A program made the translations under genes and the position numbers. Below are positions 1-64,000 of a stretch of DNA of 64,000 nucleotides, piece after piece. The DNA lies in contig JAJDDK010000002.1 in the NCBI GenBank assembly GCA_029260345.1, positions 1-64,000 of the forward strand, given 5' to 3'. This DNA is from Phycisphaerales bacterium (GTDB lineage: Bacteria > Planctomycetota > Phycisphaerae > Phycisphaerales > UBA1924). The stretch's first letter is position 1. Every line of letters starts with the position of its first letter. The notes under the pieces were generated by a model, which saw nothing but the letters and a program-made list of their open reading frames with translations, was not told the DNA's origin and did no database searches.

Positions 1-166
1 AACCGCCACCGAGCGTGACCTAGCATGTTCATAGAGAAGTAAACCTCCGCCAGCCACACTTTTTCGTTGGCTGCCGGCCGCCATGCGGCTCGGCGCTGGT
101 CCATCGAGAGAGACCCCGGTTGGCCGTATTCGACCAAGTGCCGCCCAATATAAGGAGGGGCCACGC

Positions 167-373
167 ATGCTTGTCCTATCTCGGAAGATCAACGAGACCA
201 TCATCATCAACGACAACATCGTGATTACGGTAGTCGATATTCGCGGTGATAAAGTGCGACTCGGAATCGACGCTCCGAAGGACGTTCCCGTTCATCGTCA
301 GGAGGTTTACGACGCTATCAAACGCGGCGAAAACGTCGGCGGTGCCCGCCGGGCAGATTCTTCGAACTCTTAA
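167..373 (+). CDS. csrA: Carbon storage regulator CsrA
   Basis: This small RNA-binding regulator is 68 residues long and opens MLVLSRKINETIII, the conserved beginning of the family. The middle carries the GIDAP segment and the tail the conserved VHRQEVYDAI stretch. CsrA dimers bind GGA motifs in mRNA leaders or in sponge RNAs and so control translation of carbon, motility and biofilm genes. I start it at the ATG at 167 because AAGGAGGGG lies at 152-160; a longer frame opens at 83 but has no conserved residues before 167. The HU-like gene follows 14 bases later, so the two are probably co-transcribed. No FliW gene is visible next to it. The last ten residues are not conserved in the family. 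Confidence 0.95.
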   Translation: MLVLSRKINETIIINDNIVITVVDIRGDKVRLGIDAPKDVPVHRQEVYDAIKRGENVGGARRADSSNS

Positions 374-387
374 CAGGGGAGATACCC

Positions 388-726
388 GTGACGACAAATA
401 CCACGACCAGAGCCGCCAAAGGCTTGAGTAAAACCGAAGTGTACACGTCGCTCGCCGAGAGCACCGGACTTACCAAGGCGCAAGTCTCGGAGCTGTTCGA
501 CGCGCTCACCTCGCTGATCGGCAAGAACGTCGGTCCGAATGGTCCGGGCGTCTTTACGCTGCCAGGCCTGCTGAAGATCAAGGTCGCACGCAAGCCGGCC
601 ACTCCGGAGCGCGCGGGCATCAACCCGTTCACCAAGGAAGAGACCGTCTTCAAGGCCAAGCCGGCCCGCAACGTCGTCAAGGTGCGCCCGCTCAAGGGCC
701 TGAAGGACCTCGCGCCGAAGCGCTAA
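388..726 (+). CDS. HU/IHF-family DNA-binding protein
   Basis: The protein has 112 residues and belongs to the bacterial histone-like family, which binds and bends DNA. Residues about 14-50 form the helical dimerisation part (SKTEVYTSLAESTGLTKAQV), followed by beta segments with a GxFTLPGLLKI turn. The arm region is lysine-rich and contains the usual NPFTKEE variant of the NPxTGE loop. The first twelve residues and the basic tail ending in APKR lengthen it beyond the usual 90-95 residues. It starts at a GTG at 388 with GGGGAGA at 376-382. It sits 14 bases behind csrA and is followed by a strong hairpin. Whether it acts as a general nucleoid protein or a planctomycete-specific variant cannot be read from sequence. 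Confidence 0.88.
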   Translation: MTTNTTTRAAKGLSKTEVYTSLAESTGLTKAQVSELFDALTSLIGKNVGPNGPGVFTLPGLLKIKVARKPATPERAGINPFTKEETVFKAKPARNVVKVRPLKGLKDLAPKR

Positions 727-751
727 TCCTGCGATCGCAAAGTCAAAATGA

Positions 752-784
752 AAGCGGACCGGACGTGCATCGTCCGGTCCGCTT
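752..784. terminator. Hairpin terminator between convergent genes
   Basis: A perfect 14-bp stem (752-765 with 771-784) with a TGCAT loop separates the HU-like gene from the convergent lipoprotein gene. A short T-rich stretch follows on the plus strand and A-rich sequence precedes it, so it may serve both directions. Confidence 0.75.
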
Positions 785-820
785 GTCATTTTCAGGTTTG
801 TTGAATCGATCGCCGTGTGA

Positions 821-2005
821 TTACTTCCGTTGGCGACGTCGACCGTCGGGCACGCTGGTCGTCTTGTTCTTGTCACTGTTCGGCGCCGCATTCGGATTCT
901 GCTGCGTCTGGAAAATCACACCATTTCCATTCGCCTGATTCCAAAGCTTCCAAACTCGATCGTCAAGTGTGCCGGAATAGACCCACGGAATGAACCCACG
1001 CTGAAACGCGCTGAGAAGCTCCAGGTCGGTTGGCTTATCGCCTGCCCGGACGGCGAAGAACGCTTCAGTCGTATTCGGATCAACGGTCCACTTTTGCTTG
1101 CTGTCGTGCAGTCGGAAATAGGTCGCCAGCGCCATCCAGGGCATGGAGTTGAGGTAGCGATCATCGAGTTTGCCGTTGTATCCGGGCCAGACGCGCGGCA
1201 TGGCTTCGCCGCCGGCTTTGATGCCTCGAGCACCGAGCCACTGTGAAAAGCGAACAGCCTCGTCGCGGCGATCTGCCTTGCTTGCGACATCCCACCAGAC
1301 TTCTGTGAAGCGGCATTCCTCGATCCACGGTTGGATGAGATCAAACATCGCTTCGCGGTCAGCTTCGACGGAAAAATCCGGGATCGTGTGACCGATGTAG
1401 TTCATGTCACTCGGATCGGGATCGAGGTCAAACCCGGTGTACAGACCGAGCGTGGCGCCGGGGTGAGCATCGAGCCACTTGCGGCAGAACGCCGACAAGC
1501 GATCGCGACGAGCTTCTGACATTGGCAGCCAATGTGAGGCGCTCATGTAGACGCCTTTGCCAGTTTTGGGATCAATTGAGCGATCGCGACCGGCGGGAAG
1601 ATTCAGGATGATTCGCGTGTAGCCGCGCGCCCAGGCGCGATCGAGTTCCCTTTCCAACCACTTGATCGCCTTGGTGTCTTCCTCGGCCCAGCCGGGGTGA
1701 CGCCCATGTGGGTCAGCAGGATTGCCATTAAAGGTGTTAATCATGCGCACCGGGCGGCGGTCAACGTTGAATCCAATCGCTGCGGCCTGCTCAGGAGCGA
1801 CATCAAAAAGCTCAGCCGGTGAGTTGGCGTTGAGTTGCGGCACTTCAGGCGCCGCCTGCGTTGTCTTCGATTCCTTCGAGTCGGCCGGAGCTTTGCGGCT
1901 TCGCGGACCATCTCCTAGCGCCGTGCATGAGGCCAAGACGGCCATTCCGGCGGCGAGGGCAAGGTTGCGAGATGTGAATGTTCGGCGAGCGGTTTGAATC
2001 GTCAT
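821..2005 (-). CDS. Secreted lipoprotein of unknown function, TIM-barrel-like
   Basis: I do not recognise a named family. The protein of about 394 residues starts at the ATG at 2005, which follows a GGAGG on the minus strand; the frame is open further upstream without sense. It begins with an arginine-rich N-region, a hydrophobic stretch and the lipobox LASC, so it should be lipidated at the cysteine near residue 27. The body has alternating helix/strand segments, for example ARGYTRIILNLPAGRD, PGATLGLYTGFDLD and FTEVWWDVASKADRRDE, that look like the strands of a glycosidase-type barrel. No catalytic pair can be assigned. The tail is polar and basic (GRRRQRK). It is transcribed away from the preceding dockerin gene, with a 227-base gap in which I see nothing. 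Confidence 0.6.
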   Translation of the reverse strand: MTIQTARRTFTSRNLALAAGMAVLASCTALGDGPRSRKAPADSKESKTTQAAPEVPQLNANSPAELFDVAPEQAAAIGFNVDRRPVRMINTFNGNPADPHGRHPGWAEEDTKAIKWLERELDRAWARGYTRIILNLPAGRDRSIDPKTGKGVYMSASHWLPMSEARRDRLSAFCRKWLDAHPGATLGLYTGFDLDPDPSDMNYIGHTIPDFSVEADREAMFDLIQPWIEECRFTEVWWDVASKADRRDEAVRFSQWLGARGIKAGGEAMPRVWPGYNGKLDDRYLNSMPWMALATYFRLHDSKQKWTVDPNTTEAFFAVRAGDKPTDLELLSAFQRGFIPWVYSGTLDDRVWKLWNQANGNGVIFQTQQNPNAAPNSDKNKTTSVPDGRRRQRK

Positions 2006-2232
2006 AACGAGCCTCCGTGGGAGGAAAGTGGCACTGAAAACACGCGAGTCGCCAATGCAGCGTCCTCGCTCACGGAGTCTTTGATTCTGTAATTGGTCTA
2101 TCGTGCGCATCAGCCACCACTTCGCGTCAAGGATGAAATTCGTCGCCCCGGTTCAGAGGTCGCCGCGGACCTTCCCGCGCCATTTCCCCAACCGTTACAA
2201 GGTGTAAGTCCAAAGACGCTAGCGCGGCTGAA

Positions 2233-3750
2233 TTATGGGGTCCAGTTGGCGAGGAGGTTTGCGGTGTCCACACCATTGACGTACCCGTCGCCGTTGATGT
2301 CCGCGACACAGCCATTGCACTCACCCCACAGCGACAGCAATGTGGCGAGGTCGGCGCCGTTGACCAGCCCGTCTCCATCGAGATCCGCCAGTTGCGACAT
2401 GTTGTAGATCTGCGTGTCGTCGGTGTCGATCTTGCCGTCGTTGTTGAGGTCGTACAGGCTGAAGTTTTCACCAAAATTCGGGACCATCACAATGCCATTT
2501 GCGATCCCGTCGGCGTCCTGCGGCGTGCCGTCGAGTTCGCCGATTGCCGCTTCAAGAATCGTCTCATCGAGTTCGTTCGAAGCGCCGTCGTGATTCAGAT
2601 CCGCGAAATGCCAGTCAAAGCCCAAGTCCGTCCAAACGTACAGTCCAGATTGAATTGAGCTGTACGTGGTGCCGACAATGGCCGTTGCGGTCCATTGCGT
2701 TGGATCAAGGAACTGGCGCAGCTCCATTTCAATCTGCGGAAGGTTGGGAAAACTCGGGCTGATCCAGTCAAGCACAAGCGGGAAGACGACGGGATCATTA
2801 AAAATTGGTCCGCAGCAACCACTGGCCGCCAGCGCGAGATCACGCAGCATCTCGTGAACGCTGGCGTGATTGCTGACGATGCCATCGAGCGGTTGTTGCG
2901 ATTGGCCGGCCAGCATTGCCGCGCCTTCGGCGTCGAGCGGGAACACCAGCGAAACAACCGTTCGATCCATGCTTGGGTCATGTTGAAAGAGGAGATCGAT
3001 TTCGGGGTCATACAGGCCGAAATCGCTGCCGCCGAAGACGCCGGAATAGGAGGCCGTGGCTTGCATGCGCTCCAGGAAACGGCCGCGCACGATCATGGAT
3101 TCGCCCGACTCGAAGATGCCGTTTCCGTTGCCGACTTCCTGACGAACAACAGGTTGAAAGCAGCCGCAGAACACGAATGTCATTTCCGCGCCCGAACGCT
3201 CAAACTGCGGCGATGACTGAAACACGCCGTCGTAGTCATCAGTGCTGTGCGCAACGCGGGCGCCGATTGGCCCGGAGGGGAGTCCGCCAAAGCGCCCGGC
3301 GTTGGCAAGAAAACGGAAGGTGGCGGTGTTTTCAAGTTCGCCGCCGGAGTCAATGTTGTTGTCGAGGTCGATTTCGATGAACCCGTACACAGGCCGGTCA
3401 CCAAACTTGTACGGATCGAAAGCAGCCGCGCCGAGCCCGAGGGGGCCGGGCGGGTTGAAGAGTCCTCGAAGCGTCAGGTCGATGCGAACCAAATGCGCCT
3501 CTGCCGGATCAACCGCTTGTCCGGTGTACGGATTGGTTGCCGGGTTTGCCGCTTCCCATGCAGAGAATCGCAACGACAACAGGTCCGGCAGGGCGTCAAC
3601 GTTGATGTGCTGAGAGCCTGCGTCATCCGTTTCGCGGATGGTCTGGTCGCCGGGGAAATCCGTCCATTCGATGTATCCGTCAGAAGCGAGGACCGTGGCG
3701 CTCAAGAGCAGCGAACCAAAGAGGCCGAATGTCGCGCTGAGCGTTCTCAC
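2233..3750 (-). CDS. Secreted protein with C-terminal dockerin-like repeats
   Basis: This exported protein of 505 residues has a signal peptide (cut probably after TVLA) and a long middle part without recognisable domain. The last ~110 residues hold four Asp/Asn-Gly calcium loops: DLNHDGASNELD, DLNNDGKIDTDD, DLDGDGLVNGAD and DINGDGYVNGVD, the last two each followed by a leucine-rich helix ending in W. This is the planctomycete form of the type I dockerin repeat; a partner cohesin is not visible here. It starts with GTG at 3750, and its first bases overlap the stop of the sigma54-type regulator (GTGA), so the two are translationally coupled. It is the last gene of the prepilin, kinase and regulator operon and may be an output or the sensed surface component. 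Confidence 0.8.
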   Translation of the reverse strand: MRTLSATFGLFGSLLLSATVLASDGYIEWTDFPGDQTIRETDDAGSQHINVDALPDLLSLRFSAWEAANPATNPYTGQAVDPAEAHLVRIDLTLRGLFNPPGPLGLGAAAFDPYKFGDRPVYGFIEIDLDNNIDSGGELENTATFRFLANAGRFGGLPSGPIGARVAHSTDDYDGVFQSSPQFERSGAEMTFVFCGCFQPVVRQEVGNGNGIFESGESMIVRGRFLERMQATASYSGVFGGSDFGLYDPEIDLLFQHDPSMDRTVVSLVFPLDAEGAAMLAGQSQQPLDGIVSNHASVHEMLRDLALAASGCCGPIFNDPVVFPLVLDWISPSFPNLPQIEMELRQFLDPTQWTATAIVGTTYSSIQSGLYVWTDLGFDWHFADLNHDGASNELDETILEAAIGELDGTPQDADGIANGIVMVPNFGENFSLYDLNNDGKIDTDDTQIYNMSQLADLDGDGLVNGADLATLLSLWGECNGCVADINGDGYVNGVDTANLLANWTP

Positions 3751-5234
3751 CGCGCCACCTCCTGTACGAAATCCTCAAGACCGCACCGTTCGATGCGATA
3801 TCGGAAACTGGAACGGTTCATGCCGACGAGGCGAGCGGCTTTGGACACATTGCCCTGCGCTTCGACCAGCGCCTGGCGGATGAGTTCCTTTTCAACTTCG
3901 TCGATGGTGTGAAGGCCGCGATCGAAGTCAAACACAATGTGACCGTTGGCGTCCGCTTTGGCAGCGGCGGGTGAGGTTTGGACGGATGGCATCGGTGTTC
4001 GCAGGCCAAGTCCCAAATCTGTCTCAGTGATGACTTCGTCATGGCACAGCATGACGGCGCGCTGAATCACGTTAATCAATTCTCGAACGTTGCCGGGCCA
4101 GGCGTGATTCTTGAGCGCGATCGCGGCTTCGTCGCCAAACGTCGCGCCGGGACGGGCGTATTCGCGCGCGACTTGTTCAAGCATTGAATTGGCCAGAAGC
4201 ACGACATCTTCATCGCGTTCTCGCAGTGGCGGGATCACAATGGTGAAAGCGCTCAGGCGATAGAAAAGATCCCGCCGGAATCGGCCGGCTTCGATTTGCT
4301 TCTCAAGGAGTTGATTTGTCGCCGCAATGACGCGGGCGCGCACATGGCGCACTTTCGAACCGCCCACGCGCCGGAACGAGCCTTCCTCAAGCACGAGCAA
4401 GAGTTTGGCTTGCAATTCCAGCGGCATCTCGCCGATCTCATCGAGGAAGATCGTGCCGCCCTCGGCAAGTTCGAACAGTCCGGCTTTGGCGGTCTTGGCG
4501 TCGGTGAAGGCGCCTTTCTCGTGCCCGAACAGTTCGCTTTCGACCAGCGCGGGTGGAAGCGCTGAACAATTCACATGAACGAACGGAGTGTCGTCACGAT
4601 TGTCGGTGTTGTTTGTCGCTTTCGACTTCATCCGTTCGTGGCGATCGTGGATGTACCGCGCAAGCAGCCCTTTGCCGACGCCGGTTTCACCGAGCAGAAG
4701 AATGGTTGTGAGTTGCCGCGCCGCAGAGGCCCCGGGGGCGGCGATCGGAATCTCAGCGAAACGATCGGCGATGGTCAGCGTTTCCAGCCAGGCTTCGCTT
4801 TGTCCGATGACGCCGCGCGATTCGAGGCGGCGCTGTTCGAGGCGCTGGTACAGAGCAAGGCGCGAACGCACGCGGCGCTGCTCGAGCGCGCGTTCAATGA
4901 TGATGCTTAACTCTTCGAGGCTGATTGGCTTTTGGAGGTAATCGTCGGCGCCGAGTTTCATGGCTTCGACGGCGTTCTCGACGGTGCCGTAGGCGGTCAT
5001 CACGATGATGGCGCCTTCGAAGCCTTCGGCCCGGAGTTTCTTGACCAGTTCGACGCCGTTGTCGCCGTCGAGATTGACGTCGGTCAGGATGAGATCGAAT
5101 TCGACATCGCGGGTCAGTCGCCACGCATCGGTGGCGCAGTCCGATTCGGCCACGTCATGGCCAGCCCTGGAAAGGCTTCGCACGATTGAGAACCGCAGGT
5201 TCTCCTCATCCTCGATGGTGAGAATTTTCGCCAC
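3747..5234 (-). CDS. Sigma54-dependent response regulator, NtrC family
   Basis: The 495-residue protein has the three NtrC domains. The receiver domain (about 1-120) carries the acidic pair near residue 8, the phospho-acceptor Asp52 in LILTD, and Lys102 in LQKP. The AAA+ domain has Walker A GETGVGKG near 182, the sigma54-contact loop near 241 and Walker B IFLDEIGE near 262. The C-terminus holds a Fis-type helix-turn-helix ([20 protein letters not shown]). The contact loop reads GAFTDA instead of GAFTGA, a variant known in some activators. It overlaps the upstream kinase gene by 29 bases and the downstream dockerin gene by 4. As a sigma54 activator it is the natural candidate to drive the sigma54 promoter at 7835, about 2.6 kb from its start codon and on the other side of its own operon. 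Confidence 0.93.
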
Positions 5235-6729
5235 TGATTACACCATTCAGGTGTTCGCCTGAAGTCTCCGTAGGTTCCACTTTAGGCTGTTCGAGTGGCA
5301 GAACGACGACGAAAGAGGCTCCCAGAGCGGTTTCCTCTGCCGGACCCGCGATTTCCGGCGGCTCCACGAAGATCTTTCCGTAATGACCGCGAACGACCTG
5401 CTGAGCAACTGCAAGGCCGATGCCATGACCGTCGGGCTTGGTCGTAAAGTTCGCCGTAAACACCTTTTCGACGAGATGCGGCGGGACGCCGGGACCGTGA
5501 TCTTTGATTCGGATTCGCCAGGATTCTGAATCGCCGTTTTTATGGGCTTCAAAGTGAACGGTCGATCCCCGCGGCGACATTTCGATCGCGTTGGAGAGGA
5601 TGGCGACGATGGCTTGCTCGAGATGCCGCGCGTCGTAGACCGCGTGCTGAGGCGCCTGCGTGAATTCAGAGGCGATTTCGACGCCTTTGGTCTGTGCCAT
5701 CGCACGATGGGAATCCGCGATGCCGGCGAGCCAGGGGTGAACCTCGTTCCGTGTCGGTTCGATGCGGAGCGGCGTTGTGCTTTGGAGGAGTTCCTTCAGC
5801 CAGCGTTCGAACTTGTCCACCGTCGAAATGATCCGGTCCTGCGTTGAGCGGATGTCGCTGGAGGGGGGCGATTCGGCGCGTGCGACTTCAGCCAGTCCGC
5901 GGATGCCCGCGAGTGGGTTGCGAATGTTGTGCGCTAGGCGGCGAATGACCTCGCCGGCGGCGGCGAGACGTTCCTTTTCGACGCGTTCGCGCTGCATTTC
6001 GTCGATGAGGCCGGCCATGTCGTTGACCTCGGCGCTGAGCCGCGCGAATTCGTCGCGACCATGCACGTCAATGCGGTGGGCGTAATCACCGGCGCCGATG
6101 CGCACCGCGGCGCGGCGGAGTTCTTTGATTGGTCGCAAAATCCAGCGCCGCACGAGGATGAGCCCCAGCACACAGGTCATCAGGGCGAGCAGCAGTCCAA
6201 ACGCCAGGACGATGAGGAGTTGATTCCAGATTTGTTCGCCGTGAGAGACGGCGAGCTGCGCATCGGCGAGCGCTCGGTTGATGACGCGCTGAATCAGTGT
6301 GGCGTCTTCGCGCAGTTCGGATTGAATCAACTCGCGATCGAAGGCTCCGTTCTCAGCGACCGTTCGCAAGTCCTGCGAGGCGCGCGTCATTCTGGCTTCA
6401 ACGGTTCGGGCGGCGCCGGCGCCAAGTCGCTTTCGCGAAAGTTCGTCGTTGAGCAGCGCGTCCATTTCTCGCTGGATGTCGTCAGCGAGGCGCCCGAGGC
6501 GCTCGGCTCGAATAGCGGCAGGACCAGCGTCAGAGGCGAGTGTGACTTCGCCCTGCGTGACGGAACGCTTCAGGTCGTCAAGGTTGGTGAGGACTGACGC
6601 AGTCGCCTGAAACGGGTCTGACAATTCCCGCTGAAACAGCGAAACCGACCAGAGGGCGGCGCCGACACTCACCACGACGCTGAAGCCGATGAGGCTAATC
6701 AGGATCGCAAACTTGCGTTGGATCGACAT
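5206..6729 (-). CDS. Membrane sensor histidine kinase, NtrB-like
   Basis: The 507-residue protein has a first membrane segment at about 8-30, an extracytoplasmic helical sensor region of ~140 residues, and a second membrane segment at about 171-193. A HAMP linker (about 195-247) follows. The H-box is RRLAHNIRNPLAGIRGL with the phosphorylated His267. The ATPase domain carries the G1 box DHGPGVPP, an F-box region and the G2 motif GHGIGLAVAQQ. It overlaps the response regulator by 29 bases and is therefore its cognate kinase. The sensor region has no PAS domain and looks like a four-helix bundle as in chemoreceptors, so the signal is probably outside the cytoplasmic membrane. The gene follows the prepilin gene after 21 bases. 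Confidence 0.92.
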   Translation of the reverse strand: MSIQRKFAILISLIGFSVVVSVGAALWSVSLFQRELSDPFQATASVLTNLDDLKRSVTQGEVTLASDAGPAAIRAERLGRLADDIQREMDALLNDELSRKRLGAGAARTVEARMTRASQDLRTVAENGAFDRELIQSELREDATLIQRVINRALADAQLAVSHGEQIWNQLLIVLAFGLLLALMTCVLGLILVRRWILRPIKELRRAAVRIGAGDYAHRIDVHGRDEFARLSAEVNDMAGLIDEMQRERVEKERLAAAGEVIRRLAHNIRNPLAGIRGLAEVARAESPPSSDIRSTQDRIISTVDKFERWLKELLQSTTPLRIEPTRNEVHPWLAGIADSHRAMAQTKGVEIASEFTQAPQHAVYDARHLEQAIVAILSNAIEMSPRGSTVHFEAHKNGDSESWRIRIKDHGPGVPPHLVEKVFTANFTTKPDGHGIGLAVAQQVVRGHYGKIFVEPPEIAGPAEETALGASFVVVLPLEQPKVEPTETSGEHLNGVISGENSHHRG

Positions 6730-6750
6730 GGGCTACTCAGTTGCACCGAA

Positions 6751-7584
6751 TCAATTCGGCGCGAAGCCCCATTGCCAGCCGGCCTCCTCAAGCGGTTGGC
6801 GTGAGGACAGAACATGCCCCCCTATGAATGCCACATTGACCGATCCGTTGTGTCGCTTGCCGGGGAACCAGAATCGGTCGTTGCCATACAAGTATTGCAT
6901 GTCCAGCGTTGGCGTACTGAACTGCGGCGTGTTCACGCCATTCGCCAGCGCGTGGGCGCCGTCCACATCCCACAGAAGAGGGACGTCCGGCGATTCCATA
7001 ATCTCGTGCGTCAGCAGTACGGGTTCTGATTGAATGCCCCAAGGCGCCGTCACCTCAATTCGATTCAGCCGTGCGTTGAAGCCATAGGAGACATTCTGGG
7101 CTGGTCCAATTGACCCCGCGTCGGTGCAAGGCACGTTTCGTGAAATGGTCATGGCGCCGGCGACTTCGGAGCAGCGCATATGGTCGAGCGACTCTCCCGG
7201 TTCAATGGTCACTTGGGCCTGATCACCGTGCGACCAGAATTCATCAATGCCATATTCACTTTCCTGAAACGTGGAGATTCGGAAGCGATTGTTGTGTTGA
7301 GCGTCGGCGCCGCGCGAAGGGTGTATCGCGGGGTCGGCGAAGAGTGCAAAATCAAATGCCACATTCCGAAGCGCCGCTTGGCACTTGAAGCCGCGTGCGG
7401 ACCCAATGGTGCGCTGCAGCGCGGGCGCCAGCAATGAGAGCAGCACCCCGATGATGGCGACCGTGACCATGAGTTCCACGAGGGTGAACCCAAGCGACGG
7501 GCTCGACTGTGAACGAACACCGGCCTGCCCTCGCTGGGCGGGCAAGACAGCTCGAGCTCGAGATGTCGAGGTCGTGACAGTCAC
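6751..7584 (-). CDS. Prepilin-type protein, planctomycete pseudopilin
   Basis: This is a type IV pilin/type II pseudopilin-like protein of about 277 residues. A basic, unusually long leader (about 33 residues) ends at the peptidase site SLG/FTLVELMV, with the conserved Glu at mature position 5, followed by the hydrophobic helix VAIIGVLLSLLAPAL. The C-terminal part has the motif FIGGHV, as in the family with an H-X9-DG signature that is expanded in planctomycetes. The frame is open to a TTG at 7617; I prefer the GTG at 7584 because GGAGG lies 11 bases before it. It is the first gene of the operon with kinase, sigma54 activator and dockerin protein, so the signalling pair may watch the cell surface or its secretion machine. 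Confidence 0.8.
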   Translation of the reverse strand: MTVTTSTSRARAVLPAQRGQAGVRSQSSPSLGFTLVELMVTVAIIGVLLSLLAPALQRTIGSARGFKCQAALRNVAFDFALFADPAIHPSRGADAQHNNRFRISTFQESEYGIDEFWSHGDQAQVTIEPGESLDHMRCSEVAGAMTISRNVPCTDAGSIGPAQNVSYGFNARLNRIEVTAPWGIQSEPVLLTHEIMESPDVPLLWDVDGAHALANGVNTPQFSTPTLDMQYLYGNDRFWFPGKRHNGSVNVAFIGGHVLSSRQPLEEAGWQWGFAPN

Positions 7585-7701
7585 TGGACACGTGTCCTCC
7601 AAAGGAGAGAGCGACAACCGTGGTCGAGTTCGCGCCCATTATTGCACGAGTTGCGGTGAATTGTTCCACCACTTGGCGATTTCCGGGCCCCTGTGTGAAT
7701 C

Positions 7702-7719
7702 TGGCGAAAGTTTCGGCCA
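7702..7719. promoter_or_regulatory. Candidate enhancer-type inverted repeat
   Basis: TGGCGAAA-G-TTTCGGCCA is a near-perfect inverted repeat with one extra base in the right arm. It lies about 115-130 bases upstream of the sigma54 promoter and between it and the operon for a sigma54 activator. That is the usual distance for an activator binding site. The assignment rests only on symmetry and position. Confidence 0.4.
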
Positions 7720-7834
7720 CAATTTCAGGCGATCTGGGGGGTGTTCGTCGGATTCGAGTCGCGGCGGGGCGCCGATTGGCACGTCGTGAAGGCAGGTCGG
7801 GGAAATCGTGAACTTACGGAAAGGAAATTTTGGT

Positions 7835-7851
7835 TTGGCACGAGTCTTGCA
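7835..7851 (+). promoter_or_regulatory. Sigma54 (RpoN) promoter
   Basis: The sequence TTGGCACG-AGTC-TTGCA matches the sigma54 consensus TGGCACG-N4-TTGCA at every fixed position, with the -24 GG at 7837-7838 and the -12 GC at 7849-7850, ten bases apart. It points to the right, away from the sigma54-activator operon, and predicts a start near 7862. No protein gene lies on the plus strand before the convergent mfd. Confidence 0.8.
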
Positions 7852-7861
7852 ATTCGCCTAG

Positions 7862-8310
7862 AGCCGCTTTGTTTTTCGTTTCGGTGTTCGATGCGGGAAA
7901 GCGGCGACCGGCACGGCGCACGGCCCTGATGGAGGGAGGCCCGTGCTCAGGTCGGGAGCATTCCCGGCGCACACGATGCAAAGCAGCGCACTTGGGTATG
8001 CAGCACACTGATGAGGGTTTGGAGGTGGAGAGAGGATTGCGTAGCGCCCGGCCTCGATATGTTTGACCGGTCGCACGAGTGCGTTCCGCTGGATGGGAGA
8101 GAGACAGTGGATGCAGCACGGCCGAATGGGTTCAATCGCCCTTCGGCCGACTCGTATGCAAGAGCTCAGTGAAGTTGGCATTATGCCGTGCTGAGCAACG
8201 GTCGGAGAGAGGTCAACACGCTGTCCTCCTCGCCTGCGGCGTGTGTCACATAGCCCCGTCATACGCCGCGGCGGCAGGGTCGGGAGTCATCCCGGCCCTG
8301 TTCCTTTTTT
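7862..8310 (+). ncRNA. Candidate sigma54-dependent structured RNA, about 450 nt
   Basis: The region between the sigma54 promoter and the intrinsic terminator contains no convincing gene on either strand but many hairpins. These are GCACGG/CCGTGC (7918-7923 with 7941-7946) around an inner stem with loop GATGG, GTCGGGA/TCCCGGC (7951-7968), CGGCCGAA/TTCGGCCG (8119-8126 with 8142-8149), GCTCAG/CTGAGC (8164-8169 with 8191-8196), and GCGGCGTGTG/CATACGCCGC (8236-8245 with 8260-8269). CAGCACGGC at 8114-8122 can instead pair with GCCGTGCTG at 8185-8193, which excludes two of the other stems and suggests two alternative folds. It does not show the signatures of RNase P RNA, tmRNA, 6S or SRP RNA. I count twelve GGA triplets against roughly eight expected, so a CsrA link is only a possibility. 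One 27-codon frame (8111-8194) with a weak Shine-Dalgarno lies inside. Confidence 0.65.
8275..8310 (+). terminator. Intrinsic terminator of the sigma54-driven RNA
   Basis: An 11-bp stem with one G-T pair (8275-8285 with 8290-8300) and a four-base loop is followed by TTCCTTTTTT. The T-tract is on the plus strand only, so it ends plus-strand transcription, not mfd. Confidence 0.85.
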
Positions 8311-8332
8311 GGATGAAACACATGGCCGTGCG

Positions 8333-11300
8333 CTATGCCGATGGCGTGGGCGCCACAACTTCGCGTGGCGCCGCTTCGCGCCAGCGCGCTCGAAGGATCG
8401 CAAGCAATGACATCGGCTTGAGGTGTTTGGCCGGCGGACGGAAGTACACCTCCGATGCGTCGCCGGGATGCTTCGGCGACAAGAGCCGCACTGTGCCGGA
8501 GGCGCTTTGCAGCGCACGCTGAACGGCCAGTGGGTCATCACATCGAATAACGACGTCGGGCCCGTCGATCTTGAGCGATCGAATGGAAAAGGCGCTGCCA
8601 AGCACGCGCAGTTCGGCGAGTTGCATGAGGCGGTCGGCGGCCTTGGGCAACTTGCCATACGCCTGTTCGATATCACGCTCGATGCGCTCCAGGTCACTCA
8701 ACGATCGCGCCGTCGCAATGCGGCGGTAGGCTTCAATGCGGCGTTTGATTGACGGGATATACGGCGAAGGCAGCAGGCCTGAGACGCCCATGTCGATCAC
8801 CGTTTCCGCAGGCGCCAGTTCAGTTTCCTCGTTCTTGAGGCGTTTGACGGCGTCCTCCAGCAAGCGGCAATACATCTCGTAGCCGACGGTGGCGATATGG
8901 CCGGACTGCTCGGGCCCGAGGATGTTGCCGGCGCCGCGAATTTCGAGGTCGCGCATGGCGATTTTGAATCCGGCGCCGAGCATGCTGAATTCTTCGATTG
9001 CTTGGAGGCGGCGCTTGGCGATGTTGGTGATGGTTCGATTCTCGGGGAGCAGCAGGTAGCAATAAGCGCGATGCTTGTAGCGCCCAACGCGGCCTCGAAG
9101 CTGGTGAAGCTCCGAGAGCCCGAAGCGATCGGCATCGGTGATGATCATGGTGTTGGCGGAGGGGATGTCCACGCCGGACTCGATGATCGTGGTGCTGACC
9201 AGTATGTCCACTTGGCGGCGCACAAATTTCAGCATCACCTGTTCGAGTTCTTTCGATGGCATCTGGCCGTGCCCGATCACGATGCGCGCATTCGGGGCCA
9301 GATTCCGCACTTCATCGGCCATGCGATGAATGCTCTGGACGCGGTTGTGAACGAAGTACACCTGTCCATCGCGGGCGAGTTCGCGGGCCAGCGCCTGCCG
9401 AATGCGTTCCCGGTTGTAGGGGATCACTTCGGTGACGACGCTGCGCCGATCCGACGGGGCTGTCGCGAGCGAACTAATGTCGCGCAGTCCGAGCAGCGAC
9501 ATGTGCAAGGTGCGGGGGATGGGTGTGGCGCTGAGCGTGAGCACGTCCACCGTCATGCGCAGCGAAAGCAGCACCTGCTTGTGTTCAACACCGAAACGCT
9601 GCTCTTCATCAACGATGACCAGACCGAGATCGGAAAAACTCACATCCTTCGAAAGCAATCGGTGTGTGCCGATGATGATGTCGATGCGCCCGGCGGCCAG
9701 TTCGTTGAGAATCTTCTTCTGCTCCGCCGCGGTCTTGAAGCGCGAAATCGAAACAACACGGAATGGGTAATCCGCAAAGCGGTCGCGGAATGTGCGCTCA
9801 TGTTGTTCGGCGAGGATCGTCGTCGGCACCAGAATGGCGACCTGTTTCCCAAATTCAGCCGCTTTGAACGCGGCTCGGATGGCAAGCTCCGTTTTGCCGT
9901 AGCCGACGTCGCCGCAGAGGAGCCGGTCCATCGGGCGCGGCGAATGCATGTCGCGCTTGATTTCAGCGAGGGCCGCAAGCTGATCTTCCGTTTCCTCGTA
10001 CGGGAACTCCGCCTCGAATTCACGCTGCCAGGTTGTGTCCGCGGGATAGCGCACGCCGGGAAGCGCCGCTCGCGCCGCCTGCACGCGGAGCATTTCACCG
10101 GCCAAATCCTGCACAGCGTCGGTAACTTTTTCCTTCTGACTCTTCCAGCGTTTCGAGCCAAGCACGGACAATTGCGGCTTGCCCTTGAACCCGCCGATGT
10201 ACCGCTGCACCTTGTCAATCTGCGACACCGGCACGTGAAGCGAAGCGCCTTTGGAGAATTCAAGCGTGAGAAATTCTTCCTCATGCGCTTCTTCGTCACG
10301 CCGCTTCATCGTCGTCAGATTGATGAAGCGACACAGGCCATGATCCTGATGCACGGCGTAATCGCCCGGTTCCAAATCGAGAAAGATGTCCAGCGATCGC
10401 GCCACGCGCAAGCGCCCGGTGCGGCGGCGCGTTGAATATCGATGCAGCAATTCATGGTGCGGGACCACGGCGCGCGGCGATTCCCGATCCGACCATTGAA
10501 AACCACGATGGACGTAGCCGAGCTGGATCTGCACCGCGTCCGCCGCACTGTGCTCGGCGAGCAGTTCTCGGAATCGATCGATTTCGCCCTGATTCTGGCA
10601 GTACACCGTCGTCGGTCGTTCGCGCCCGAGTTCGGCAAGCTCCGGGATGGATTCCATGGGATCGTGCGCAAATGGCGGAAGCGAAGCAACCGGAATTTCG
10701 AATTGATGTGCGAATCCGGACTTCGGCGCCGCGTACTGGCTGATTTCGGCGACGGCGCGGAGATCGTCTTGAATGCACTTGAGGGCTTTGGGCGGCGCGA
10801 GAATGTCATCCGCGCCGACGACGCGTTCGTAGTAGCCGCGCGCCTGTTCGACAATCTCAATGGGCTCGAGCATGAAGCCAAGCCAATCCTGTCCGAGGAT
10901 CGCAGTGATTGGCGTCGTGCCTGCGTCGCCTCGGAGGGCTTCGGCAGTGGCGCTGACAAACTCGATTGATTCGATCGCGCGATCGGACCCCATGGTTCCC
11001 GGATCAATCTCATGGATGGCGTCGAGGTCGTCGCCGAAGAAGTCGAGGCGCACCGGGATCGGCTCGCCGGTGGTGGATGACGGCGGGAACACATCGACGA
11101 TGCCGCCGCGCACAGCGAATTCGCCGACTTCTTCGACCGCGTCCACGCGTTTGTATCCGGCGCGATCGAGCCAGCGGACGAGGTCGCCGGGGTCGAGCGT
11201 TTCTCCTTTGTGCAGCGTGCGCACAACGTGATCAGCGCCGCCGGGCGGCGGGAGGAGTTGCATAACGGCATGTATGGGCGCGACAAGCACTTCTGGCGGA

Positions 11301-11650
11301 TTCGCCTTGCATTCGCGCGTGATTCGCATGCGCTCGGCGAACAGGTCGAGGCTGACGTGCGTTTCACCAGGGGCCAGCTCAAGGGCGGGATAGCGATCAG
11401 CGCGAACACCGTGCGCACTGAGTTCATCAGCGACTTCGTCCGCTTCATCGGGGTGGGCGACGATCAGAATGACGGATCGAGAGGAGACCCGCGCGACCGC
11501 AGCCGCGAGAAATGAGGTCGAACTGCCGATCGATCCCGTCAGCGCGGTTCGCTCGCCGGCGCTCAGCGCTGCGGCGATGTCGCGCGCAAGAGTCGACGTT
11601 TGAATGACGTCGAGCACGCTTTCAGATGTGGCGGCGTTTTCAGTGCGCAT
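8333..11650 (-). CDS. mfd: Transcription-repair coupling factor Mfd
   Basis: The 1105-residue protein removes RNA polymerase stalled at DNA damage and recruits UvrA. The N-terminal third is the UvrB-homology part (for example TALTGSIGSSTSFLAAAVA and the DRYPALELAPGE region). The RNA polymerase-interacting segment follows (DYAVHQDHGLCRF near residue 420). The RecG-like translocase has Walker A GDVGYGKTE, the DEEQ box in IVDEEQRFGVEHK, the LSATPIPRTL motif, and the GRVGR motif in LRGRVGRYKHRAY. The C-terminal TRCF domain is present. Length is normal for the family (about 1100-1200). It starts at ATG 11650 and ends 23 bases from the terminator of the convergent structured RNA. It stands alone, with the ComEA-like gene 63 bases upstream on the same strand. 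Confidence 0.97.
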   Translation of the reverse strand: MRTENAATSESVLDVIQTSTLARDIAAALSAGERTALTGSIGSSTSFLAAAVARVSSRSVILIVAHPDEADEVADELSAHGVRADRYPALELAPGETHVSLDLFAERMRITRECKANPPEVLVAPIHAVMQLLPPPGGADHVVRTLHKGETLDPGDLVRWLDRAGYKRVDAVEEVGEFAVRGGIVDVFPPSSTTGEPIPVRLDFFGDDLDAIHEIDPGTMGSDRAIESIEFVSATAEALRGDAGTTPITAILGQDWLGFMLEPIEIVEQARGYYERVVGADDILAPPKALKCIQDDLRAVAEISQYAAPKSGFAHQFEIPVASLPPFAHDPMESIPELAELGRERPTTVYCQNQGEIDRFRELLAEHSAADAVQIQLGYVHRGFQWSDRESPRAVVPHHELLHRYSTRRRTGRLRVARSLDIFLDLEPGDYAVHQDHGLCRFINLTTMKRRDEEAHEEEFLTLEFSKGASLHVPVSQIDKVQRYIGGFKGKPQLSVLGSKRWKSQKEKVTDAVQDLAGEMLRVQAARAALPGVRYPADTTWQREFEAEFPYEETEDQLAALAEIKRDMHSPRPMDRLLCGDVGYGKTELAIRAAFKAAEFGKQVAILVPTTILAEQHERTFRDRFADYPFRVVSISRFKTAAEQKKILNELAAGRIDIIIGTHRLLSKDVSFSDLGLVIVDEEQRFGVEHKQVLLSLRMTVDVLTLSATPIPRTLHMSLLGLRDISSLATAPSDRRSVVTEVIPYNRERIRQALARELARDGQVYFVHNRVQSIHRMADEVRNLAPNARIVIGHGQMPSKELEQVMLKFVRRQVDILVSTTIIESGVDIPSANTMIITDADRFGLSELHQLRGRVGRYKHRAYCYLLLPENRTITNIAKRRLQAIEEFSMLGAGFKIAMRDLEIRGAGNILGPEQSGHIATVGYEMYCRLLEDAVKRLKNEETELAPAETVIDMGVSGLLPSPYIPSIKRRIEAYRRIATARSLSDLERIERDIEQAYGKLPKAADRLMQLAELRVLGSAFSIRSLKIDGPDVVIRCDDPLAVQRALQSASGTVRLLSPKHPGDASEVYFRPPAKHLKPMSLLAILRARWREAAPREVVAPTPSA

Positions 11651-11713
11651 GTTCGTGCAACCCGCACGGTTGTCAGACCGTCGGGTGAGGCGAGAGAGTT
11701 TCGGATGTGTGGC

Positions 11714-12085
11714 TCAGTTTAGGCTCGGCTCAGGCGAAGGTGGGTTCACCACGACGTAGGGCCGCAAATTGAGAATGGTGCGTTCGCCGACGCCGCGCAC
11801 GCGGGTGAGGTCCTCAATTGAATCGAAAGGGCCCTGAGAATCGCGATCAGCCACGATGCGTTCTGCGATCGCCGGGCCGATGCCGGGCAGCAATCGAATG
11901 TCGTTTTCATCAGCAATATTGATGTCGATCAGCACGGTGGCCGCGACAGCGTCGTCAGATTGATCTTTTCTGCCGGTTGCGATGAGCAAGAAGAGAGCCA
12001 GCGAAATAATCATCGCCGCCGGCGCCGCTGTCACGGCGCGGCTTCGAATTTTTTTGCTTCGGCGTGCCGCGACCGGGCGATTCAT
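11714..12085 (-). CDS. ComEA-like helix-hairpin-helix protein
   Basis: The protein of about 123 residues has an arginine/lysine-rich N-terminus, one membrane segment (AAMIISLALFLLIATG) and a C-terminal pair of helix-hairpin-helix motifs (DINIADENDIRLLPGIGPAIAERIV and DLTRVRGVGERTILNLRPY). This is the arrangement of ComEA, the DNA receptor of natural competence, though short HhH proteins of this type also occur without competence. I start it at ATG 12085, whose ATGA overlaps the stop of the GH10-like gene, rather than at 12130. No other competence gene is visible nearby, so its role in DNA uptake is uncertain. Confidence 0.8.
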   Translation of the reverse strand: MNRPVAARRSKKIRSRAVTAAPAAMIISLALFLLIATGRKDQSDDAVAATVLIDINIADENDIRLLPGIGPAIAERIVADRDSQGPFDSIEDLTRVRGVGERTILNLRPYVVVNPPSPEPSLN

Positions 12086-13665
12086 GCGGACGGCGCCGAC
12101 TGTGTCGATTCGGTGCGCAGCAAGTCGCACAGCGGCTTGTTTTGACGGAGGCGAGAACGGATGTCGCGCAGGCGACTGAGCGCCGGGCGTGCGTTGCCGG
12201 ATCCATCGACCAATCCGCCCGCATACATGTCCGCTTCGTTCTCAGTGTCGAAGAGCGCCTGCCAGCACACGCTGTTCACACTCGGGTGGCCGAGCGCGAC
12301 GATGGCGACGTGCGCCATCCAGTCCGCCTGGGCCGCGGCTGACCATGGCTCGCGCCAATACCCCGGATCAACATCGCCGTACCCCGTTGACGCCAGATCG
12401 GGCGCCACTGCGGGCGATCCGAGGAGCGATACTGCAAGCGGGCGCTGAAATTCCGCGTATCGATCCAGCAAATCCGCGATCGACATCAGATCGCGCGTGC
12501 TGCGTCCGGGCGTGACATCGCCCATTAAGAGCTGGAGCCCGAAAGAATCCACACCGACGCCCGCCTGCGCAATGATTTCCGCATAAAGCTGCGGCGCCAG
12601 CGTGGCGCCATCGTTTGATGCGTATTCGCCAAACGGCTGGGCAATCTCAACGCGAATGCTGGCGCGCGGGTGAAGCTTGCGCACCATGAGCGCACAGATG
12701 CGCGTCAGATCCACAACCTGTTCAAGAGTCAGTGTGAAATTGCTGCCGATGTGCAAGCCGCTGGCGACGGTCCAGCGTGACACGGCGCGCCGGTAGCGCG
12801 TCACCACGCGCTTCACGTGTTCGTACACCAGTTCGCGCAATGTGTCGTAATCGTTTTCCCAGATGTAGAGCCAGTCCGGCACACAGCCGGGACGCAGATC
12901 GATGATCGGCCCCGCAACGACGGGCACGCGCGCCGTGCGCACGGCCCACTCAATCCAGCGATCAACTTTCTGAAAGTCGTATTTGCCTTCCTCCGGCTCC
13001 AGATCGCTCCAGCGCAGCGGGAGGTTGATGAAATCCGCCGTGCCGGTGATCACGCGTTGCAGCGGCTCAGTGAAACGATCGGGATGAACGCGGATGCCGA
13101 TGCTTGGTCGCTGTTCCGGCGCCGGGTTTTCGATCGCCGCCAATGCTTCGCGTTTTGCGTCCACCATCTTGCATGCGTGCTGGATGGTGAGCCGCTCGCC
13201 GGCCTCCAGACCAATCTCAATCGCCTTCCGCGCGGCGGCGTCCTGTTTGGGCGAGCCGCCGGTCTCAGGGTGCGGCTCCATGATGAGGGCGGCGGTGAAC
13301 TGCGCGAGGGCTTCGTCGAAAAGCTTTTGGACTGGATCATCCGCCGATCGCGCAAACTCGCCCCATTCTTCGACCTTCACGAACAACTGCATGATCTGGT
13401 GGCGAGCCAATTCGAGGCTCAGCAGGTACGGCCGCTCACGATGGGGCAGGAGGCACGTCTGGAGCGTCACAACGCCCAGATCACCCGCGTCCCATTGAAG
13501 GGCCAGCGCCGTCGAACCGGTTTCGATCGGCTCGCAACGAATCAAGCCGCCGTCCATCGAGACGCGGCCGGGCGCGACGACATTATCCGCGCCCAGCAGA
13601 TAGGCGTGCCGGAGCGTCCAGTCAGCATCCAGCCCGTTCTCGTCGAAGACAGCGAAGGTAATCAT
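12082..13665 (-). CDS. GH10-like (xylanase-fold) protein with missing catalytic residues
   Basis: The 527-residue protein has an N-terminal beta-rich part (1-190) and a C-terminal barrel resembling glycoside hydrolase family 10: LRWSDLEPEEGKYDFQKVD, RWIEWAVRTARVPVVAG, then RWTVASGLHIGS where active enzymes have the WDVVNE acid/base motif, and LAVSLLGSP where the nucleophile (ITELD type) would lie. Both glutamates are absent, so hydrolysis in the usual way is unlikely. Such proteins are common in planctomycetes and often annotated as xylanases. It has no signal peptide. It overlaps the ComEA-like gene by 4 bases and is divergent from purC. Binding of a carbohydrate or a different chemistry is possible, but nothing here proves either. 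Confidence 0.65.
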   Translation of the reverse strand: MITFAVFDENGLDADWTLRHAYLLGADNVVAPGRVSMDGGLIRCEPIETGSTALALQWDAGDLGVVTLQTCLLPHRERPYLLSLELARHQIMQLFVKVEEWGEFARSADDPVQKLFDEALAQFTAALIMEPHPETGGSPKQDAAARKAIEIGLEAGERLTIQHACKMVDAKREALAAIENPAPEQRPSIGIRVHPDRFTEPLQRVITGTADFINLPLRWSDLEPEEGKYDFQKVDRWIEWAVRTARVPVVAGPIIDLRPGCVPDWLYIWENDYDTLRELVYEHVKRVVTRYRRAVSRWTVASGLHIGSNFTLTLEQVVDLTRICALMVRKLHPRASIRVEIAQPFGEYASNDGATLAPQLYAEIIAQAGVGVDSFGLQLLMGDVTPGRSTRDLMSIADLLDRYAEFQRPLAVSLLGSPAVAPDLASTGYGDVDPGYWREPWSAAAQADWMAHVAIVALGHPSVNSVCWQALFDTENEADMYAGGLVDGSGNARPALSRLRDIRSRLRQNKPLCDLLRTESTQSAPSA

Positions 13666-13786
13666 GACGAATTCACGAAGGGTGTACGCCCGCGCGCACG
13701 ATCATTCTGGCATTGTCGCAGGGGGGTCCCGAAAGGCAAACGACCCCGCGTCGAACGCGCCGAATGGTCACGCTATCATCGCCGCC

Positions 13787-14710
13787 ATGAACACGCTGGA
13801 CGCCGTTTACGAGACGCATCTTTCTCTCCCGAACCGCAAACAGGGCAAAGTTCGCGATGTCTACGACCTGCCCGGTGATCAGCCGCGGCTTGTCATCGTC
13901 GCGACAGATCGGATTTCCGCATTCGATGTGGTGCTGCCAACGCCGATTTCCGGCAAGGGTCGCCTGCTGACGGACATCTCAACGCACTGGCTCCGCTGGA
14001 TCGAAGAGCAAGGTTTGGTGCGCACGCATTTGGTGTCAACCGATGCATCGGACATCCCAGGTCTGGATGAATCGCAGATCGCGCAGGTTGAGGGTCGTGC
14101 GACGATCGGCCGCAAGTGCCGCGTCGTGCCGATCGAGTGCGTCGTCCGCGGCTACCTCGTCGGCTCCGGCTGGAACGATTATCAGAAGACGCAGTCCGTC
14201 TGCGGCATCAAGCTGGAGAAGGGACTCATCGAGGCGTCACAACTCCCTGAGCCGATCTTCACGCCCGCGACCAAGGCCGAGCAGGGGGAGCACGATGAGA
14301 ACATTTCGTACGAGCAGGCATGCGATGTCGCCGGCGAGAAGGTCATGCGTCGTCTGCGCGACCTGAGCATCGAGATCTATCAGCGCGGCGCCGCTTTCGC
14401 GCGCGAGCGCGGCGTGATCATCGCTGACACCAAATTCGAATTCGGTGTGCCCGTCGATGAGCCGAACGCCGATCCGATTCTGATCGACGAAGCGCTCACG
14501 CCGGACTCATCCCGATTCTGGCCCGCCGAGAGTTATGCGCCGGGACAGTCCCCGCCGAGCTTCGACAAGCAGTACGTCCGAGATTATCTGCTCGGCCTCG
14601 TGCGTCGCGGCGAGTGGGATAAGACGGATCCCGGCCCATCGCTGCCCGATGATGTCGTGACGAACACGCTCAGCCGATATGAAGAAGCGCGTCGTCGCCT
14701 GTTCGGCTGA
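13787..14710 (+). CDS. purC: SAICAR synthetase
   Basis: Phosphoribosylaminoimidazole-succinocarboxamide synthase joins aspartate to CAIR in purine synthesis. The 307-residue protein starts at ATG 13787 with MNTLDAVYETHLS; the open frame back to 13664 carries no conserved sequence. Family motifs are GKVRDVYDLPG with the nucleotide-binding Lys, ATDRISAFDVVLP, GRKCRVVPIECVVRGYLVG, and KFEFG near the C-terminus (ADTKFEFGVPVDEP, then LIDEALTPDSSRFWP). The length of about 300 residues and the RGYLVGSGWNDY segment are those of the long, fungal-like branch that is common in planctomycetes. glgX follows after 26 bases. Confidence 0.96.
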   Translation: MNTLDAVYETHLSLPNRKQGKVRDVYDLPGDQPRLVIVATDRISAFDVVLPTPISGKGRLLTDISTHWLRWIEEQGLVRTHLVSTDASDIPGLDESQIAQVEGRATIGRKCRVVPIECVVRGYLVGSGWNDYQKTQSVCGIKLEKGLIEASQLPEPIFTPATKAEQGEHDENISYEQACDVAGEKVMRRLRDLSIEIYQRGAAFARERGVIIADTKFEFGVPVDEPNADPILIDEALTPDSSRFWPAESYAPGQSPPSFDKQYVRDYLLGLVRRGEWDKTDPGPSLPDDVVTNTLSRYEEARRRLFG

Positions 14711-14736
14711 GACACGGCGCGAAGGAGAGGACACGG

Positions 14737-16872
14737 ATGGCCATCCGGCCAGGAAGGCCGTATCCGCTGGGCGCCACGTGGGACGGCGGCGGAGTGAACT
14801 TCGCGCTCTTTTCAAAGCACGCGACCGCTGTCGAATTGTGCCTGTTTGATGCTCCAAAGGCAAAGAGCGAACGCATCAGGATTCTGCTGCCGGACCGCAC
14901 CGATTTCGTCTGGCATGGGTACGTGCCTGATCTTCGGCCCGGTCAGCTCTATGGCTACCGCGTGCACGGGCCGTATGAGCCGGAAGCAGGACATCGGTTC
15001 AATTCAAACAAAGTGGTGCTGGACCCTTATGCGAAGGCGATCGGTCGCACTGCAACATGGTCGCCGGCGCTGCTCGGCTACGACCCGGAGGATCCGCGCA
15101 AGGACCTCGCGATGGGGCCGGCGGACAGCGCCGCGATCGCGCCGCTCGGCGCTGTCATTGACACCGGTTTCGATTGGGACGGCGATGCCAGGCCGGACAC
15201 ACCGTGGAGCCGCACGCTGATTTATGAAGCGCACGTCAAAGGCATGACGCAGCTTCATCCGGATGTGCCGCCCGAATTGCGCGGCACGTACGCCGGGCTT
15301 GCGACAGAAGCGTCCATCAATCATCTCAAGTCGCTTGGCGTCACCGCGCTGGAATTGATGCCAATCCACCAGCACGCCATTGACCGCTCGCTCGCGGAGC
15401 GCGGTCTGACGAATTACTGGGGATACAACACGCTGGCGTATTTCGCGCCCGACGTTCGCTTTGCATCGACCACGTTGCCAATGGGGCCGGTGCGAGAATT
15501 CAAATCCATGGTCCGGGCGCTGCACCGCGCCGGCATCGAAGTGATTCTTGACGTGGTGTACAACCACACGTGCGAGGGTGATCGTCTGGGGCCGACGCTT
15601 TCACTGCGCGGCGTGGACAATGCGAGCTACTACCGGCTCTTGCCGGGCGACCGCAGCCGCTACGAGGACTTCACCGGGTGCGGCAACACGTTGAACATGC
15701 AGACGCCACGCGTGCTTCAACTCATCATGGACAGCTTGCGCTATTGGGTGACAGAGATGCACGTCGATGGCTTCCGATTCGATCTGGCGTCGGCACTGGC
15801 GCGCGAGTTGCACGCAGTCGACCGCCTCAGCGCGTTCTTCGACATCATCCAGCAGGACCCCGTGCTTTCGCGCGTGAAGCTCATCGCCGAGCCGTGGGAT
15901 CTCGGCGAAGGCGGGTATCAGGTCGGTAACTTTCCGAACGGCTGGGCGGAGTGGAACGGCAAGTACCGCGATGCGGTGCGTCATTTCTGGCGAGGCGACA
16001 GCGAAAGCGCGGCGGGGCTCGCTACGCGCCTCTCCGGATCGAGTGATCTGTACGAGGATGACGGCCGCCGCCCGCACGCCAGCGTGAATTTCATTACGTG
16101 CCATGACGGTTTCACACTGCGCGATCTTGTCAGTCATGAGCGCAAACACAATGCTGCGAATCGCGACCTCAACCGCGATGGCTCCGATCAGAACATTTCG
16201 CAGAATTTCGGCGTCGAAGGCGTCACCGATGACCTCACTATTCGGGACATGCGATGGCGGCAGATGCGAAGCTTTCTGGCGACTTTGTTCCTGTCGCAGG
16301 GCGTGCCCATGCTGTCACACGGTGATGAATTCGGCCGATCGCAGCTTGGCAACAACAATAGCTATTGCCAGGACAATGAATTGACGTGGCTTGACTGGGA
16401 CATTGATGATGACCAACGGGCGTTTCTTGATTTTGTAAAGCACGCGACACAGGTTTGGACCTCGCAAGCCACGCTGCATCGGCGCAAGTTTTTTCACGGC
16501 CGCCCGATCCGTGGAGGCAGCGTCAAAGATGTTGCGTGGTTTCGTCCCGACGGCGAAGAGATGACGGATGAGGATTGGCGGCATGAGCGATGCACGTGTC
16601 TTGGCATGCGGCTCGAAGGGAATCTCATCGAAGAGCTTGATGATGACGGCCAGCCGGTGCACGGCGAAACGCTCTTTGCCATTTTCAACGCGCACATTGA
16701 AACGCAGGATGTCGCTGTTGATGGGGTGACCGCTGGCGAGTCGTGGGAGCTGCTCTACGACACCGCACGGCCTGAGGCACGAGGAAAGACTTTTGGCGGC
16801 GGAGCGACCTATGCCATGCAAGCGCGGGCCGTCGCCGTGTTTCGGTTGCTTGGCAAAGAGTCGACGCCGTGA
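14737..16872 (+). CDS. glgX: Glycogen debranching enzyme GlgX
   Basis: The 711-residue protein is an isoamylase-type GH13 enzyme that removes alpha-1,6 branches from limit-dextrinised glycogen. It opens with the CBM48 module (PYPLGATWDGGGVNFALFS). The catalytic barrel shows DVVYNHTCEG (region I), DGFRFDLAS with the nucleophile Asp (region II), IAEPWDLG with the acid/base Glu (region III), and NFITCHDGFTL (region IV). GAAGGAGAGG lies at 14721-14730, seven bases before the ATG. The stop overlaps the start of malQ (GTGA), so debranching and glucan transfer are coupled for glycogen or maltodextrin breakdown. It is full length. Confidence 0.96.
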   Translation: MAIRPGRPYPLGATWDGGGVNFALFSKHATAVELCLFDAPKAKSERIRILLPDRTDFVWHGYVPDLRPGQLYGYRVHGPYEPEAGHRFNSNKVVLDPYAKAIGRTATWSPALLGYDPEDPRKDLAMGPADSAAIAPLGAVIDTGFDWDGDARPDTPWSRTLIYEAHVKGMTQLHPDVPPELRGTYAGLATEASINHLKSLGVTALELMPIHQHAIDRSLAERGLTNYWGYNTLAYFAPDVRFASTTLPMGPVREFKSMVRALHRAGIEVILDVVYNHTCEGDRLGPTLSLRGVDNASYYRLLPGDRSRYEDFTGCGNTLNMQTPRVLQLIMDSLRYWVTEMHVDGFRFDLASALARELHAVDRLSAFFDIIQQDPVLSRVKLIAEPWDLGEGGYQVGNFPNGWAEWNGKYRDAVRHFWRGDSESAAGLATRLSGSSDLYEDDGRRPHASVNFITCHDGFTLRDLVSHERKHNAANRDLNRDGSDQNISQNFGVEGVTDDLTIRDMRWRQMRSFLATLFLSQGVPMLSHGDEFGRSQLGNNNSYCQDNELTWLDWDIDDDQRAFLDFVKHATQVWTSQATLHRRKFFHGRPIRGGSVKDVAWFRPDGEEMTDEDWRHERCTCLGMRLEGNLIEELDDDGQPVHGETLFAIFNAHIETQDVAVDGVTAGESWELLYDTARPEARGKTFGGGATYAMQARAVAVFRLLGKESTP

Positions 16873-18395
16873 ACGCGGAGAAGCAATCGTGGCCGCGATC
16901 GGCTGGAGTTTTGCTGCATCCGACATCGCTGCCGGGCCCGGCAGGGTGCGGCGGGCTCGGTCCTGAAGCGCACGAACTTGTTCAGTTTCTGAGTGGCGCC
17001 GGTCAGACGTGGTGGCAGACGCTTCCGATCGGCCCGGCGGGCAAAGGGTTCTCGCCGTATTCGTCTCGGTCAAGCTTTGCGGGCGGCACGCATCTCATTT
17101 CAGTCGAAACACTCATGCGCGAAGGTCTGTGTGACAAAGAACTGGTTCGCACGACGGGCAGCAGCGTGTTTGATCTCGCGGCGATCAGGCTGAAGCAGAA
17201 GCAGGTGCGTGCCGCGGCAAAGCGGTTGTCGTCGGAAGAGTCCATGTCAGCGCACGAGGAGCTTCAGGCATTCATCCAATCGTCACTGTCATGGCTTGAC
17301 GATTGGGCCATGTTCGAAGCGCTTGCGGCAAAGCAAAGCTCATACAACTGGACCTCCTGGCCAGTTGAAATTCGACTCCGGCGCCCGGACGCGATGCAGG
17401 AAGCGAAGCAATCGCTTCGGGATGAACTGACTGTTATTTTTGCGGAGCAATTCTTATTTCAAAAGCAATGGGCCCAGCTGCGCGCGGCGTGCGAACGCGC
17501 CGGTGTACGGCTCATGGGTGATGTGCCGTTTTACCCGTCACTGGAGAGTGCAGACGTCTGGGCGAACCAGCATCTGTTCGACCTGGATGAGAACGGACAG
17601 CCAAACGCTGTGGCCGGTGTCCCGCCGGATTACTTCAGCGCCACCGGTCAGATCTGGGAATCCCCGATGTATCGATGGGACGCGCACGCCGCGGATGGGT
17701 TCCAGTGGTGGACGTCACGGATGTCTCGCGCGGCGGAGTTGTTCGACGCCGTCCGCATCGACCATTTTCTTGGGATGCATCGATGCTGGCGTGTGCCGCA
17801 CGGAGCGGCGACGGCAGAGGGCGGAGCGTGGACGCTATCGCCGGGACGGGAGCTGTTGCAGGCGATCACGTCGCACGCGCCAGAGTTGAACATTGTGGCG
17901 GAGGATCTTGGGCTCATTACGCCGGAAGCCACGGCGTTACGCGATGAATTCGGATTCCCCGGGATGCGTGTGCTGCAATTCGCGTTTGATTCGGACAGCG
18001 GGGGGCTGCACCGACCGGATCATCATTTGAAAAACAGCGTGGTCTACACCGGCACGCACGACAACAACACGACGCTTGGGTGGATTGAATCTCTGGAGTC
18101 GACCGAAGCAGGCCGGCAGGAGCGCGATCGTGCGTGCGAATGGTTCGGTGTATCGCCTGCGGGCTTGCTCGACGCCATGGTGAACGCGGCGTACGCCTCG
18201 CCATCACACACGGCGATCCTGCCTATGCAGGACGTGCTCGGACTGAACGCCAAAGCACGCATGAACACGCCGGGCGTGGCTGATGGGAATTGGCGTTGGC
18301 GATTGGATGCGCTCGCAGGGATGGATCAGGTTCGGGGCGTGCTCGCCGGCCGCGCGGTAACGCATCATCGATCGTCTGCCGCCGAATCCCAGTAA
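16869..18395 (+). CDS. malQ: 4-alpha-glucanotransferase (amylomaltase)
   Basis: The 508-residue GH77 enzyme moves alpha-1,4-glucan chains between maltodextrins and releases glucose. It begins with the typical GVLLHPTSLPG and WWQTLPIGP segments. The catalytic residues are the Asp of VRIDHFLGM, the Glu of IVAEDLG, and the Asp of YTGTHDNNTT. It starts with GTG at 16869 overlapping the glgX stop, a sign of translational coupling. The last 31 bases overlap the convergent sodium symporter gene on the other strand. There is no sign of truncation. Confidence 0.95.
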   Translation: MNAEKQSWPRSAGVLLHPTSLPGPAGCGGLGPEAHELVQFLSGAGQTWWQTLPIGPAGKGFSPYSSRSSFAGGTHLISVETLMREGLCDKELVRTTGSSVFDLAAIRLKQKQVRAAAKRLSSEESMSAHEELQAFIQSSLSWLDDWAMFEALAAKQSSYNWTSWPVEIRLRRPDAMQEAKQSLRDELTVIFAEQFLFQKQWAQLRAACERAGVRLMGDVPFYPSLESADVWANQHLFDLDENGQPNAVAGVPPDYFSATGQIWESPMYRWDAHAADGFQWWTSRMSRAAELFDAVRIDHFLGMHRCWRVPHGAATAEGGAWTLSPGRELLQAITSHAPELNIVAEDLGLITPEATALRDEFGFPGMRVLQFAFDSDSGGLHRPDHHLKNSVVYTGTHDNNTTLGWIESLESTEAGRQERDRACEWFGVSPAGLLDAMVNAAYASPSHTAILPMQDVLGLNAKARMNTPGVADGNWRWRLDALAGMDQVRGVLAGRAVTHHRSSAAESQ

Positions 18396-19930
18396 ACCGC
18401 CCTTTGCGTTGTGCAGAGGCTCACAATGATGTTGGTCACTCCGGCGGCGACGAACGCGACCGTCAGGTTGTAGATCTCAACGCCGCCGAAGTCTTCGGGG
18501 TGGTAGATGTGCTTCCAAGAAATCGCGAGCGTGAACCCGACAACCATTCCGGCAAGGCATCCGGCGTACGTCGCGCGCTTCCAGAGGAGCAGCAACAGCA
18601 TTTGCGGCCCAAAGGCGCCGCCGAGCATGGCCCAGCCGTATTCGAGAACGAACGAGTAGATCTCACGTTCGCGATCCATCACCGCAATCACGGCGCCGAT
18701 GCCCAGTCCGAGGACGACAATTCGATTCACGACACCGTGGCTGATTTTTCCTTTTCGGTCGATAAGCCGCGCGTAGAGGTCGTTCGCAGCAGCGCTGGCG
18801 GCGACAATGAGCTGACTATCTGCGGTGGACGCCATTGCACTGAGAACCGCGGCGAGCATGAGCCCGGAAACAAACCCGGGCAGCATGTTGGTTGCGGCGA
18901 TCATCAGCGATTTCTCGCCTTCGCTTTGCAGCGCGGCCGCGCCGAGCATCGGCTCCGCCCAATCCGTCCCGCCTTCGGCCATTGCTCGAACAGCGACGCC
19001 GATGGTGACTGCGCCGAGGAAAATGAGCGTGGACCAGATCACGCAGATCGTTCCGCCCATGATGTACTCGCGTCGATCGCGGAGCGCCATGAATCGCACA
19101 TGCGCATGCGGGATACCGACAAAGCCGAAATTGATTCCGAGAGCGCCCGACCCCAAAAGAAAACCGATCAGCGCCAGGCCGGACTTTTCTGGATTCATCG
19201 AAAGGAGGGCGCCGCCGCCGGCATTGTTCACGGAAGCGAGATTCTCAGTGATAAACCCGATGCCGCCATGATGCGCAATGAGAAAGATCGGGAAAATGGC
19301 AAGGGCGCCCACCATCACCAGCGCCTGGACGAAGTCCGTCCAGCACGCGGCGCGAAAGCCGCCGACCACGGTGTACGCCAAAACGATTCCGGCGCCGAGC
19401 AGGACGCCCCCGAAATAGTTCAACCCGGAAAAGCTCGAAGAAAACGCTTCGCCAGCCGCAGCGATCTGGGCGGCGACATAGAGAAACATCGACGACAAGA
19501 TCACGATCACCGTCAGAATTCGAAGGAGCGGAATACGCTCGCGAAAACTAAATGAGAAGAAATCAGGAATGGTGACCGCGCCCACTTCGGCAGCGCGATC
19601 GCGCAAGCGCGGAGCAATGATGAACCAGTTCACCGCAATGCCGATGAGTGTGCCGGGCAGGATCCAGTACGCCTGCACGCCATTGGCGAAGGCAAGTCCG
19701 ACCAGGCCGAGCGTTACCCAGCCAGATTCAGACGAGGCGCCGGCCGAAAGAGCTGCGACCCATGGCCCGAGCGAGCGGCCCGCAAGGAAATAGTCCTCGT
19801 CCGTCTTGCGAGCGAATCGCGCGGAGTACAACCCCACGGCGATGATGCCAAGGGTGTACAGCGCAAATGAGATCGGGAAGACCAATCCTTGCGGCGCGAC
19901 GACTTCGGTGGCAAGCGTCAGTGCGTCCAT
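18365..19930 (-). CDS. Sodium:solute symporter (SSS/PutP family)
   Basis: The 521-residue membrane protein has about 13 hydrophobic segments and begins with the family's N-terminal pattern: DEDYFLAGRSLGPWVAALSAGASSESGW and ANGVQAYWILPG. ALSAGASSESGW corresponds to the sodium-site segment ALSAxASDMSGW of PutP, so proline or a similar amino acid or organic acid is a likely substrate. The segment STADSQLIVAASAAANDLY is another family mark. The start at 19930 overlaps the GNAT stop by 13 bases, so the two are co-transcribed. The 3' end overlaps malQ on the other strand. The substrate cannot be fixed from sequence. Confidence 0.9.
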   Translation of the reverse strand: MDALTLATEVVAPQGLVFPISFALYTLGIIAVGLYSARFARKTDEDYFLAGRSLGPWVAALSAGASSESGWVTLGLVGLAFANGVQAYWILPGTLIGIAVNWFIIAPRLRDRAAEVGAVTIPDFFSFSFRERIPLLRILTVIVILSSMFLYVAAQIAAAGEAFSSSFSGLNYFGGVLLGAGIVLAYTVVGGFRAACWTDFVQALVMVGALAIFPIFLIAHHGGIGFITENLASVNNAGGGALLSMNPEKSGLALIGFLLGSGALGINFGFVGIPHAHVRFMALRDRREYIMGGTICVIWSTLIFLGAVTIGVAVRAMAEGGTDWAEPMLGAAALQSEGEKSLMIAATNMLPGFVSGLMLAAVLSAMASTADSQLIVAASAAANDLYARLIDRKGKISHGVVNRIVVLGLGIGAVIAVMDREREIYSFVLEYGWAMLGGAFGPQMLLLLLWKRATYAGCLAGMVVGFTLAISWKHIYHPEDFGGVEIYNLTVAFVAAGVTNIIVSLCTTQRAVYWDSAADDR

Positions 19931-20385
19931 GTGTATTCCAGAATCTCCTTGCGCGTCATGCCGACGCCTTCGTAGAGGCGCTGCGCCGTCGCGTTGGTCA
20001 GATCAGTTTGCAGCCAGAGCTGTTTCGCGCCGGTGTCGAGGCAATGTTGTTTGGCGCGGTCCATCAGGGCGCGTCCGGCGCCGCGGGCGCGGAAATCGGG
20101 ATGCACGAAGAGGTCATTGAGAATCCACGCGCGGCACATCGAAATCGACGAGAACGATGGAAAAAGGTGGATGAAGCCTGCTGGCGCGCTTTCGCCATCA
20201 CGATCGGCAAGGGCGAAATAGAGAACAGTCTCGTCAGCCTGAAGGCGCTCCACAAGAAACGCCGTCGCCTTGTTGAGCTCCGGCGCTTTTCCATAGAACT
20301 GGCGGTATTGATCAAAGAGCGGCGCGATGCGAGGCACATCGTCCACGCGAGCCTGCTTGATCGAAATGACTCCAGCATCCGCCAT
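19918..20385 (-). CDS. GNAT-family N-acetyltransferase
   Basis: The 155-residue protein is a single acetyltransferase domain. The acetyl-CoA-binding motif A is seen in LNDLFVHPDFRARGAGRALMDRAKQHC, with the RxxGxG/A pattern, and motif B in LWLQTDLTNATAQRLYEGVGM. The target amine is unknown. Its last 13 bases overlap the symporter gene, and the aminotransferase gene lies 26 bases upstream. The group could process one substrate, but that is only suggested by position. Confidence 0.88.
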   Translation of the reverse strand: MADAGVISIKQARVDDVPRIAPLFDQYRQFYGKAPELNKATAFLVERLQADETVLYFALADRDGESAPAGFIHLFPSFSSISMCRAWILNDLFVHPDFRARGAGRALMDRAKQHCLDTGAKQLWLQTDLTNATAQRLYEGVGMTRKEILEYTWTH

Positions 20386-20411
20386 ATTGGGTGAAGCCTA
20401 CCGGACGGCGC

Positions 20412-21722
20412 TCAGCTTGACACACCATTGCGAATGATGTTCTCCATCGCATCGCAATAGCGGTCCAATTCGGGCAGTGTGGTGTAGACGCTGGGCGAGA
20501 CGCGCATGCCCTGGAATTCGTCATTGACAAACGCCGTGGCAATGATGCGATGCTCGCGCCACAGGTGATTGACGACGTCGGTCGGTTCTATGCCGATGAT
20601 TTCGATGTTGCCGAGACCCGTCGCGCAGCCCGGCTTGAGGCTGGTGTGCAAACGCACGCGATCCGATTCGAGCAGACGGTTGGCCCAATAGTTGCGCAGA
20701 TAGATGAGCCGCGCTTCCTTGCGGGCGGCGCCGAGGCCTTGATGAAACGTCAGCGCTTCGCCGATGGCGATGTAGTTGGCCGCGGGGTGCGTGCCGATCT
20801 CTTCAAACTTGCGGATGTCGCCGTCGAGAGACTCATCCGCGGCCATGAGCGGCCAGGTGTCTTCAATGCGGTCACGCCGCACGTAGAGCAGGCCGGTGCC
20901 GTGTGGCGCGAAGAGCCATTTGTGAAGGCTGGTCGCGTAGTAGTCGCAATCAAGGTCGGAGAGCTTGAAATCTAGATTCGCGAATGCGTGTGCGCCGTCA
21001 ATGATGACCGGGATGCCGCGCCGGCGGCCGAGCGCGGTGATCTCTTTGACCGGAAGAATCTGTCCGGTGATGTTGATGACGTGGCTGGCGAGAATGACGC
21101 GCGTGCGCGGCGTGATCGCTTCCTCAAACCGGCGCACGATCTCATGGGGATCTTCCGCCGGCGTCGGGATCTGAATCATCGTCAGCTTCACGCCTTCCCG
21201 GCGCTCGCGCTGCCGAAACGTGGTGAGCATGCGCGGATAGTCCTGCGTGGTCGTCAGAATCTCATCGCCGGGTTGAAGGTCGATGCCTAACTGGCAGATT
21301 TGGAGGCCTTCGGACGCGTTGCGCGTCAGCGCGATTTCTTCAGGATCAATGCTCCACGCAAGGCCAAGGCGCTGGCGCACCGCTTCGCGTTGCGGCTCCA
21401 GAATGCGCCACATCGCGTACGTCGGCGCCGTATTGGAAAAATCCAGATAGCGCTTCATTGCCTCCTGCACGACAGCGGGCGATGGTGAAACGCCGCCGTT
21501 GTTCAGGTTGATGAGCGAGCGATCAACGGTGAAGGCCTGCTGGGCTCGATTCCAGAAATCCTCATCGCGAGCGATGTCCTCGGCGCTGCCGGGCTGCTGC
21601 GCCAGTTCATCCGCGATCATGTGCGCCCGGGCGGAGCGCAGCGCGGGCAAGGCGACACCCGCGAGCACTGCGGCGGTCGGAAGTCCGAGTTCACCAAGAA
21701 AGGCTCGTCGCGTCGTCGTCAT
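20412..21722 (-). CDS. Secreted class V aminotransferase (isopenicillin-N epimerase-like)
   Basis: The 436-residue PLP enzyme belongs to the aminotransferase class V/cysteine desulfurase fold. The N-terminus has a twin-arginine type signal (TTTRRAFLGELG, then a hydrophobic stretch and AHA-like cut region), so the folded enzyme is probably exported. The PLP lysine is in TSLHKWLFAPHGTG. Further family segments are NNGGVSPSP and LTRNASEGLQ near the N-terminus, and DGAHAFANLDF with the PLP-contacting Asp. Such proteins are named isopenicillin-N epimerase-like, but no cephalosporin genes are here. The true reaction is unknown. Confidence 0.85.
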   Translation of the reverse strand: MTTTRRAFLGELGLPTAAVLAGVALPALRSARAHMIADELAQQPGSAEDIARDEDFWNRAQQAFTVDRSLINLNNGGVSPSPAVVQEAMKRYLDFSNTAPTYAMWRILEPQREAVRQRLGLAWSIDPEEIALTRNASEGLQICQLGIDLQPGDEILTTTQDYPRMLTTFRQRERREGVKLTMIQIPTPAEDPHEIVRRFEEAITPRTRVILASHVINITGQILPVKEITALGRRRGIPVIIDGAHAFANLDFKLSDLDCDYYATSLHKWLFAPHGTGLLYVRRDRIEDTWPLMAADESLDGDIRKFEEIGTHPAANYIAIGEALTFHQGLGAARKEARLIYLRNYWANRLLESDRVRLHTSLKPGCATGLGNIEIIGIEPTDVVNHLWREHRIIATAFVNDEFQGMRVSPSVYTTLPELDRYCDAMENIIRNGVSS

Positions 21723-21755
21723 GGTTTCGCTCCTGTCGCTGCGAGCCTGGATCGT

Positions 21756-23159
21756 TCAACCGATTCGTTCGAGACCGTTCATGTGCGGTCGCAGGGCCTC
21801 GGGCACAGTGATTGAACCGTCTTCATTCTGATTCATCTCGATGATCGGGATGAGAATGCGCGGGCTTGCGGCGACGGTGTTGTTCAGCGAATGGCAGAAC
21901 ACGGTCTTGCCGCCTGTGGACTCGCCCTTGTAGCGCATGTTGAGCCTGCGGCACTGGAAGTCGTACAGCCGCGATGCGGAATGCGTTTCGGAATACGCGC
22001 CGCTGGGAACGCCGCTTGCGTCGACGTCGCCGCGGCTCGGCATCCAGCATTCGATGTCGATCATGTCGGCGTTCTTCGGGCCGAGGTCGCCGGTGCAGCA
22101 TTGCAGCAGTCGATACGGAAGTTCAAGCGACTGAAGCAACTCTTCGACGATGCCGATCATCGTCTGATGCCAGCGCCGGCTTTCGTGCTCATCCGCCTTG
22201 CAGATGATGACCTGCTCGACCTTGTCGAACTGGTGAATACGAAAGAGACCGGCGGTGTCTTTGCCGGCGGCGCCCGCTTCACGCCGGAAGCACGTGGAGA
22301 CCGTTGCATACTTCAACGGAAGCGCGGCTTCATCGAGAATTTCATCCTGATGCAGTCCCATCAGGCCAACTTCGCCTGTTCCGGTGAGGTAGTAGTCATG
22401 AGTCCCGCCGCGCTCGGTTTCGGAGACGCGATACGCCTGATCGTGCCCGGCGGGGAAGAAGCCGGTGCCGATCATGCACTCTTCACGGACGATGACGGGC
22501 ACGCTCGTGGCGCGAAATTCGTGCCGATTCGTAATGAAGTCGAAGGCGTATCGAAGAATGGCGTTGTGCAGGCGCATGCCGTCGCCGGTGAGGACGTAGC
22601 TGCGCGATCCGGCGAGTTTCACGGCGCGCTCAAAGTCCACCATGCCGTGCATGTGCATGAGATCGATGTGTGACTTTGGCGCGAAGCCGCGATTGTCGGC
22701 GAATGATTTGGCTGGATCGAATGAGTCCGGATTCCAGGTTCGAAGCTGGACGTTCTCGTCCGCGGATGCGCCAACAGGGACGTCCTCGTCCGGAGGAAGC
22801 GGCACTTGCAAGAGAAGCTCGTTCAGTTCCGGATCAAGCGCAGTGATCTTCGAATCGAGTTCGTGGATTTGTTCTTTGAGTCTGGTCGGCGCGGCGCGAA
22901 ATTGTTCCGCCTCGGCTTCGAGCGCGGCTTTTTCCTCACCCGACGCCTTCTTGATGCGCCCCATGAGTTGGCCGAGCTTGGGCCCGATCTCTTTCTCGAT
23001 GCGCTTCTGTTCGGCGCGGAGCGATTCCTGCTCGGTCATGACGGCTCGACGATCGGCGTCGAGTTCAAGAAGGCGGTCGATGTCGACGGCGATGCGCTTG
23101 CGGCGCGCGCCTTCTTTGTAGAGGTCCGGGTTCTCACGCAACGCCTTGAGGTCGATCAT
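21756..23159 (-). CDS. serS: Seryl-tRNA synthetase
   Basis: The 467-residue class II synthetase charges tRNA-Ser. The N-terminal long coiled-coil arm (about 30-110, e.g. RAEQKRIEKEIGPKLGQLMG) that grips the tRNA is present. Motif 2 is STCFRREAGAAGKDTAGLFR, and motif 3 is in the C-terminal NNTVAASPRILIPIIE segment; the TGTGEV loop is also there. A short insertion near HDYYLTGTGE and one near RGDVDASGVPSG make it slightly longer than the usual 420-430. It begins at ATG 23159. Upstream lies an intrinsic terminator and a structured RNA on the same strand, so either serS has its own promoter in the 50-base gap or it depends on read-through. Confidence 0.96.
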   Translation of the reverse strand: MIDLKALRENPDLYKEGARRKRIAVDIDRLLELDADRRAVMTEQESLRAEQKRIEKEIGPKLGQLMGRIKKASGEEKAALEAEAEQFRAAPTRLKEQIHELDSKITALDPELNELLLQVPLPPDEDVPVGASADENVQLRTWNPDSFDPAKSFADNRGFAPKSHIDLMHMHGMVDFERAVKLAGSRSYVLTGDGMRLHNAILRYAFDFITNRHEFRATSVPVIVREECMIGTGFFPAGHDQAYRVSETERGGTHDYYLTGTGEVGLMGLHQDEILDEAALPLKYATVSTCFRREAGAAGKDTAGLFRIHQFDKVEQVIICKADEHESRRWHQTMIGIVEELLQSLELPYRLLQCCTGDLGPKNADMIDIECWMPSRGDVDASGVPSGAYSETHSASRLYDFQCRRLNMRYKGESTGGKTVFCHSLNNTVAASPRILIPIIEMNQNEDGSITVPEALRPHMNGLERIG

Positions 23160-23211
23160 GGCGGCGATGGTATCGACCGGCGCACGCCGCGCAATTCAAT
23201 GAGGCGCGGCC

Positions 23212-23500
23212 CAAAAAAAGCCCAAGCCAACCATGAAGGTTGGCCTGGGCTTCTGCCACACTCGGCTTGAGGGCCGAATGCGTTGTTCGGTGGTCGGGCA
23301 ATCCACCGGTCCCCCGAGTGACGTGTTCCGTCGCTCGTACCCGTTGAGCGACGTTTTCCCCGCTCCTGTCAACCAGGAGCTTGACGTGTAACCCGAAATT
23401 TCCGGGCTTCCCTCCGCGCCCGGCCCTTCAGCCGAGCGCTTCCACTCCTACCAACGCTCTTAGCCTACCCGAATGGGCTGGGATTCACCAGAGATTCGAC
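23212..23500 (-). ncRNA. Candidate structured RNA between nadK and serS
   Basis: A 445-base stretch without a convincing gene lies between the nadK terminator and a second strong terminator. On the minus strand it folds into several hairpins. The first (23434-23459) is GAGCG-TT/AA-G-CGCTC with loop GGTAGGAGTGG. The second (23402-23423) is CCGGGC/GCCCGG with loop GCGGAGGGAA. The third (23329-23336 with 23346-23353) has an 8-bp perfect stem. Two more lie near the 3' end. I count ten GGA triplets in about 210 bases against roughly four expected, several in loops, as in RNAs that bind CsrA. It lacks the marks of RNase P RNA, SRP RNA, tmRNA and T-box leaders. The 5' end is uncertain because I see no clear promoter. 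A leader that controls serS is the main alternative. Confidence 0.55.
23213..23252 (-). terminator. Intrinsic terminator of the RNA upstream of serS
   Basis: A 15-bp stem with one mismatch (23218-23232 with 23238-23252) is followed on the minus strand by seven T. It ends about 53 bases before the serS start codon. Confidence 0.88.
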
Positions 23501-23582
23501 CTGCTGACCACGAAGAAAGCAAGAATCCTGCAATGCCGCAAGTTTGGTGATATTCACAAGTTGAGCCTTCTTTGACGAGGGC

Positions 23583-23603
23583 AAAAAGGCGGTTTTTGCG
23601 CCT
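23583..23603 (-). terminator. Terminator of nadK
   Basis: On the minus strand AGGCG-CAAAAAC-CGCCT is followed directly by TTTTT, two bases after the nadK stop codon. It separates nadK from the structured RNA and makes the RNA an independent unit. Confidence 0.75.
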
Positions 23604-23604
23604 C

Positions 23605-24474
23605 TCAGGGGCTGTTCCGCCCCGGCGCCGCGGCCCAGTGCAGCTTGCGAATCAGGGTCGCCCAGTAGGAGCTGTCCGGATTCCGGACGAGCTTCACCGT
23701 GTGCGGCGACCGCTGGAGCCGCACCCGCCAGCCCGCGTGGACGCGAGCATTGACCTGCCCATCGAGCACCAGTGTGGTTCCGCCGCCGTCTTCATCGTTG
23801 TCTCGCTGCAGGTGAAGCTCGATCACGCTGGAGCTTGGCAAGACGATGGGTCGGAACGCAAGCGAATGCGCTGCGATTGGCGTGATCGTGAACGAATCGA
23901 GGTCCGGCGAAACGATCGGCCCGCCGGCAGAGACGTTGTAGGCAGTGGAGCCGATGGGTGTGGAGACGATGACGCCGTCGCCGCGAAGAGTGGGGCCCGG
24001 TTCGCCGTCGATGTGAACATCAAGCTCGATCATGCGGAATGGCGGGCCGGCGGTCAGCACGCAATCGTTCAACGCTTCGTCTTTGAAAACCGGATCTTTT
24101 CCTTTGCCGTCGAACACTTCGGCGCTGAGCATCATGCGATCAGCGATGTGCAGCGGCGCCCGGTCGAACAATTGCGGCGCGTGCTTCTCAAATGTTTTCA
24201 CGTCGAATTCAGCGAGAAATCCGAGATTGCCAACGTTGACACCGAGGATCGGGAGGTTCAGATCGGCGCACCGGCGCGATTGCGCCAGGATCGTGCCGTC
24301 GCCGCCGAGCACGACGATGACGTCGGCGCCGTGCGCATTGCACACATCAGCGCCGTCTGCATCGATGGTCGCGGCGACTTTGCCGGTCTTCTCAATCGCG
24401 CGCGTGACATGCGTCAGCGCATCGGCGGCGCCTTCTTTATCGCGGTTGATGAGGATGAGCGCCGAGCGAGCCAT
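23605..24474 (-). CDS. nadK: NAD kinase
   Basis: The 289-residue enzyme phosphorylates NAD to NADP. The signature GGDGTILAQ lies in a strand after VIVVL, and NVGNLGFLAEF and the second signature GSTAYNVSAGGPIVSPDL are present. Further family segments are FKDEALNDCVL, corresponding to the NE motif with a Glu-Ala variation, and LDGQVNARV near the C-terminus. I start at ATG 24474; a TTG at 24480 also opens the frame. The gene ends at a short terminator. It stands on the same strand as dxs and ispA, with 65 bases to dxs. Confidence 0.95.
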   Translation of the reverse strand: MARSALILINRDKEGAADALTHVTRAIEKTGKVAATIDADGADVCNAHGADVIVVLGGDGTILAQSRRCADLNLPILGVNVGNLGFLAEFDVKTFEKHAPQLFDRAPLHIADRMMLSAEVFDGKGKDPVFKDEALNDCVLTAGPPFRMIELDVHIDGEPGPTLRGDGVIVSTPIGSTAYNVSAGGPIVSPDLDSFTITPIAAHSLAFRPIVLPSSSVIELHLQRDNDEDGGGTTLVLDGQVNARVHAGWRVRLQRSPHTVKLVRNPDSSYWATLIRKLHWAAAPGRNSP

Positions 24475-24539
24475 GGCCAAAGAGTAGCGGAGGGGATCAG
24501 CGAGACGTCAGCGAAGGCATGACGGCTTGCATGACAGAA

Positions 24540-26510
24540 TCAGCCGGCGAACTCGGTGTCGCGGGCGGTTTGGCGCGTGGCGATCTTGACCTTCGCAGGC
24601 GACGCGGCGTGATCGACCGCGCCCCGGATCGCTCGGGCAATGCCGGGGACGTCAAGGCCGACTTCGGCAAGCTGATCGCTGCGTGAATCCTGATAGATCC
24701 AGTGATCGGGGAGGCCGAGTCGCGTGATGCCGCTGGTGTCGAGCCGCAGTTCCTGACACGCTTCAAGGACCGAGGCGCCGAAGCCTCCCGAAAGGCCGTG
24801 ATCTTCCACGGTGATGATCGGGATGTCGTTCTCGATCAATGACTTCACGAGATCAATGTCCACGGGCTTGGCGAAGCGAGCGTCGTACAGAGCGACTCGA
24901 TATTCGCCATCGAGCTGGTCGATGGCTTCGGCGGCGTTGAGTGCGAGCGTGCCGAACGCGAGGACCGCCGCGTCTGGGGCGCCGTCGGGAATCATGAGCG
25001 GGCGAGCTTTGCCGAGTTCGAACGGCGGGCACTCTTCGCCGGTGAATCGATCGCTGACGTTGTCGCGCGGGTAGCGGACGGACGAAAGACCGGCGTCATA
25101 GGTGCGCATGAATTCGAGGGCGGCGCAAAGCGACGGTTCGTCGATCGCGGCAGTCAGCGCGGCGTCCGGCAGTGTGCGCAACAGTGAAACATCACAGAAG
25201 CCGTGGTGCACGGCGCCATCACCGCCGACGAGACCGGCTCGGTCAAGGCAGAGGCGCACTGGCAATCCTTGCAGCGAAACTTCCTGGAACGCTTGGTCGA
25301 ACGCACGCTGCAGGAACGTCGAATACACCGCGAAGAAGGGCTTGAAGCCGGTCTTGGCGAGGCCCGCCATCATGTCCATCGCGTGCGATTCGCAGATGCC
25401 CGTGTCCCAAGTGCGATCGGGGAACTGGGCCAAGACCTTCGAGATGCCGGTTCCATCCGCCATCGCGGCGGTGCAGCCAACGACTTTCTCGTCGCGCTCC
25501 ATCACCTCTGCAAATGCATCGGCAAAGGCGCTCGTGAAGGAGCGGCCCTTCTTGTTCATCTCGACGCGGCATCCCTCGACGCGGAACGCAGCGGGGGAGT
25601 GGAACGTCGTCGCATCGCCTTCTGCGTGTTCGAATCCCTTGCCCTTGACGGTCTTGACGTGCAACACCATGGGGCGATCGAAGTCACGAGCTTCGGCGAG
25701 GAATTCGAGCAGGGACGGGAAGTCGTGCCCATCGATCGGACCGACCGTGAGCAGGCCGAAGTGCTCAAACCACGAGTCTTCCGCGACCATGGCTTTGGTG
25801 GCTTCGCCGGCGCGGTGATACGCCTCTTCGAGGACTGAGCCGCCGGGAAGGTGCGCAAGCGCCTGATGAGCGCGCTTCTTGAAGTCCTTGTACGCGCTGG
25901 AGAGGCGCACTTTGTCGAAGTAACGCGCCATCGCGCCCTGCGGCTTCGAGATCGACATGCCGTTGTCATTGAGCACGACGAGGAACTGTCGCTTGAGCGT
26001 GCCGGCGTTGTTCAGGCCTTCCATCGCGACGCCGTTGACGATCGAGGCATCACCAATGAGCGAGACCACACGACGGCCATCAGGGCGATCAGAAGGATCA
26101 AAGCTTTCGTTGTTCAGGAGGTCGCCGCGGGCCATGCCGACCGCGGTCGAAATACCGGTTCCTGCGTGACCGACGCTGAAGAGGTCATACGGCGATTCGC
26201 GCGGCTCGGGGAAACCCGCCATGCCCTTGCTGGTGCGCAGATCACCAAGCATGGGAAGCCGCCCCGTGAGCAGCTTGTGCGGATAGCACTGGTGACCCAC
26301 ATCAAAGAGAAGGCGATCCTGACCGAAGTCGAAGATGTAATGCAGCGCGATCGTGAGTTCGACCACACCGAGATTCGGTGCAAGGTGGCCGCCGGTGCGG
26401 CTGACCTGCTGAATGATTGCCTCACGGATCTCGGCGGCGAGCTCCGGCAATTGGTCCACGCTGAGTTTGCGGAGATCAGCGGGAGTCTTGATCTCGGGAA
26501 GATGCTTCAT
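24540..26510 (-). CDS. dxs: 1-deoxy-D-xylulose-5-phosphate synthase
   Basis: This thiamine diphosphate enzyme joins pyruvate and glyceraldehyde 3-phosphate in the first step of the MEP isoprenoid pathway. The 656-residue protein starts at ATG 26510 (MKHLPEIKTPADLRKL). It shows GRTGGHLAPNLG-like sequence (SRTGGHLAPNLGVVE), the cofactor motif GDASIVNGVAMEGLNN to NDN, and DGHDFPSLLEFL. The transketolase-like half has LDRAGLVGGDGAVHHG with the conserved DRAG. It lies 92 bases behind the prenyl synthase gene. With ispH at 45.5 kb it shows that the organism makes isoprenoids by the MEP route. Confidence 0.97.
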   Translation of the reverse strand: MKHLPEIKTPADLRKLSVDQLPELAAEIREAIIQQVSRTGGHLAPNLGVVELTIALHYIFDFGQDRLLFDVGHQCYPHKLLTGRLPMLGDLRTSKGMAGFPEPRESPYDLFSVGHAGTGISTAVGMARGDLLNNESFDPSDRPDGRRVVSLIGDASIVNGVAMEGLNNAGTLKRQFLVVLNDNGMSISKPQGAMARYFDKVRLSSAYKDFKKRAHQALAHLPGGSVLEEAYHRAGEATKAMVAEDSWFEHFGLLTVGPIDGHDFPSLLEFLAEARDFDRPMVLHVKTVKGKGFEHAEGDATTFHSPAAFRVEGCRVEMNKKGRSFTSAFADAFAEVMERDEKVVGCTAAMADGTGISKVLAQFPDRTWDTGICESHAMDMMAGLAKTGFKPFFAVYSTFLQRAFDQAFQEVSLQGLPVRLCLDRAGLVGGDGAVHHGFCDVSLLRTLPDAALTAAIDEPSLCAALEFMRTYDAGLSSVRYPRDNVSDRFTGEECPPFELGKARPLMIPDGAPDAAVLAFGTLALNAAEAIDQLDGEYRVALYDARFAKPVDIDLVKSLIENDIPIITVEDHGLSGGFGASVLEACQELRLDTSGITRLGLPDHWIYQDSRSDQLAEVGLDVPGIARAIRGAVDHAASPAKVKIATRQTARDTEFAG

Positions 26511-26602
26511 GCCTGTCTGTCTTCCTGGGTTCGCGGGATCGCGGTTCGAGGATGCCGTAAGCGGCGGATGCGTGAGGTCATTGGGAAAGCGCTGCGTACT
26601 TC

Positions 26603-27520
26603 TTACTTCGTCCGTACGGCGAGAAATTCGCAAAGATCGCGCAAGTGGTCGGCGTTGGCCCCGAGCGGCGCCAGCGCATCAAGCGCGTTGCGGCGGAGGC
26701 GCGCGATCTCCGTCCGGGAATCGTCCACACCGAGCACGCCGGGGTACGTCAACTTGCCGGCGGATTCATCTTTTCCGGCGCCTTTGCCGAGGTGTTCTGC
26801 GGATTGTTCGACATCAAGAAGATCGTCGACAATCTGGAACATGAGGCCGATGGAGTCGGCGTAGGTGGTGATGAGCCGCAGGCGGCGCTCGGATTCTGCG
26901 GGGGATGATTGTTCCAAACCGGCAATGGCGCCCATGCGGCACGCCGCGCGAATCAGGGCGCCTGTTTTGTTGCGATGGATCAGTTCGAGTCGTTCGCGGT
27001 CGCCCGTTTCCTTTGGGAAACCCGCGAGCGTGTCGTACACCTGTCCGGCGATCATGGCGTTGCAACCATGGGCAAGTTCAGAGGTCAGTTGACCGGCGGT
27101 GGCGGGATTGAATTCCGTTTCCGCAAGGGCGCTGAATGCGAGTCCCATCATCATGTCGCCCGCGAGGATGGCCATGGCTTCGCCTCGCGCGATGTGCAGC
27201 GTCGGGCGGCCGCGGCGAAGGTCGTCATCGTCCATGGCGGGCAAGTCGTCGTGAACGAGGCTGAACGCATGAATGAATTCGACGGCGATGGCGGAACGAA
27301 TCGCGTCGTCGCGCTGGCCACCGACGGCTTCGCAACTCAGGATGGCGAGCACTGGACGAAGTCTTTTGCCGCCGGCGAGCAATGAGTATTCAATTGCTTC
27401 GCGCAGGTTTTGCGGCATCGGATACGCGGCTACGAACTCGCGCAGCGCGTCATCGACCAACGCCACGCATTCGAGCGCATGGGCCGGCGGGGCGTGCGTT
27501 GTCATCGTGGGAGAGTTCAT
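26603..27520 (-). CDS. ispA: Polyprenyl diphosphate synthase (farnesyl/geranylgeranyl type)
   Basis: The 305-residue enzyme condenses isopentenyl diphosphate with an allylic primer. The first aspartate-rich motif is HDDLPAMDDDDLRRGRPT and the second is FQIVDDLLDVE; LLAGGKRLRPVL and GLAFSALAE are also typical. I start at ATG 27520 (MNSPTMTTHAPPAHAL); a second ATG lies at 27505. The two residues before the first motif, LVH, are those of short-chain FPP/GGPP synthases. The product is probably C15 or C20 and would feed the HpnC/HpnD enzymes. It is upstream of dxs on the same strand. Confidence 0.92.
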   Translation of the reverse strand: MNSPTMTTHAPPAHALECVALVDDALREFVAAYPMPQNLREAIEYSLLAGGKRLRPVLAILSCEAVGGQRDDAIRSAIAVEFIHAFSLVHDDLPAMDDDDLRRGRPTLHIARGEAMAILAGDMMMGLAFSALAETEFNPATAGQLTSELAHGCNAMIAGQVYDTLAGFPKETGDRERLELIHRNKTGALIRAACRMGAIAGLEQSSPAESERRLRLITTYADSIGLMFQIVDDLLDVEQSAEHLGKGAGKDESAGKLTYPGVLGVDDSRTEIARLRRNALDALAPLGANADHLRDLCEFLAVRTK

Positions 27521-27654
27521 AGGTGTGCGTCGAGGGGCGACCCGGCCGACCATCGACCGCTGAAACGTCCGAATCATTGGAAAGAGAGTCTATCGGGGGC
27601 AGTCAACGGGGACAATCAAACCACGATTTGATCGATCTCAGCTATGATTCTTGA

Positions 27655-28287
27655 GTGATTCCATCTGCCCTCCAGACGGCCCAGGACATTTTCGAGCGCG
27701 GCGGATGGGTGATGTGGCCGTTGCTCCTGCTGAGCGTTGTCGCGGTGGCCCTGACCATTGAACGGTTGTTGTTTTGGACCACCACCAATCGCCCCGGCCG
27801 GACGGCGTGGCTGGAGCGACTCTGCGACCAGCTGCGCATCGGCGACTGGACCGCGGTTCGGGCCATCACCGCGAAGGACAACACGGTGTACGGACGGGTC
27901 GCGACCAAACTGCTCGCGCGGACGCCGTCGGAAGCATCCATGATCGAACTGATCGAGCTGGAGCGCCCGCGCGTCGAGCGATTCGGTCTGGCGATGTCCA
28001 CGATTATCACCGCCGCGCCTCTCATCGGGATTCTGGGAACCGTGCTCGGGATTATTGACAGCTTTCAGTTGCTGGGGGCGGTGGGGTCAGACCCCATTGC
28101 GGATCCGACGCAGGTGGCCGGCGGCATCGCCAAGGCGCTGGTGACGACGGCGTTTGGTTTGGTGGTGTCAGCGTTCACGCTGTTTCCATATGCGTATTCG
28201 CGAGCAAGCGCTTCGCGATGTATCGGACGACTCGAGTCGATTGGCGCGGCGGCGATTCAGGGCGCCACCAAAACCGCAACCCGCTGA
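27655..28287 (+). CDS. MotA/TolQ/ExbB-family proton channel protein
   Basis: The 210-residue membrane protein has a first segment at about 17-36 (GWVMWPLLLLSVVAVALTIE), a cytoplasmic loop of about 90 residues, and two further segments near 117-137 and 160-185. The family region APLIGILGTVLGIIDSFQ and AKALVTTAFGLVVS are clearly ExbB/TolQ-like, including the conserved TAFGL threonine. It starts with GTG at 27655. The usual partner ExbD/TolR is not next to it: the following gene is PtsN on the other strand. It may work with a partner elsewhere in energising the outer membrane. Confidence 0.88.
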   Translation: MIPSALQTAQDIFERGGWVMWPLLLLSVVAVALTIERLLFWTTTNRPGRTAWLERLCDQLRIGDWTAVRAITAKDNTVYGRVATKLLARTPSEASMIELIELERPRVERFGLAMSTIITAAPLIGILGTVLGIIDSFQLLGAVGSDPIADPTQVAGGIAKALVTTAFGLVVSAFTLFPYAYSRASASRCIGRLESIGAAAIQGATKTATR

Positions 28288-28300
28288 ATTCTGATTGGAA

Positions 28301-28774
28301 TTACGAGGATGACGAGGACGCGACTTCGCTCTCTTGGAGCGCTTCGTATACTTCGTCGGCGCTTTGAGCGGAGTAGATTCGTTCGCGAAAGTTTTCCTGC
28401 ATCATCAATTTGCTGATGCGGGCCAGCGCCTGAATGTGCTCGCTGGTGCGGCTCGTCGGGCTGGCGAGCAGGACGATCAATTTCACCGGGCGTGCGTCAA
28501 TGGCGGCGAAGTCAATGGGCGCTGACGGTCGGCCGATGGCCATGGCGAGTTCATTGACGGCGTCCGATTTGCCGTGCGGGATGGCCAGGCCATGCCCGAT
28601 GCCTGTGGTTCGGGCCTGTTCGCGCGACCAGACGGCGTCTTTCAATGTCTCGGGATCATTCACTTTGCCAGCGCCGGCGAGCACATCGACTAATTCGTCA
28701 ATGACACCCTTCTTGTCCGTTGCTTCCAACGGCGCCTTAATGCATCCAAGCGTGACGATGTCCAAAAGGTTCAT
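28301..28774 (-). CDS. PTS EIIA (fructose/nitrogen type, PtsN-like)
   Basis: The protein of 157 residues is a lone EIIA-type phosphocarrier domain. The phosphorylated histidine is in GHGLAIPHGKSDAV, and FAAIDARPVKLIVLLASP and HIQALARISKLM are family segments. I start at ATG 28774 (MNLLDIVTLGC). The tail is serine-rich. No sugar permease, HPr or EI gene lies near, so it is more likely regulatory than part of sugar transport. It is convergent with the TolQ-like gene, 13 bases between the stops. Confidence 0.88.
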   Translation of the reverse strand: MNLLDIVTLGCIKAPLEATDKKGVIDELVDVLAGAGKVNDPETLKDAVWSREQARTTGIGHGLAIPHGKSDAVNELAMAIGRPSAPIDFAAIDARPVKLIVLLASPTSRTSEHIQALARISKLMMQENFRERIYSAQSADEVYEALQESEVASSSSS

Positions 28775-28975
28775 TGGGAACCTCACGGCAAGGCGTCGGA
28801 CTGAACGGTCGGACAAACGACGCGTCCTCCACGCGACGATTCGCTCTCATGTAGAGCGACGACAACGAATACTACCCTCCGTTTCACGGATGCGAAAGCC
28901 AATGCTGAAATACGGAGAAAACGGCGAAATTTGAAGGCTTGACGTGCGCACGCAACGGCGACGCTGTCCGAGAAA

Positions 28976-30322
28976 CTAGCGGAGCAACGCGGCAAAACCC
29001 CCGTCCGTCGATTCGTTCGTCGGCCGCCCTGGGCCGCCCGTCGGCCATCGCGATTCCATCCGAACGGGTTTGCGCTGGTGCCACTTGGTGACCCAGGCGG
29101 CTTGCGCGTCGTTTTCACGTTGATCGATGCTGCACGTCGCGTACAGGATGGCGCCGCCGGGGGCGAGCAGACGAATGGAATCCGCCAGGATCTGCCGCTG
29201 CGCTTCAACGAGTGACTGAATCGACGCATCACTCCAGCGATGGCGAGCCTCCACACGCCGCGCCAGCACGCCGGAATTCGAGCACGGCGCATCAATCAGC
29301 ACCAGGTCAGCTTTGCCGAACCATTCGATCATGTCCGGGGGCGTGACCGTCTGCACCTGCGAGTCGTTCTCGAAAACCTTGGTTAATGTGCGGCGGCGAT
29401 CGTCATGGATGTCAGTCGCGATGATTTTTGCGTCCGGGAACAGTGCCCGTAGCTGGCGCGTCTTGGTGCCGCGACCGGCGCACACATCGACCGCCACACG
29501 CACTGAAGTTCCCGCCGCCAGCAAACATGCGGCCGATGACGTCGGGTCCTGCGCCCAAATATCAGATCGCTGGGAGAGCAGCGTTTGCAGATCGTGCGCT
29601 GTGCCGCTGAAGACGTGATGCCCCGGAATTGCGTGCGGCGCCAGGCCGGTCTCCGGCAAGGGCGCTGTCGCGTGGGACGTGTTGAGAATGACCGGCGGGC
29701 GGAGAAGCCCGTGCATGGCGACGTCCCGGGCTTTGTCAAATGTGTGAAGCCGCGCGATGTGTGTGATCAGCGCCGTTGGCATGCCCGTTGAAATCGCGAG
29801 GCGCTCTCGTTCATGATCAGGCAGTTGCACGCCACGGAGAACGACGGCCTCGCCGGTGGCCAATGGAAGTTCGTCGGGCTGATCCGTCCACGCTTTGCGT
29901 TTGGCGGTGTGTTCACCGTCGCGCGCCACGGACTCCATCACGCGCCGCAGAATCGCGTTGACCAGTCCCGCGGACTTTCGCCCGTGCTGCGTTTTGACCC
30001 ATTCCACCGTCTCATCCACAACGGCGTAACTGGGCAATCGGTCGAAGAACAAAAGCTGCGCTGATCCGGCCAGCAGAGCAGCTTGCACCGCCGGCGCGTG
30101 CTCGCGAAACGGGCGCTTCAAGCGTTGTTGCAGCACATACTCAAGCGTGATCCACCGGCGGACGGTCTGGTCGGCGATTGCATGGGCCAAGGCGCCGTCG
30201 CGTGGAGAAAGCTTGCTGTCGTCGAGTTCTTCGGCACGGAGGTCTGGGTATCGGCGCGCATGACGTGCGAGCAGCGACATGGCGCTGGCGCGGGCGTTTG
30301 GACTTATGGCGAGGTCTGGCAC
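28976..30322 (-). CDS. rsmB: 16S rRNA (cytosine-967-C5)-methyltransferase
   Basis: The 448-residue protein has an N-terminal NusB-like RNA-binding domain (1-140; e.g. YAVVDETVEWVK and SAGLVNAILRRV) and a C-terminal SAM methyltransferase domain. SAM binding is seen in VAVDVCAGRGTKTRQL, and the two catalytic cysteines are in LIDAPCSNSGVLARR and YATCSIDQREN. It modifies the small ribosomal subunit. The start at 30322 is an ATG. A 200-base gap without a gene separates it from ptsN. Confidence 0.93.
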   Translation of the reverse strand: MPDLAISPNARASAMSLLARHARRYPDLRAEELDDSKLSPRDGALAHAIADQTVRRWITLEYVLQQRLKRPFREHAPAVQAALLAGSAQLLFFDRLPSYAVVDETVEWVKTQHGRKSAGLVNAILRRVMESVARDGEHTAKRKAWTDQPDELPLATGEAVVLRGVQLPDHERERLAISTGMPTALITHIARLHTFDKARDVAMHGLLRPPVILNTSHATAPLPETGLAPHAIPGHHVFSGTAHDLQTLLSQRSDIWAQDPTSSAACLLAAGTSVRVAVDVCAGRGTKTRQLRALFPDAKIIATDIHDDRRRTLTKVFENDSQVQTVTPPDMIEWFGKADLVLIDAPCSNSGVLARRVEARHRWSDASIQSLVEAQRQILADSIRLLAPGGAILYATCSIDQRENDAQAAWVTKWHQRKPVRMESRWPTGGPGRPTNESTDGGFAALLR

Positions 30323-30383
30323 GGGGCGGAGTGTACGCGCGGATTCCGTGCGGGGGTGATTTGCGGTGAGATTCGGAAGCGAA

Positions 30384-31715
30384 TCAGTCGTGCCGCAACG
30401 CGACGATGGGATCCTGTCGTGCCGCCACCATGGCCGGGTAAATGCCGAAGATCAGCCCGGTCGCGGTCGCCACGCCAAACGACAGCATGATCGACCAGCC
30501 GGTGATCGACGTCGGCAGTTCACTGGCCGACGTAAACAGCATGCCCAGCAGCGGGAGATCCGGCAGGCGCGGAACGATCCATTCAACCCCAATGGAAAGC
30601 CCGATCCCAAGGCCGATGCCGATGAGGCCGCCGATCACGGACAGCACACCCGTCTCGACGAGGAACTGCGTTACGATGTGATTGCGCGTGGCGCCGATGG
30701 CGCGCCGGATGCCGATTTCGCGCGTTCGTTCAGTGACAGACGCGAGCATGATGTTCATGATGCCGATGCCGCCGACGAGAAGCGAAATCCCGGCGACGGC
30801 GCCGAGCACCAAATTCCACGTCATCGCGCTCTTGCGGGCGTTTTCCAGCAATTCGTACGGCACGATGATCGTGATGTCGTTCATCTCCGGATGCCGACTC
30901 TCGATCAGACGCGTGAGCAGGGCGGCGTCATTGCGCACACGATCGCGTGACGGACTTTCGACGTAGATCTCGTGCACCTGCACTTCGGTGATGTCACGCG
31001 ATCCGCCATCACTTCGCACGACCAGATCGCCGAACACCATCTGAGCTGTGGTGATGGGGAGGTGCACGTCGAGATTGAGATCGCGACCAACCAGCGCGCC
31101 GCCGGCGCCTCCCGACAGGCCAACGGGCGACAGCACGCCAATCACGCGCAAGAGTTTGTCGTCAATGCGAAAGGTTTCGCCGAGCGGATCATCGAACGGG
31201 AAAAGCGAACGGGCGACTTCGAAGCCGATGACCGCGACCATCGCGTTTTCGTTGAGATCTTGTTCGCTCAAGTAGCGGCCGCGATCAACGCGCAGGCCGG
31301 CGAGCTCCTGAAGCTCGGGCGTGACTCCGTACGCCTGACTGACGCGTCGCCGGTCATCACGAAGAACCTGCCCACCGACCGTCTTCAGCGGCACAATTCG
31401 GCAATTCAGCTCTTCAAAGGTCTGCTCGATGACGGCGAGGTCTTCGCGGGTCAGGCCGTATTTGCTCGCCCAGGATCGCTGCTGTCCGCCGCCGGCCGTC
31501 TGGCTCTCGGCGGGCTTTTGCGAACGCAGAATGATGTTCCGGGCGCCGAGTCGTTCGAGCTGCTCAAGGGCCTGCTGCTTTGACCCTTCACCGATTGAAA
31601 CCATCGTGATGACGGCGGTGACGCCGAGAATGATGCCCAGCGCAGTGAGTATGGACCGCAGCATGTGCAGCCGCAGGTTGCGCAAGCCAAGCTGGATGAT
31701 TTCAAGAAGAAACAT
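30384..31715 (-). CDS. MacB-like ABC transporter permease (FtsX family)
   Basis: The 443-residue membrane protein has a first transmembrane helix near the N-terminus (RSILTALGIILGVTAVITMVS), a large extracytoplasmic MacB-type domain (about 50-290) and three C-terminal helices with the FtsX segment LVGGIGIMNIMLASVTERTREIGIRRAIGA. The permease half of a MacB-type mechanotransmission system is thus complete, but no ATPase or membrane-fusion partner is adjacent in the window. I start at ATG 31715; a TTG at 31727 is possible. It is 61 bases upstream of rsmB on the same strand. Confidence 0.88.
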   Translation of the reverse strand: MFLLEIIQLGLRNLRLHMLRSILTALGIILGVTAVITMVSIGEGSKQQALEQLERLGARNIILRSQKPAESQTAGGGQQRSWASKYGLTREDLAVIEQTFEELNCRIVPLKTVGGQVLRDDRRRVSQAYGVTPELQELAGLRVDRGRYLSEQDLNENAMVAVIGFEVARSLFPFDDPLGETFRIDDKLLRVIGVLSPVGLSGGAGGALVGRDLNLDVHLPITTAQMVFGDLVVRSDGGSRDITEVQVHEIYVESPSRDRVRNDAALLTRLIESRHPEMNDITIIVPYELLENARKSAMTWNLVLGAVAGISLLVGGIGIMNIMLASVTERTREIGIRRAIGATRNHIVTQFLVETGVLSVIGGLIGIGLGIGLSIGVEWIVPRLPDLPLLGMLFTSASELPTSITGWSIMLSFGVATATGLIFGIYPAMVAARQDPIVALRHD

Positions 31716-31797
31716 CGGACTGCGCAACTGTAGCGGGTCGGCCCGGTTTGGTTGCGAAGACGCGCTGAATTCGGCTTTCCGTTTACGATGCGGCCGG

Positions 31798-32106
31798 ATG
31801 TCGAATCAGCCAACCCAATTCGAGGTGCGCTCCGAGACCGAAGGGCCGCGCGGCTGGACCTTCGACGTGCAGTTTGCAGACGAGCGCGGCGTTCGAACCA
31901 TTGAGTTGCGGCTGGACTGGACGGATTACGACCACTGGTCGCATGGATCGCTGACGCCCTCAGACGTTGCCGTTGGCGCTCTCAAATGCGCCGCCGCGCT
32001 CGTGGGGGCGCCGGAAATCCCGGCGCGTCTGGACGCGTCCATTTTGCGCCGGCTCGCGCCAGGGTTTGACGAACACATCGGGGCGTACTTGTCGCGAACG
32101 CGGTAG
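31798..32106 (+). CDS. Small conserved-looking protein of unknown function
   Basis: This 102-residue protein begins at ATG 31798 and is unlike its neighbours in the other frames. It has good amphipathic structure: a beta-rich N-terminal part (GWTFDVQFADERGVRTIELRLDW), then helices (SDVAVGALKCAAALVG and ARLDASILRRLAPGFDEHIG). Its stop abuts the convergent chaperone-like gene with no spacing. I do not recognise the family. A role cannot be given. Confidence 0.65.
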   Translation: MSNQPTQFEVRSETEGPRGWTFDVQFADERGVRTIELRLDWTDYDHWSHGSLTPSDVAVGALKCAAALVGAPEIPARLDASILRRLAPGFDEHIGAYLSRTR

Positions 32107-34044
32107 TCAGGAGGCCTCGGATGCGTCTTCCGTTTCTTCGACGACATTGGGGTCGTCGGCGTCATCGTCAGACGCCATCAGATTGACGGCGTTGTACCGC
32201 TGGTTCATTCGTTCCGCGGAGAACGGCCAGTCAAAGTCGCGGCGCAGCAGGCGTCGTTCATTCAAGAGCACCTGGCTGGCGATGTTCTGGAAACGCTCCC
32301 GAGAGAGCGGCGACATTTGCGTGATCTCCATGAGCGGCACGACCAGCGCTGACGGCAACGGCTCGATCACGAGTCGGTCCGCTAGCGGCGCGTCGGGCAG
32401 CGGAATGGTCGGATCAATCTTGGCTGCCTTTGCCAGAACCGCTTCACGGAGCGCGGCGACGTCATCCGGCGACGCCTTGGTCGGTCGTGTGAACACTTCC
32501 TGCGTCACTGTCACGTCGGGGTAAATGATGTTGACGTGGTAGGGGATGGTGGCGTCTTCGAGCCCGATTTCAGCAGCGGATTCGAGAATGTCGCTGGTTT
32601 GCGCGACGACATTTTCGTATTCCGTGAGCCGCTTCAGGTTGTGAACGATCTGCTCGCGCACTTCAGCGATGTCGTCCGGAGGTGATTGCGGGCGGACACC
32701 AACCACACGGAAGAAAATCAGGTTGCCCGTCGCCGAGGTCAACGGGTCGGGGTACGCAAGCTGCGCCTGCACGCCATACTTCCCATCGCCGCCGACCGAA
32801 GGCATGCTGAACACAAAGTCAGGGAAGATGACGGGAGTGCGGCCGACCGCGATGCGGCTGAAACCAATGACCGGAAGCTCCTGAGTCGCGGTCTTGGTGA
32901 GCCAGCGGGTGTCGAAGAGCGTGTCGGGCGCGACGATGTCGATGTCGAGGCGTTCTTTGATTTCCGCCGCGACACGCCGGCCGATCGAATTGAACGACGG
33001 GCGAATCTGGCTCCAGTTCTCAGGAAGCTCTCGAATACCGTTGGCGCCCTCAGGCAGATTGCCCTGCGCTTGCAGCAGCATGCCTTTGACGACCTGACGC
33101 GCGATGCCCATGGCGCGTTCAATCTGCTGATCGCGAAGCTCACGCTCAACGCGCGGCTGCGCCTCAGCGAAACTTTCGCCGAAACGATCCTTGTTGCGCT
33201 GCCAATGCACATTGACCTCGATCGGGTCGAGCGTGATGGCGTTGTCGATCTCGCGCCGGTTGATCAGCATCCACTCAAGGCGGATGGCTGGATCGCGGAG
33301 GTACCCGAAGCCGTATTCGCCGGTTCCGGGCGCGACATCGCGATACGCCGCATAGTGCGCGTTGATTTCTTCTTCTGTCGGCTCCGGCGTTTCTTCGTCG
33401 ACGAGGATGCTGGCGTCGATGGGCGCATAACGGATGACAACGCCTTCGATGGCTTCACGGGTCGCCAGCACGAGTTCAGGCTGCGAAAGCACCTGCGTGT
33501 TCAAGTAGGCGGTGTAGAGGCGAATCACGCCGCGCGCTTTGGCAAGGATGCGATCGACGGCTTCGGCGGGCTGACCGTTGTTTATCGCATTGGCTCGCTG
33601 GCGATCGAGAATCTGCTCCATGAGGCGCGACATTTCTTCGCGCTGGGACATGATCTGCGCGAAGTCGTTGCGATAGATCTGGCTCAGTTCGAAATCGGTG
33701 AAGGTCTGCGCCAGCTGCGAGAGCGAGTTGTAGCCATCGTCGGGGCCGCCAATGAATCCGCCGGCCTCCGCTTCACGCGTCAGGAGAATCCAGTGCTCCG
33801 GACGGTCAACTTCAAGCAGCACTTGCAGGAACGCCGGATGAATGCTCCCCAGCAACTGAAGTTCGCTGCTGGCCTGGATGATCTCGCCGTTGGTGATGAC
33901 GCCGCCGTCGTATTCGAAGGCGGGCCGATCGCGCGGATCGCCCACGAGCTGGCTGACGCCCTGCGGCAGCAGGAACACCACCATCAGGAAGGCGAAGCCG
34001 ACGCCAAGAATGATCTTGTTGTACTTGCGAAAAAACTTGAGCAT
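32107..34044 (-). CDS. Membrane-anchored PpiD/SurA-like periplasmic chaperone
   Basis: The 645-residue protein starts with a short cytoplasmic part and one membrane helix (IILGVGFAFLMVVFLLP), the pattern of PpiD. The SurA-type N-terminal helical module follows (for example AFEYDGGVITNGEII and the QLAQTFTDFELSQIYRNDFAQI region). No clear parvulin active-site domain can be seen, so it may act only as a chaperone. The tail is acidic (ASDDDADDPNVVEETEDASEAS). The gene is 74 bases downstream of rpsD on the same strand. The family assignment rests on architecture and is moderate. Confidence 0.65.
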   Translation of the reverse strand: MLKFFRKYNKIILGVGFAFLMVVFLLPQGVSQLVGDPRDRPAFEYDGGVITNGEIIQASSELQLLGSIHPAFLQVLLEVDRPEHWILLTREAEAGGFIGGPDDGYNSLSQLAQTFTDFELSQIYRNDFAQIMSQREEMSRLMEQILDRQRANAINNGQPAEAVDRILAKARGVIRLYTAYLNTQVLSQPELVLATREAIEGVVIRYAPIDASILVDEETPEPTEEEINAHYAAYRDVAPGTGEYGFGYLRDPAIRLEWMLINRREIDNAITLDPIEVNVHWQRNKDRFGESFAEAQPRVERELRDQQIERAMGIARQVVKGMLLQAQGNLPEGANGIRELPENWSQIRPSFNSIGRRVAAEIKERLDIDIVAPDTLFDTRWLTKTATQELPVIGFSRIAVGRTPVIFPDFVFSMPSVGGDGKYGVQAQLAYPDPLTSATGNLIFFRVVGVRPQSPPDDIAEVREQIVHNLKRLTEYENVVAQTSDILESAAEIGLEDATIPYHVNIIYPDVTVTQEVFTRPTKASPDDVAALREAVLAKAAKIDPTIPLPDAPLADRLVIEPLPSALVVPLMEITQMSPLSRERFQNIASQVLLNERRLLRRDFDWPFSAERMNQRYNAVNLMASDDDADDPNVVEETEDASEAS

Positions 34045-34118
34045 GGCCGATCCCCAGTGAGGTCGGTGGGCGCGAGCGCGCAGATCGCGCGGACAAAGTC
34101 ACGTCGCCGCAGATGGAA

Positions 34119-34718
34119 TTAGCGATAGAACTCGACGACGAGATTCATGTTGACGTCGAACGGAACGTCATCCGGGTTCGGCTCGGTGACGACCTTGATC
34201 GTCAATTCCGATGGATTCACATCGAGCCATTCCGGCGTGATGTGTCCGGCCATGGACTCCATCATGTCACGAATGACGGGATGGAGGCCTTCCTTCAGCG
34301 TGATGACGTCGCCGGGACGCACCGAAAAGCTCGGGCGGTCCGTCTTGCGGCCATTGACGATGACGTGTCCGTGAACCACGAACTGACGCGCTTGCCAGAT
34401 GGTGCGAGCCAGGCCCGCGCGGCGCAGGACGTTGTCGAGCCGCGCTTCGAGCAGCTTGAGCATGACTTCGCCGGAGTTGCCCTTGCGGCGTTTGGCTTCG
34501 TCCATGCTGCGGCGGAACTGCTTCTCGAGAATGCTGTAGTGGTAACGCAGCTTCTGCTTTTCGACGAGGCGGATGCCGTAGTCGCGCAGACGGCGACCGC
34601 GATACCCGTGCATGCCGGGAGGCGTGAGCTGGCGGCGGGCGGTGTGCTTGGGGACGTCAGCGATTGGAACGCCGACACGTCGAGACAATTTGACCTTGGG
34701 TCCGATGTAACGGGCCAT
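34119..34718 (-). CDS. rpsD: 30S ribosomal protein S4
   Basis: The 199-residue protein nucleates 16S rRNA folding. It begins MARYIGPKVKLSRRVGVP at ATG 34718; the frame is open to 34940 without conserved sequence. The S4 RNA-binding domain is ARTIWQARQFVVHGHVIVNGRK. No N-terminal zinc cysteines are present, so it is the C-minus form. It is unusual to find it alone, outside the rpsM-rpsK-rpoA cluster. The 269 bases upstream, up to divergent purF, may hold an autoregulatory leader, but I see no clear element there. Confidence 0.96.
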   Translation of the reverse strand: MARYIGPKVKLSRRVGVPIADVPKHTARRQLTPPGMHGYRGRRLRDYGIRLVEKQKLRYHYSILEKQFRRSMDEAKRRKGNSGEVMLKLLEARLDNVLRRAGLARTIWQARQFVVHGHVIVNGRKTDRPSFSVRPGDVITLKEGLHPVIRDMMESMAGHITPEWLDVNPSELTIKVVTEPNPDDVPFDVNMNLVVEFYR

Positions 34719-34987
34719 AGTGATACTCCGTCTACGCCGGTCGGGGTTGCCGCCGGCGGTGCTCCGGGTGAGTCGAAACAGGGAGCGATCGGCTGGGGTT
34801 GCCCGCGACTGCGGCCCGCATTCATCTGCCGATCCGGTCCAACTAGATGCGAATCGACTATTGGAGCCGGTTTCCTGCGTTTCGTCAAGCTCGGGCCGGC
34901 CCGTGTTGATTGCATTGCGCGAGCCCGCTAGCGTCCACACGTCCCGACCTTACTCCTCGCTCCACCTGCTCCGGACGTCAAGATTTG

Positions 34988-36586
34988 ATGAAGGATTGCA
35001 GTCTGCCCGTTCTGTCCGTCCGCCCCGAGGGGGCCGCGTGGCCTGATGCGCAGGAGAAGAAGGAAAAATGCGGCGTTTTCGGCGTCTGGGGTGAGCCACT
35101 CGGCGTTCGGCTGGCCTATTACGGCCTGTACGCCCAGCAACATCGCGGGCAGGAATCCGCCGGCATCGCGGTGTCGGATGGCGAACACATTCGCGGCCAC
35201 TGCGGCATGGGCTTGGTCCCGGAAGTCTTCGACGAACGAGCCTTGTGGGATCTGGAGCACAAGCCCGAGCGTCGTCACGCGCGAGGCAATGGCCACGATG
35301 TTCCTGGCGTGCGCGGCGCGATCGGGCACAACCGATATTCGACCACCGGCGCCAGTGTTGCGAACAATTGCCAGCCGATCATTGAGTCGTTCGTTGGCGG
35401 TCAGGTCGCGGTGGCGCACAACGGAAATTTGATTAACGCCGCGGCCATGCGCCGGGCGTTTGAAGAAAACGGGCACATCTTTCACACGACCAGCGATACG
35501 GAAGTGATCGTTCATTTGCTGGCGTCACCGGAGCAGCAGGATTCGCGTGACCCGCTCGCCGCGACGCTGCGTCGTTTGCAGGGCGCGTTCAGTCTCGTGT
35601 TCCTGTTTCCGGATCGCATCGAAGCGACGCGCGACCCGTGGGGATGGCGACCGCTGGTGGTGGGCCGCACGGCGAACGGTCAGCCGGTCGTTGCGAGCGA
35701 GACGGTGGCGCTGGACGCCATCGGCGCCCAGTTCGAACGCGAAGTAGAGCCGGGCGAAATCGTCACGCTCAGCGACGCGGGCGTGAGTAGCCGGCGCTAC
35801 GCCGAGCCTGCGGAAGAGCGGGCCCACTGCGTCTTTGAGCATGTGTACTTCGCGAATCCGTCGAGTTTTCTGTTTGGCCAGACGGTGCAAATCGTGCGCG
35901 AGAAGCTCGGCGAGCAGCTTGCGAAGGAAGCGCCGGTTGACGCGGATTATGTCATGCCGATGCCGGATTCCGGGCGGAGCGCCGCAAACGGCTACGCGCG
36001 GGAAAGCGGCATTCCGTATCGCGAGGGGATTGTTCCGAATCGGTACGTCGGGCGCACGTTTATCAAGCCGACGCAGGGCGAGCGCGACATTGCGGTGCGC
36101 TTGAAACTGAACATTATTGAAGAGATTGTCCGCGACAAGCGCATCATCGTCGTGGATGACTCCATCGTGCGCGGCACCACGACGCGCACCAAGATGCAGC
36201 AGCTTCGATCAGCGGGCGCCAAAGAGATTCATTTGCGCATCAGTTGTCCGCCCATCAAGCATGCATGCTATTTCGGCGTGGATTTCGCGGACCGGGAGGA
36301 ACTGATCGCGCATCAGCGCAGTGTTGACGAGATTCGTGCGTTTCTCGGTGTCGACAGCCTGCACTACTTGACGCTCGATGGACTGCTGGATTGCGCTTCG
36401 ATCGGCGATAACACGCGCGAGCACTTCTGCACCGCGTGCTACAGCGGTGATTACCGCATTGATATCGCGCATCCGCAAACGAAGGGCATCCTGGAGCGGC
36501 GCCAGATGCGCATCTTTGAAGCCGATGAAGGTGTGCCCGAGGATGAATCGATGCTCGGCCATGCCGGTGAAATGCCGGCGCCCTGA
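34988..36586 (+). CDS. purF: Amidophosphoribosyltransferase
   Basis: PurF makes phosphoribosylamine from PRPP and glutamine, the first step of purine synthesis. The 532-residue protein starts at ATG 34988 and carries an N-terminal leader of about 27 residues before the nucleophile in KEKCGVFGVWG, which must be removed by self-cleavage. HNGNLINA and GHNRYSTTG mark the glutaminase domain. The PRPP motif is IIVVDDSIVRGTTT. Cysteines in HCVFEHVYF, HACYFGVDF and EHFCTACYSG fit the iron-sulfur ligands of the Bacillus-type enzyme. The open frame back to 34910 is not conserved. It stands apart from purC in the window. Confidence 0.95.
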   Translation: MKDCSLPVLSVRPEGAAWPDAQEKKEKCGVFGVWGEPLGVRLAYYGLYAQQHRGQESAGIAVSDGEHIRGHCGMGLVPEVFDERALWDLEHKPERRHARGNGHDVPGVRGAIGHNRYSTTGASVANNCQPIIESFVGGQVAVAHNGNLINAAAMRRAFEENGHIFHTTSDTEVIVHLLASPEQQDSRDPLAATLRRLQGAFSLVFLFPDRIEATRDPWGWRPLVVGRTANGQPVVASETVALDAIGAQFEREVEPGEIVTLSDAGVSSRRYAEPAEERAHCVFEHVYFANPSSFLFGQTVQIVREKLGEQLAKEAPVDADYVMPMPDSGRSAANGYARESGIPYREGIVPNRYVGRTFIKPTQGERDIAVRLKLNIIEEIVRDKRIIVVDDSIVRGTTTRTKMQQLRSAGAKEIHLRISCPPIKHACYFGVDFADREELIAHQRSVDEIRAFLGVDSLHYLTLDGLLDCASIGDNTREHFCTACYSGDYRIDIAHPQTKGILERRQMRIFEADEGVPEDESMLGHAGEMPAP

Positions 36587-36588
36587 GG

Positions 36589-37227
36589 TCAGCTCTCGAG
36601 CGCCGCTTTTCCAAACGGAACTTCAAATCGATCGCGAGTGGTGCAGTACGTGATGCCCGCCATGCGCCCGACCGCCGCGAGCTTTTCGGGGTCGATGTGG
36701 TGGCGATCGTTGATGATGTCATCGCGCACAAAGATGTGAACTACGCGTCCGAGGACAACGTTGCCGCCTCCGGGAGCGCCGGGGTTCAGTCGCACAATTT
36801 CCGTGGTTTCGCATTCGAAGGCGACGGGGCTCTCCAATACACGCGGCGGCGAAACCACGCTGCTCGGCGCCGGCGTCAGGCCGGAGAGTTCAAATTCACT
36901 CTCGCCGTAGGCGAGATCTTCAGAGGTCGAGACCGCTGCGCGCACAAATGGTTCGGAAACCACATTGATCACAAACTGACCGATCCCGATTGGCGGCGCT
37001 TCGCAATTGCGGAGCGTGTCTTTTTCTGTTCCGTCAGGTTTGTTGGATGGGCAGAACAACAGCGTGAGCGGATTGCTGCCGACACCATTGAAGAACGAGA
37101 ACGGCGCCAGGTTGAGTTTGCCATCCGGGGCAACCGTCGAAACAAACGCGATCGGGCGCGGCACGACGCAGCCGATGAGGAGTTTGTAGCGCGCGGCGAC
37201 ATCCAATGATTCGGGATTGATCTCCAT
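36589..37227 (-). CDS. Flavin reductase-like protein
   Basis: The protein of 212 residues begins MEINPESLDVAARYKLLIG at ATG 37227. The segments VVPRPIAFVSTVAPDGKLNLAPFS and FFNGVGSNPLTLLF are the FMN-binding split-barrel signature of the flavin reductase-like/DIM6-NTAB family. Members either reduce flavin or bind it for another reaction. The stop lies 2 bases from that of the convergent purF. The VOC gene is 22 bases upstream on the same strand. Confidence 0.88.
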   Translation of the reverse strand: MEINPESLDVAARYKLLIGCVVPRPIAFVSTVAPDGKLNLAPFSFFNGVGSNPLTLLFCPSNKPDGTEKDTLRNCEAPPIGIGQFVINVVSEPFVRAAVSTSEDLAYGESEFELSGLTPAPSSVVSPPRVLESPVAFECETTEIVRLNPGAPGGGNVVLGRVVHIFVRDDIINDRHHIDPEKLAAVGRMAGITYCTTRDRFEVPFGKAALES

Positions 37228-37249
37228 ATTTTGATCGTAACCGCGATTC

Positions 37250-37651
37250 TCAGGCTGGCGCTGCGAAGACAATGTTGAAGCCGCCCGGCGCGCGGACGCC
37301 GACCTCGTGTTTGCCATAAAACGTTTTTCGCTCTTCGAGTGTGATCTCGCACCCTTCGATGGACTTCAGAATCGGCTTCAGGTCATCCACCTCGATGAAG
37401 AAGCCAACGGCGTTCGATTCCAGCGGCCCACTCAAGAGGCTCGGCGCATCCAAGGCGACGCTCGCGCGCGTTTGCAGCATGACCTGCACAGAACCATTCA
37501 CGAGAATGACGAATCCGATCTTCTGACCCGCGGCGTCCTTTGATGGGTCCGTCGGCACTTCGACAGTCTTCTCAAAGCCGAGACGGTCGACCCAGAAGGG
37601 GAGACATTCTTCGATGGATTCGACGACCAGGACAGGCGTGAGAGTGTTCAT
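37250..37651 (-). CDS. VOC (glyoxalase/bleomycin-resistance) fold protein
   Basis: The 133-residue protein, starting at ATG 37651 (MNTLTPVLVVESIEECLPFW), has the paired beta-alpha-beta-beta-beta pattern of the vicinal oxygen chelate fold: FWVDRLGFEKTVEVP and VNGSVQVMLQTRAS in the first half, AVGFFIEVDDLKPILKSI and VRAPGGFNIVFAAP in the second. Typical metal ligands cannot all be placed, so a binding rather than catalytic role is possible. It is co-directed with the flavin reductase-like gene. Confidence 0.8.
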   Translation of the reverse strand: MNTLTPVLVVESIEECLPFWVDRLGFEKTVEVPTDPSKDAAGQKIGFVILVNGSVQVMLQTRASVALDAPSLLSGPLESNAVGFFIEVDDLKPILKSIEGCEITLEERKTFYGKHEVGVRAPGGFNIVFAAPA

Positions 37652-37751
37652 CACGGACTCCGTTCGCGGGGCCACTTCGGTAGGGGCGAGAAGAATACTG
37701 CGATTCAACCGGTGTTGTCGTGACTCGTCCTGGAGCGATGTCGCCAAATGT

Positions 37752-38312
37752 TCACATTTCATTCGTAAACAGGATCAAAAGGAGGCCATAGACAAACACA
37801 TACCATTGCATTGCTGCAAATAAATACAGGAACAAGCCAGCAAGCATTCGCTTCGTGCGACCGTACACGTATTCGCCGTATGCAGAACACAAGATAGGTA
37901 GAGCAATGATGAGCGCGGGGACAATTCCGAAGAGATGCTCCCGCCAATTGCCATCGCCTAGTGGCAATCCCCAATGGCTCCAAACACCGTGGTGTTGCTG
38001 AAACCCACTGTGATTCAGAATTCCGAGCCCAATCAACGCGAACGTCCCACCAAAGCAAGCAAGAATGATGCGCCAGGTCGGCCATGCCGGCGGCGGATCA
38101 AACGGACATCGAAGGCCACATTGTGTGCATGACCCCGCCTCGGATTCGGTGAGGTCGAAGCCGCAGCGCACGCACCGACCACGGGCCTTGATGGAATTCG
38201 GAAGCCGGCCGCACTCGGGACATACCGAGGACGCGACTCCTGACTGGTCGTAGCCGCACCAATCACAATGAAGACTGGCTTGTGTTTCAGACTCGTCGGT
38301 GGGCGTCTTCAC
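37752..38312 (-). CDS. Double zinc-ribbon membrane protein
   Basis: The protein of about 186 residues has two zinc ribbons in its first 75 residues: CDWCGYDQSG...CPECGRLP and CVRCGFDLTES...CTQCGLRCP. Three or four membrane helices follow (IILACFGGTFALIGLGIL, FGIVPALIIALPILCSAYG, MLAGLFLYLFAAMQWYVFVY). I prefer GTG at 38312 as the start; the frame extends to 38402 but would overlap the divergent dehydratase gene. Three relatives with one ribbon each lie at 42.5-44.2 kb. The family is unnamed; the ribbons suggest binding of nucleic acid or protein at the membrane. Confidence 0.75.
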   Translation of the reverse strand: MKTPTDESETQASLHCDWCGYDQSGVASSVCPECGRLPNSIKARGRCVRCGFDLTESEAGSCTQCGLRCPFDPPPAWPTWRIILACFGGTFALIGLGILNHSGFQQHHGVWSHWGLPLGDGNWREHLFGIVPALIIALPILCSAYGEYVYGRTKRMLAGLFLYLFAAMQWYVFVYGLLLILFTNEM

Positions 38313-38368
38313 TTTACGATTAAGGATAGGGCCTTCAGTCCACGTCCACTGGTTCGTATCATGGTTCT

Positions 38369-39358
38369 GTGACCGACATGACGACCTCGACCGCAGCCCC
38401 ATTCACCTTCGCCGACGTCGAATCCGCCGCGGAACGCCTTGACGGCGTCGCCCATCGCACGCCGGTGATGACTTCGCGCACGTTTGACGAGCGCGTCGGC
38501 GCGATGTGCTTTTTCAAGTGCGAGAATTTCCAGCGCATTGGCGCCTTCAAATTCCGCGGCGCCTACAACGCGCTCTCTCGTCTGAGCGACGAAGCGAAAA
38601 AGCGCGGCGTGGTCACCTTCAGTTCCGGCAATCATGCCCAGGCGATTGCGCTCGCCGGGAAGCTGCTTGGCATTCGGCGCGTGATTGTGATGCCGCGCAC
38701 GGCGCCGCAGGTGAAACTTGAGGCGACGAAGGGCTACGGCGCGGAGGTCGTTCAGCACGAACCCTCTGAAACAACGCGCGAGAAAGTCGCACAGGAAATT
38801 GCCGAACGCGACGGACTGGTCGTTATTCCTCCGTTTGACCATCCGCACATCGCGTCGGGGCAGGGGACCAGCGCCAAAGAGTTGATTGAGGAGGTTGGGC
38901 CGCTGGATGTATTGCTCGTGCCGGTCGGGGGCGGCGGGCTGATTTCAGGTTGCTCAGTCGCGGCGAAGGCGATGTCGCCGGAATGCCGCGTGATTGGCGT
39001 GGAGCCGGAAAAGGGTGACGACGGCGTTCGATCCTTCAAAGAAAAGCGATTGGTGGTGATTGATCCGCCGGACACGATCGCGGATGGCGCCCGCACGCCG
39101 TGCCTCGGTCCGCAAGTGACGTTGCCGACGATTCTTGCAAACGTGGATGACATGGTGACGGTGGCTGATGATGCGATCATTCGCGCGATGCGGTTCCTGT
39201 GGGAGCGCATGAAACTGATCGTCGAACCGACCGGCGCGATGACATCGGCGGCACTGCTTGACGATGTGGTCGATGCGAAAGCAAAGCGAGTTGGCATCAT
39301 CATTTCCGGTGGAAATGTCGACCTTGGCTGCGCTTCGACGTATTTCGAAAAGACGTGA
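38369..39358 (+). CDS. Threonine dehydratase/serine racemase-like PLP enzyme
   Basis: The 329-residue fold-type II PLP protein has the cofactor lysine in FQRIGAFKFRGAYNAL, the FSSGNHAQAIALAG segment, and the glycine-rich phosphate loop VPVGGGGLISGC. The single catalytic domain without C-terminal ACT domain fits catabolic threonine dehydratase, hydroxyaspartate ammonia-lyase or serine racemase. Choosing among them is not possible from sequence. GTG 38369 and ATG 38378 are both possible starts. It is divergent from the zinc-ribbon gene. Confidence 0.9.
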   Translation: MTDMTTSTAAPFTFADVESAAERLDGVAHRTPVMTSRTFDERVGAMCFFKCENFQRIGAFKFRGAYNALSRLSDEAKKRGVVTFSSGNHAQAIALAGKLLGIRRVIVMPRTAPQVKLEATKGYGAEVVQHEPSETTREKVAQEIAERDGLVVIPPFDHPHIASGQGTSAKELIEEVGPLDVLLVPVGGGGLISGCSVAAKAMSPECRVIGVEPEKGDDGVRSFKEKRLVVIDPPDTIADGARTPCLGPQVTLPTILANVDDMVTVADDAIIRAMRFLWERMKLIVEPTGAMTSAALLDDVVDAKAKRVGIIISGGNVDLGCASTYFEKT

Positions 39359-39554
39359 AACTACGGATATTTTCCCGGCTTCGCGGGCGAACGTCGCCAT
39401 GTGAAACTAGTAAAACTGCGCAACGTTTTAATTGTGTCAATTTGGCGCGAGGCCATTGTTCCCCGGCGTTCGATCCGTTAATTTCCTGCTTCAGAGGGGT
39501 GCGGGGGCCGCGCTCTTCGATGCAAACACGTCCGGACGAGAGAAGAGAGCCATC

Positions 39555-40262
39555 ATGCAATTGAAAAGAATTGGCGCCGCGCTGGCGGCGATTATTGCAT
39601 CCTCACCTGCCTTTGCGGGCGGCGTGACAAATTTTGACAGCGCGATCAGCGCTGGTGTTGTGGTCGGTTCGGGCATCCCAAACGGCAACTTCGTGGTGAA
39701 CACGAACGCCGATATGGGCGTGCAAACCGGCATCAAGGCGATCGAGCGTTTTGTCGGCGACCTGGCCAACACCGGTAATCGATATTACGCGCAGGCCGGT
39801 GAATCTCCGGTGAGCGGCGCCGCCAACGCGCCCGCCGACGCCGGGACGGCGACGTGGAACTATTTGTATTCGGTGGATCTCGGCTCAAGCGGACTGACCT
39901 TCGCCGACGTCGCGGTGAACATCACGATTGATTTTGATCCGGCCGTGGGCAACAGCAACGTGTTTGAGTTTGAACTCGTGTCGTCGCTGGCCGCACAGAG
40001 CATTGATATTTCGGGGCTGTCGCTTTTTCAGGATTCGCAGAACCTCGGGTTCGCGTTCTGGCAGGCGATCGGCGACCCGGACATTCAGCCGATCGATCCG
40101 TTTGCACGCGGCGAATACACGATGAGCGTGGAAGTCGTGCTCAATTCAAACGGTGAAGTGCTTTCGTCCGTGGATATGGCAGTGGCGGTTGTGCCGTTGC
40201 CCGGCGCGGTGAGCATGGGGCTTGCGGGGATGGCAATCATTGGGATGCGCCGTCGCCGCTGA
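39555..40262 (+). CDS. Exported PEP-CTERM-type protein
   Basis: The 235-residue protein starts at ATG 39555 with a signal peptide (LKRIGAALAAIIASSPAFA). The middle is a beta-rich domain with no known name. The C-terminus, VVPLPGAVSMGLAGMAIIG followed by MRRRR, has the short Pro motif, hydrophobic helix and basic end of PEP-CTERM sorting signals recognised by exosortase. No exosortase is in the window. The next gene encodes a similar type, with 138 bases between them. A function cannot be given beyond a cell-surface or matrix location. Confidence 0.8.
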   Translation: MQLKRIGAALAAIIASSPAFAGGVTNFDSAISAGVVVGSGIPNGNFVVNTNADMGVQTGIKAIERFVGDLANTGNRYYAQAGESPVSGAANAPADAGTATWNYLYSVDLGSSGLTFADVAVNITIDFDPAVGNSNVFEFELVSSLAAQSIDISGLSLFQDSQNLGFAFWQAIGDPDIQPIDPFARGEYTMSVEVVLNSNGEVLSSVDMAVAVVPLPGAVSMGLAGMAIIGMRRRR

Positions 40263-40400
40263 TATTCGAGCTTTGCTCAAATCACCAGGAACTCGTGATT
40301 GCGAGTCTATTCAGGCGTGTCACCCAAGGAGGGGCGACGCATTCATCACGAGGAGTGTGTGCGCTTGGCGCATTCACGGGATTTTCAGAAAGGTAGAACA

Positions 40401-41111
40401 ATGGACGGGAAAGGGATTGTGTTTGCGATTGGAATCGCAGGCGCGGTGGGGATTTCGGCCAGCGCCCACGCGGCGACGGCGACCATCGACATCTACACGT
40501 TCGATCTAGGGCAATTCAGCGATGCGAGCGTGACGACGAACGTCAGCGCCAGCCATGTGCATAGCTCGACGTTCGACAATCCGGCCGGGATTGACTTGTT
40601 CACCATCGGTGAATTGGCCACCGCGCACTTCGGCGGTGATGAGGGCGATCGAATCTCGCTCGGTGATTTTTCGTCGCAGGATACGTTGACGCTGAGCTAC
40701 GGAACGAATCCCATTACGGTCGGGAGCGGCCTCGGTTCACACTTTGTTGTGTATGAGCAGAGCGGTCACACAACGGTTGACGCCGAAGGTCAGAATTTCG
40801 AGATTTCATTCGACGGCGGCACGACGTGGATCGATGCGCACAACGCAACGTCTGCGACGTCCGTCGGATTGCTCAGCGCTCCGAGTGCGACCCGCCAGAA
40901 TCAGATTGCTTTCGATCTGACGGCGTTTGGCTTTAATGTCGGTGATCAGATTTCTACGGTGATGATGCGCAATCTGATCGGCACCAATGGTGAGTTTGAT
41001 CCGGACTTCTTGTTTGCCGGATTGGCTTCGAGTGCGGTCGTGCCGCTGCCGACCGGCGCGGGGCTTGGTCTTGCAGGTCTGACGCTGCTGGCGATTCGTC
41101 GCAAGCGCTGA
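40401..41111 (+). CDS. Exported PEP-CTERM-type protein
   Basis: The 236-residue protein starts at ATG 40401 after AAAGG. A signal peptide (IVFAIGIAGAVGISASAHA) is followed by a beta-rich domain and the tail VVPLPTGAGLGLAGLTLLA with IRRKR, a PEP-CTERM-type sorting signal. It is not closely similar in the middle to the preceding gene. It is followed by an intrinsic terminator. The two may form an operon of surface proteins. Confidence 0.8.
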   Translation: MDGKGIVFAIGIAGAVGISASAHAATATIDIYTFDLGQFSDASVTTNVSASHVHSSTFDNPAGIDLFTIGELATAHFGGDEGDRISLGDFSSQDTLTLSYGTNPITVGSGLGSHFVVYEQSGHTTVDAEGQNFEISFDGGTTWIDAHNATSATSVGLLSAPSATRQNQIAFDLTAFGFNVGDQISTVMMRNLIGTNGEFDPDFLFAGLASSAVVPLPTGAGLGLAGLTLLAIRRKR

Positions 41112-41139
41112 TTTGGTCTGCGTTTCAATTGAGTTTTCG

Positions 41140-41173
41140 AAGCGGTCGTCCGGCTAGGCGACCGCTTTTTTCG
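41140..41173 (+). terminator. Intrinsic terminator after the PEP-CTERM genes
   Basis: A perfect 9-bp stem (41140-41148 with 41159-41167) is followed by TTTTT on the plus strand. Confidence 0.85.
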
Positions 41174-41229
41174 TTTTGGGTGAAGGAACGCGGCTACGCT
41201 TGTGAGGCCCAAACGCGAAGGGAGCCGTC

Positions 41230-41784
41230 ATGAATGAGCACATCACGATGCTGGAGCGTCAGGTGCATGACCTCAAGCAGAAGCTAGCCGAGGCGCGCCG
41301 GAAGGCCACGCCGGAGCCGGTGCGTAATTACACGCTGAAGACGCCCGATGGCAAAGACGTAACGCTGCGCGAATTGTTTGGCGACAAGAAGGACTTGCTG
41401 GTCGTCCACAACATGGGCAAGGGGTGCACGCATTGCACGTTGTGGGCAGACAGTTTCAGCAGCAGTACGGAGCATTTCAACAGCCGCGCTGCTTTTGTGT
41501 TGTGTTCGTTTGATGCGCCGGATGTGCTGAAGAAATTCAGCGAGTCACGCGGCTGGGCGTTCCGCTGCGCCGCCAATGCGGATGAGTTTGCGCAGGAAAT
41601 GGGCTTTACGAAAGCCGGAAAACCGTGGCCAGGAGTGTCGGCGTTTCATCTGGAGGAAGACGGCGCCATCGTGCGCACGGGGAAGGCGTACTTCGGCCCC
41701 GGCGACGACTTCTGCGCGGCGTGGCACTTCTTTGATCTGCTCAAAGACGGTGCGGCGGGGTGGAAGCCGCAGTTTGAGTATTGA
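41230..41784 (+). CDS. DUF899-like thioredoxin-fold protein
   Basis: The 184-residue protein begins with a heptad-like helix (ERQVHDLKQKLAEARRK), followed by a thioredoxin-fold region: DLLVVHNMGKGCTHCTLWAD, with a CTHC pair in the position of a CxxC active site. The downstream segments WAFRCAANADEFAQEMGF and PGVSAFHLEEDGAIVRTG are those of the DUF899/peroxiredoxin-like group. A redox role is likely, the substrate is unknown. A Shine-Dalgarno GGGAG lies at 41220-41224. It is convergent with the YwaF-like gene. Confidence 0.82.
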   Translation: MNEHITMLERQVHDLKQKLAEARRKATPEPVRNYTLKTPDGKDVTLRELFGDKKDLLVVHNMGKGCTHCTLWADSFSSSTEHFNSRAAFVLCSFDAPDVLKKFSESRGWAFRCAANADEFAQEMGFTKAGKPWPGVSAFHLEEDGAIVRTGKAYFGPGDDFCAAWHFFDLLKDGAAGWKPQFEY

Positions 41785-41801
41785 AGCCGCGTGCCCGTTG
41801 G

Positions 41802-42503
41802 TTATTCGCTCTTCTTCTTTCCTGCGATCGCCCACGGCGCCCAGAGGAGGAGCATGAAGAGTTCGCCGAGGAGGATCATCCAGATGGCGCGCAGGGGCCA
41901 CTGGCCGAGGTGGTCGATGAGTGTCGGCGCGCCGGGAGTGGACTGGCCGAGGTAGCCGTAGTTGGCGCCAATGGCGACGTTGAATGGAATGATCAGGGCG
42001 CTGTACGCGAGGCTGAACGCGGTCGCGACGAGGTAATCGCGAAAGCGCGGCCGGTATCCGCCGACGATGACGTCATAGAGAGCCGCGCCGACGATGAGCG
42101 TGTGCCCGCCCCAAAACAGCCAGAAATGAACGGAGTCCGGCCCGTGGTCGAGGATCGGCGTGATGAACGCTTCGGTCGAGAAGCCGAACCCCCAGAAGTA
42201 GAGCATGGTCCGCAGCCAGCGCTTTTCCTGAAAAAGCAGCGCAAACGGCGCGATCCATGCGGCGAGGTCACAGACGTGCAGGGGGAGGCTGACGGCGATG
42301 TCGTAGTTGCGCGGCAGCAGCCACCAGACCGTCGTGAATATCTGCCACGCGATCATGAATGCGGCGAAGCCGCGGCGCAGGTTCAGTTCTCGGCCGTTGC
42401 GTTTGCAGCGCCGCCCGAACGCCGCGAAGAGGATCATGGCGAAGAGGCACGCGAAGACGGTGATGGCGTGCTGGGGGGAGAAGGGTTGGACGGCGAGTGG
42501 CAT
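41802..42503 (-). CDS. YwaF-like integral membrane protein (TIGR02206)
   Basis: The 233-residue protein has six to seven membrane helices and starts at ATG 42503. Marks of the family are SLPLHVCDLAAWIAPFAL in the third helix, LYFWGFGFSTEAFITPIL and FWGGHTLIVGAAL. These match the YwaF/TMEM164 group, whose bacterial function is unknown. The conserved His and Cys of LHVCD could be catalytic, as proposed for the animal relative. Its stop faces the DUF899 gene 17 bases away. Confidence 0.8.
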   Translation of the reverse strand: MPLAVQPFSPQHAITVFACLFAMILFAAFGRRCKRNGRELNLRRGFAAFMIAWQIFTTVWWLLPRNYDIAVSLPLHVCDLAAWIAPFALLFQEKRWLRTMLYFWGFGFSTEAFITPILDHGPDSVHFWLFWGGHTLIVGAALYDVIVGGYRPRFRDYLVATAFSLAYSALIIPFNVAIGANYGYLGQSTPGAPTLIDHLGQWPLRAIWMILLGELFMLLLWAPWAIAGKKKSE

Positions 42504-42512
42504 CACAAAAAT

Positions 42513-43022
42513 TTAGCAGCTTCCAATCACCGATGACATCAACCACGAAATGGTCATCACCGCAATTCCACCGAGTGCGGATGTGACAACAGCGGTGACT
42601 CGCATCTTTAGTAAGGCGTCGTCTGAAATCACAATCCACGATTCCGCGTGCCGAATTCCACGATGCACATAGAGCGCATTCAAGGTGATGATCGCCAAAG
42701 CTCCGACGAACAGAAGTGGAAGGAGTGAAGAGCTGGTCCCGCCAGCCATCGCTAATGGAAAGGCCAATAGTACGAATGGAAGCCCCAGGAGGTATGCGGC
42801 TTGTGGGTCAAGAAAAGCCAATGCGGGAACGGCCAACGAATATGCCAACAGAATAACTCCGGGAAGATAGCTCCTCTTCCAAAGTCGTCTTAATAAATCG
42901 CGTTGCAAAGTCAGGGAATCTGCGTCAAACACTGTGCCGCACTCAGGGCAGATGCATTGTCGCAGGCCGTTGAGTTCATAGCCGCATTTGAGGCAGCAAA
43001 GTGATGAATCCTTGCCGGACAT
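42513..43022 (-). CDS. Zinc-ribbon membrane protein
   Basis: The 169-residue protein begins at ATG 43022 after GAGG. The N-terminus has a zinc ribbon CLKCGYELNGLRQCICPECG, then a short charged linker (LQRDLLRRLWKR) and four membrane helices. It belongs to the same family as the genes at 37752, 43126 and 43721. The group sits between the YwaF-like gene and rlmN. Function is unknown. Confidence 0.75.
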   Translation of the reverse strand: MSGKDSSLCCLKCGYELNGLRQCICPECGTVFDADSLTLQRDLLRRLWKRSYLPGVILLAYSLAVPALAFLDPQAAYLLGLPFVLLAFPLAMAGGTSSSLLPLLFVGALAIITLNALYVHRGIRHAESWIVISDDALLKMRVTAVVTSALGGIAVMTISWLMSSVIGSC

Positions 43023-43125
43023 CGGCGAGTCCTCATAGGGATCCGAGCTCGCACATTGGCGGGGCTCGGGGGAGCAATTCCTCAATTACGATACAGAATT
43101 GCGGAGTGATTCCCAAACGGCAAAT

Positions 43126-43632
43126 TTAAGGAGTCGTCAGAAAGCTGATCCACGCAAGGGCGGCCGATTTGGTCAACAAGTACATCCCTGCGAGCACTCC
43201 GATAGACCACGCAAAGTGCTTGATTCGAGTCGACCATGAGATTTCCCTATCTCGTCGTCTGTCCCATCGGCAATAGCGCATTATTGGAAACGCAAAAAGG
43301 ATTAAGAGCACGTTTGGCGCTTAAAGGATTGGGATAACTCGCCAAAATGGGTTCGCGCCACCTGTACGTGCGGCGCCTTTCAATGATTGCGGCGCCGCAA
43401 GCAGCCCGAGCCATGCAATCGTGCCTATTGCTAGTCCTGAAACACCGAGAGCAATCATTGCCTGCCGATTGAAATAGACCGGGTTCGCCGTGTCGTGACC
43501 GCATTCGGGACAGGGAACATTTTGCAGTCCGGCGATCTCGTATTTGCATTTTACACAGCACGGAGGCTTCGTGGAAGGCTGCGGCCACAGCTCAAACTTC
43601 ATCCACGCTCGAACGCGTTGGCGAAAACTCAC
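43126..43632 (-). pseudogene. Zinc-ribbon membrane protein broken by an in-frame TAA
   Basis: The reading frame opens at GTG 43632 (GAGGA seven bases before) and has a zinc ribbon CVKCKYEIAGLQNVPCPECG and one membrane helix, then stops at TAA (43321-43323). The same frame continues without another stop through NVLLILFAFPIMRYC, RRRDREISWSTRIK and a last helix LAGMYLLTKSAALAWISFL to 43126. The two parts together (168 codons) have the size and layout of the neighbouring paralogues. A single nonsense mutation is the simplest explanation. A real short protein, a sequencing error or stop-codon read-through are alternatives. Confidence 0.65.
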
Positions 43633-43720
43633 TCCATTGTCCTCACCAGTTCGTGTCCGAATCGCTCGCACGAAATACCGTGAACCTTCCTTGTTTTGTG
43701 CGAGGTCATTGTGTCATTCG

Positions 43721-44167
43721 TCATAGTAGCGCGTAGTAAATCCCGTAATAGCCCGCGACGCCTAAACAATCGCTTGCAATGGCAAGTGGGACCAAGATCA
43801 AGCTCTTGTGGCCTCCAAGAAACACGGATTTGCTCGCCTTCTCGAATTTGACGTATACCAAAGCGGCATGCACTCCGACAAGCGCAATAACAGCTGGAAC
43901 AAAGTACATCGCAAATCCAAGTAACGAAAAGAAGATGATCAGAAATCCGTTGAGTTTCGAAAGCGTGACCCAGAACGCACTCCATGCAATTAGTCCGAAG
44001 CCGGGCATGATGGCGAAGAGATACAGATTCCGAATCAATTCCCCCCGTGATTCTGCGGTCCCGGTCTTGAAAGGTTGAGCGCCACATTCGGGGCAAACAT
44101 TTGCAGGCAGGCCGTCGATGCAATAGCCGCAAGTAAGGCACTGAATCTGGTGCGCGGCTTCGCTCAC
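43721..44167 (-). CDS. Zinc-ribbon membrane protein
   Basis: The 148-residue protein starts at GTG 44167, overlapping the rlmN stop (GTGA), which argues for translational coupling to rlmN. The zinc ribbon CLTCGYCIDGLPANVCPECG is followed by four hydrophobic segments (for example LIIFFSLLGFAMYFVPAVIAL and LVPLAIASDCLGVAGYYGIY). It is a paralogue of the proteins at 37752, 42513 and 43126. The frame extends to 44206 but that part is rlmN sequence. Confidence 0.75.
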   Translation of the reverse strand: MSEAAHQIQCLTCGYCIDGLPANVCPECGAQPFKTGTAESRGELIRNLYLFAIMPGFGLIAWSAFWVTLSKLNGFLIIFFSLLGFAMYFVPAVIALVGVHAALVYVKFEKASKSVFLGGHKSLILVPLAIASDCLGVAGYYGIYYALL

Positions 44168-45486
44168 ACCTTGGCCCCCGCAGCTTCGTGCCGCAATTGC
44201 CCGCACGCCGCCGCGATGTCGCGTCCGCGGCTGGCGCGGATATGCACATTCACACCGGCGTCGAGCAGAATCTGCTGGAATTCGCGCACATCCTCATCGC
44301 GCGGGCGTTTGAACTCGAGGCCGCCGACTTCGTTGTAGCGGATGAGGTTCACGTTGCTGCGCATGGATTTGGCGAGGCGGGCGAGTTCGCGGGCGTGGTC
44401 GGGCTGGTCGTTGACCGTGCGCATGAGTGTGTACTCAAGCGTGGTTTCGCGCCCGGTCTTTTCGAACCAGCGCTGGCAGGCGCCGAGGAGTTCGCTGATT
44501 GTCGTGAACTCGCTCCAGGGGATGAGCGAGCGGCGGATGTCGTCCGTCGGGGCGTGCAACGAGAGGGCCAGCGTGACGGGGAGGTTGAGCTCGCGCGCGA
44601 GGCGGTCGATGTATTTCGGTAGGCCGACGGTGGAGACGGTGATCTTGCGGGCGCTGATGTTGAGGCCCCACGGCGCCGCAATGGTTTCGATGGCGCGTTT
44701 GACGTTGTCGAAGTTTGACAGCGGCTCACCCATGCCCATGAAGACGACGTTGCTGATGCGCCCGACGTCTTGCAGTTGCGCGAGGCGCCAGACCTGTTCG
44801 ACGATGCGTCCGGAGGAGAGATTCCCGTCAAGGCCGCCGAGGCCGGAGGCGCAGAAGCGGCAGCCCACCGGACAGCCGACTTGCGAGGAGATGCAGGCGG
44901 TGCGCCGGGTCTCCGTCGGGATCATGACGCATTCGGTTTGGCGGGTTGGGTCGGATTCCGTGTTGGAAGTGTTGAGGATTGGGAGTGTTGTGTTTTGCAC
45001 GGGCGAGACGCCCGTGCCACCGGTTGCTGAGTGCTCCCCCTCCCGCCTTGCGGGAGGGGGCTGGGGGGAGGGTTCCCCGTTGGGAACACACAAGGAAGTG
45101 GGACTTGAATCGGCCCTCACCTGACCTCGCTGCGCTCGGCCACCCTCTCCCAGGGGGAGAGGGGTATTCGGATCGCCCCCTCCCCGGCCCTCCCCCGCGG
45201 GGTGGTGGAGGGAAGGATCGTGCCACTGCACCAAGAGTTTCTGCGTTCCATCCGTCGCGAGTTGGTGCGCGAGGGCGTCGCCGGTGACGAAGGCCATCTC
45301 TGTTGTCAGCAAATCGCGGTCGCGCTTGCTGAGGTTGGACATCGCGGCGGGGTCGGCGACGTTTTTGTTGTAGACCCAGTCGATGATCTGATCGGCGCGA
45401 AACGCGGGCATGCGGCGTTCAACGCACCAGTCGCGGAGCGAGTCCGGCGTGTGGGCGAAGATGTGGTTGGTGGGGTTGTTGAGCAT
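44164..45486 (-). CDS. rlmN: 23S rRNA (adenine-2503-C2)-methyltransferase with repeat insertion
   Basis: RlmN is a radical SAM enzyme that methylates A2503 of 23S rRNA (and A37 of some tRNAs). The N-terminal domain (1-90, e.g. PAFRADQIIDWVYNKNV) and the radical SAM core (from about 185) are intact. The iron-sulfur cysteines are C205, C209 and C212 in VGCPVGCRFCASG, and MGMGEPL and VSTVGLP are present. Residues about 91-182 are an insertion rich in Gly, Pro and Arg that comes from three palindromic repeats; E. coli RlmN has about six residues at this place. The frame is kept, so the enzyme may still work, with the insert as a surface loop before the core domain. It overlaps the zinc-ribbon gene by 4 bases. 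Confidence 0.93.
   Translation of the reverse strand: MLNNPTNHIFAHTPDSLRDWCVERRMPAFRADQIIDWVYNKNVADPAAMSNLSKRDRDLLTTEMAFVTGDALAHQLATDGTQKLLVQWHDPSLHHPAGEGRGGGDPNTPLPLGEGGRAQRGQVRADSSPTSLCVPNGEPSPQPPPARREGEHSATGGTGVSPVQNTTLPILNTSNTESDPTRQTECVMIPTETRRTACISSQVGCPVGCRFCASGLGGLDGNLSSGRIVEQVWRLAQLQDVGRISNVVFMGMGEPLSNFDNVKRAIETIAAPWGLNISARKITVSTVGLPKYIDRLARELNLPVTLALSLHAPTDDIRRSLIPWSEFTTISELLGACQRWFEKTGRETTLEYTLMRTVNDQPDHARELARLAKSMRSNVNLIRYNEVGGLEFKRPRDEDVREFQQILLDAGVNVHIRASRGRDIAAACGQLRHEAAGAKV
44941..45216. repeat. Cluster of palindromic intergenic-type repeats inside rlmN
   Basis: Three separate palindromes fill the insertion. One is CACGGGCG/CGCCCGTG (44998-45005 with 45009-45016). The second is a perfect 10-bp stem CCCCCTCCCG/CGGGAGGGGG (45036-45045 with 45051-45060). 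The third is CCCTCTCCC/GGGAGAGGG (about 45143-45164). Sequences of these kinds are normally found between genes in planctomycetes. Here all three are translated in frame. Confidence 0.8.
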
Positions 45487-45519
45487 GGGTCGCCAAGAGG
45501 ATAGGCGACTGGCGGATTC

Positions 45520-46554
45520 TTACGTCGCCCCAACCGTGAGCGGCGTCGCGCCGTACGCTTCGGCGGTGATTTCCGGCGGAGTCACGCGGATGCGGCGCTT
45601 GGATGGGTCCACGCCGTGGCCGCGCATGATGTCTTTGAGCGACTTCGGAATCTGAAACTCGACATCTTCATTCACTGTCGTGCGCAGCTCAATTGTGCCC
45701 CCGTGGTCATCGACCAGGCGTTTGCACACGTCCGCAACCAAATATTCCGGCGCGCTGGCGCCGGCGGTGACGAGGACGGTCTGGTCCGCGTGAAACCACG
45801 TCGGGTCGAGTTCGGAGACATCATCGATCAAGTACGCCGAAATGCCCTGATGTTCGGCGATTTCCGTCAAACGCTTCGAGTTTGATGAGTTCTGCGAACC
45901 GACGACCAAAACCAGATCGCATTCCGGTGCGAATTCGCGCACGGCGGCCTGACGGTTTGTTGTTGCGTAACAAATGTCGCTCGTCGGCGGCGCCTTGATG
46001 TTCGGGAACGCCTTCTTCAGCGCCGAGATGATCACCTCGGCATCGTCCACGCTCAGCGTCGTCTGCGTGAGATACGTCAGTTTGTTTGGGTCGTGGATCG
46101 TCAGCATCGAAATGTCGTCGGGCGACTCGACGACCTGGATCGCATCCGGCGCCTCGCCGCGCGTGCCGACGACTTCCTGGTGGTCCGCGTGTCCGATCAG
46201 CAGAATCTGGTAGCCCTGCTTGGCGTATCGAATCGCCTCCATATGGACTTTGGTCACGAGCGGGCACGTCGCGTCGATCGAGGTGAGATTCCGGTCTCGA
46301 GCCGCGGCTTTCACCTGCGGCGAGATTCCGTGCGCGCTGAAAATAACGATGCTGCCTTCGGGCACTTCGGAAACGTCTTCGACAAACTCGACGCCGCGCT
46401 CTTCGAAGCGTCGGACGACGTGCTTGTTGTGGACGATTTCGTGGTAGACGTAGATCGGCTCGTCCGGGCAGAGGGCGAGGACCTGATCGACGACTTCGAT
46501 CGCCATGCCGACGCCGGCGCAGAAGCCGCGAGGATTGGCCAGAAGAATGCGCAT
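45520..46554 (-). CDS. ispH: 4-hydroxy-3-methylbut-2-enyl diphosphate reductase
   Basis: IspH is the last enzyme of the MEP pathway and yields isopentenyl and dimethylallyl diphosphate. The 344-residue protein has the three iron-sulfur cysteines in NPRGFCAGVGMAIE, SIDATCPLVTK and DICYATTNRQAAV. YVYHEIVHNKHVV and SAHGISPQV are also typical, as is the VTAGASAPEYLV end. It starts at ATG 46554 and is divergent from hpnC, 112 bases away. Precursor supply and squalene synthesis thus sit side by side. Confidence 0.97.
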   Translation of the reverse strand: MRILLANPRGFCAGVGMAIEVVDQVLALCPDEPIYVYHEIVHNKHVVRRFEERGVEFVEDVSEVPEGSIVIFSAHGISPQVKAAARDRNLTSIDATCPLVTKVHMEAIRYAKQGYQILLIGHADHQEVVGTRGEAPDAIQVVESPDDISMLTIHDPNKLTYLTQTTLSVDDAEVIISALKKAFPNIKAPPTSDICYATTNRQAAVREFAPECDLVLVVGSQNSSNSKRLTEIAEHQGISAYLIDDVSELDPTWFHADQTVLVTAGASAPEYLVADVCKRLVDDHGGTIELRTTVNEDVEFQIPKSLKDIMRGHGVDPSKRRIRVTPPEITAEAYGATPLTVGAT

Positions 46555-46666
46555 GAGGGCTCCGAACGGGGGAAACAGGCGGTAAATCGTCGCTCCGGCT
46601 CGACGCGCCGGTCTCAGGAGTGGATGATAGCCCGTCCTGTTCCGCGGCGTGCTTTGAAGGAGACGT

Positions 46667-47695
46667 ATGGCCCAGTCCGTTGAAGAAATGCTGACGTCCG
46701 CGATTGCGAGTCGAGGCGGCGTGCTCGGTGATCTGGGCGTTGATCCGGACGGGATGCCGTCGCCGGCAGAGTCGCCGAGTCTGGATGAGGCACGCGACTA
46801 TGTGCGCGGCTTGGCGACGGGACACTACGAGAATTTCAGTGTGCTTTCGCGGCTGGTTCCAGCGGCGCTGCGGGATGATTTCGCGGCGGTGTACGGATTC
46901 TGCCGCTGGTCGGATGATTTGGCGGATGAGACCGGCGCGGCGGGCGAATCGCGAGATGAGTCCGTCAAACTGCTGGCGTGGTGGCGATCGGAACTGGACG
47001 CGTGTTTTCGATTTGCGCGCGGTGAATCCAGCGATCCGCCGCGGCATCCGGTGTATGTGGCGCTTGCTGAAACGATTCGAACGAAAGAGCTTTCGCCTGA
47101 CCCGTTTCATCACCTGATCGATGCATTCGTGCAGGATCAAACGAAGACGCGCTATGAAACGTGGGATGAAGCGCTGGACTATTGCAAAGGAAGTGCGGAT
47201 CCGGTTGGTCGAATTGTTCTGGCGCTGGCCGGGCATAACGGTTCGAAGCCGGGCGATGCGGAGCGCATTGCGATGTCGGATGCGACCTGCACGGCGCTGC
47301 AACTCACGAATCACTGGCAGGATGTGCGACGGGATCTGATTGAGCGGGATCGTGTGTACCTGCCGCGCGAGGAGACGGGCCTTTCGGCGGAGGATTTGCG
47401 CGAGATGCTGGATCGCGGTAACGACCCGGCGGCGCGCGTGAAATACATCCGTGCGGTGCGGCCGTTGGTGGAGCGCACGCGAGCGTTGTTTGTGACGGGC
47501 CGGCCGCTTCCACGGACGCTCGATCGACCGATGCGACCGGTGGTGTGGCTCTTTGGCGCGGGGGGCGAAGCGGTGCTGGATCGTGTCGAACGCATCGGAT
47601 GTGCCACGTTGTGGACACGTCCGCGACTGGCGAAATCGACCAAACTTTGGTTGATCGGTGTCGCCGCGACGCGGGCGGCGCTGTCGAGACAATGA
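46667..47695 (+). CDS. hpnC: Squalene synthase HpnC (hydroxysqualene synthase)
   Basis: HpnC converts presqualene diphosphate to hydroxysqualene in the three-enzyme bacterial squalene pathway. The 342-residue protein has the first Asp-rich motif in GFCRWSDDLADETG and the second in QLTNHWQDVRRDLIERDRVYLP. ENFSVLSRLVPAALR is the HpnC-type N-terminal segment. hpnD and hpnE follow. The N-terminus has about 40 residues more than usual and is not conserved. Confidence 0.94.
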   Translation: MAQSVEEMLTSAIASRGGVLGDLGVDPDGMPSPAESPSLDEARDYVRGLATGHYENFSVLSRLVPAALRDDFAAVYGFCRWSDDLADETGAAGESRDESVKLLAWWRSELDACFRFARGESSDPPRHPVYVALAETIRTKELSPDPFHHLIDAFVQDQTKTRYETWDEALDYCKGSADPVGRIVLALAGHNGSKPGDAERIAMSDATCTALQLTNHWQDVRRDLIERDRVYLPREETGLSAEDLREMLDRGNDPAARVKYIRAVRPLVERTRALFVTGRPLPRTLDRPMRPVVWLFGAGGEAVLDRVERIGCATLWTRPRLAKSTKLWLIGVAATRAALSRQ

Positions 47696-47756
47696 GAAAT
47701 CTGGTGATCGACTTGACGCACTCAGCGGAGGGGCAGTCTCGCTAGACTCGATCGCA

Positions 47757-48680
47757 ATGACCATGGCTCTGGCGACAGTTTGGGAATCGGATCTCGCGGC
47801 GGCGTACGCGCATTGCCGCGATGTCGCGAAGACGCGGGCCCGGAATTTCTATTACGGGTTGAAGCTGACGCCGGAGCCGCAACGGTCGGCGGTGTATGCC
47901 ATTTATGCATGGATGCGCGTCGGTGATGACTTGGTTGATGAAGGACCAGATGGTGATGCGAAGCGGGAGCGCCTTGCGGCGTTTACCGCCGCGACAAATC
48001 GGGCGCTGGCGGGTGAGGATGGCGCTCGGGACGGCATTGGCGAGCCCATCATGTGGGCGGCATTTGCTGATGCGGTGGAGCGTTTCTCGGTTCGCCGCAG
48101 TGATATTGACGCAATGCTTGCCGGGCTGCGTGAGGATCTTGATCATCACGGATATGAGACTTTTGACGAGCTGAAGACGTATTGCGGGCGCGTGGCGTCG
48201 AGCGTCGGTCGCGTGTGCGTGACGATTTGGGGCGTGCGCCAGGGCGTTTCGATGGAGCGCGCCATGACTTTGGCCGAACGGCGCGGCCTTGCATTTCAAC
48301 TCACGAATATTCTTCGCGATTTCGCGGAGGATTTCGATGACGGACGCGTGTATCTGCCGGAGCAGTCCTTTGAAGCGGCAGGCCTGACGCCGGAGCAATT
48401 GCGGCGCTGGGATGATCCTGAGGCGTGCATTCGATTTGTGGAAGGACAGGCGGCGATTGCACGTGCGGAGTTTGATGCATCCGCGCCACTTGAAGACATG
48501 ATCAACGCGGCGTGCGCGCCGACGTTGTGGGCGATGACCCGGATTTATTCGGGGATTCTTCGCAAGATTGAAGAGCGGCCGGACCGTGTCGTGGGTCAGG
48601 CGCGGATTCGACTGCAATCTTTGCATAAAGCGGGGATCGCAATGAGGGCGCTGGCGCGCAGCCGACGCGGCGAGTGGTGA
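47757..48680 (+). CDS. hpnD: Presqualene diphosphate synthase HpnD
   Basis: HpnD joins two farnesyl diphosphates to presqualene diphosphate. The 307-residue protein begins at ATG 47757. KTRARNFYYGLKLTP is the characteristic N-terminal segment, and the metal-binding motifs are in YAWMRVGDDLVDEG and FQLTNILRDFAEDFDDGRVY. It is 62 bases behind hpnC, and its stop overlaps the start of hpnE. The cluster order C-D-E is that of hopanoid producers. Confidence 0.95.
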   Translation: MTMALATVWESDLAAAYAHCRDVAKTRARNFYYGLKLTPEPQRSAVYAIYAWMRVGDDLVDEGPDGDAKRERLAAFTAATNRALAGEDGARDGIGEPIMWAAFADAVERFSVRRSDIDAMLAGLREDLDHHGYETFDELKTYCGRVASSVGRVCVTIWGVRQGVSMERAMTLAERRGLAFQLTNILRDFAEDFDDGRVYLPEQSFEAAGLTPEQLRRWDDPEACIRFVEGQAAIARAEFDASAPLEDMINAACAPTLWAMTRIYSGILRKIEERPDRVVGQARIRLQSLHKAGIAMRALARSRRGEW

Positions 48681-50104
48681 GCGCCATCGCGACGCCGCGG
48701 CGAAGCGCCATGAAGCAGACTTCCAAATCCGAAAATGAACGCGTCATTGTGGTTGGCGGCGGCATTGCCGGGATTGCGGCGGCGCTGCGGCTTGCGGAGG
48801 AGGGCGTGCCGACGCTCTTGCTTGAGACGCGGCGCAAGCTTGGCGGGCGAGCGACGAGCTTTGATGATGTGCGCACGGGCGAGCGGCTGGACAATTGCCA
48901 GCACATCGCGATGGGGTGCTGCACGAATTACCTCGATTTGCTGGATCGCCTTGGCGTTGCGGACAAGATCGCGTGGTCGCGTGACATCTGGTGGATTGAA
49001 CCGGGCGGGCGGCGCAGTGTGGTGCGGCCTGGGCCGCTGCCGGCGCCGGCGCACTTTGGGGCTTCATTCCTTCGGGCGCGGTTTCTTTCGATTGATGAGA
49101 AGTTTGCGATTGCGCTGGGCATGCATCATGCGGCGTACGCGGATCTTGATGCGTGCGCATCGATCACGTTTGCAGCATGGCTGGAGCGGCATGGTCAGTC
49201 GCCGAGTGTCATCGACAAGTTCTGGGCGCCGGTGGTGGTGAGCGCGTGCAATCTGTGGCCCGATCGACTGGCGGCGAGTGAAGCGCTGCATGTGTTTCAG
49301 GAGGGATTCCTGGCGCATCGGGATGCGGCGATGATCGGTGTGCCGACAACGCCATTGGTTGAGTTGTATGACGAGGCGGAGCGGGTGATCGCACGAGCCG
49401 GCGGTGAGTTGAAGCTCGGGGAATCGGTTACGCGCGTGTCAACGAATGAAGTTGAAACAGCACAAGGCGAGCGGCTTTCGGCGCAGGCCGTGATTTGCGC
49501 CGTTCCCTTTGAGCGTGCAGTTCGCATCATTGATGAGCGGGCGAAGCATTTTGACGGGCGCTTTTCGAAGTTGGGTGAACTTGAGCATAGTCCGATTCTG
49601 GGCATCCATCTGGTGTTTGATCGGCCGGTGATGGATGTGCCGCACGCGGCGCTCGTGGGGATGGGAACGCAGTGGCTGTTTCGGAAGGATGACGCGGGGA
49701 CGCGCATTCATGCGGTGATCAGCGGCGCGTTTGACTGGATGCCGTTGAGTGAAGAAGAGATTGTGGCGCGGGTGCTGTCTGATGTGCGCGCATGTTTGCC
49801 GCCGGCGCGTGATGCGGAGCTGGTGTCCGGCCGGCCGGTGAAGGAGAAGCGGGCGACGTTGGCGCCGACGCCGCAGTCAATTTCCGCGCGGCCAACCACG
49901 ACGGGGCCGAGCGGGATCATTCTTGCCGGTGATTACGTGCGGACGGGTTGGCCTTCAACGATGGAAGGGGCGGCGCGCAGTGGGTATCTGGCGGCAGCGG
50001 CGGCGTTGGGGCGCGATGAAGAATGGGCGCTGAAGCCTTCGCTAGCCGAAGCGCCGCTGTATCGGTCGGCGCGCGCATTTGCGCACCTGGTTGGCGCGTC
50101 TTAA
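48677..50104 (+). CDS. hpnE: Hydroxysqualene dehydroxylase HpnE
   Basis: HpnE is a flavoprotein that reduces hydroxysqualene to squalene. The 475-residue protein has the FAD-binding motif VVGGGIAGIAAALRLAEEG, then LLETRRKLGGRATSF, and the C-terminal FAD segment ILAGDYVRTGWPSTMEGAARSG (shown here in part). I take the GTG at 48677, whose GTGA overlaps the hpnD stop; an adjacent GTG (48674) and an ATG at 48710 are alternatives. The gene ends at the convergent rplT terminator. Confidence 0.93.
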   Translation: MSAIATPRRSAMKQTSKSENERVIVVGGGIAGIAAALRLAEEGVPTLLLETRRKLGGRATSFDDVRTGERLDNCQHIAMGCCTNYLDLLDRLGVADKIAWSRDIWWIEPGGRRSVVRPGPLPAPAHFGASFLRARFLSIDEKFAIALGMHHAAYADLDACASITFAAWLERHGQSPSVIDKFWAPVVVSACNLWPDRLAASEALHVFQEGFLAHRDAAMIGVPTTPLVELYDEAERVIARAGGELKLGESVTRVSTNEVETAQGERLSAQAVICAVPFERAVRIIDERAKHFDGRFSKLGELEHSPILGIHLVFDRPVMDVPHAALVGMGTQWLFRKDDAGTRIHAVISGAFDWMPLSEEEIVARVLSDVRACLPPARDAELVSGRPVKEKRATLAPTPQSISARPTTTGPSGIILAGDYVRTGWPSTMEGAARSGYLAAAAALGRDEEWALKPSLAEAPLYRSARAFAHLVGAS

Positions 50105-50112
50105 AGGCGCAA

Positions 50113-50142
50113 GAAAAAACCCGGAGGCTTGACGCTCCGGGT
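50113..50142 (-). terminator. Intrinsic terminator of rpmI-rplT
   Basis: On the minus strand an 8-bp stem ACCCGGAG/CTCCGGGT (50119-50126 with 50135-50142) is followed by TTTTTT. A degenerate copy of the CACGGGCG palindrome lies at about 50166-50190 before the rplT stop. Confidence 0.82.
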
Positions 50143-50202
50143 GATGTCGTCGATCAAGTTGTTCGCACGGGCGAGACACCCACGCCACCGTCGAATAAGT
50201 CC

Positions 50203-50577
50203 TTACGACTTGGCTTCGATCGCGGTCGCGTTCTTCTTCGCGGTTTCGACCAGCGCGTCAAACGCTTTCGGATCGTCGATGGCGATCTGGCTGAGCATCT
50301 TGCGGTTGATCAGGATGCCGGAGTGCTTCAGTCCGTTCATGAATCGGGAGTAGCGCGTGTCGCGCATGCGGCACGCGGCGGTGATGCGCGTGATCCACAA
50401 GCGGCGCATGTCGCGCTTGCGATTGCGACGGTCGCGATAGGAGAACTGGCCAGCGCGGGTCAGTGCGACCTTGGCCTGCTGGAAGTGACGGCTTTTGGTT
50501 CCGAAATAGCCGCGGGCTTCGCGGAGAACGCGCTTGTGGGCTCTCTTGCGGGCGGCGCCTTTGCGTACACGAGGCAT
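50203..50577 (-). CDS. rplT: 50S ribosomal protein L20
   Basis: The 124-residue protein binds 23S rRNA early in assembly. MPRVRKGAARKRAHKRVL and the segments FGTKSRHFQQAK, RRLWITRITAACR and SRFMNGLKHSGI are typical. It follows rpmI after 119 bases, which is longer than usual, and is closed by an intrinsic terminator. infC, which heads this operon in most bacteria, is not here. Confidence 0.96.
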   Translation of the reverse strand: MPRVRKGAARKRAHKRVLREARGYFGTKSRHFQQAKVALTRAGQFSYRDRRNRKRDMRRLWITRITAACRMRDTRYSRFMNGLKHSGILINRKMLSQIAIDDPKAFDALVETAKKNATAIEAKS

Positions 50578-50696
50578 CGTGAAAACTCCAACTCTGCGCC
50601 AGACGGGGCGGTGTGTTCGTCACACCGACTTGATGCCCGGACAGCGGCAGTCTCGAAATCTGATTGAACGCGACGGCGGTTGCCGGCGCGAACGTG

Positions 50697-50957
50697 TTAT
50701 TCGGTTTCGCCGGGCGCGGGGCTGCGCTTGAACGCAGTGCGCGGCTGAGTGCGTCCACGGAGGCGTCGATTCAGCATCTTGCTCATGCGCTTGACTTCGG
50801 TGTCCGCGAAGATCGTGTCAGTGCGGAGCTGGCGCAGGCGCTTGCCCGTCTTGGCGGACTTCAAGTGCCCCGTGCCACAACTCTTGTGACGGACCTTTCC
50901 GGTCTTGGAGATCCTGACCCGCTTGAGCAGACCTTTGTGAGGCTTGTTCTTGGGCAT
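50697..50957 (-). CDS. rpmI: 50S ribosomal protein L35, extended
   Basis: The protein starts at ATG 50957 with MPKNKPHKGLLKRVRISKTG and contains the SCGTGHLKSAKTGKRLRQLR segment of L35. It has 86 residues, while L35 usually has 64-66. The extra part at the end (RGRTQPRTAFKRSPAPGETE) is basic and then Pro/Glu-rich. A longer frame upstream is not conserved. It precedes rplT on the same strand. Confidence 0.93.
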   Translation of the reverse strand: MPKNKPHKGLLKRVRISKTGKVRHKSCGTGHLKSAKTGKRLRQLRTDTIFADTEVKRMSKMLNRRLRGRTQPRTAFKRSPAPGETE

Positions 50958-51058
50958 AGCCGAAAGGCTCCGAAGTGCATGCGAATCGCCGCCGGGACGC
51001 CCGGAAGCGAGTCGAGGACTGTACCAATGGGTCTTCAGGCAGGCAAGGCGCGATGGAC

Positions 51059-52231
51059 TCAGGGGCCGACGAAGGCGTCGTCTTCGCCATCGGGAAGTTC
51101 GACACCCTGAAGCGTGGCCTTGAGGCGGCGCTCGAGGGATCGCGGCAGCCAGATGTTGTCGCCCCAGCTCGTCACCGGGGATTCGAGCCACTGCACGGAT
51201 CGGTCATTGAAGAGGACGTGCTGACCGAGGCCGCGATGGGAAAGCGAGTTCATCGTGGGGTCCACGACATATCCCTGGCGGGCCAACTGAATGACCGGCG
51301 AGCGATCGGCGAGGACGACCTGCCGGCTCGGCGTAGTCCAGCGAGTTTCACCCGGGCCGAGGAGCTGATAGCTGTAGGAGACTTCTTCCGGCGAACGCCA
51401 GTCCTCAAGTTCTTCGATATCGAGGCGAATCGGCGCCTGCGGGTTGGAGGGCGACGCCAGATCTTCGAGCGAGGCGTAGCCGTCCTTGACCAGCACAAAG
51501 AGATTCGCAGAGTGCGATTGGCGCGGCTCGCCGACATTCCACCACGTCACGCCGGGAGCGCGGCCGGCCAGCGAATTGTTCGACGCCGGCAAGTGACCCT
51601 TGTGATCGTTGGCGTACAGCGAGAAGCCGAGGCCGGCGCTGGCGAGACGGCCCGCATTCATGGTGCGGATGTTGTCGCGACGAATGCCGGTGAGCATCGG
51701 CCACAGGATGGCGGTGGCAAGCAGCATGACGGCCGCGGCGGTCGCGAGGTCGGCCATTCGAATTCGGAAACCGTTGAGGCGGCGTTTTGCGATCGGTGAC
51801 TCGATCGCTCGCTGTGATCGCTGAATTCGCAGGAGGGTCGCGTCAATCAATGCGTCCCCGTCGATCTCCTTCTCCATGGCGGAGGGAGTGTCGAGGAGGG
51901 AGAGAATCGACGACATGTGACCGGCGCGGGAAACGTTCGTGGCGCCAACTTTTGAAGCTGTCCATCCGGCGTCAACCAGATCGTCCAGTGCTCGAGCGTC
52001 TGCAGGGGCGAGTTCTGTTTCGGCGACGACCGCGACGTCTCCGATTGTCTGAACCGCCGGCTCCGCGTGCTCCAGCGGGACGTCGAGCAGTCCGAGCAAC
52101 GCCGCGATTCGCTCAGCGCGGGCGCGGAGGAACGGCGGAACTCGATCGAGTTCGAACTCCGCATCCACCAGCGCGTCAAGCGCATCTGTGTCTGCGGGGC
52201 TCAGCCGGGCTGGATCGTTTGAATGGCTCAT
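51059..52231 (-). CDS. Membrane protein paired with an ECF sigma factor, pseudopilin-like outer part
   Basis: The 390-residue protein begins with an acidic cytoplasmic region (1-150) with two similar stretches (ADTDALDALVDAEFELDRVP and ADARALDDLVDAGWTASKV). One membrane helix follows (AAAVMLLATAILWPML). The outer region resembles the mature part of planctomycete pseudopilins: TMNAGRLASAGLGFSLYANDHKGHLPA, and near the end HRGLGQHVLFNDRSVQWL in place of an H-X9-DG tail. It lacks the prepilin cleavage site. The gene lies 36 bases behind the ECF sigma gene, so it is probably its anti-sigma partner; no zinc-finger anti-sigma motif is seen. Confidence 0.65.
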   Translation of the reverse strand: MSHSNDPARLSPADTDALDALVDAEFELDRVPPFLRARAERIAALLGLLDVPLEHAEPAVQTIGDVAVVAETELAPADARALDDLVDAGWTASKVGATNVSRAGHMSSILSLLDTPSAMEKEIDGDALIDATLLRIQRSQRAIESPIAKRRLNGFRIRMADLATAAAVMLLATAILWPMLTGIRRDNIRTMNAGRLASAGLGFSLYANDHKGHLPASNNSLAGRAPGVTWWNVGEPRQSHSANLFVLVKDGYASLEDLASPSNPQAPIRLDIEELEDWRSPEEVSYSYQLLGPGETRWTTPSRQVVLADRSPVIQLARQGYVVDPTMNSLSHRGLGQHVLFNDRSVQWLESPVTSWGDNIWLPRSLERRLKATLQGVELPDGEDDAFVGP

Positions 52232-52267
52232 GTCCACTGATCGCTCCGTCGGGTGGGAAGAGAGGGC

Positions 52268-52957
52268 TTAGTCAACGTCCGTGTCGCCATTTGCTTCGGC
52301 GGCGGCTTTCCAGTGCTTCGCAAAGAGCGCGACTGCGGCGTGCAGTCGTGACTTGACGGTTCCGATGGGAATTTCCAGCGATTCGGCCATTTGCGCATAC
52401 GACAAACGCTGGAAATAGGAGAGCAGAAGAATCTCGCGGTGATGTTCGGGGAGTGCGTCCACCACTTGTTGCACGAGCCGGTCGCGTTCTTCCTCCAGCA
52501 TGGAGGCATTCGGCGCCGGGACGTCCATCTCCATCAGGTCCACAAACGTGCGCCCGCCGTCGGAATCGAGCGGGGCAGAGAAGCCGAGTGTCGGCCTCCT
52601 TGCATTCTTACGGTGGTGGTCCCGGCCTTTGTTCGCCGCAATCGTGAAGAGCCACGGTTTAAAGCGGCGGGTTTCGTCAAAAGTGTCCGCGGAGAGGTGA
52701 ATCTGGAAAAAGGATTCCTGAAATACGTCCTCGGCGGCCTGTCGATCGCCCATAAATCGAATGAGAAAGCGAAGCAGGTCTTCGCGATAGCGACCCATGA
52801 GTGTGCGGAATGCCTGCGGATGCCCTGTGCGATGAAGGGCGAGAAGCTCTTCGTCCGTCCGATCATCCACGAGACGGAGGCGCGCCGGCTGTTCCGGGCT
52901 CGATTGCCCCATTGCGGATTCCCTTATTGGCGTCGGCTTTGGCATTGGCTGAAACAT
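52268..52957 (-). CDS. ECF-type RNA polymerase sigma factor
   Basis: The 229-residue protein has region 2 (YREDLLRFLIRFMGDRQAAEDVFQESFFQIH and FKPWLFTIAANKGRDHHRK; shown in pieces) and region 4 (LPEHHREILLLSYFQRLSYAQMAESLEIPIGTVKSRLH, in pieces). This is the RpoE-like group. The gap between the regions holds a segment with LDSDGGRTFVDLMEMD. ATG 52957 is the longest start; ATG 52912 also has a plausible ribosome site. The gene is followed by a membrane partner and is divergent from hpnH. Confidence 0.9.
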   Translation of the reverse strand: MFQPMPKPTPIRESAMGQSSPEQPARLRLVDDRTDEELLALHRTGHPQAFRTLMGRYREDLLRFLIRFMGDRQAAEDVFQESFFQIHLSADTFDETRRFKPWLFTIAANKGRDHHRKNARRPTLGFSAPLDSDGGRTFVDLMEMDVPAPNASMLEEERDRLVQQVVDALPEHHREILLLSYFQRLSYAQMAESLEIPIGTVKSRLHAAVALFAKHWKAAAEANGDTDVD

Positions 52958-53193
52958 GAATCGGACGCCTTCCCGGATTCGGGGGACACTTTAGACGCGC
53001 AGAGGATCGCTGCGCCGCTTCTCCTTCAGTCGTATTACGACGCTGATGGCACGATGTTCGCGCCGGGGCTGCAAACCCCGTTTCCGGACGCTGCAGGGCG
53101 GGAGCGTCGCCGGTAGGATCATCGATTCGGTTGAAACAGATTCGAACGCCGCCGACGAGTCGGTCGGGCGGTCGTGGATTGGAGGATGTCAGC

Positions 53194-54339
53194 GTGGGTG
53201 TTCCCGTCAGCCAGATGTGGACTGTTGCGAGCTATGTCATGAAGCAGCGGCTCAGCGGCAATAAGCGCTATCCGCTCGTGCTGATGCTGGAGCCGCTCTT
53301 TCGCTGCAATCTCGCGTGCGCCGGCTGCGGCAAGATTCAATACCCCGCGCACATTCTGAAGCGCGACCTGTCGCTCGAGAAATGTCTCGACGCGGTGGAC
53401 GAGTGCGGCGCCCCGATGGTGTCCATTCCCGGCGGCGAGCCGCTGCTCTATCCGCACATTCGCGAACTCGTCGATGGCCTCGTACAGCGCCGCAAGTACA
53501 TCTACCTTTGCACGAACGCTTTGCTGCTCAGGGAAAAGCTCGAAGCGGGATGGTTCACGCCGAGCAAGTACCTGACCTTCAGCGTTCACATGGACGGGCA
53601 GGAAGAGCATCACGATTTCGCGGTGTGCCGCGAAGGGACGTACGAGAAAGCGGCCGAAGGCATTCGCATGGCCGTCGAGCGCGGCTTCCGTGTGACGACC
53701 AACACGACGATCTTCGACGGCGCTGATCCGAATTCACTGCGCGGCTTCTTCGACGAAATGATGGACCTCGGCGTCGAGGGCATGATGGTCTCGCCGGGGT
53801 ATGCGTACCCCAAAGCGCCGGATCAAAAGACGTTCCTGCGCGAGCGCGCCAACACGAACAAACTCTTTGAGATGCTGCTGTCGAATCGCAAAAAGCGGTG
53901 GAAGTTCAATCAGTCGCCGCTATTCCTCGAGTTCCTCATGGGCACGCGCGAGTATGAGTGCACGCCATGGGGCAACCCGACGTACAACATTTTCGGCTGG
54001 CAGAAGCCGTGCTATTTGTTGCAGGATGGGTACGTCGATTCCTTCAAGGAATTGATCGACACAACGGAATGGGACAATTACGGGCGTGAGAGTGGCAACC
54101 CGGCGTGCCAGCAGTGCATGGTGCATTGCGGGTATGAGCCGAGCGCCGTGGACCACACCTTTGCCTCCTTCGGCGGCATGTGGGGCACGATCAAGGCAAT
54201 GGTCTTTAGTCGTTATGCAAACCCCGCAGCGGGCAAGCGACTGGAAGAAGAGAAGAAGAAGCCGCACGGCCCACTGGCGCAGCTCGGCATTACGGTCGAG
54301 GGGAAGCCGGTGAAGGAAGAAGCGGTCGAGGCGGCGTAA
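53194..54339 (+). CDS. hpnH: Hopanoid radical SAM protein HpnH
   Basis: HpnH adds adenosine to hopene to give adenosylhopane, the precursor of C35 hopanoids. The protein of 381 residues has the radical SAM cluster motif CNLACAGCGK directly after YPLVLMLEPLFR, as usual for HpnH, plus SIPGGEPLLYPHI and FSVHMDGQEEHHD. The CQQCMVHCGYEPS cysteines near the C-terminus are also typical. I start at GTG 53194 because GGAGG lies at 53181-53185 and HpnH proteins begin MGVP; the TTG at 53131 is too far upstream. The gene is 3 kb from hpnCDE. Confidence 0.95.
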   Translation: MGVPVSQMWTVASYVMKQRLSGNKRYPLVLMLEPLFRCNLACAGCGKIQYPAHILKRDLSLEKCLDAVDECGAPMVSIPGGEPLLYPHIRELVDGLVQRRKYIYLCTNALLLREKLEAGWFTPSKYLTFSVHMDGQEEHHDFAVCREGTYEKAAEGIRMAVERGFRVTTNTTIFDGADPNSLRGFFDEMMDLGVEGMMVSPGYAYPKAPDQKTFLRERANTNKLFEMLLSNRKKRWKFNQSPLFLEFLMGTREYECTPWGNPTYNIFGWQKPCYLLQDGYVDSFKELIDTTEWDNYGRESGNPACQQCMVHCGYEPSAVDHTFASFGGMWGTIKAMVFSRYANPAAGKRLEEEKKKPHGPLAQLGITVEGKPVKEEAVEAA

Positions 54340-54423
54340 GTTGGGCGCGGCACACGGACTTGCGCATCGCATTTCGATGCCTTTCTAAACTGCGCATTTT
54401 CACAAATCACGGATGTTGTGAAG

Positions 54424-54449
54424 TTTTGGAGGCGGCTGCGCCTCTAAAA
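54424..54449. repeat. Inverted repeat between hpnH and the dockerin gene
   Basis: An 11-bp stem (TTTTGGAGGCG with CGCCTCTAAAA, one G-T pair) and loop GCTG. It has no T-tract after the stem in either direction, so it is not a standard terminator. Confidence 0.5.
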
Positions 54450-54574
54450 CCAGTGGTATTGCCGCAAATTTTCACACTTCGCGCCCGATTCGCGCCTGCC
54501 TGTCGCTGAGACATGTGCGGGCCGGGCGTGTTTGGTCGGTCCCCTTCAGTTCGTTTCAGTGATGGAGACCAATC

Positions 54575-55888
54575 ATGAATCGCAAAGCACTCACAGCCGG
54601 CGCGCTGGCGACGTTCACGGGGCTGACGTCGACGGCGTTTGGGCAGTCGTTTGGTTTGGATGACAATCCGGCGGCGCCGCTGATCGGATTTCCGGGAATC
54701 ATTCCCGGTTTCGGCGCTGAGGATCCGTATGGTGATCCGTGGGTTGGCGCGTTCGCCGCGCTGTTCCCGCCCGGCATGGCGCCGTCGCCATCGCTTGCGA
54801 CGATCGCCGGCGTCACTGCTGGTGGCGGCGATGTATTTATGCCGGGGCCGGCGCTGCAACAGGTCGGGCCGAATGGCAACTATATGAGTTCGTTCTCGCA
54901 GAACACGCCGTTCTCGCCAAACATTCCGGTGCGCATCATGTTCAGTGTTGATCGCGGCACGCGCGGCGCTCCGGCGTCTGATGTCGGCGGTCAGTCGATC
55001 AACTTCCAGGCGCCGAGTGACATTTATCAGACGACGTCTGTGTTCATGAGTCCGAATGTGTTCACGGGCGCGATTGGTCCCGGCCCGTTCGCCGGATTTC
55101 TTCCGTCGTTCATCTTCGGGCCTCCGTTCAACGTGATGCTGCACGATGACTCGTTCTTCGGGCTGCTCAGTGGCGGCGTGGTGGTGCCGGCGGCGGGCAC
55201 AGCCGCACCGTATGCGACGGGTTCGCATGACAACATCGACTCGTGGGAAAATAAGCGGATGGCGTTTCCCGGAACGGTCGGTTTCATTAATTGGATGTAC
55301 TTCACGGTCTATCCGGATGAAGCGATTGCGGCCGGTGTCTTGCCGGCGGACATCTTCGATTTGCCGCCGAGCACGGCTGGCGCAACGCCTTTGCCGTACG
55401 CGACCGCCGCATCCATGGGTCTTGATTCATTCGGCGGCCCCGGAAGTGATGCGATCGACGGGCTGACGGTGTACGACATGGCGCCGTTTGGTGGTCCGGC
55501 GTGGGGCGGCCCTGGCGCGCAGCCTGGCTTTGATGCGGCGCTGTTCAGCCTGGCGCCCGGTTCAGCGTCTCTTGGCGCCCTGGGACTCGATCCGGGAACG
55601 GTGTTTTTCACCGACTTCACCGGCGCCTTTGCGGTGTACGCAATGACGCAGCAGATCGGTCTTGTGCCATCACCGGGTTCGCCCAATGGAGGGGACAACC
55701 TCGATGCGCTCGACGTTGCGTGCATCTTTGATGTGAACGGCGATGGTTTCGTGAATGGTGGAGATCTCGCCGCAGTGCTCGCAAGTTGGGGCAGCACCGG
55801 ATTCAGTCTCGCCGACTTCAACGGTGACGGCGTCGTCAACGGCGCCGACCTTGGCGCCATGCTCGGCTCATGGGGGCCGTGCCTCTAA
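54575..55888 (+). CDS. Secreted protein with C-terminal dockerin-like repeats
   Basis: The 437-residue protein starts with a signal peptide (LTAGALATFTGLTSTAFG). The body is rich in Gly, Pro and Phe without a named domain. The last 55 residues contain two calcium loops, DVNGDGFVNGGD and DFNGDGVVNGAD, each followed by a helix ending in SWG, as in the protein at 2233. A shared C-terminal module suggests a common anchoring or assembly partner. An intrinsic terminator follows. Confidence 0.8.
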   Translation: MNRKALTAGALATFTGLTSTAFGQSFGLDDNPAAPLIGFPGIIPGFGAEDPYGDPWVGAFAALFPPGMAPSPSLATIAGVTAGGGDVFMPGPALQQVGPNGNYMSSFSQNTPFSPNIPVRIMFSVDRGTRGAPASDVGGQSINFQAPSDIYQTTSVFMSPNVFTGAIGPGPFAGFLPSFIFGPPFNVMLHDDSFFGLLSGGVVVPAAGTAAPYATGSHDNIDSWENKRMAFPGTVGFINWMYFTVYPDEAIAAGVLPADIFDLPPSTAGATPLPYATAASMGLDSFGGPGSDAIDGLTVYDMAPFGGPAWGGPGAQPGFDAALFSLAPGSASLGALGLDPGTVFFTDFTGAFAVYAMTQQIGLVPSPGSPNGGDNLDALDVACIFDVNGDGFVNGGDLAAVLASWGSTGFSLADFNGDGVVNGADLGAMLGSWGPCL

Positions 55889-55928
55889 GACTTAAAAAAG
55901 CGCAGCGCGAAAACGCACTGCTTACCCG

Positions 55929-55965
55929 GCCGCTTCGGACGAAACTCGTTCGGAGCGGCTTTTTC
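55929..55965 (+). terminator. Intrinsic terminator of the dockerin gene
   Basis: A 13-bp stem with two wobble pairs (55929-55941 with 55947-55959) and loop AAACT is followed by TTTTT on the plus strand. Confidence 0.85.
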
Positions 55966-56282
55966 TATTCAATCTCGCCAACGCACCGCTCGAAGGTGAC
56001 GCCGCTCTCGGGCGGAAATTTCTGGAGGCCTTCTTCGCGGAGCATGGGCGCAAATTGTTTGACGTAGCGATCAAACAGTGACTGTGTGCTGAAGACATAG
56101 CGCGTTTCGACGCGGATCGGCGTGGCGGGCTCAGTCAGGCGCACGATCATCCCTGTATGGGCGCCGTGTTCGACGACTTCATCGACATGGCCTTCGCGAA
56201 GCCATGCGATGTATTCGCGTGCTGAGGCTTCATCGGGGAGCGTGGCGGTCACGGTGTAGGCGATGCGCGTCATGGAGCGCAT
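55965..56282 (-). CDS. DUF4286-like small protein
   Basis: The 105-residue protein begins at ATG 56282 after AGGA. It has the ferredoxin-like alternation of DUF4286: IAYTVTATLPDEASAREYIAWLREG (in part), GMIVRLTEPATPIRVETRYVF, and FDRYVKQFAPMLREEGLQ. Function of the family is unknown. A longer frame to 56954 is the shadow of the protease gene. It is divergent from the M50 protease, 33 bases apart. Confidence 0.8.
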   Translation of the reverse strand: MRSMTRIAYTVTATLPDEASAREYIAWLREGHVDEVVEHGAHTGMIVRLTEPATPIRVETRYVFSTQSLFDRYVKQFAPMLREEGLQKFPPESGVTFERCVGEIE

Positions 56283-56315
56283 CGTAATATCCTGTTTGAT
56301 GAAGGAGACGCCACG

Positions 56316-56990
56316 ATGAACCAAACCGGATGGTGGGTCGCTGATCTGATGGCGACGAACCCGGCAATGCTGGTGTCGTGGGTGGTGTGGGTGATCGGTT
56401 CGATCGTGCTGCACGAATTGGCCCACGGCTGGGCCGCAATTCATCGCGGCGATCGCACGCCGATCGAAACCGGGCACATGACGTGGAACCCGCTCGTGCA
56501 CATGGGCGGGATGAGTCTCTTGATGTTTGCGCTGGTCGGCATTGCGTGGGGGGCGATGCCGGTGAATACGTATCGGCTGCGCGGGAAGCACGCGGATGCG
56601 CTCGTCGCTGCGGCAGGGCCGGCCATGAACGTCGGTTTGGCATTTGTCGCGATGATTCTCGGCGGGGCTTGGCTCGCATTTGCCAAAGACATGGGCGAGC
56701 CGCTTTACACCAACGTCTGGGTGTTCTTTTTCTGCGGGACGTTCTTGAACTTGTTCCTGGCGGGGCTGAACCTGCTGCCGATTCCGCCGCTCGATGGTGG
56801 GCGGATTCTGGCCAGTTTCAGTCCGACGGTCCGGGGGTGGATGGATCGTCCTCAAGCGATGATGATTGCGATGCTGATTGCCATCGTGATTATTTTCCGC
56901 TTCGGCGGGAAGCTGTGGGGGCCAGTGATGGATTTCTCTGCCGCCGGAACCCATCTGGTGGCCGGCGCGCTGGGGTGGGCTCCGGCATAG
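56316..56990 (+). CDS. Site-2 protease family membrane protein (M50)
   Basis: The 224-residue membrane protein has the zinc-binding HELAH in SIVLHELAHGW and the third ligand motif NLLPIPPLDGG. Four to five helices are visible. AAAGPAMNVGLAFVAM is the family's GPxxN segment. It is the small, PDZ-less form found in many bacteria with unknown substrate. It starts at ATG 56316 after GGAG. rpsP follows after 114 bases. Confidence 0.92.
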   Translation: MNQTGWWVADLMATNPAMLVSWVVWVIGSIVLHELAHGWAAIHRGDRTPIETGHMTWNPLVHMGGMSLLMFALVGIAWGAMPVNTYRLRGKHADALVAAAGPAMNVGLAFVAMILGGAWLAFAKDMGEPLYTNVWVFFFCGTFLNLFLAGLNLLPIPPLDGGRILASFSPTVRGWMDRPQAMMIAMLIAIVIIFRFGGKLWGPVMDFSAAGTHLVAGALGWAPA

Positions 56991-57104
56991 TGGGGAATCG
57001 TTTGCGTTCGCCCCTGAGGCCGCTACACTCCTCGGTTCGCGCTGACGCCCGAGGTGGGGTGTCGGTTCCGTTCTGAATGAAGGTCGTCTGGAGCTGCAGA
57101 ATCA

Positions 57105-57545
57105 ATGGTCAGGTTGCGTCTGAAAAGAATGGGCCGCACGCATCGTCCGTTTTACCGCTTGAACGCGGTGGACAAGCGCACGCAGCGTGATGGCAAGATC
57201 ATTGAAAATCTCGGCTGGTACGACCCCGTTGCCAAGGACGCGTCCAAGCAGGTCGAGCTGAAGGTCGATCGCATCAAGCACTGGCTGAGCGTCGGCGCCC
57301 AGCCGTCTGAAACGGTCGCTGACCTGCTCGCCAAGCACGACATCATCGACCCCGAGAAGCGCAAGGCCGAACGGCTCGGTCGGGTCAAGAAGAAGATGGC
57401 GAAGATGGAAGCCGATAAAGCCGCCGCGGACGCCAAGGCGAAGGCAGACGCCGAAGCCGCGGCTAAGGCCGAGGCTGAGAAGGCCGCTGCGGCTGCCGCT
57501 GCTGAAGCTGCGAAGGCCGCCGAGGGCGAAGCCGGCGAGAGCTAA
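57105..57545 (+). CDS. rpsP: 30S ribosomal protein S16, extended
   Basis: The 146-residue protein opens MVRLRLKRMGRTHRPFYRL, the beginning of S16, with GWYDPVAKDASKQVELK following. Residues 1-85 are the usual protein. The rest is a helical, Ala/Lys/Glu-rich tail. It heads the conserved rpsP-trmD-rplS group, with trmD starting 3 bases after its stop. rimM, often between them, is missing. Confidence 0.95.
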   Translation: MVRLRLKRMGRTHRPFYRLNAVDKRTQRDGKIIENLGWYDPVAKDASKQVELKVDRIKHWLSVGAQPSETVADLLAKHDIIDPEKRKAERLGRVKKKMAKMEADKAAADAKAKADAEAAAKAEAEKAAAAAAAEAAKAAEGEAGES

Positions 57546-57548
57546 GTC

Positions 57549-58301
57549 ATGGCTTCGGCAGACGGGCGCGATGCTCGTCCCACCGATTCCCGACCGCCGC
57601 TCCTGATTGACATACTCACGCTGTTTCCCGGCATGTTTGAGCCGGCGCTTGGGGAGAGCATTCCCGGGCGCGCTCGAGACGCCGGGCTTGTGTCATGGCG
57701 CTGCACGAACATCCGCGATTACGCGGACAACAAACACAACAGAGTGGATGATCGCCCATTCGGCGGCGGTCCCGGCATGGTGATGATGTGCCAGCCGCTG
57801 TGGGACGCGGTGCGCGCCGTGGAGGCGGCGGATGAGACACCGGCGACGCGGATTCTGATGTCGCCTCAGGGTGAGCCGCTGACGCAGGCGATTGTTGAGG
57901 AACTCGCTGCGAAACCGCGCCTGCTCATCATCGCAGGGCACTACGAAGGCATCGATGAGCGGGTGATTGAGAAGCTGGCGCCGCGCGAGATCAGCGTGGG
58001 GGATTTCGTGCTTTCGGGCGGCGAACTGCCTGCGATGTGCCTGATCGACGCTGTGGTGCGGCTGCTGCCGGGGGCTCTCGGGCACGCGGACTCGGCGGTT
58101 GAAGACAGCTTCTCGCCGTCCGGCCCGGATCAGCGGCGGCTGCTGGATTGCCCGCATTACACGCGGCCTCGGGAGTGGGAGGGGATGGAGGTTCCCGACG
58201 TGCTGGTGTCCGGGGATCACGGGGCGGTGGCGAAATGGCGGGATGCGGAGCGGGTGAAGCGGACGCGCGAGAGACGGCCGGATTTGATGGGGGAAGGGTG
58301 A
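57549..58301 (+). CDS. trmD: tRNA (guanine-37-N1)-methyltransferase
   Basis: TrmD methylates G37 of tRNAs reading CNN codons. The 250-residue SPOUT enzyme shows IDILTLFPGMFEP, FGGGPGMVM, IIAGHYEGIDERVI and VGDFVLSGGELPAM, the knot and SAM-binding segments, with a complete C-terminal domain. The first 17 residues (MASADGRDARPTDSRPP) are extra; the bases behind them are a copy of the GACGGGCGCGATGCTCGTCCC-type planctomycete repeat. The true start may be here or the repeat may have replaced an older start. Confidence 0.95.
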   Translation: MASADGRDARPTDSRPPLLIDILTLFPGMFEPALGESIPGRARDAGLVSWRCTNIRDYADNKHNRVDDRPFGGGPGMVMMCQPLWDAVRAVEAADETPATRILMSPQGEPLTQAIVEELAAKPRLLIIAGHYEGIDERVIEKLAPREISVGDFVLSGGELPAMCLIDAVVRLLPGALGHADSAVEDSFSPSGPDQRRLLDCPHYTRPREWEGMEVPDVLVSGDHGAVAKWRDAERVKRTRERRPDLMGEG

Positions 58302-58308
58302 GGGATGG

Positions 58309-58421
58309 AGATTTGAAATTTCAGATTTCAGATTTCAGACTTCAGATTTCAGATCTGAGATCTGAGATTTGGGATCTGAGGTTTCAAATTTGAGATTTGA
58401 GACTCAGAATTTGAGAATTTG
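58309..58421. repeat. Heptamer-type repeat between trmD and rplS
   Basis: About 110 bases consist of ATTTCAG, ATTTGAG and ATCTGAG units in both orientations, centred on CAGATCTGAGATCTG, so the whole can fold back on itself. It is AT-rich compared with its neighbours and lies within a 280-base gap. It is a recognisable planctomycete intergenic repeat with no known function. Confidence 0.8.
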
Positions 58422-58581
58422 GCTTGTAGCGTGGAGGTCGGCCGGGCCGGGGGCGACTAGGCTCGCTGATTCTGAGCCGCACCCCACTGGACAAAAACGG
58501 TTCTTCTTGGAACAATGCTCGGCTCGCCGTCCCCGAGTGGGCGGACGGCGACCTTCCCCTAGTACGAAGAGCGTGATCGCC

Positions 58582-58956
58582 ATGAACAGGCAAGCCATTA
58601 TCGAAGGTGTTGTCCAGGACCAGCTCAAGACCGATGTTCCGCGCATGGACGTCGGCGACACCATCAATGTGCACTGCCGCATCGTTGAAGGTGACAAGGA
58701 GCGCGTCCAGGTTTTTCAGGGCACGCTGATCGGCCGCAAGGGCGGCGGGATCAATGAGTCCATCACGGTTCGCCGCTTGGTGGACGGCTCCGGCGTTGAG
58801 CGCGTCTTCCCGCTGAACTCACCGCGCGTCGCTAAGTATGAAGTGGTCCGTCGGGCGGACTCCCGCCGCGCGAAGCTCTACTTCCTGCGCGACCGCGTGG
58901 GCAAGAGCACGCGTCTCCGCGACCGTCGTCGCGGCATGAAGCACCTCGCGAAGTAA
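58582..58956 (+). CDS. rplS: 50S ribosomal protein L19
   Basis: The 124-residue protein starts at ATG 58582 with MNRQAIIEGVVQDQLKTD. VGDTINVHCRIVEGDKERVQ, FQGTLIGRKGGGINESITVR and VFPLNSPRVAKYEV are the family segments. The frame is open back to 58369 across the repeat but that part is not conserved. It is followed by a strong terminator. The heptamer repeat separates it from trmD, so it may have its own promoter. Confidence 0.95.
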   Translation: MNRQAIIEGVVQDQLKTDVPRMDVGDTINVHCRIVEGDKERVQVFQGTLIGRKGGGINESITVRRLVDGSGVERVFPLNSPRVAKYEVVRRADSRRAKLYFLRDRVGKSTRLRDRRRGMKHLAK

Positions 58957-58986
58957 GATTCGTCGAGCCCAATCATATCATCACAG

Positions 58987-59020
58987 CCGGCGTCCCCGAG
59001 GTGGGGGCGCCGGTTATGCT
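58987..59020 (+). terminator. Terminator of rplS
   Basis: An 11-bp stem (58987-58997 with 59003-59013, one wobble pair) with loop GAGGT is followed by TTATGCTTTT. It ends directly before the YdjY-like gene. Confidence 0.75.
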
Positions 59021-59026
59021 TTTGGC

Positions 59027-59731
59027 ATGAAGCACATCACACGATCGACGATGGCGCTCGCTCCAATTCTCTGCGTGGGCACTGCGATCGCTGACGTCAC
59101 CGAGCCGTTCCCCGGCGTGCGCCTCGATCTCGAAGAGAAGTACGTCGAGTTCGATGGGACTGTGCCCATTGTGCTCACGGACCCTGACATGCCTGATGTG
59201 TATCTGGAAGTCATCGTCTGCATCCCGGATACCAAAGAACATGAGACGCTTGTCGTCACAAGTGTGAAGCCGTCGCATGTGCATGCGGCGCTGCTGCTGC
59301 TTGGACTTGAACCCGGAGAGCCGGGTTCGTGGACGTTTGAAGGCGAAGGCGTTGACGGTGTATGGAGGCCGCACGATCCGAAGGGTGATGAAGTCAAAGT
59401 TGAATTCACTTACACCGACGCCGAAGGTGTTGAACACACGGTTTCGCCGAGCGCGTGGGTGCGCCACATGGAAACGCACGAGCCATTGCCTGATTTGACG
59501 TTTGTCTTCGCTGGCTCGCGCATGGTGGATCGCGGCTACGGCGGGCCGCGCTATGACTCGGACGGAACCGGGCTTCTGATTGGTCTCGCGACTTTTGGAT
59601 CAGAGACGATCGCATGGCCCCGCACGTTCAGCCCGGATTCGCAAATGGATGAGCCGGTGTGGGTGGCGGACCCAAATACGACGCCGCCATTCGACACTGC
59701 CGTGCGTGTTCGCATTCGGCCGGCCGAATAA
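59027..59731 (+). CDS. Secreted YdjY-like protein
   Basis: The 234-residue protein has a signal peptide (TMALAPILCVGTAIA). The segment VIVCIPDTKEHETLVVTSVK followed by PSHVHAALLLLGLEPGEPG is the signature of the YdjY domain, which in planctomycetes occurs in secreted proteins of unknown function. The tail contains a second beta-rich part. It starts at ATG 59027 just after the rplS terminator. The convergent degP-like gene ends 55 bases downstream. Confidence 0.82.
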   Translation: MKHITRSTMALAPILCVGTAIADVTEPFPGVRLDLEEKYVEFDGTVPIVLTDPDMPDVYLEVIVCIPDTKEHETLVVTSVKPSHVHAALLLLGLEPGEPGSWTFEGEGVDGVWRPHDPKGDEVKVEFTYTDAEGVEHTVSPSAWVRHMETHEPLPDLTFVFAGSRMVDRGYGGPRYDSDGTGLLIGLATFGSETIAWPRTFSPDSQMDEPVWVADPNTTPPFDTAVRVRIRPAE

Positions 59732-59757
59732 AAAACACGGGCCCCATGGAGCCCGCG
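59729..59757 (-). terminator. Terminator of the HtrA-like gene
   Basis: On the minus strand an 8-bp stem with two wobble pairs (59736-59743 with 59750-59757) and loop CCATGG is followed by TTTTTT. Confidence 0.72.
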
Positions 59758-59786
59758 TTCGTTCACCAATTTCGATTGAAATTCGT

Positions 59787-61001
59787 TCAGAAAGGGCGCT
59801 CCGTGCGCGAGCGGCCTGAGCGATTGTCATCGCTGGCTTCGATCACCGGCACGAGCTGGCCTGACGGCAGGAACTTCGCGGCGGCGAGGCGCACGCGAAA
59901 ATCACGCAATTCACCTTCACGCCGCACGGTAATGGTCACGAATTCACCGGGCGTGCGATTGCTGATCTCTGATCGCAACACGGGTGACGAGGGTGTGTCT
60001 TCGCCATCGATTCGAACGATGAGGTCATTCGGCAAGAGCCCTGCGTCCGCCGCGGGAAGGCCATCCTGTACGCCGGTGATGAGCACGCCGAAGCCTTCGG
60101 TGAGACCCCACTGCATGCGCTGATCGGCGTTCAAGTCCTCGGGATCGGCGAGCGCCACTCCGAGGTAGCCTTTGAGCACTTCGCCATTGTCGATGAGTTG
60201 ATTCGCGACGGCTTCGATTGTTTCCAGCGGAATGGCGAAACCGATGCCGCCGGAAAGGCCGGTCACTTCCGAACCGTCCGCGCCGGAGCGCTCGGGGCTG
60301 GTGACAATCGCCGTGTTCATGCCGACGACGCGCCCTTTGATGTCCACGAGCGGCCCGCCGGAGTTGCCGGGATTGATCGCGGCGTCCGTCTGGATGTAGT
60401 TCGTATACGCGTTGAAGGCGCCGGGGCCCGCCGCGGCGTGACGACCAAGGCCTGACACAATGCCTTCGCTCATCGAGAATTTGAAACCAAAGGGTGAACC
60501 GAATGCGAAGACGCGATCGCCCTGGAAAATTGGCTCGTTAGTAGCGCGCTGGGCGCCGATGATGCCGCCCGCCGCGACTTTGATCACGGCGATATCGGTC
60601 GAGGCGTCAAAGCCGATGACCTGAGCGCTGCGCAGGCGACCATCTGAAAATTGAACACTGATGTTCTGCATCCCGGCGACGACGTGGGCGTTGGTGATGA
60701 CATATCCATCGTCGGAATAGATCCAGCCGGAGCCCTTGGACTGGGCGCGGCGTCCGCCGGAGCCGGTGGCGTTGGCTTCGATGTAGACCACACTCGGTTC
60801 AACCATCTGCGCCACCGCGCGCGTCGCGGTGTTGATGCGTTCGAGGATTTCGTCCGATTCAAGCCGCTGCTGGGCGAGTGTGACGATCGCACTGGCGCGG
60901 GCAGCGTGCATGCGCTGCACCGCCACCGGCCCGAGCATGAGCACGAGCACCGTCGCCATCAGAACCACCAGGCTTGGTCCGTACGATTGAATCCGTCGCA
61001 T
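59787..61001 (-). CDS. HtrA/DegP-like trypsin-type serine protease
   Basis: The 404-residue protein begins at ATG 61001 behind GGAGG; a start at 61049 would overlap panB. A membrane helix (LVVLMATVLVLMLGPVAV) anchors it in the periplasm. The catalytic residues are His in YVITNAHVVAG, Asp in DASTDIAVIKVA and Ser in NPGNSGGPLVDI. One PDZ domain follows (about 300-390; GYLGVALADPED, DAGLLPNDLIVRIDG). It degrades or holds misfolded exported proteins. A single PDZ domain is the DegS-like number. Confidence 0.92.
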   Translation of the reverse strand: MRRIQSYGPSLVVLMATVLVLMLGPVAVQRMHAARASAIVTLAQQRLESDEILERINTATRAVAQMVEPSVVYIEANATGSGGRRAQSKGSGWIYSDDGYVITNAHVVAGMQNISVQFSDGRLRSAQVIGFDASTDIAVIKVAAGGIIGAQRATNEPIFQGDRVFAFGSPFGFKFSMSEGIVSGLGRHAAAGPGAFNAYTNYIQTDAAINPGNSGGPLVDIKGRVVGMNTAIVTSPERSGADGSEVTGLSGGIGFAIPLETIEAVANQLIDNGEVLKGYLGVALADPEDLNADQRMQWGLTEGFGVLITGVQDGLPAADAGLLPNDLIVRIDGEDTPSSPVLRSEISNRTPGEFVTITVRREGELRDFRVRLAAAKFLPSGQLVPVIEASDDNRSGRSRTERPF

Positions 61002-61029
61002 TCCAGGTCCTCCGTTGCCGCCCTTTACT

Positions 61030-61887
61030 TTATTCCTTCGTCGGCTCATCCCGCATGCGGTATCGATGCGAAGTCGCCTCTCCGTGAGAGACGCGCCGGA
61101 CCCACGTTTCCGCCGCTTCCTTCAAAGAAGCGCCAAAGTCGGCTACCGGCGTCGCGAAAGGCGGTTGCCGGTCCGTCAGTCCCAGAAGATCCTGCAGGAC
61201 GACAATTTGACCGTGGCAGCGATTTCCAGCCCCGATTCCGATCACTGGAACGCTGGTTCTTTCGAGAATGGCGTCCGCGACTTCCGGCGGCGTGGCTTCA
61301 ATGAGGAGCATCACGGCGCCGGCGTCTTCAAGCGCCATCGCGTCTTCGATGACCGAATTTGCCTGAGCCCGCGTTCGACCCGACGACGCATAACCACCCG
61401 TGAGACTCGCCCGCTGGGGTTTGGACCCCACGTGCCCGCAAATGGGAACACCGGCGCGAGCCATCTTGGAAACGAGCGGTGCAAATGATTTGTCCGCTTC
61501 GATCTTCACGATGTCAGCGAGGCCTTCGGTCATGAAGCGGCCTGCGTTCAGTAGCGCAGTTTCGTCGCTCGCTTGATAGCTCATGAAAGGCATATCGCCC
61601 ATGACGACGGTGTTGGGGGCGCCGCGCTTCACTGCGGCGGTGAGCGCCAGCGAAATCTCCAGCGGCATGTGCAGCGTATTGGGCTGGCCGAGGATGACTT
61701 CCGCAGCAGTGTCCCCAACGAGCAGCACGTGGACACCCGCTCGCTCCAGCCACTTCGCCGTCGTCGCGTCGTAGCAGGTGAGGCACGCAAATGACTCGCC
61801 GCGCGACGCCATGTCGCGGAGCGTCTTGAGCGTGGTGGGGCGTGGCGTCGAGACGCCACTCGCAGGCTCGATGATGCGCGTGGTCAC
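61030..61887 (-). CDS. panB: 3-methyl-2-oxobutanoate hydroxymethyltransferase
   Basis: PanB makes ketopantoate in pantothenate and coenzyme A synthesis. The 285-residue barrel has FACLTCYDATTAKWLERAG, LLVGDTAAEVILG, VMGDMPFMSYQ, VKIEAD and VPVIGIGAGNRCHGQIVVL, all family motifs with the metal ligands Asp. It begins with GTG at 61887 and is in the order nadB, vsr, panB, degP on one strand. Confidence 0.96.
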   Translation of the reverse strand: MTTRIIEPASGVSTPRPTTLKTLRDMASRGESFACLTCYDATTAKWLERAGVHVLLVGDTAAEVILGQPNTLHMPLEISLALTAAVKRGAPNTVVMGDMPFMSYQASDETALLNAGRFMTEGLADIVKIEADKSFAPLVSKMARAGVPICGHVGSKPQRASLTGGYASSGRTRAQANSVIEDAMALEDAGAVMLLIEATPPEVADAILERTSVPVIGIGAGNRCHGQIVVLQDLLGLTDRQPPFATPVADFGASLKEAAETWVRRVSHGEATSHRYRMRDEPTKE

Positions 61888-61896
61888 GGGGTCATT

Positions 61897-62319
61897 CTAG
61901 GTGGTCGCGGCCAGCCGGGACTTGGCGATCCGGTGAATGAGGGAGGCGCAACGGGCCGGGCATTCGGCGATTTCGTGCTCCCAGAGACGCACGACCCGCC
62001 AGCCGGCGGATTTCAGTTCTTTGTTCACTCGCTGGTCGCGGCTCATGTTTCGATCGATTTTGCGATTCCAGTACGCCGCATTGCTGGCGGGGCGGCGGCA
62101 ATGGTCCGGGCAGCCATGCCAGAAGCAGCCATCGACGAACACGGCGATGCGCGACTTGACGAGGACGATGTCCGGCGAGCCGGGCAGCGATTTGCGGAGG
62201 CTGTACCGCAAACCTCGCTGGTGGAGGGCGCTACGCAGGAGCAATTCACACGAGGTGTCGCGCGAGCGCACTTGGCGCATGGTCTCAGAGCGAGAAGCGG
62301 GGGAGCGGTCGTCAGCCAT
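61897..62319 (-). CDS. vsr: Very short patch repair endonuclease Vsr
   Basis: Vsr nicks DNA next to T:G mismatches that arise from deamination of 5-methylcytosine. The 140-residue protein has the family segments SETMRQVRSRDTSCELLLRS, SLRKSLPGSPDIVLVKSRIA and VFVDGCFWHGCPDHCRRP, with catalytic Asp and the zinc cysteine and histidine residues. No cytosine methyltransferase lies near, which is unusual. It starts at ATG 62319, whose ATGA overlaps the nadB stop. Confidence 0.95.
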   Translation of the reverse strand: MADDRSPASRSETMRQVRSRDTSCELLLRSALHQRGLRYSLRKSLPGSPDIVLVKSRIAVFVDGCFWHGCPDHCRRPASNAAYWNRKIDRNMSRDQRVNKELKSAGWRVVRLWEHEIAECPARCASLIHRIAKSRLAATT

Positions 62320-64000
62320 CAGTTTGGGGCGCCCGCGATGATGCGCGGCTCGGTGGAATCAACCGGTTGGAGCGTTGGCTCGCTGTCGCCGCGCCGCCAG
62401 AGGTCGTGCGCGTGGAATGCGTCACTCGTTTCCGGGAAATCCGCTCTGGCATGACAGCCGCGGCTTTCTTCACGCCACAGCGCCGAACGCGTAATGAGCG
62501 CGCCGATGAGCAAAAGGTTTTGCGTTTCCCACCCGGCGGGATCGTCAAAGATTTTGTCCAGCGTGTAGCGGCTCCAGAAATCGAACATCTCCGTCGCATC
62601 GCGCAAGCGCGAGCCGGTGCGCTCGATACCGGCGTTGCGCCACATGGCGGAGCGGAGGGATGAGCGCACGTCCTCAAGGTCGAGCATGCCGCGATCGGAA
62701 TCGGGGATGCTGGAGACGATCTGCATGGGTGAGGATGGCGCGGTGACGCCCCAAGCGTTTGCCGTGTCACGCATTTCGACACACGCCAAACCGGCGCGCT
62801 CTCCAAAGACGAGTCCTTCAAGCAATGAATTGCTTGCAAGGCGATTCGCTCCGTTGACACCTGAGCAGGACGATTCGCCGGCGCAATAGAGTCCCGGCAC
62901 ATTCGTGCGTCCATCGAGGTCGGTGCGGACGCCGCCGATCATGTAATGCGCTGCGGGCCGCACAGGGATGAGGTCTGTTGCGGGATCAAGCTCAAATTTT
63001 TCGAGAACGGTCGCGATGCCGGGGAATCGCTCAGCAAAGTTCCGAATGCCTCTGGCGTCGAGGTGGACGTACGTTTCGCCGGTTTCTGCGAGGCGGGCCA
63101 TGATGCCGCGACTCACGACGTCGCGCGGCGCCAGTTCGGCGCGTTCGTGACGTGATTGCATGAATCGCGAGCCGTTGCGGTCGATGAGCGAGGCGCCTTC
63201 ACCTCGCACGGCTTCTGAGATCAGTGCGCGAGAGGCGCCCGCGACATACAGCGCCGTTGGGTGGAATTGCATGAACGCGAGATCGGCAATCTGCGCGCCG
63301 GCGCGGAACGCCATCGCAAGTCCGTCGCCCGTCGCGACTGGTGGATTCGTGGTTTCGCGCCACAGCATGCCTGAGCCGCCGGTGGCGAGGATCGTGGCGC
63401 GAGCCCAGATCATTTGCAGTCCGTAGCGGTGGTGGTGCGTGATCGCGCCCATGCAGGGCGAGCCTGGCGCTTCGGCAGGTGTCAGGAGATCGAGCGCGAA
63501 GCAGGAATCAAAGACGCGAATAGCGGGTGTTGAATTTACGCGCCGCCAAAGGCACCGAACCAGCTCCTTGCCCGTCGCATCGCCATTCGAATGCAATATC
63601 CGCGCGGCGGAGTGCCCTCCTTCAAGACCAAGCTCCACATCGCCGTTCTTGCCACGATCGAACTGCATGCCCCAGTGTTCGAGTTCGCCCATGACGCGCG
63701 GGCCGTTTTCGACCAGGGTGCACACGGCGCGGTCATCGCAAAAATCAGCGCCCGCCGTCAGCGTGTCACTTCGGTGGGCGTCCACGGAGTCATCGGCATT
63801 GACGACGGCCGCGACACCGCCTTGTGCCCAGTTGGTGCTCGATTCGTCGTACGCACGTTTGCACAACAGGATGACATCGCCGTGCTGCGCTGCGGCCAGC
63901 GCGGCGCGCAATCCGGCGACACCCGTACCGACCACCAGTGTGTCGGTGAAGATCTGCGGCAGCAGTGTGCCGCGGAACGGAATCAGGTAGCGGCGTGCGC
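62319..64000 (-). CDS. nadB: L-aspartate oxidase, N-terminus beyond the window
   Basis: NadB oxidises aspartate to iminoaspartate in NAD synthesis. The visible 560 codons include TDTLVVGTGVAGLRAALAA for FAD binding and, upstream of it, RYLIPFRGTLLPQIF to the right edge, so the start lies outside. YDESSTNWAQGGVAAV and ALYVAGASRALISEAVRGEG (the catalytic Arg) are present, with GLYCAGESSCSGVNGANRLA near the C-terminus. The gene overlaps vsr by 4 bases. nadK at 23.6 kb is the other NAD gene in the window. Confidence 0.95.
   Translation of the reverse strand, partial: ARRYLIPFRGTLLPQIFTDTLVVGTGVAGLRAALAAAQHGDVILLCKRAYDESSTNWAQGGVAAVVNADDSVDAHRSDTLTAGADFCDDRAVCTLVENGPRVMGELEHWGMQFDRGKNGDVELGLEGGHSAARILHSNGDATGKELVRCLWRRVNSTPAIRVFDSCFALDLLTPAEAPGSPCMGAITHHHRYGLQMIWARATILATGGSGMLWRETTNPPVATGDGLAMAFRAGAQIADLAFMQFHPTALYVAGASRALISEAVRGEGASLIDRNGSRFMQSRHERAELAPRDVVSRGIMARLAETGETYVHLDARGIRNFAERFPGIATVLEKFELDPATDLIPVRPAAHYMIGGVRTDLDGRTNVPGLYCAGESSCSGVNGANRLASNSLLEGLVFGERAGLACVEMRDTANAWGVTAPSSPMQIVSSIPDSDRGMLDLEDVRSSLRSAMWRNAGIERTGSRLRDATEMFDFWSRYTLDKIFDDPAGWETQNLLLIGALITRSALWREESRGCHARADFPETSDAFHAHDLWRRGDSEPTLQPVDSTEPRIIAGAPN

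Follow-up and report, generated by a model that had tools for sequence, protein, structure and literature searches.

Several bacterial small RNAs, among them GlmY/GlmZ, Qrr and NrsZ, are transcribed under the control of sigma54, which for GlmY is also stated in the title of a cited paper. The response regulators that activate these RNAs belong to GlrKR in the case of GlmY/GlmZ, to LuxO in the case of Qrr and to NtrBC in the case of NrsZ (PMC7602753). In the Pseudomonadaceae, the small RNAs CrcZ and CrcY are encoded next to CbrAB, a two-component system with an NtrC-type regulator that targets a sigma54 promoter (PMC8871633), and in Desulfovibrio vulgaris noncoding RNAs such as DVU2359 and DVU1419 have been predicted as targets of sigma54 activators (PMC4641369). 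NfeR1, or alpha-r14, is an anti-Shine-Dalgarno small RNA that takes part in a regulatory loop with NtrBC; it contains the CCUCCUCCC motif three times, and NtrC represses it whereas LsrB activates it (PMC10746234). Among systems with a protein output, the kinase PrsK and the NtrC-type regulator PrsR are associated with sigma54 boxes that precede exported PEP-CTERM proteins (PMC1569441). A survey of sigma54 regulons in which Planctomycetota are included describes a pseudopilin group and csrA as enriched in Planctomycetia, and its main text does not contain the terms "small RNA", "sRNA" or "non-coding" (PMC12316311). No dedicated study of small RNAs in planctomycetes was seen among the titles of the literature matches listed.

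Here we describe a locus in a 64,000-nt stretch of DNA from a Phycisphaerales bacterium, analyzed as a whole and called the window below, in which a candidate RNA gene is divergent from an operon encoding a prepilin-like protein, a histidine kinase and an NtrC-type activator (Table 1). On balance, we favor the explanation that this locus encodes a small RNA switched on by the neighboring two-component system. The components of this explanation differ in strength: it appears quite likely that the stretch is a real, conserved RNA gene, and the RNA is probably driven from a sigma54 promoter by the neighboring system, whereas its action by antisense pairing through a conserved arm is put forward tentatively, as a possibility.

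The likeness to CrcZ and CrcY lies in a sigma54-type promoter, predicted in the present case, that adjoins an NtrC-type two-component system. CrcZ, however, antagonizes Crc/Hfq, whereas here no Hfq was found, the RNA has no AANAANAA and no Rfam match, and its gene is divergent from a prepilin operon. A preliminary description of this DNA, made from its letters, had proposed a dedicated RNA gene with CrcZ-like logic. The dedicated gene is supported by the predicted sigma54-type promoter and by the NtrC-type activator and kinase in the divergent operon; the CrcZ-like logic would apply to the wiring, as kinase and activator adjoin the RNA both here and in the related genome J020, but is not supported for the function. 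The term "undescribed system", also used in that description, proved too strong, since activation of small RNAs by sigma54-type two-component systems is known from CrcZ, GlmY/GlmZ, Qrr, NrsZ and the Desulfovibrio noncoding RNAs. The last of these resemble the present case as noncoding RNAs with a predicted sigma54 activator outside Pseudomonas, a likeness drawn at the level of control; for GlmY/GlmZ, Qrr and NrsZ, sequence relation was compared through the Rfam search only, which gave no match. With NfeR1 the candidate shares an anti-Shine-Dalgarno seed and an NtrC-type two-component system, but it contains one CCUCC and no CCUCCUCCC, and the control expected of it is activation via sigma54. 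The arrangement typical of alpha-r14, with CCUCCUCCC in each of three hairpins, was found in neither the window RNA nor its J020 counterpart. The kind itself is known; what looks new is this RNA, the group that hosts it and the apparent exchange of output, the RNA occupying a place that in several relatives is taken by a protein gene.

Table 1. Features of the locus, with positions in the window
Feature	Position	Strand	Remarks
Dockerin-like secreted protein (named by eye), last gene of module	2233-3750	-	Beside activator in 18 of 20 relatives' regions
NtrC-type response regulator / sigma54 activator, candidate RNA activator	3747-5234	-	PF00072, PF00158, PF02954; GAFTDA variant
HAMP-type histidine kinase	5206-6729	-	PF00672, PF00512, PF02518
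Prepilin-like gene, first of divergent operon	6751-7617	-	N_methyl PF07963; prepilin-type N-terminus TIGR02532
Prepilin ribosome-binding site GGAGGACACGUG, possible arm target	7589-7600	-	Duplex energy rank 3 of 51
Predicted sigma54 promoter TGGCACGAGTCTTGCA	7836-7851	+	Exact match; expected transcription start near 7862
Candidate noncoding RNA, about 449 nt	7862-8310	+	Fold z = -4.85; J020 counterpart z = -3.49; four ORFs without Pfam match
Conserved 3′ module	8219-8303	+	88% identity over 85 nt with J020
Anti-Shine-Dalgarno-like arm CUGUCCUCCUCG	8221-8232	+	Identical in J020; single-stranded in module alone
12-bp hairpin, conserved loop UCACAUAGCCCCGU	8234-8271	+	3 of 12 pairs vary, all kept
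Intrinsic terminator	8273-8310	+	13-pair stem 8273-8302, T6 8305-8310; 2 of 13 pairs vary, both kept

The divergent operon and its relatives

The candidate activator combines the features by which sigma54 activators are generally recognized, namely an AAA+ domain together with GAFTGA or a permitted variant of it, and its PF00158 sigma54-interaction domain scores 200.8 bits. The motif reads GAFTDA, not GAFTGA, in all 20 sequences in which it was found (22 examined); this form is counted as an activation-competent variant in one account (PMC4641369), and its competence is left open for another protein in a second (PMC10714721). The score of 327.9 bits against TIGR02915, for which the cut-off is 502.6, separates the activator from PrsR, as does an output that here appears to be an RNA. 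A search for rpoN was positive in all of 21 genomes.

Homologues of the prepilin (E up to 1e-10) occur in 26 of the 61 family genomes, and the prepilin-kinase-activator module is recurrent in the family, not universal. The kinase adjoins the prepilin gene at 25 of 29 loci besides the window's own, one of the 29 being a second locus of the source genome. From the 25 kinase-positive loci, 20 larger regions representing 19 genomes were picked, and it is only the counts of the activator and the dockerin-like gene that are new in this set: the activator is present in every region, and the two regions that lack a dockerin-like gene are cut by a contig end. A near-consensus sigma54 box (at least 15.5 of a possible 16.5) stands beside the module in seven of the 20 regions (L078, L079, L082, L086, L087, L093 and L097), either upstream of the prepilin or beyond the dockerin-like gene, and in all seven it is followed by an open reading frame that by eye has a secreted-type start. 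Several of the encoded proteins have FG-GAP/VCBS-like repeats, again as judged by eye. A second prepilin and dockerin-like pair, with no kinase adjoining it within the stretch extracted, was observed in the source genome (L029, C5:350844-351629) and in J020 (L004, C81).

A comparison by blastn of the region with 60 other genomes revealed no relative. By anchoring on prepilin and mfd, a counterpart was found in Planctomycetota bacterium isolate J020, a MAG of another genus, whose mfd is the most similar one in the family search (65% over 268 residues). The intergenic space in J020 is flanked by prepilin and mfd, as it is in the window, and the order of prepilin, kinase, activator, dockerin-like gene and mfd is identical.

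Promoter, fold and terminator of the candidate RNA

According to the preliminary description, the promoter box matches the sigma54 consensus at the fixed bases, and about 0.01 such matches would be expected by chance in the window. Both statements agree with our counts: the box in Table 1 is the sole exact TGGCACG-N4-TTGCA in the 64 kb, and one of 100 dinucleotide shuffles contained an exact match (mean 0.01 per shuffled window). Throughout the 3.4-Mb genome, TGGCACR-N4-TTGC occurs three times, this box included, versus five times for the reversed control, and by inspection the other two matches lie inside open frames. Because the consensus is not enriched genome-wide, the weight of the box at 7836 derives from its position and not from genome counts.

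At the matching place in J020, on the plus-equivalent strand, there is a weaker sigma54-like box, TGGCGCAGGTTTTGCC (TGGCGCA-GGTT-TTGCC), with about 410 nt separating it from the terminator's 3′ end. It retains the GG and GC, has three mismatches to the consensus, and scores 14 of 16.5 with weights that were set by hand after the box had been noticed; no box scoring at least 14.5 was found in the J020 module region. Among the 210,582 positions scored in 28 further mfd loci, six reach the score of the J020 box, which corresponds to about 0.017 per 600 nt on one strand. The search for activator-binding sites returned short repeats only, none of them common to the window and J020.

The candidate RNA is predicted to fold with unusual stability, none of 100 shuffles being equally stable, and none of 100 shuffles reached the energy of the J020 counterpart. 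When the energy gap to shuffles was compared among 160 stretches, comprising 158 background tiles (both strands, with the tile at 8001 excluded) and both strands of the RNA, three had a gap at least as large as that of the RNA, one being the RNA itself and the other two being both strands of the tile at 23201. The strong terminator previously described downstream on the same strand is confirmed. It is notable for the length of its stem and not for the number of such sites, as a simple terminator scan of the window gave four, an ordinary count relative to the 3.5 in shuffles.

No convincing gene had been seen between box and terminator in the preliminary description, and the results of our search for coding capacity concur. 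The Pfam search of four open reading frames from the region gave zero matches, none of the frames in the RNA region has a signal peptide by eye, and comparison with J020 favors no single frame. At the protein level the conserved module matches in several frames of either strand, most strongly in a minus frame (E 4.6e-6), and the module differs between window and J020 by one 1-nt and one 2-nt indel; together, these observations argue against a reading frame. Of the five or more hairpins that had been described, the unusually stable fold is upheld, but sequence conservation is limited to the 3′ module and most of the hairpins are unconserved.

A comparison with Rfam, which had been proposed as a check, yielded no match at gathering score in the window, and a lax search (E up to 5) returned only Rhizobiales-2 and isrO, both sub-threshold. 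Rhizobiales-2 (RF01723) resembles the 3′ part of the candidate in having a CU-rich single strand, a hairpin and a terminator (31.5 bits at 8209-8302), but the score is below the gathering value of 40, with E = 0.1, and the family was absent from the results for J020, where a search at E up to 5 likewise gave sub-threshold matches only. This match is likely to be a chance resemblance of shape.

The conserved 3′ module and its distribution

Only the last 87 columns of the alignment are conserved between the window and J020, and the 5′ domain aligns poorly. The conserved block consists of the single strand CUGUCCUCCUCG, the 12-bp hairpin with the loop UCACA(U)AGCCCCGU, and the terminator. Using a structure drawn from the plus-strand fold and the two sequences, we found that five of the 25 pairs vary and that all of them are kept on the plus strand (50 of 50 cells paired). 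On the minus strand, pairing falls to 81.6% of 49 cells: each of the five variable pairs, three in the hairpin and two in the terminator, fails in at least one sequence, and so do the two invariant G-U pairs. This clear contrast between the strands points to an RNA made from the plus strand. Both sides have changed at one pair only, and a shuffle of the two letters does equally well roughly half of the time; this two-sequence pattern is not covariation in the full sense.

The distribution of the module was examined with R1, a covariance model of the 87-nt 3′ module that was built from the window and J020 sequences, the large genome searches being run with strict filters. R1 matched two of 163 family genomes and three of 400 order genomes. 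The third match in the order (G373, 30 bits) was rejected as a homologue, as it looks like an unrelated terminator just 3′ of an open reading frame for a secreted protein. A strict pattern scan of species genomes returned four stretches, one being J020 and the other three being discarded with a best R1 score of 18.8 bits, and among 32 extracted loci R1 recovered the window's own copy only. The RNA is thus either rare or evolving quickly beyond recognition. Conservation in relatives, by which the preliminary description had proposed to judge the unit, is observed for the 3′ module, the terminator and a weaker box in J020, but not for the 5′ domain, nor beyond two of the 163 family genomes.

A possible mechanism and its alternatives

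In the explanation that we favor, positions 7862-8310 would constitute a noncoding RNA gene read from the sigma54 promoter, and the RNA would be switched on by the divergently encoded histidine kinase and NtrC-type activator in response to a signal from the envelope or from secretion. This expectation is based on adjacency, on promoter type and on the habit of the module in relatives, and not on a binding site. Beside the module in other family members, sigma54 boxes often precede secreted proteins, whereas in this lineage, defined by mfd identity (65%, 268 residues) and listed kinship, the neighboring output would be an RNA. The RNA may then pair antisense, with its CUGUCCUCCUCG arm covering ribosome-binding sites, and a candidate target is the prepilin-kinase-activator mRNA itself, which would result in negative feedback. 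Before its release by a rearrangement or by processing, the arm would be kept in a paired state by the variable 5′ domain. The most specific form of this proposal, an Hfq-independent, sigma54-driven antisense feedback RNA in which the module has swapped its protein output for an RNA whose arm is masked by a fast-evolving 5′ domain, must be considered unlikely in all its particulars. The locus lends itself to testing: the type of promoter and the 3′ module are defined, and there are candidates for both the activator and the target. It also suggests that a two-component system may keep its place and its sigma54 logic while the output next to it shifts from a secreted protein to an RNA.

In the module alone, the predicted unpaired fraction of the arm is 0.83, in the window and J020 alike. 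The full-length fold, in contrast, engages the arm in pairs in both genomes (mean unpaired fraction 0.10 and 0.16), and unmasking or processing would therefore be needed. The arm and the start region of the prepilin gene give a duplex energy of -24.4 kcal/mol, which ranks third among 51 crude open reading frames, and by eye the pairing with the ribosome-binding site comprises GGAGGACA and CGUG, 12 pairs round one bulge. No such arm pairing was seen by eye in the prepilin leader of J020. The leader in the window at 7589-7615 (-) reads CUCUCUCCUUUGGAGG; by eye, this forms a small hairpin that could mask the ribosome-binding site of the leader itself and that was not seen in J020. Besides the arm, the extended arm complement CGAGGAGGACA has two matches in the source genome, one antisense in another prepilin-type frame and one near a short open reading frame; in J020 it has seven sites besides the arm, which by eye lie in long open frames or have no convincing start. 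Neither genome yielded a convincing target in this way. Duplex energies calculated for longer RNAs were set aside as uninformative, competition from the RNA's own fold being absent from them.

The site motif of CrcZ-type RNAs is taken here as AANAANAA, and no such sites are present in the candidate RNA. An Hfq gene was found in none of the 13 genomes searched, the source genome included, by a search that was positive in five of 14 named control genomes. Because Hfq was found in none of these genomes, titration of Hfq in the manner of CrcZ is unlikely.

Several other readings of the locus were considered. Confinement of the conservation to the last 87 columns, together with the weakness of the J020 box, would be expected if the 3′ module were the only selected RNA, either as a short small RNA or as a processed 3′ end, perhaps from another promoter, with the box and the 5′ part being incidental. 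We regard this as rather unlikely, given that in each of the two genomes a sigma54-like box lies at a similar distance and in the correct orientation and that both full-length stretches fold below their shuffles. The same block could also belong to mfd on the minus strand, as its 3′ end or its terminator, since the mfd stop codon directly precedes it in either genome; the T run, however, is present only on the plus-strand side, and the failure of the variable pairs on the minus strand likewise makes an assignment to mfd highly improbable.

The seven relatives' regions with a box ahead of a secreted-type open reading frame raise the question of whether the sigma54 transcript might instead be the mRNA of a secreted protein that is small or decayed, its structured 3′ end representing an untranslated region and terminator. 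Such an mRNA is quite improbable in view of the four frames without Pfam match or visible signal peptide, the indels and the multi-frame, best-on-minus matches of the module, and folds that lie far below shuffles in both genomes. It would also be conceivable that the two-component system makes an RNA that titrates CsrA. CsrA-like genes are present in 21 of 21 genomes, with three in the source genome, one of them at window 167-322 (+), and GGAG occurs eight times in the window RNA versus 3.8 (41 of 2000 shuffles, p 0.02). The window RNA nevertheless has 12 GGA versus 9.6 expected and two ANGGA versus 1.7, and the J020 RNA has ten GGA versus 9.4 and no GGAG, such that the excess of GGA and ANGGA characteristic of a CsrA sponge is not observed, and we judge this role improbable. 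GGAGRGAG repeats, which were picked post hoc, were rejected, as the best 8-mer family was reached by 12 of 200 shuffles and the repeats are absent in J020. In number, the CsrA matches amount to three in the source genome and one or two in the 20 relatives searched, one of which has a third, partial match.

Finally, a second structured stretch was observed in the window at 23205-23540 on the minus strand, with a stronger fold (z -5.53) and a perfect terminator just before serS (start 23159). Its match in Rfam is sub-threshold only. DNA matches to this stretch occur in five of 61 genomes, the source included, and serS adjoins in three of the five; it is possibly a serS leader or attenuator, or an independent noncoding RNA.
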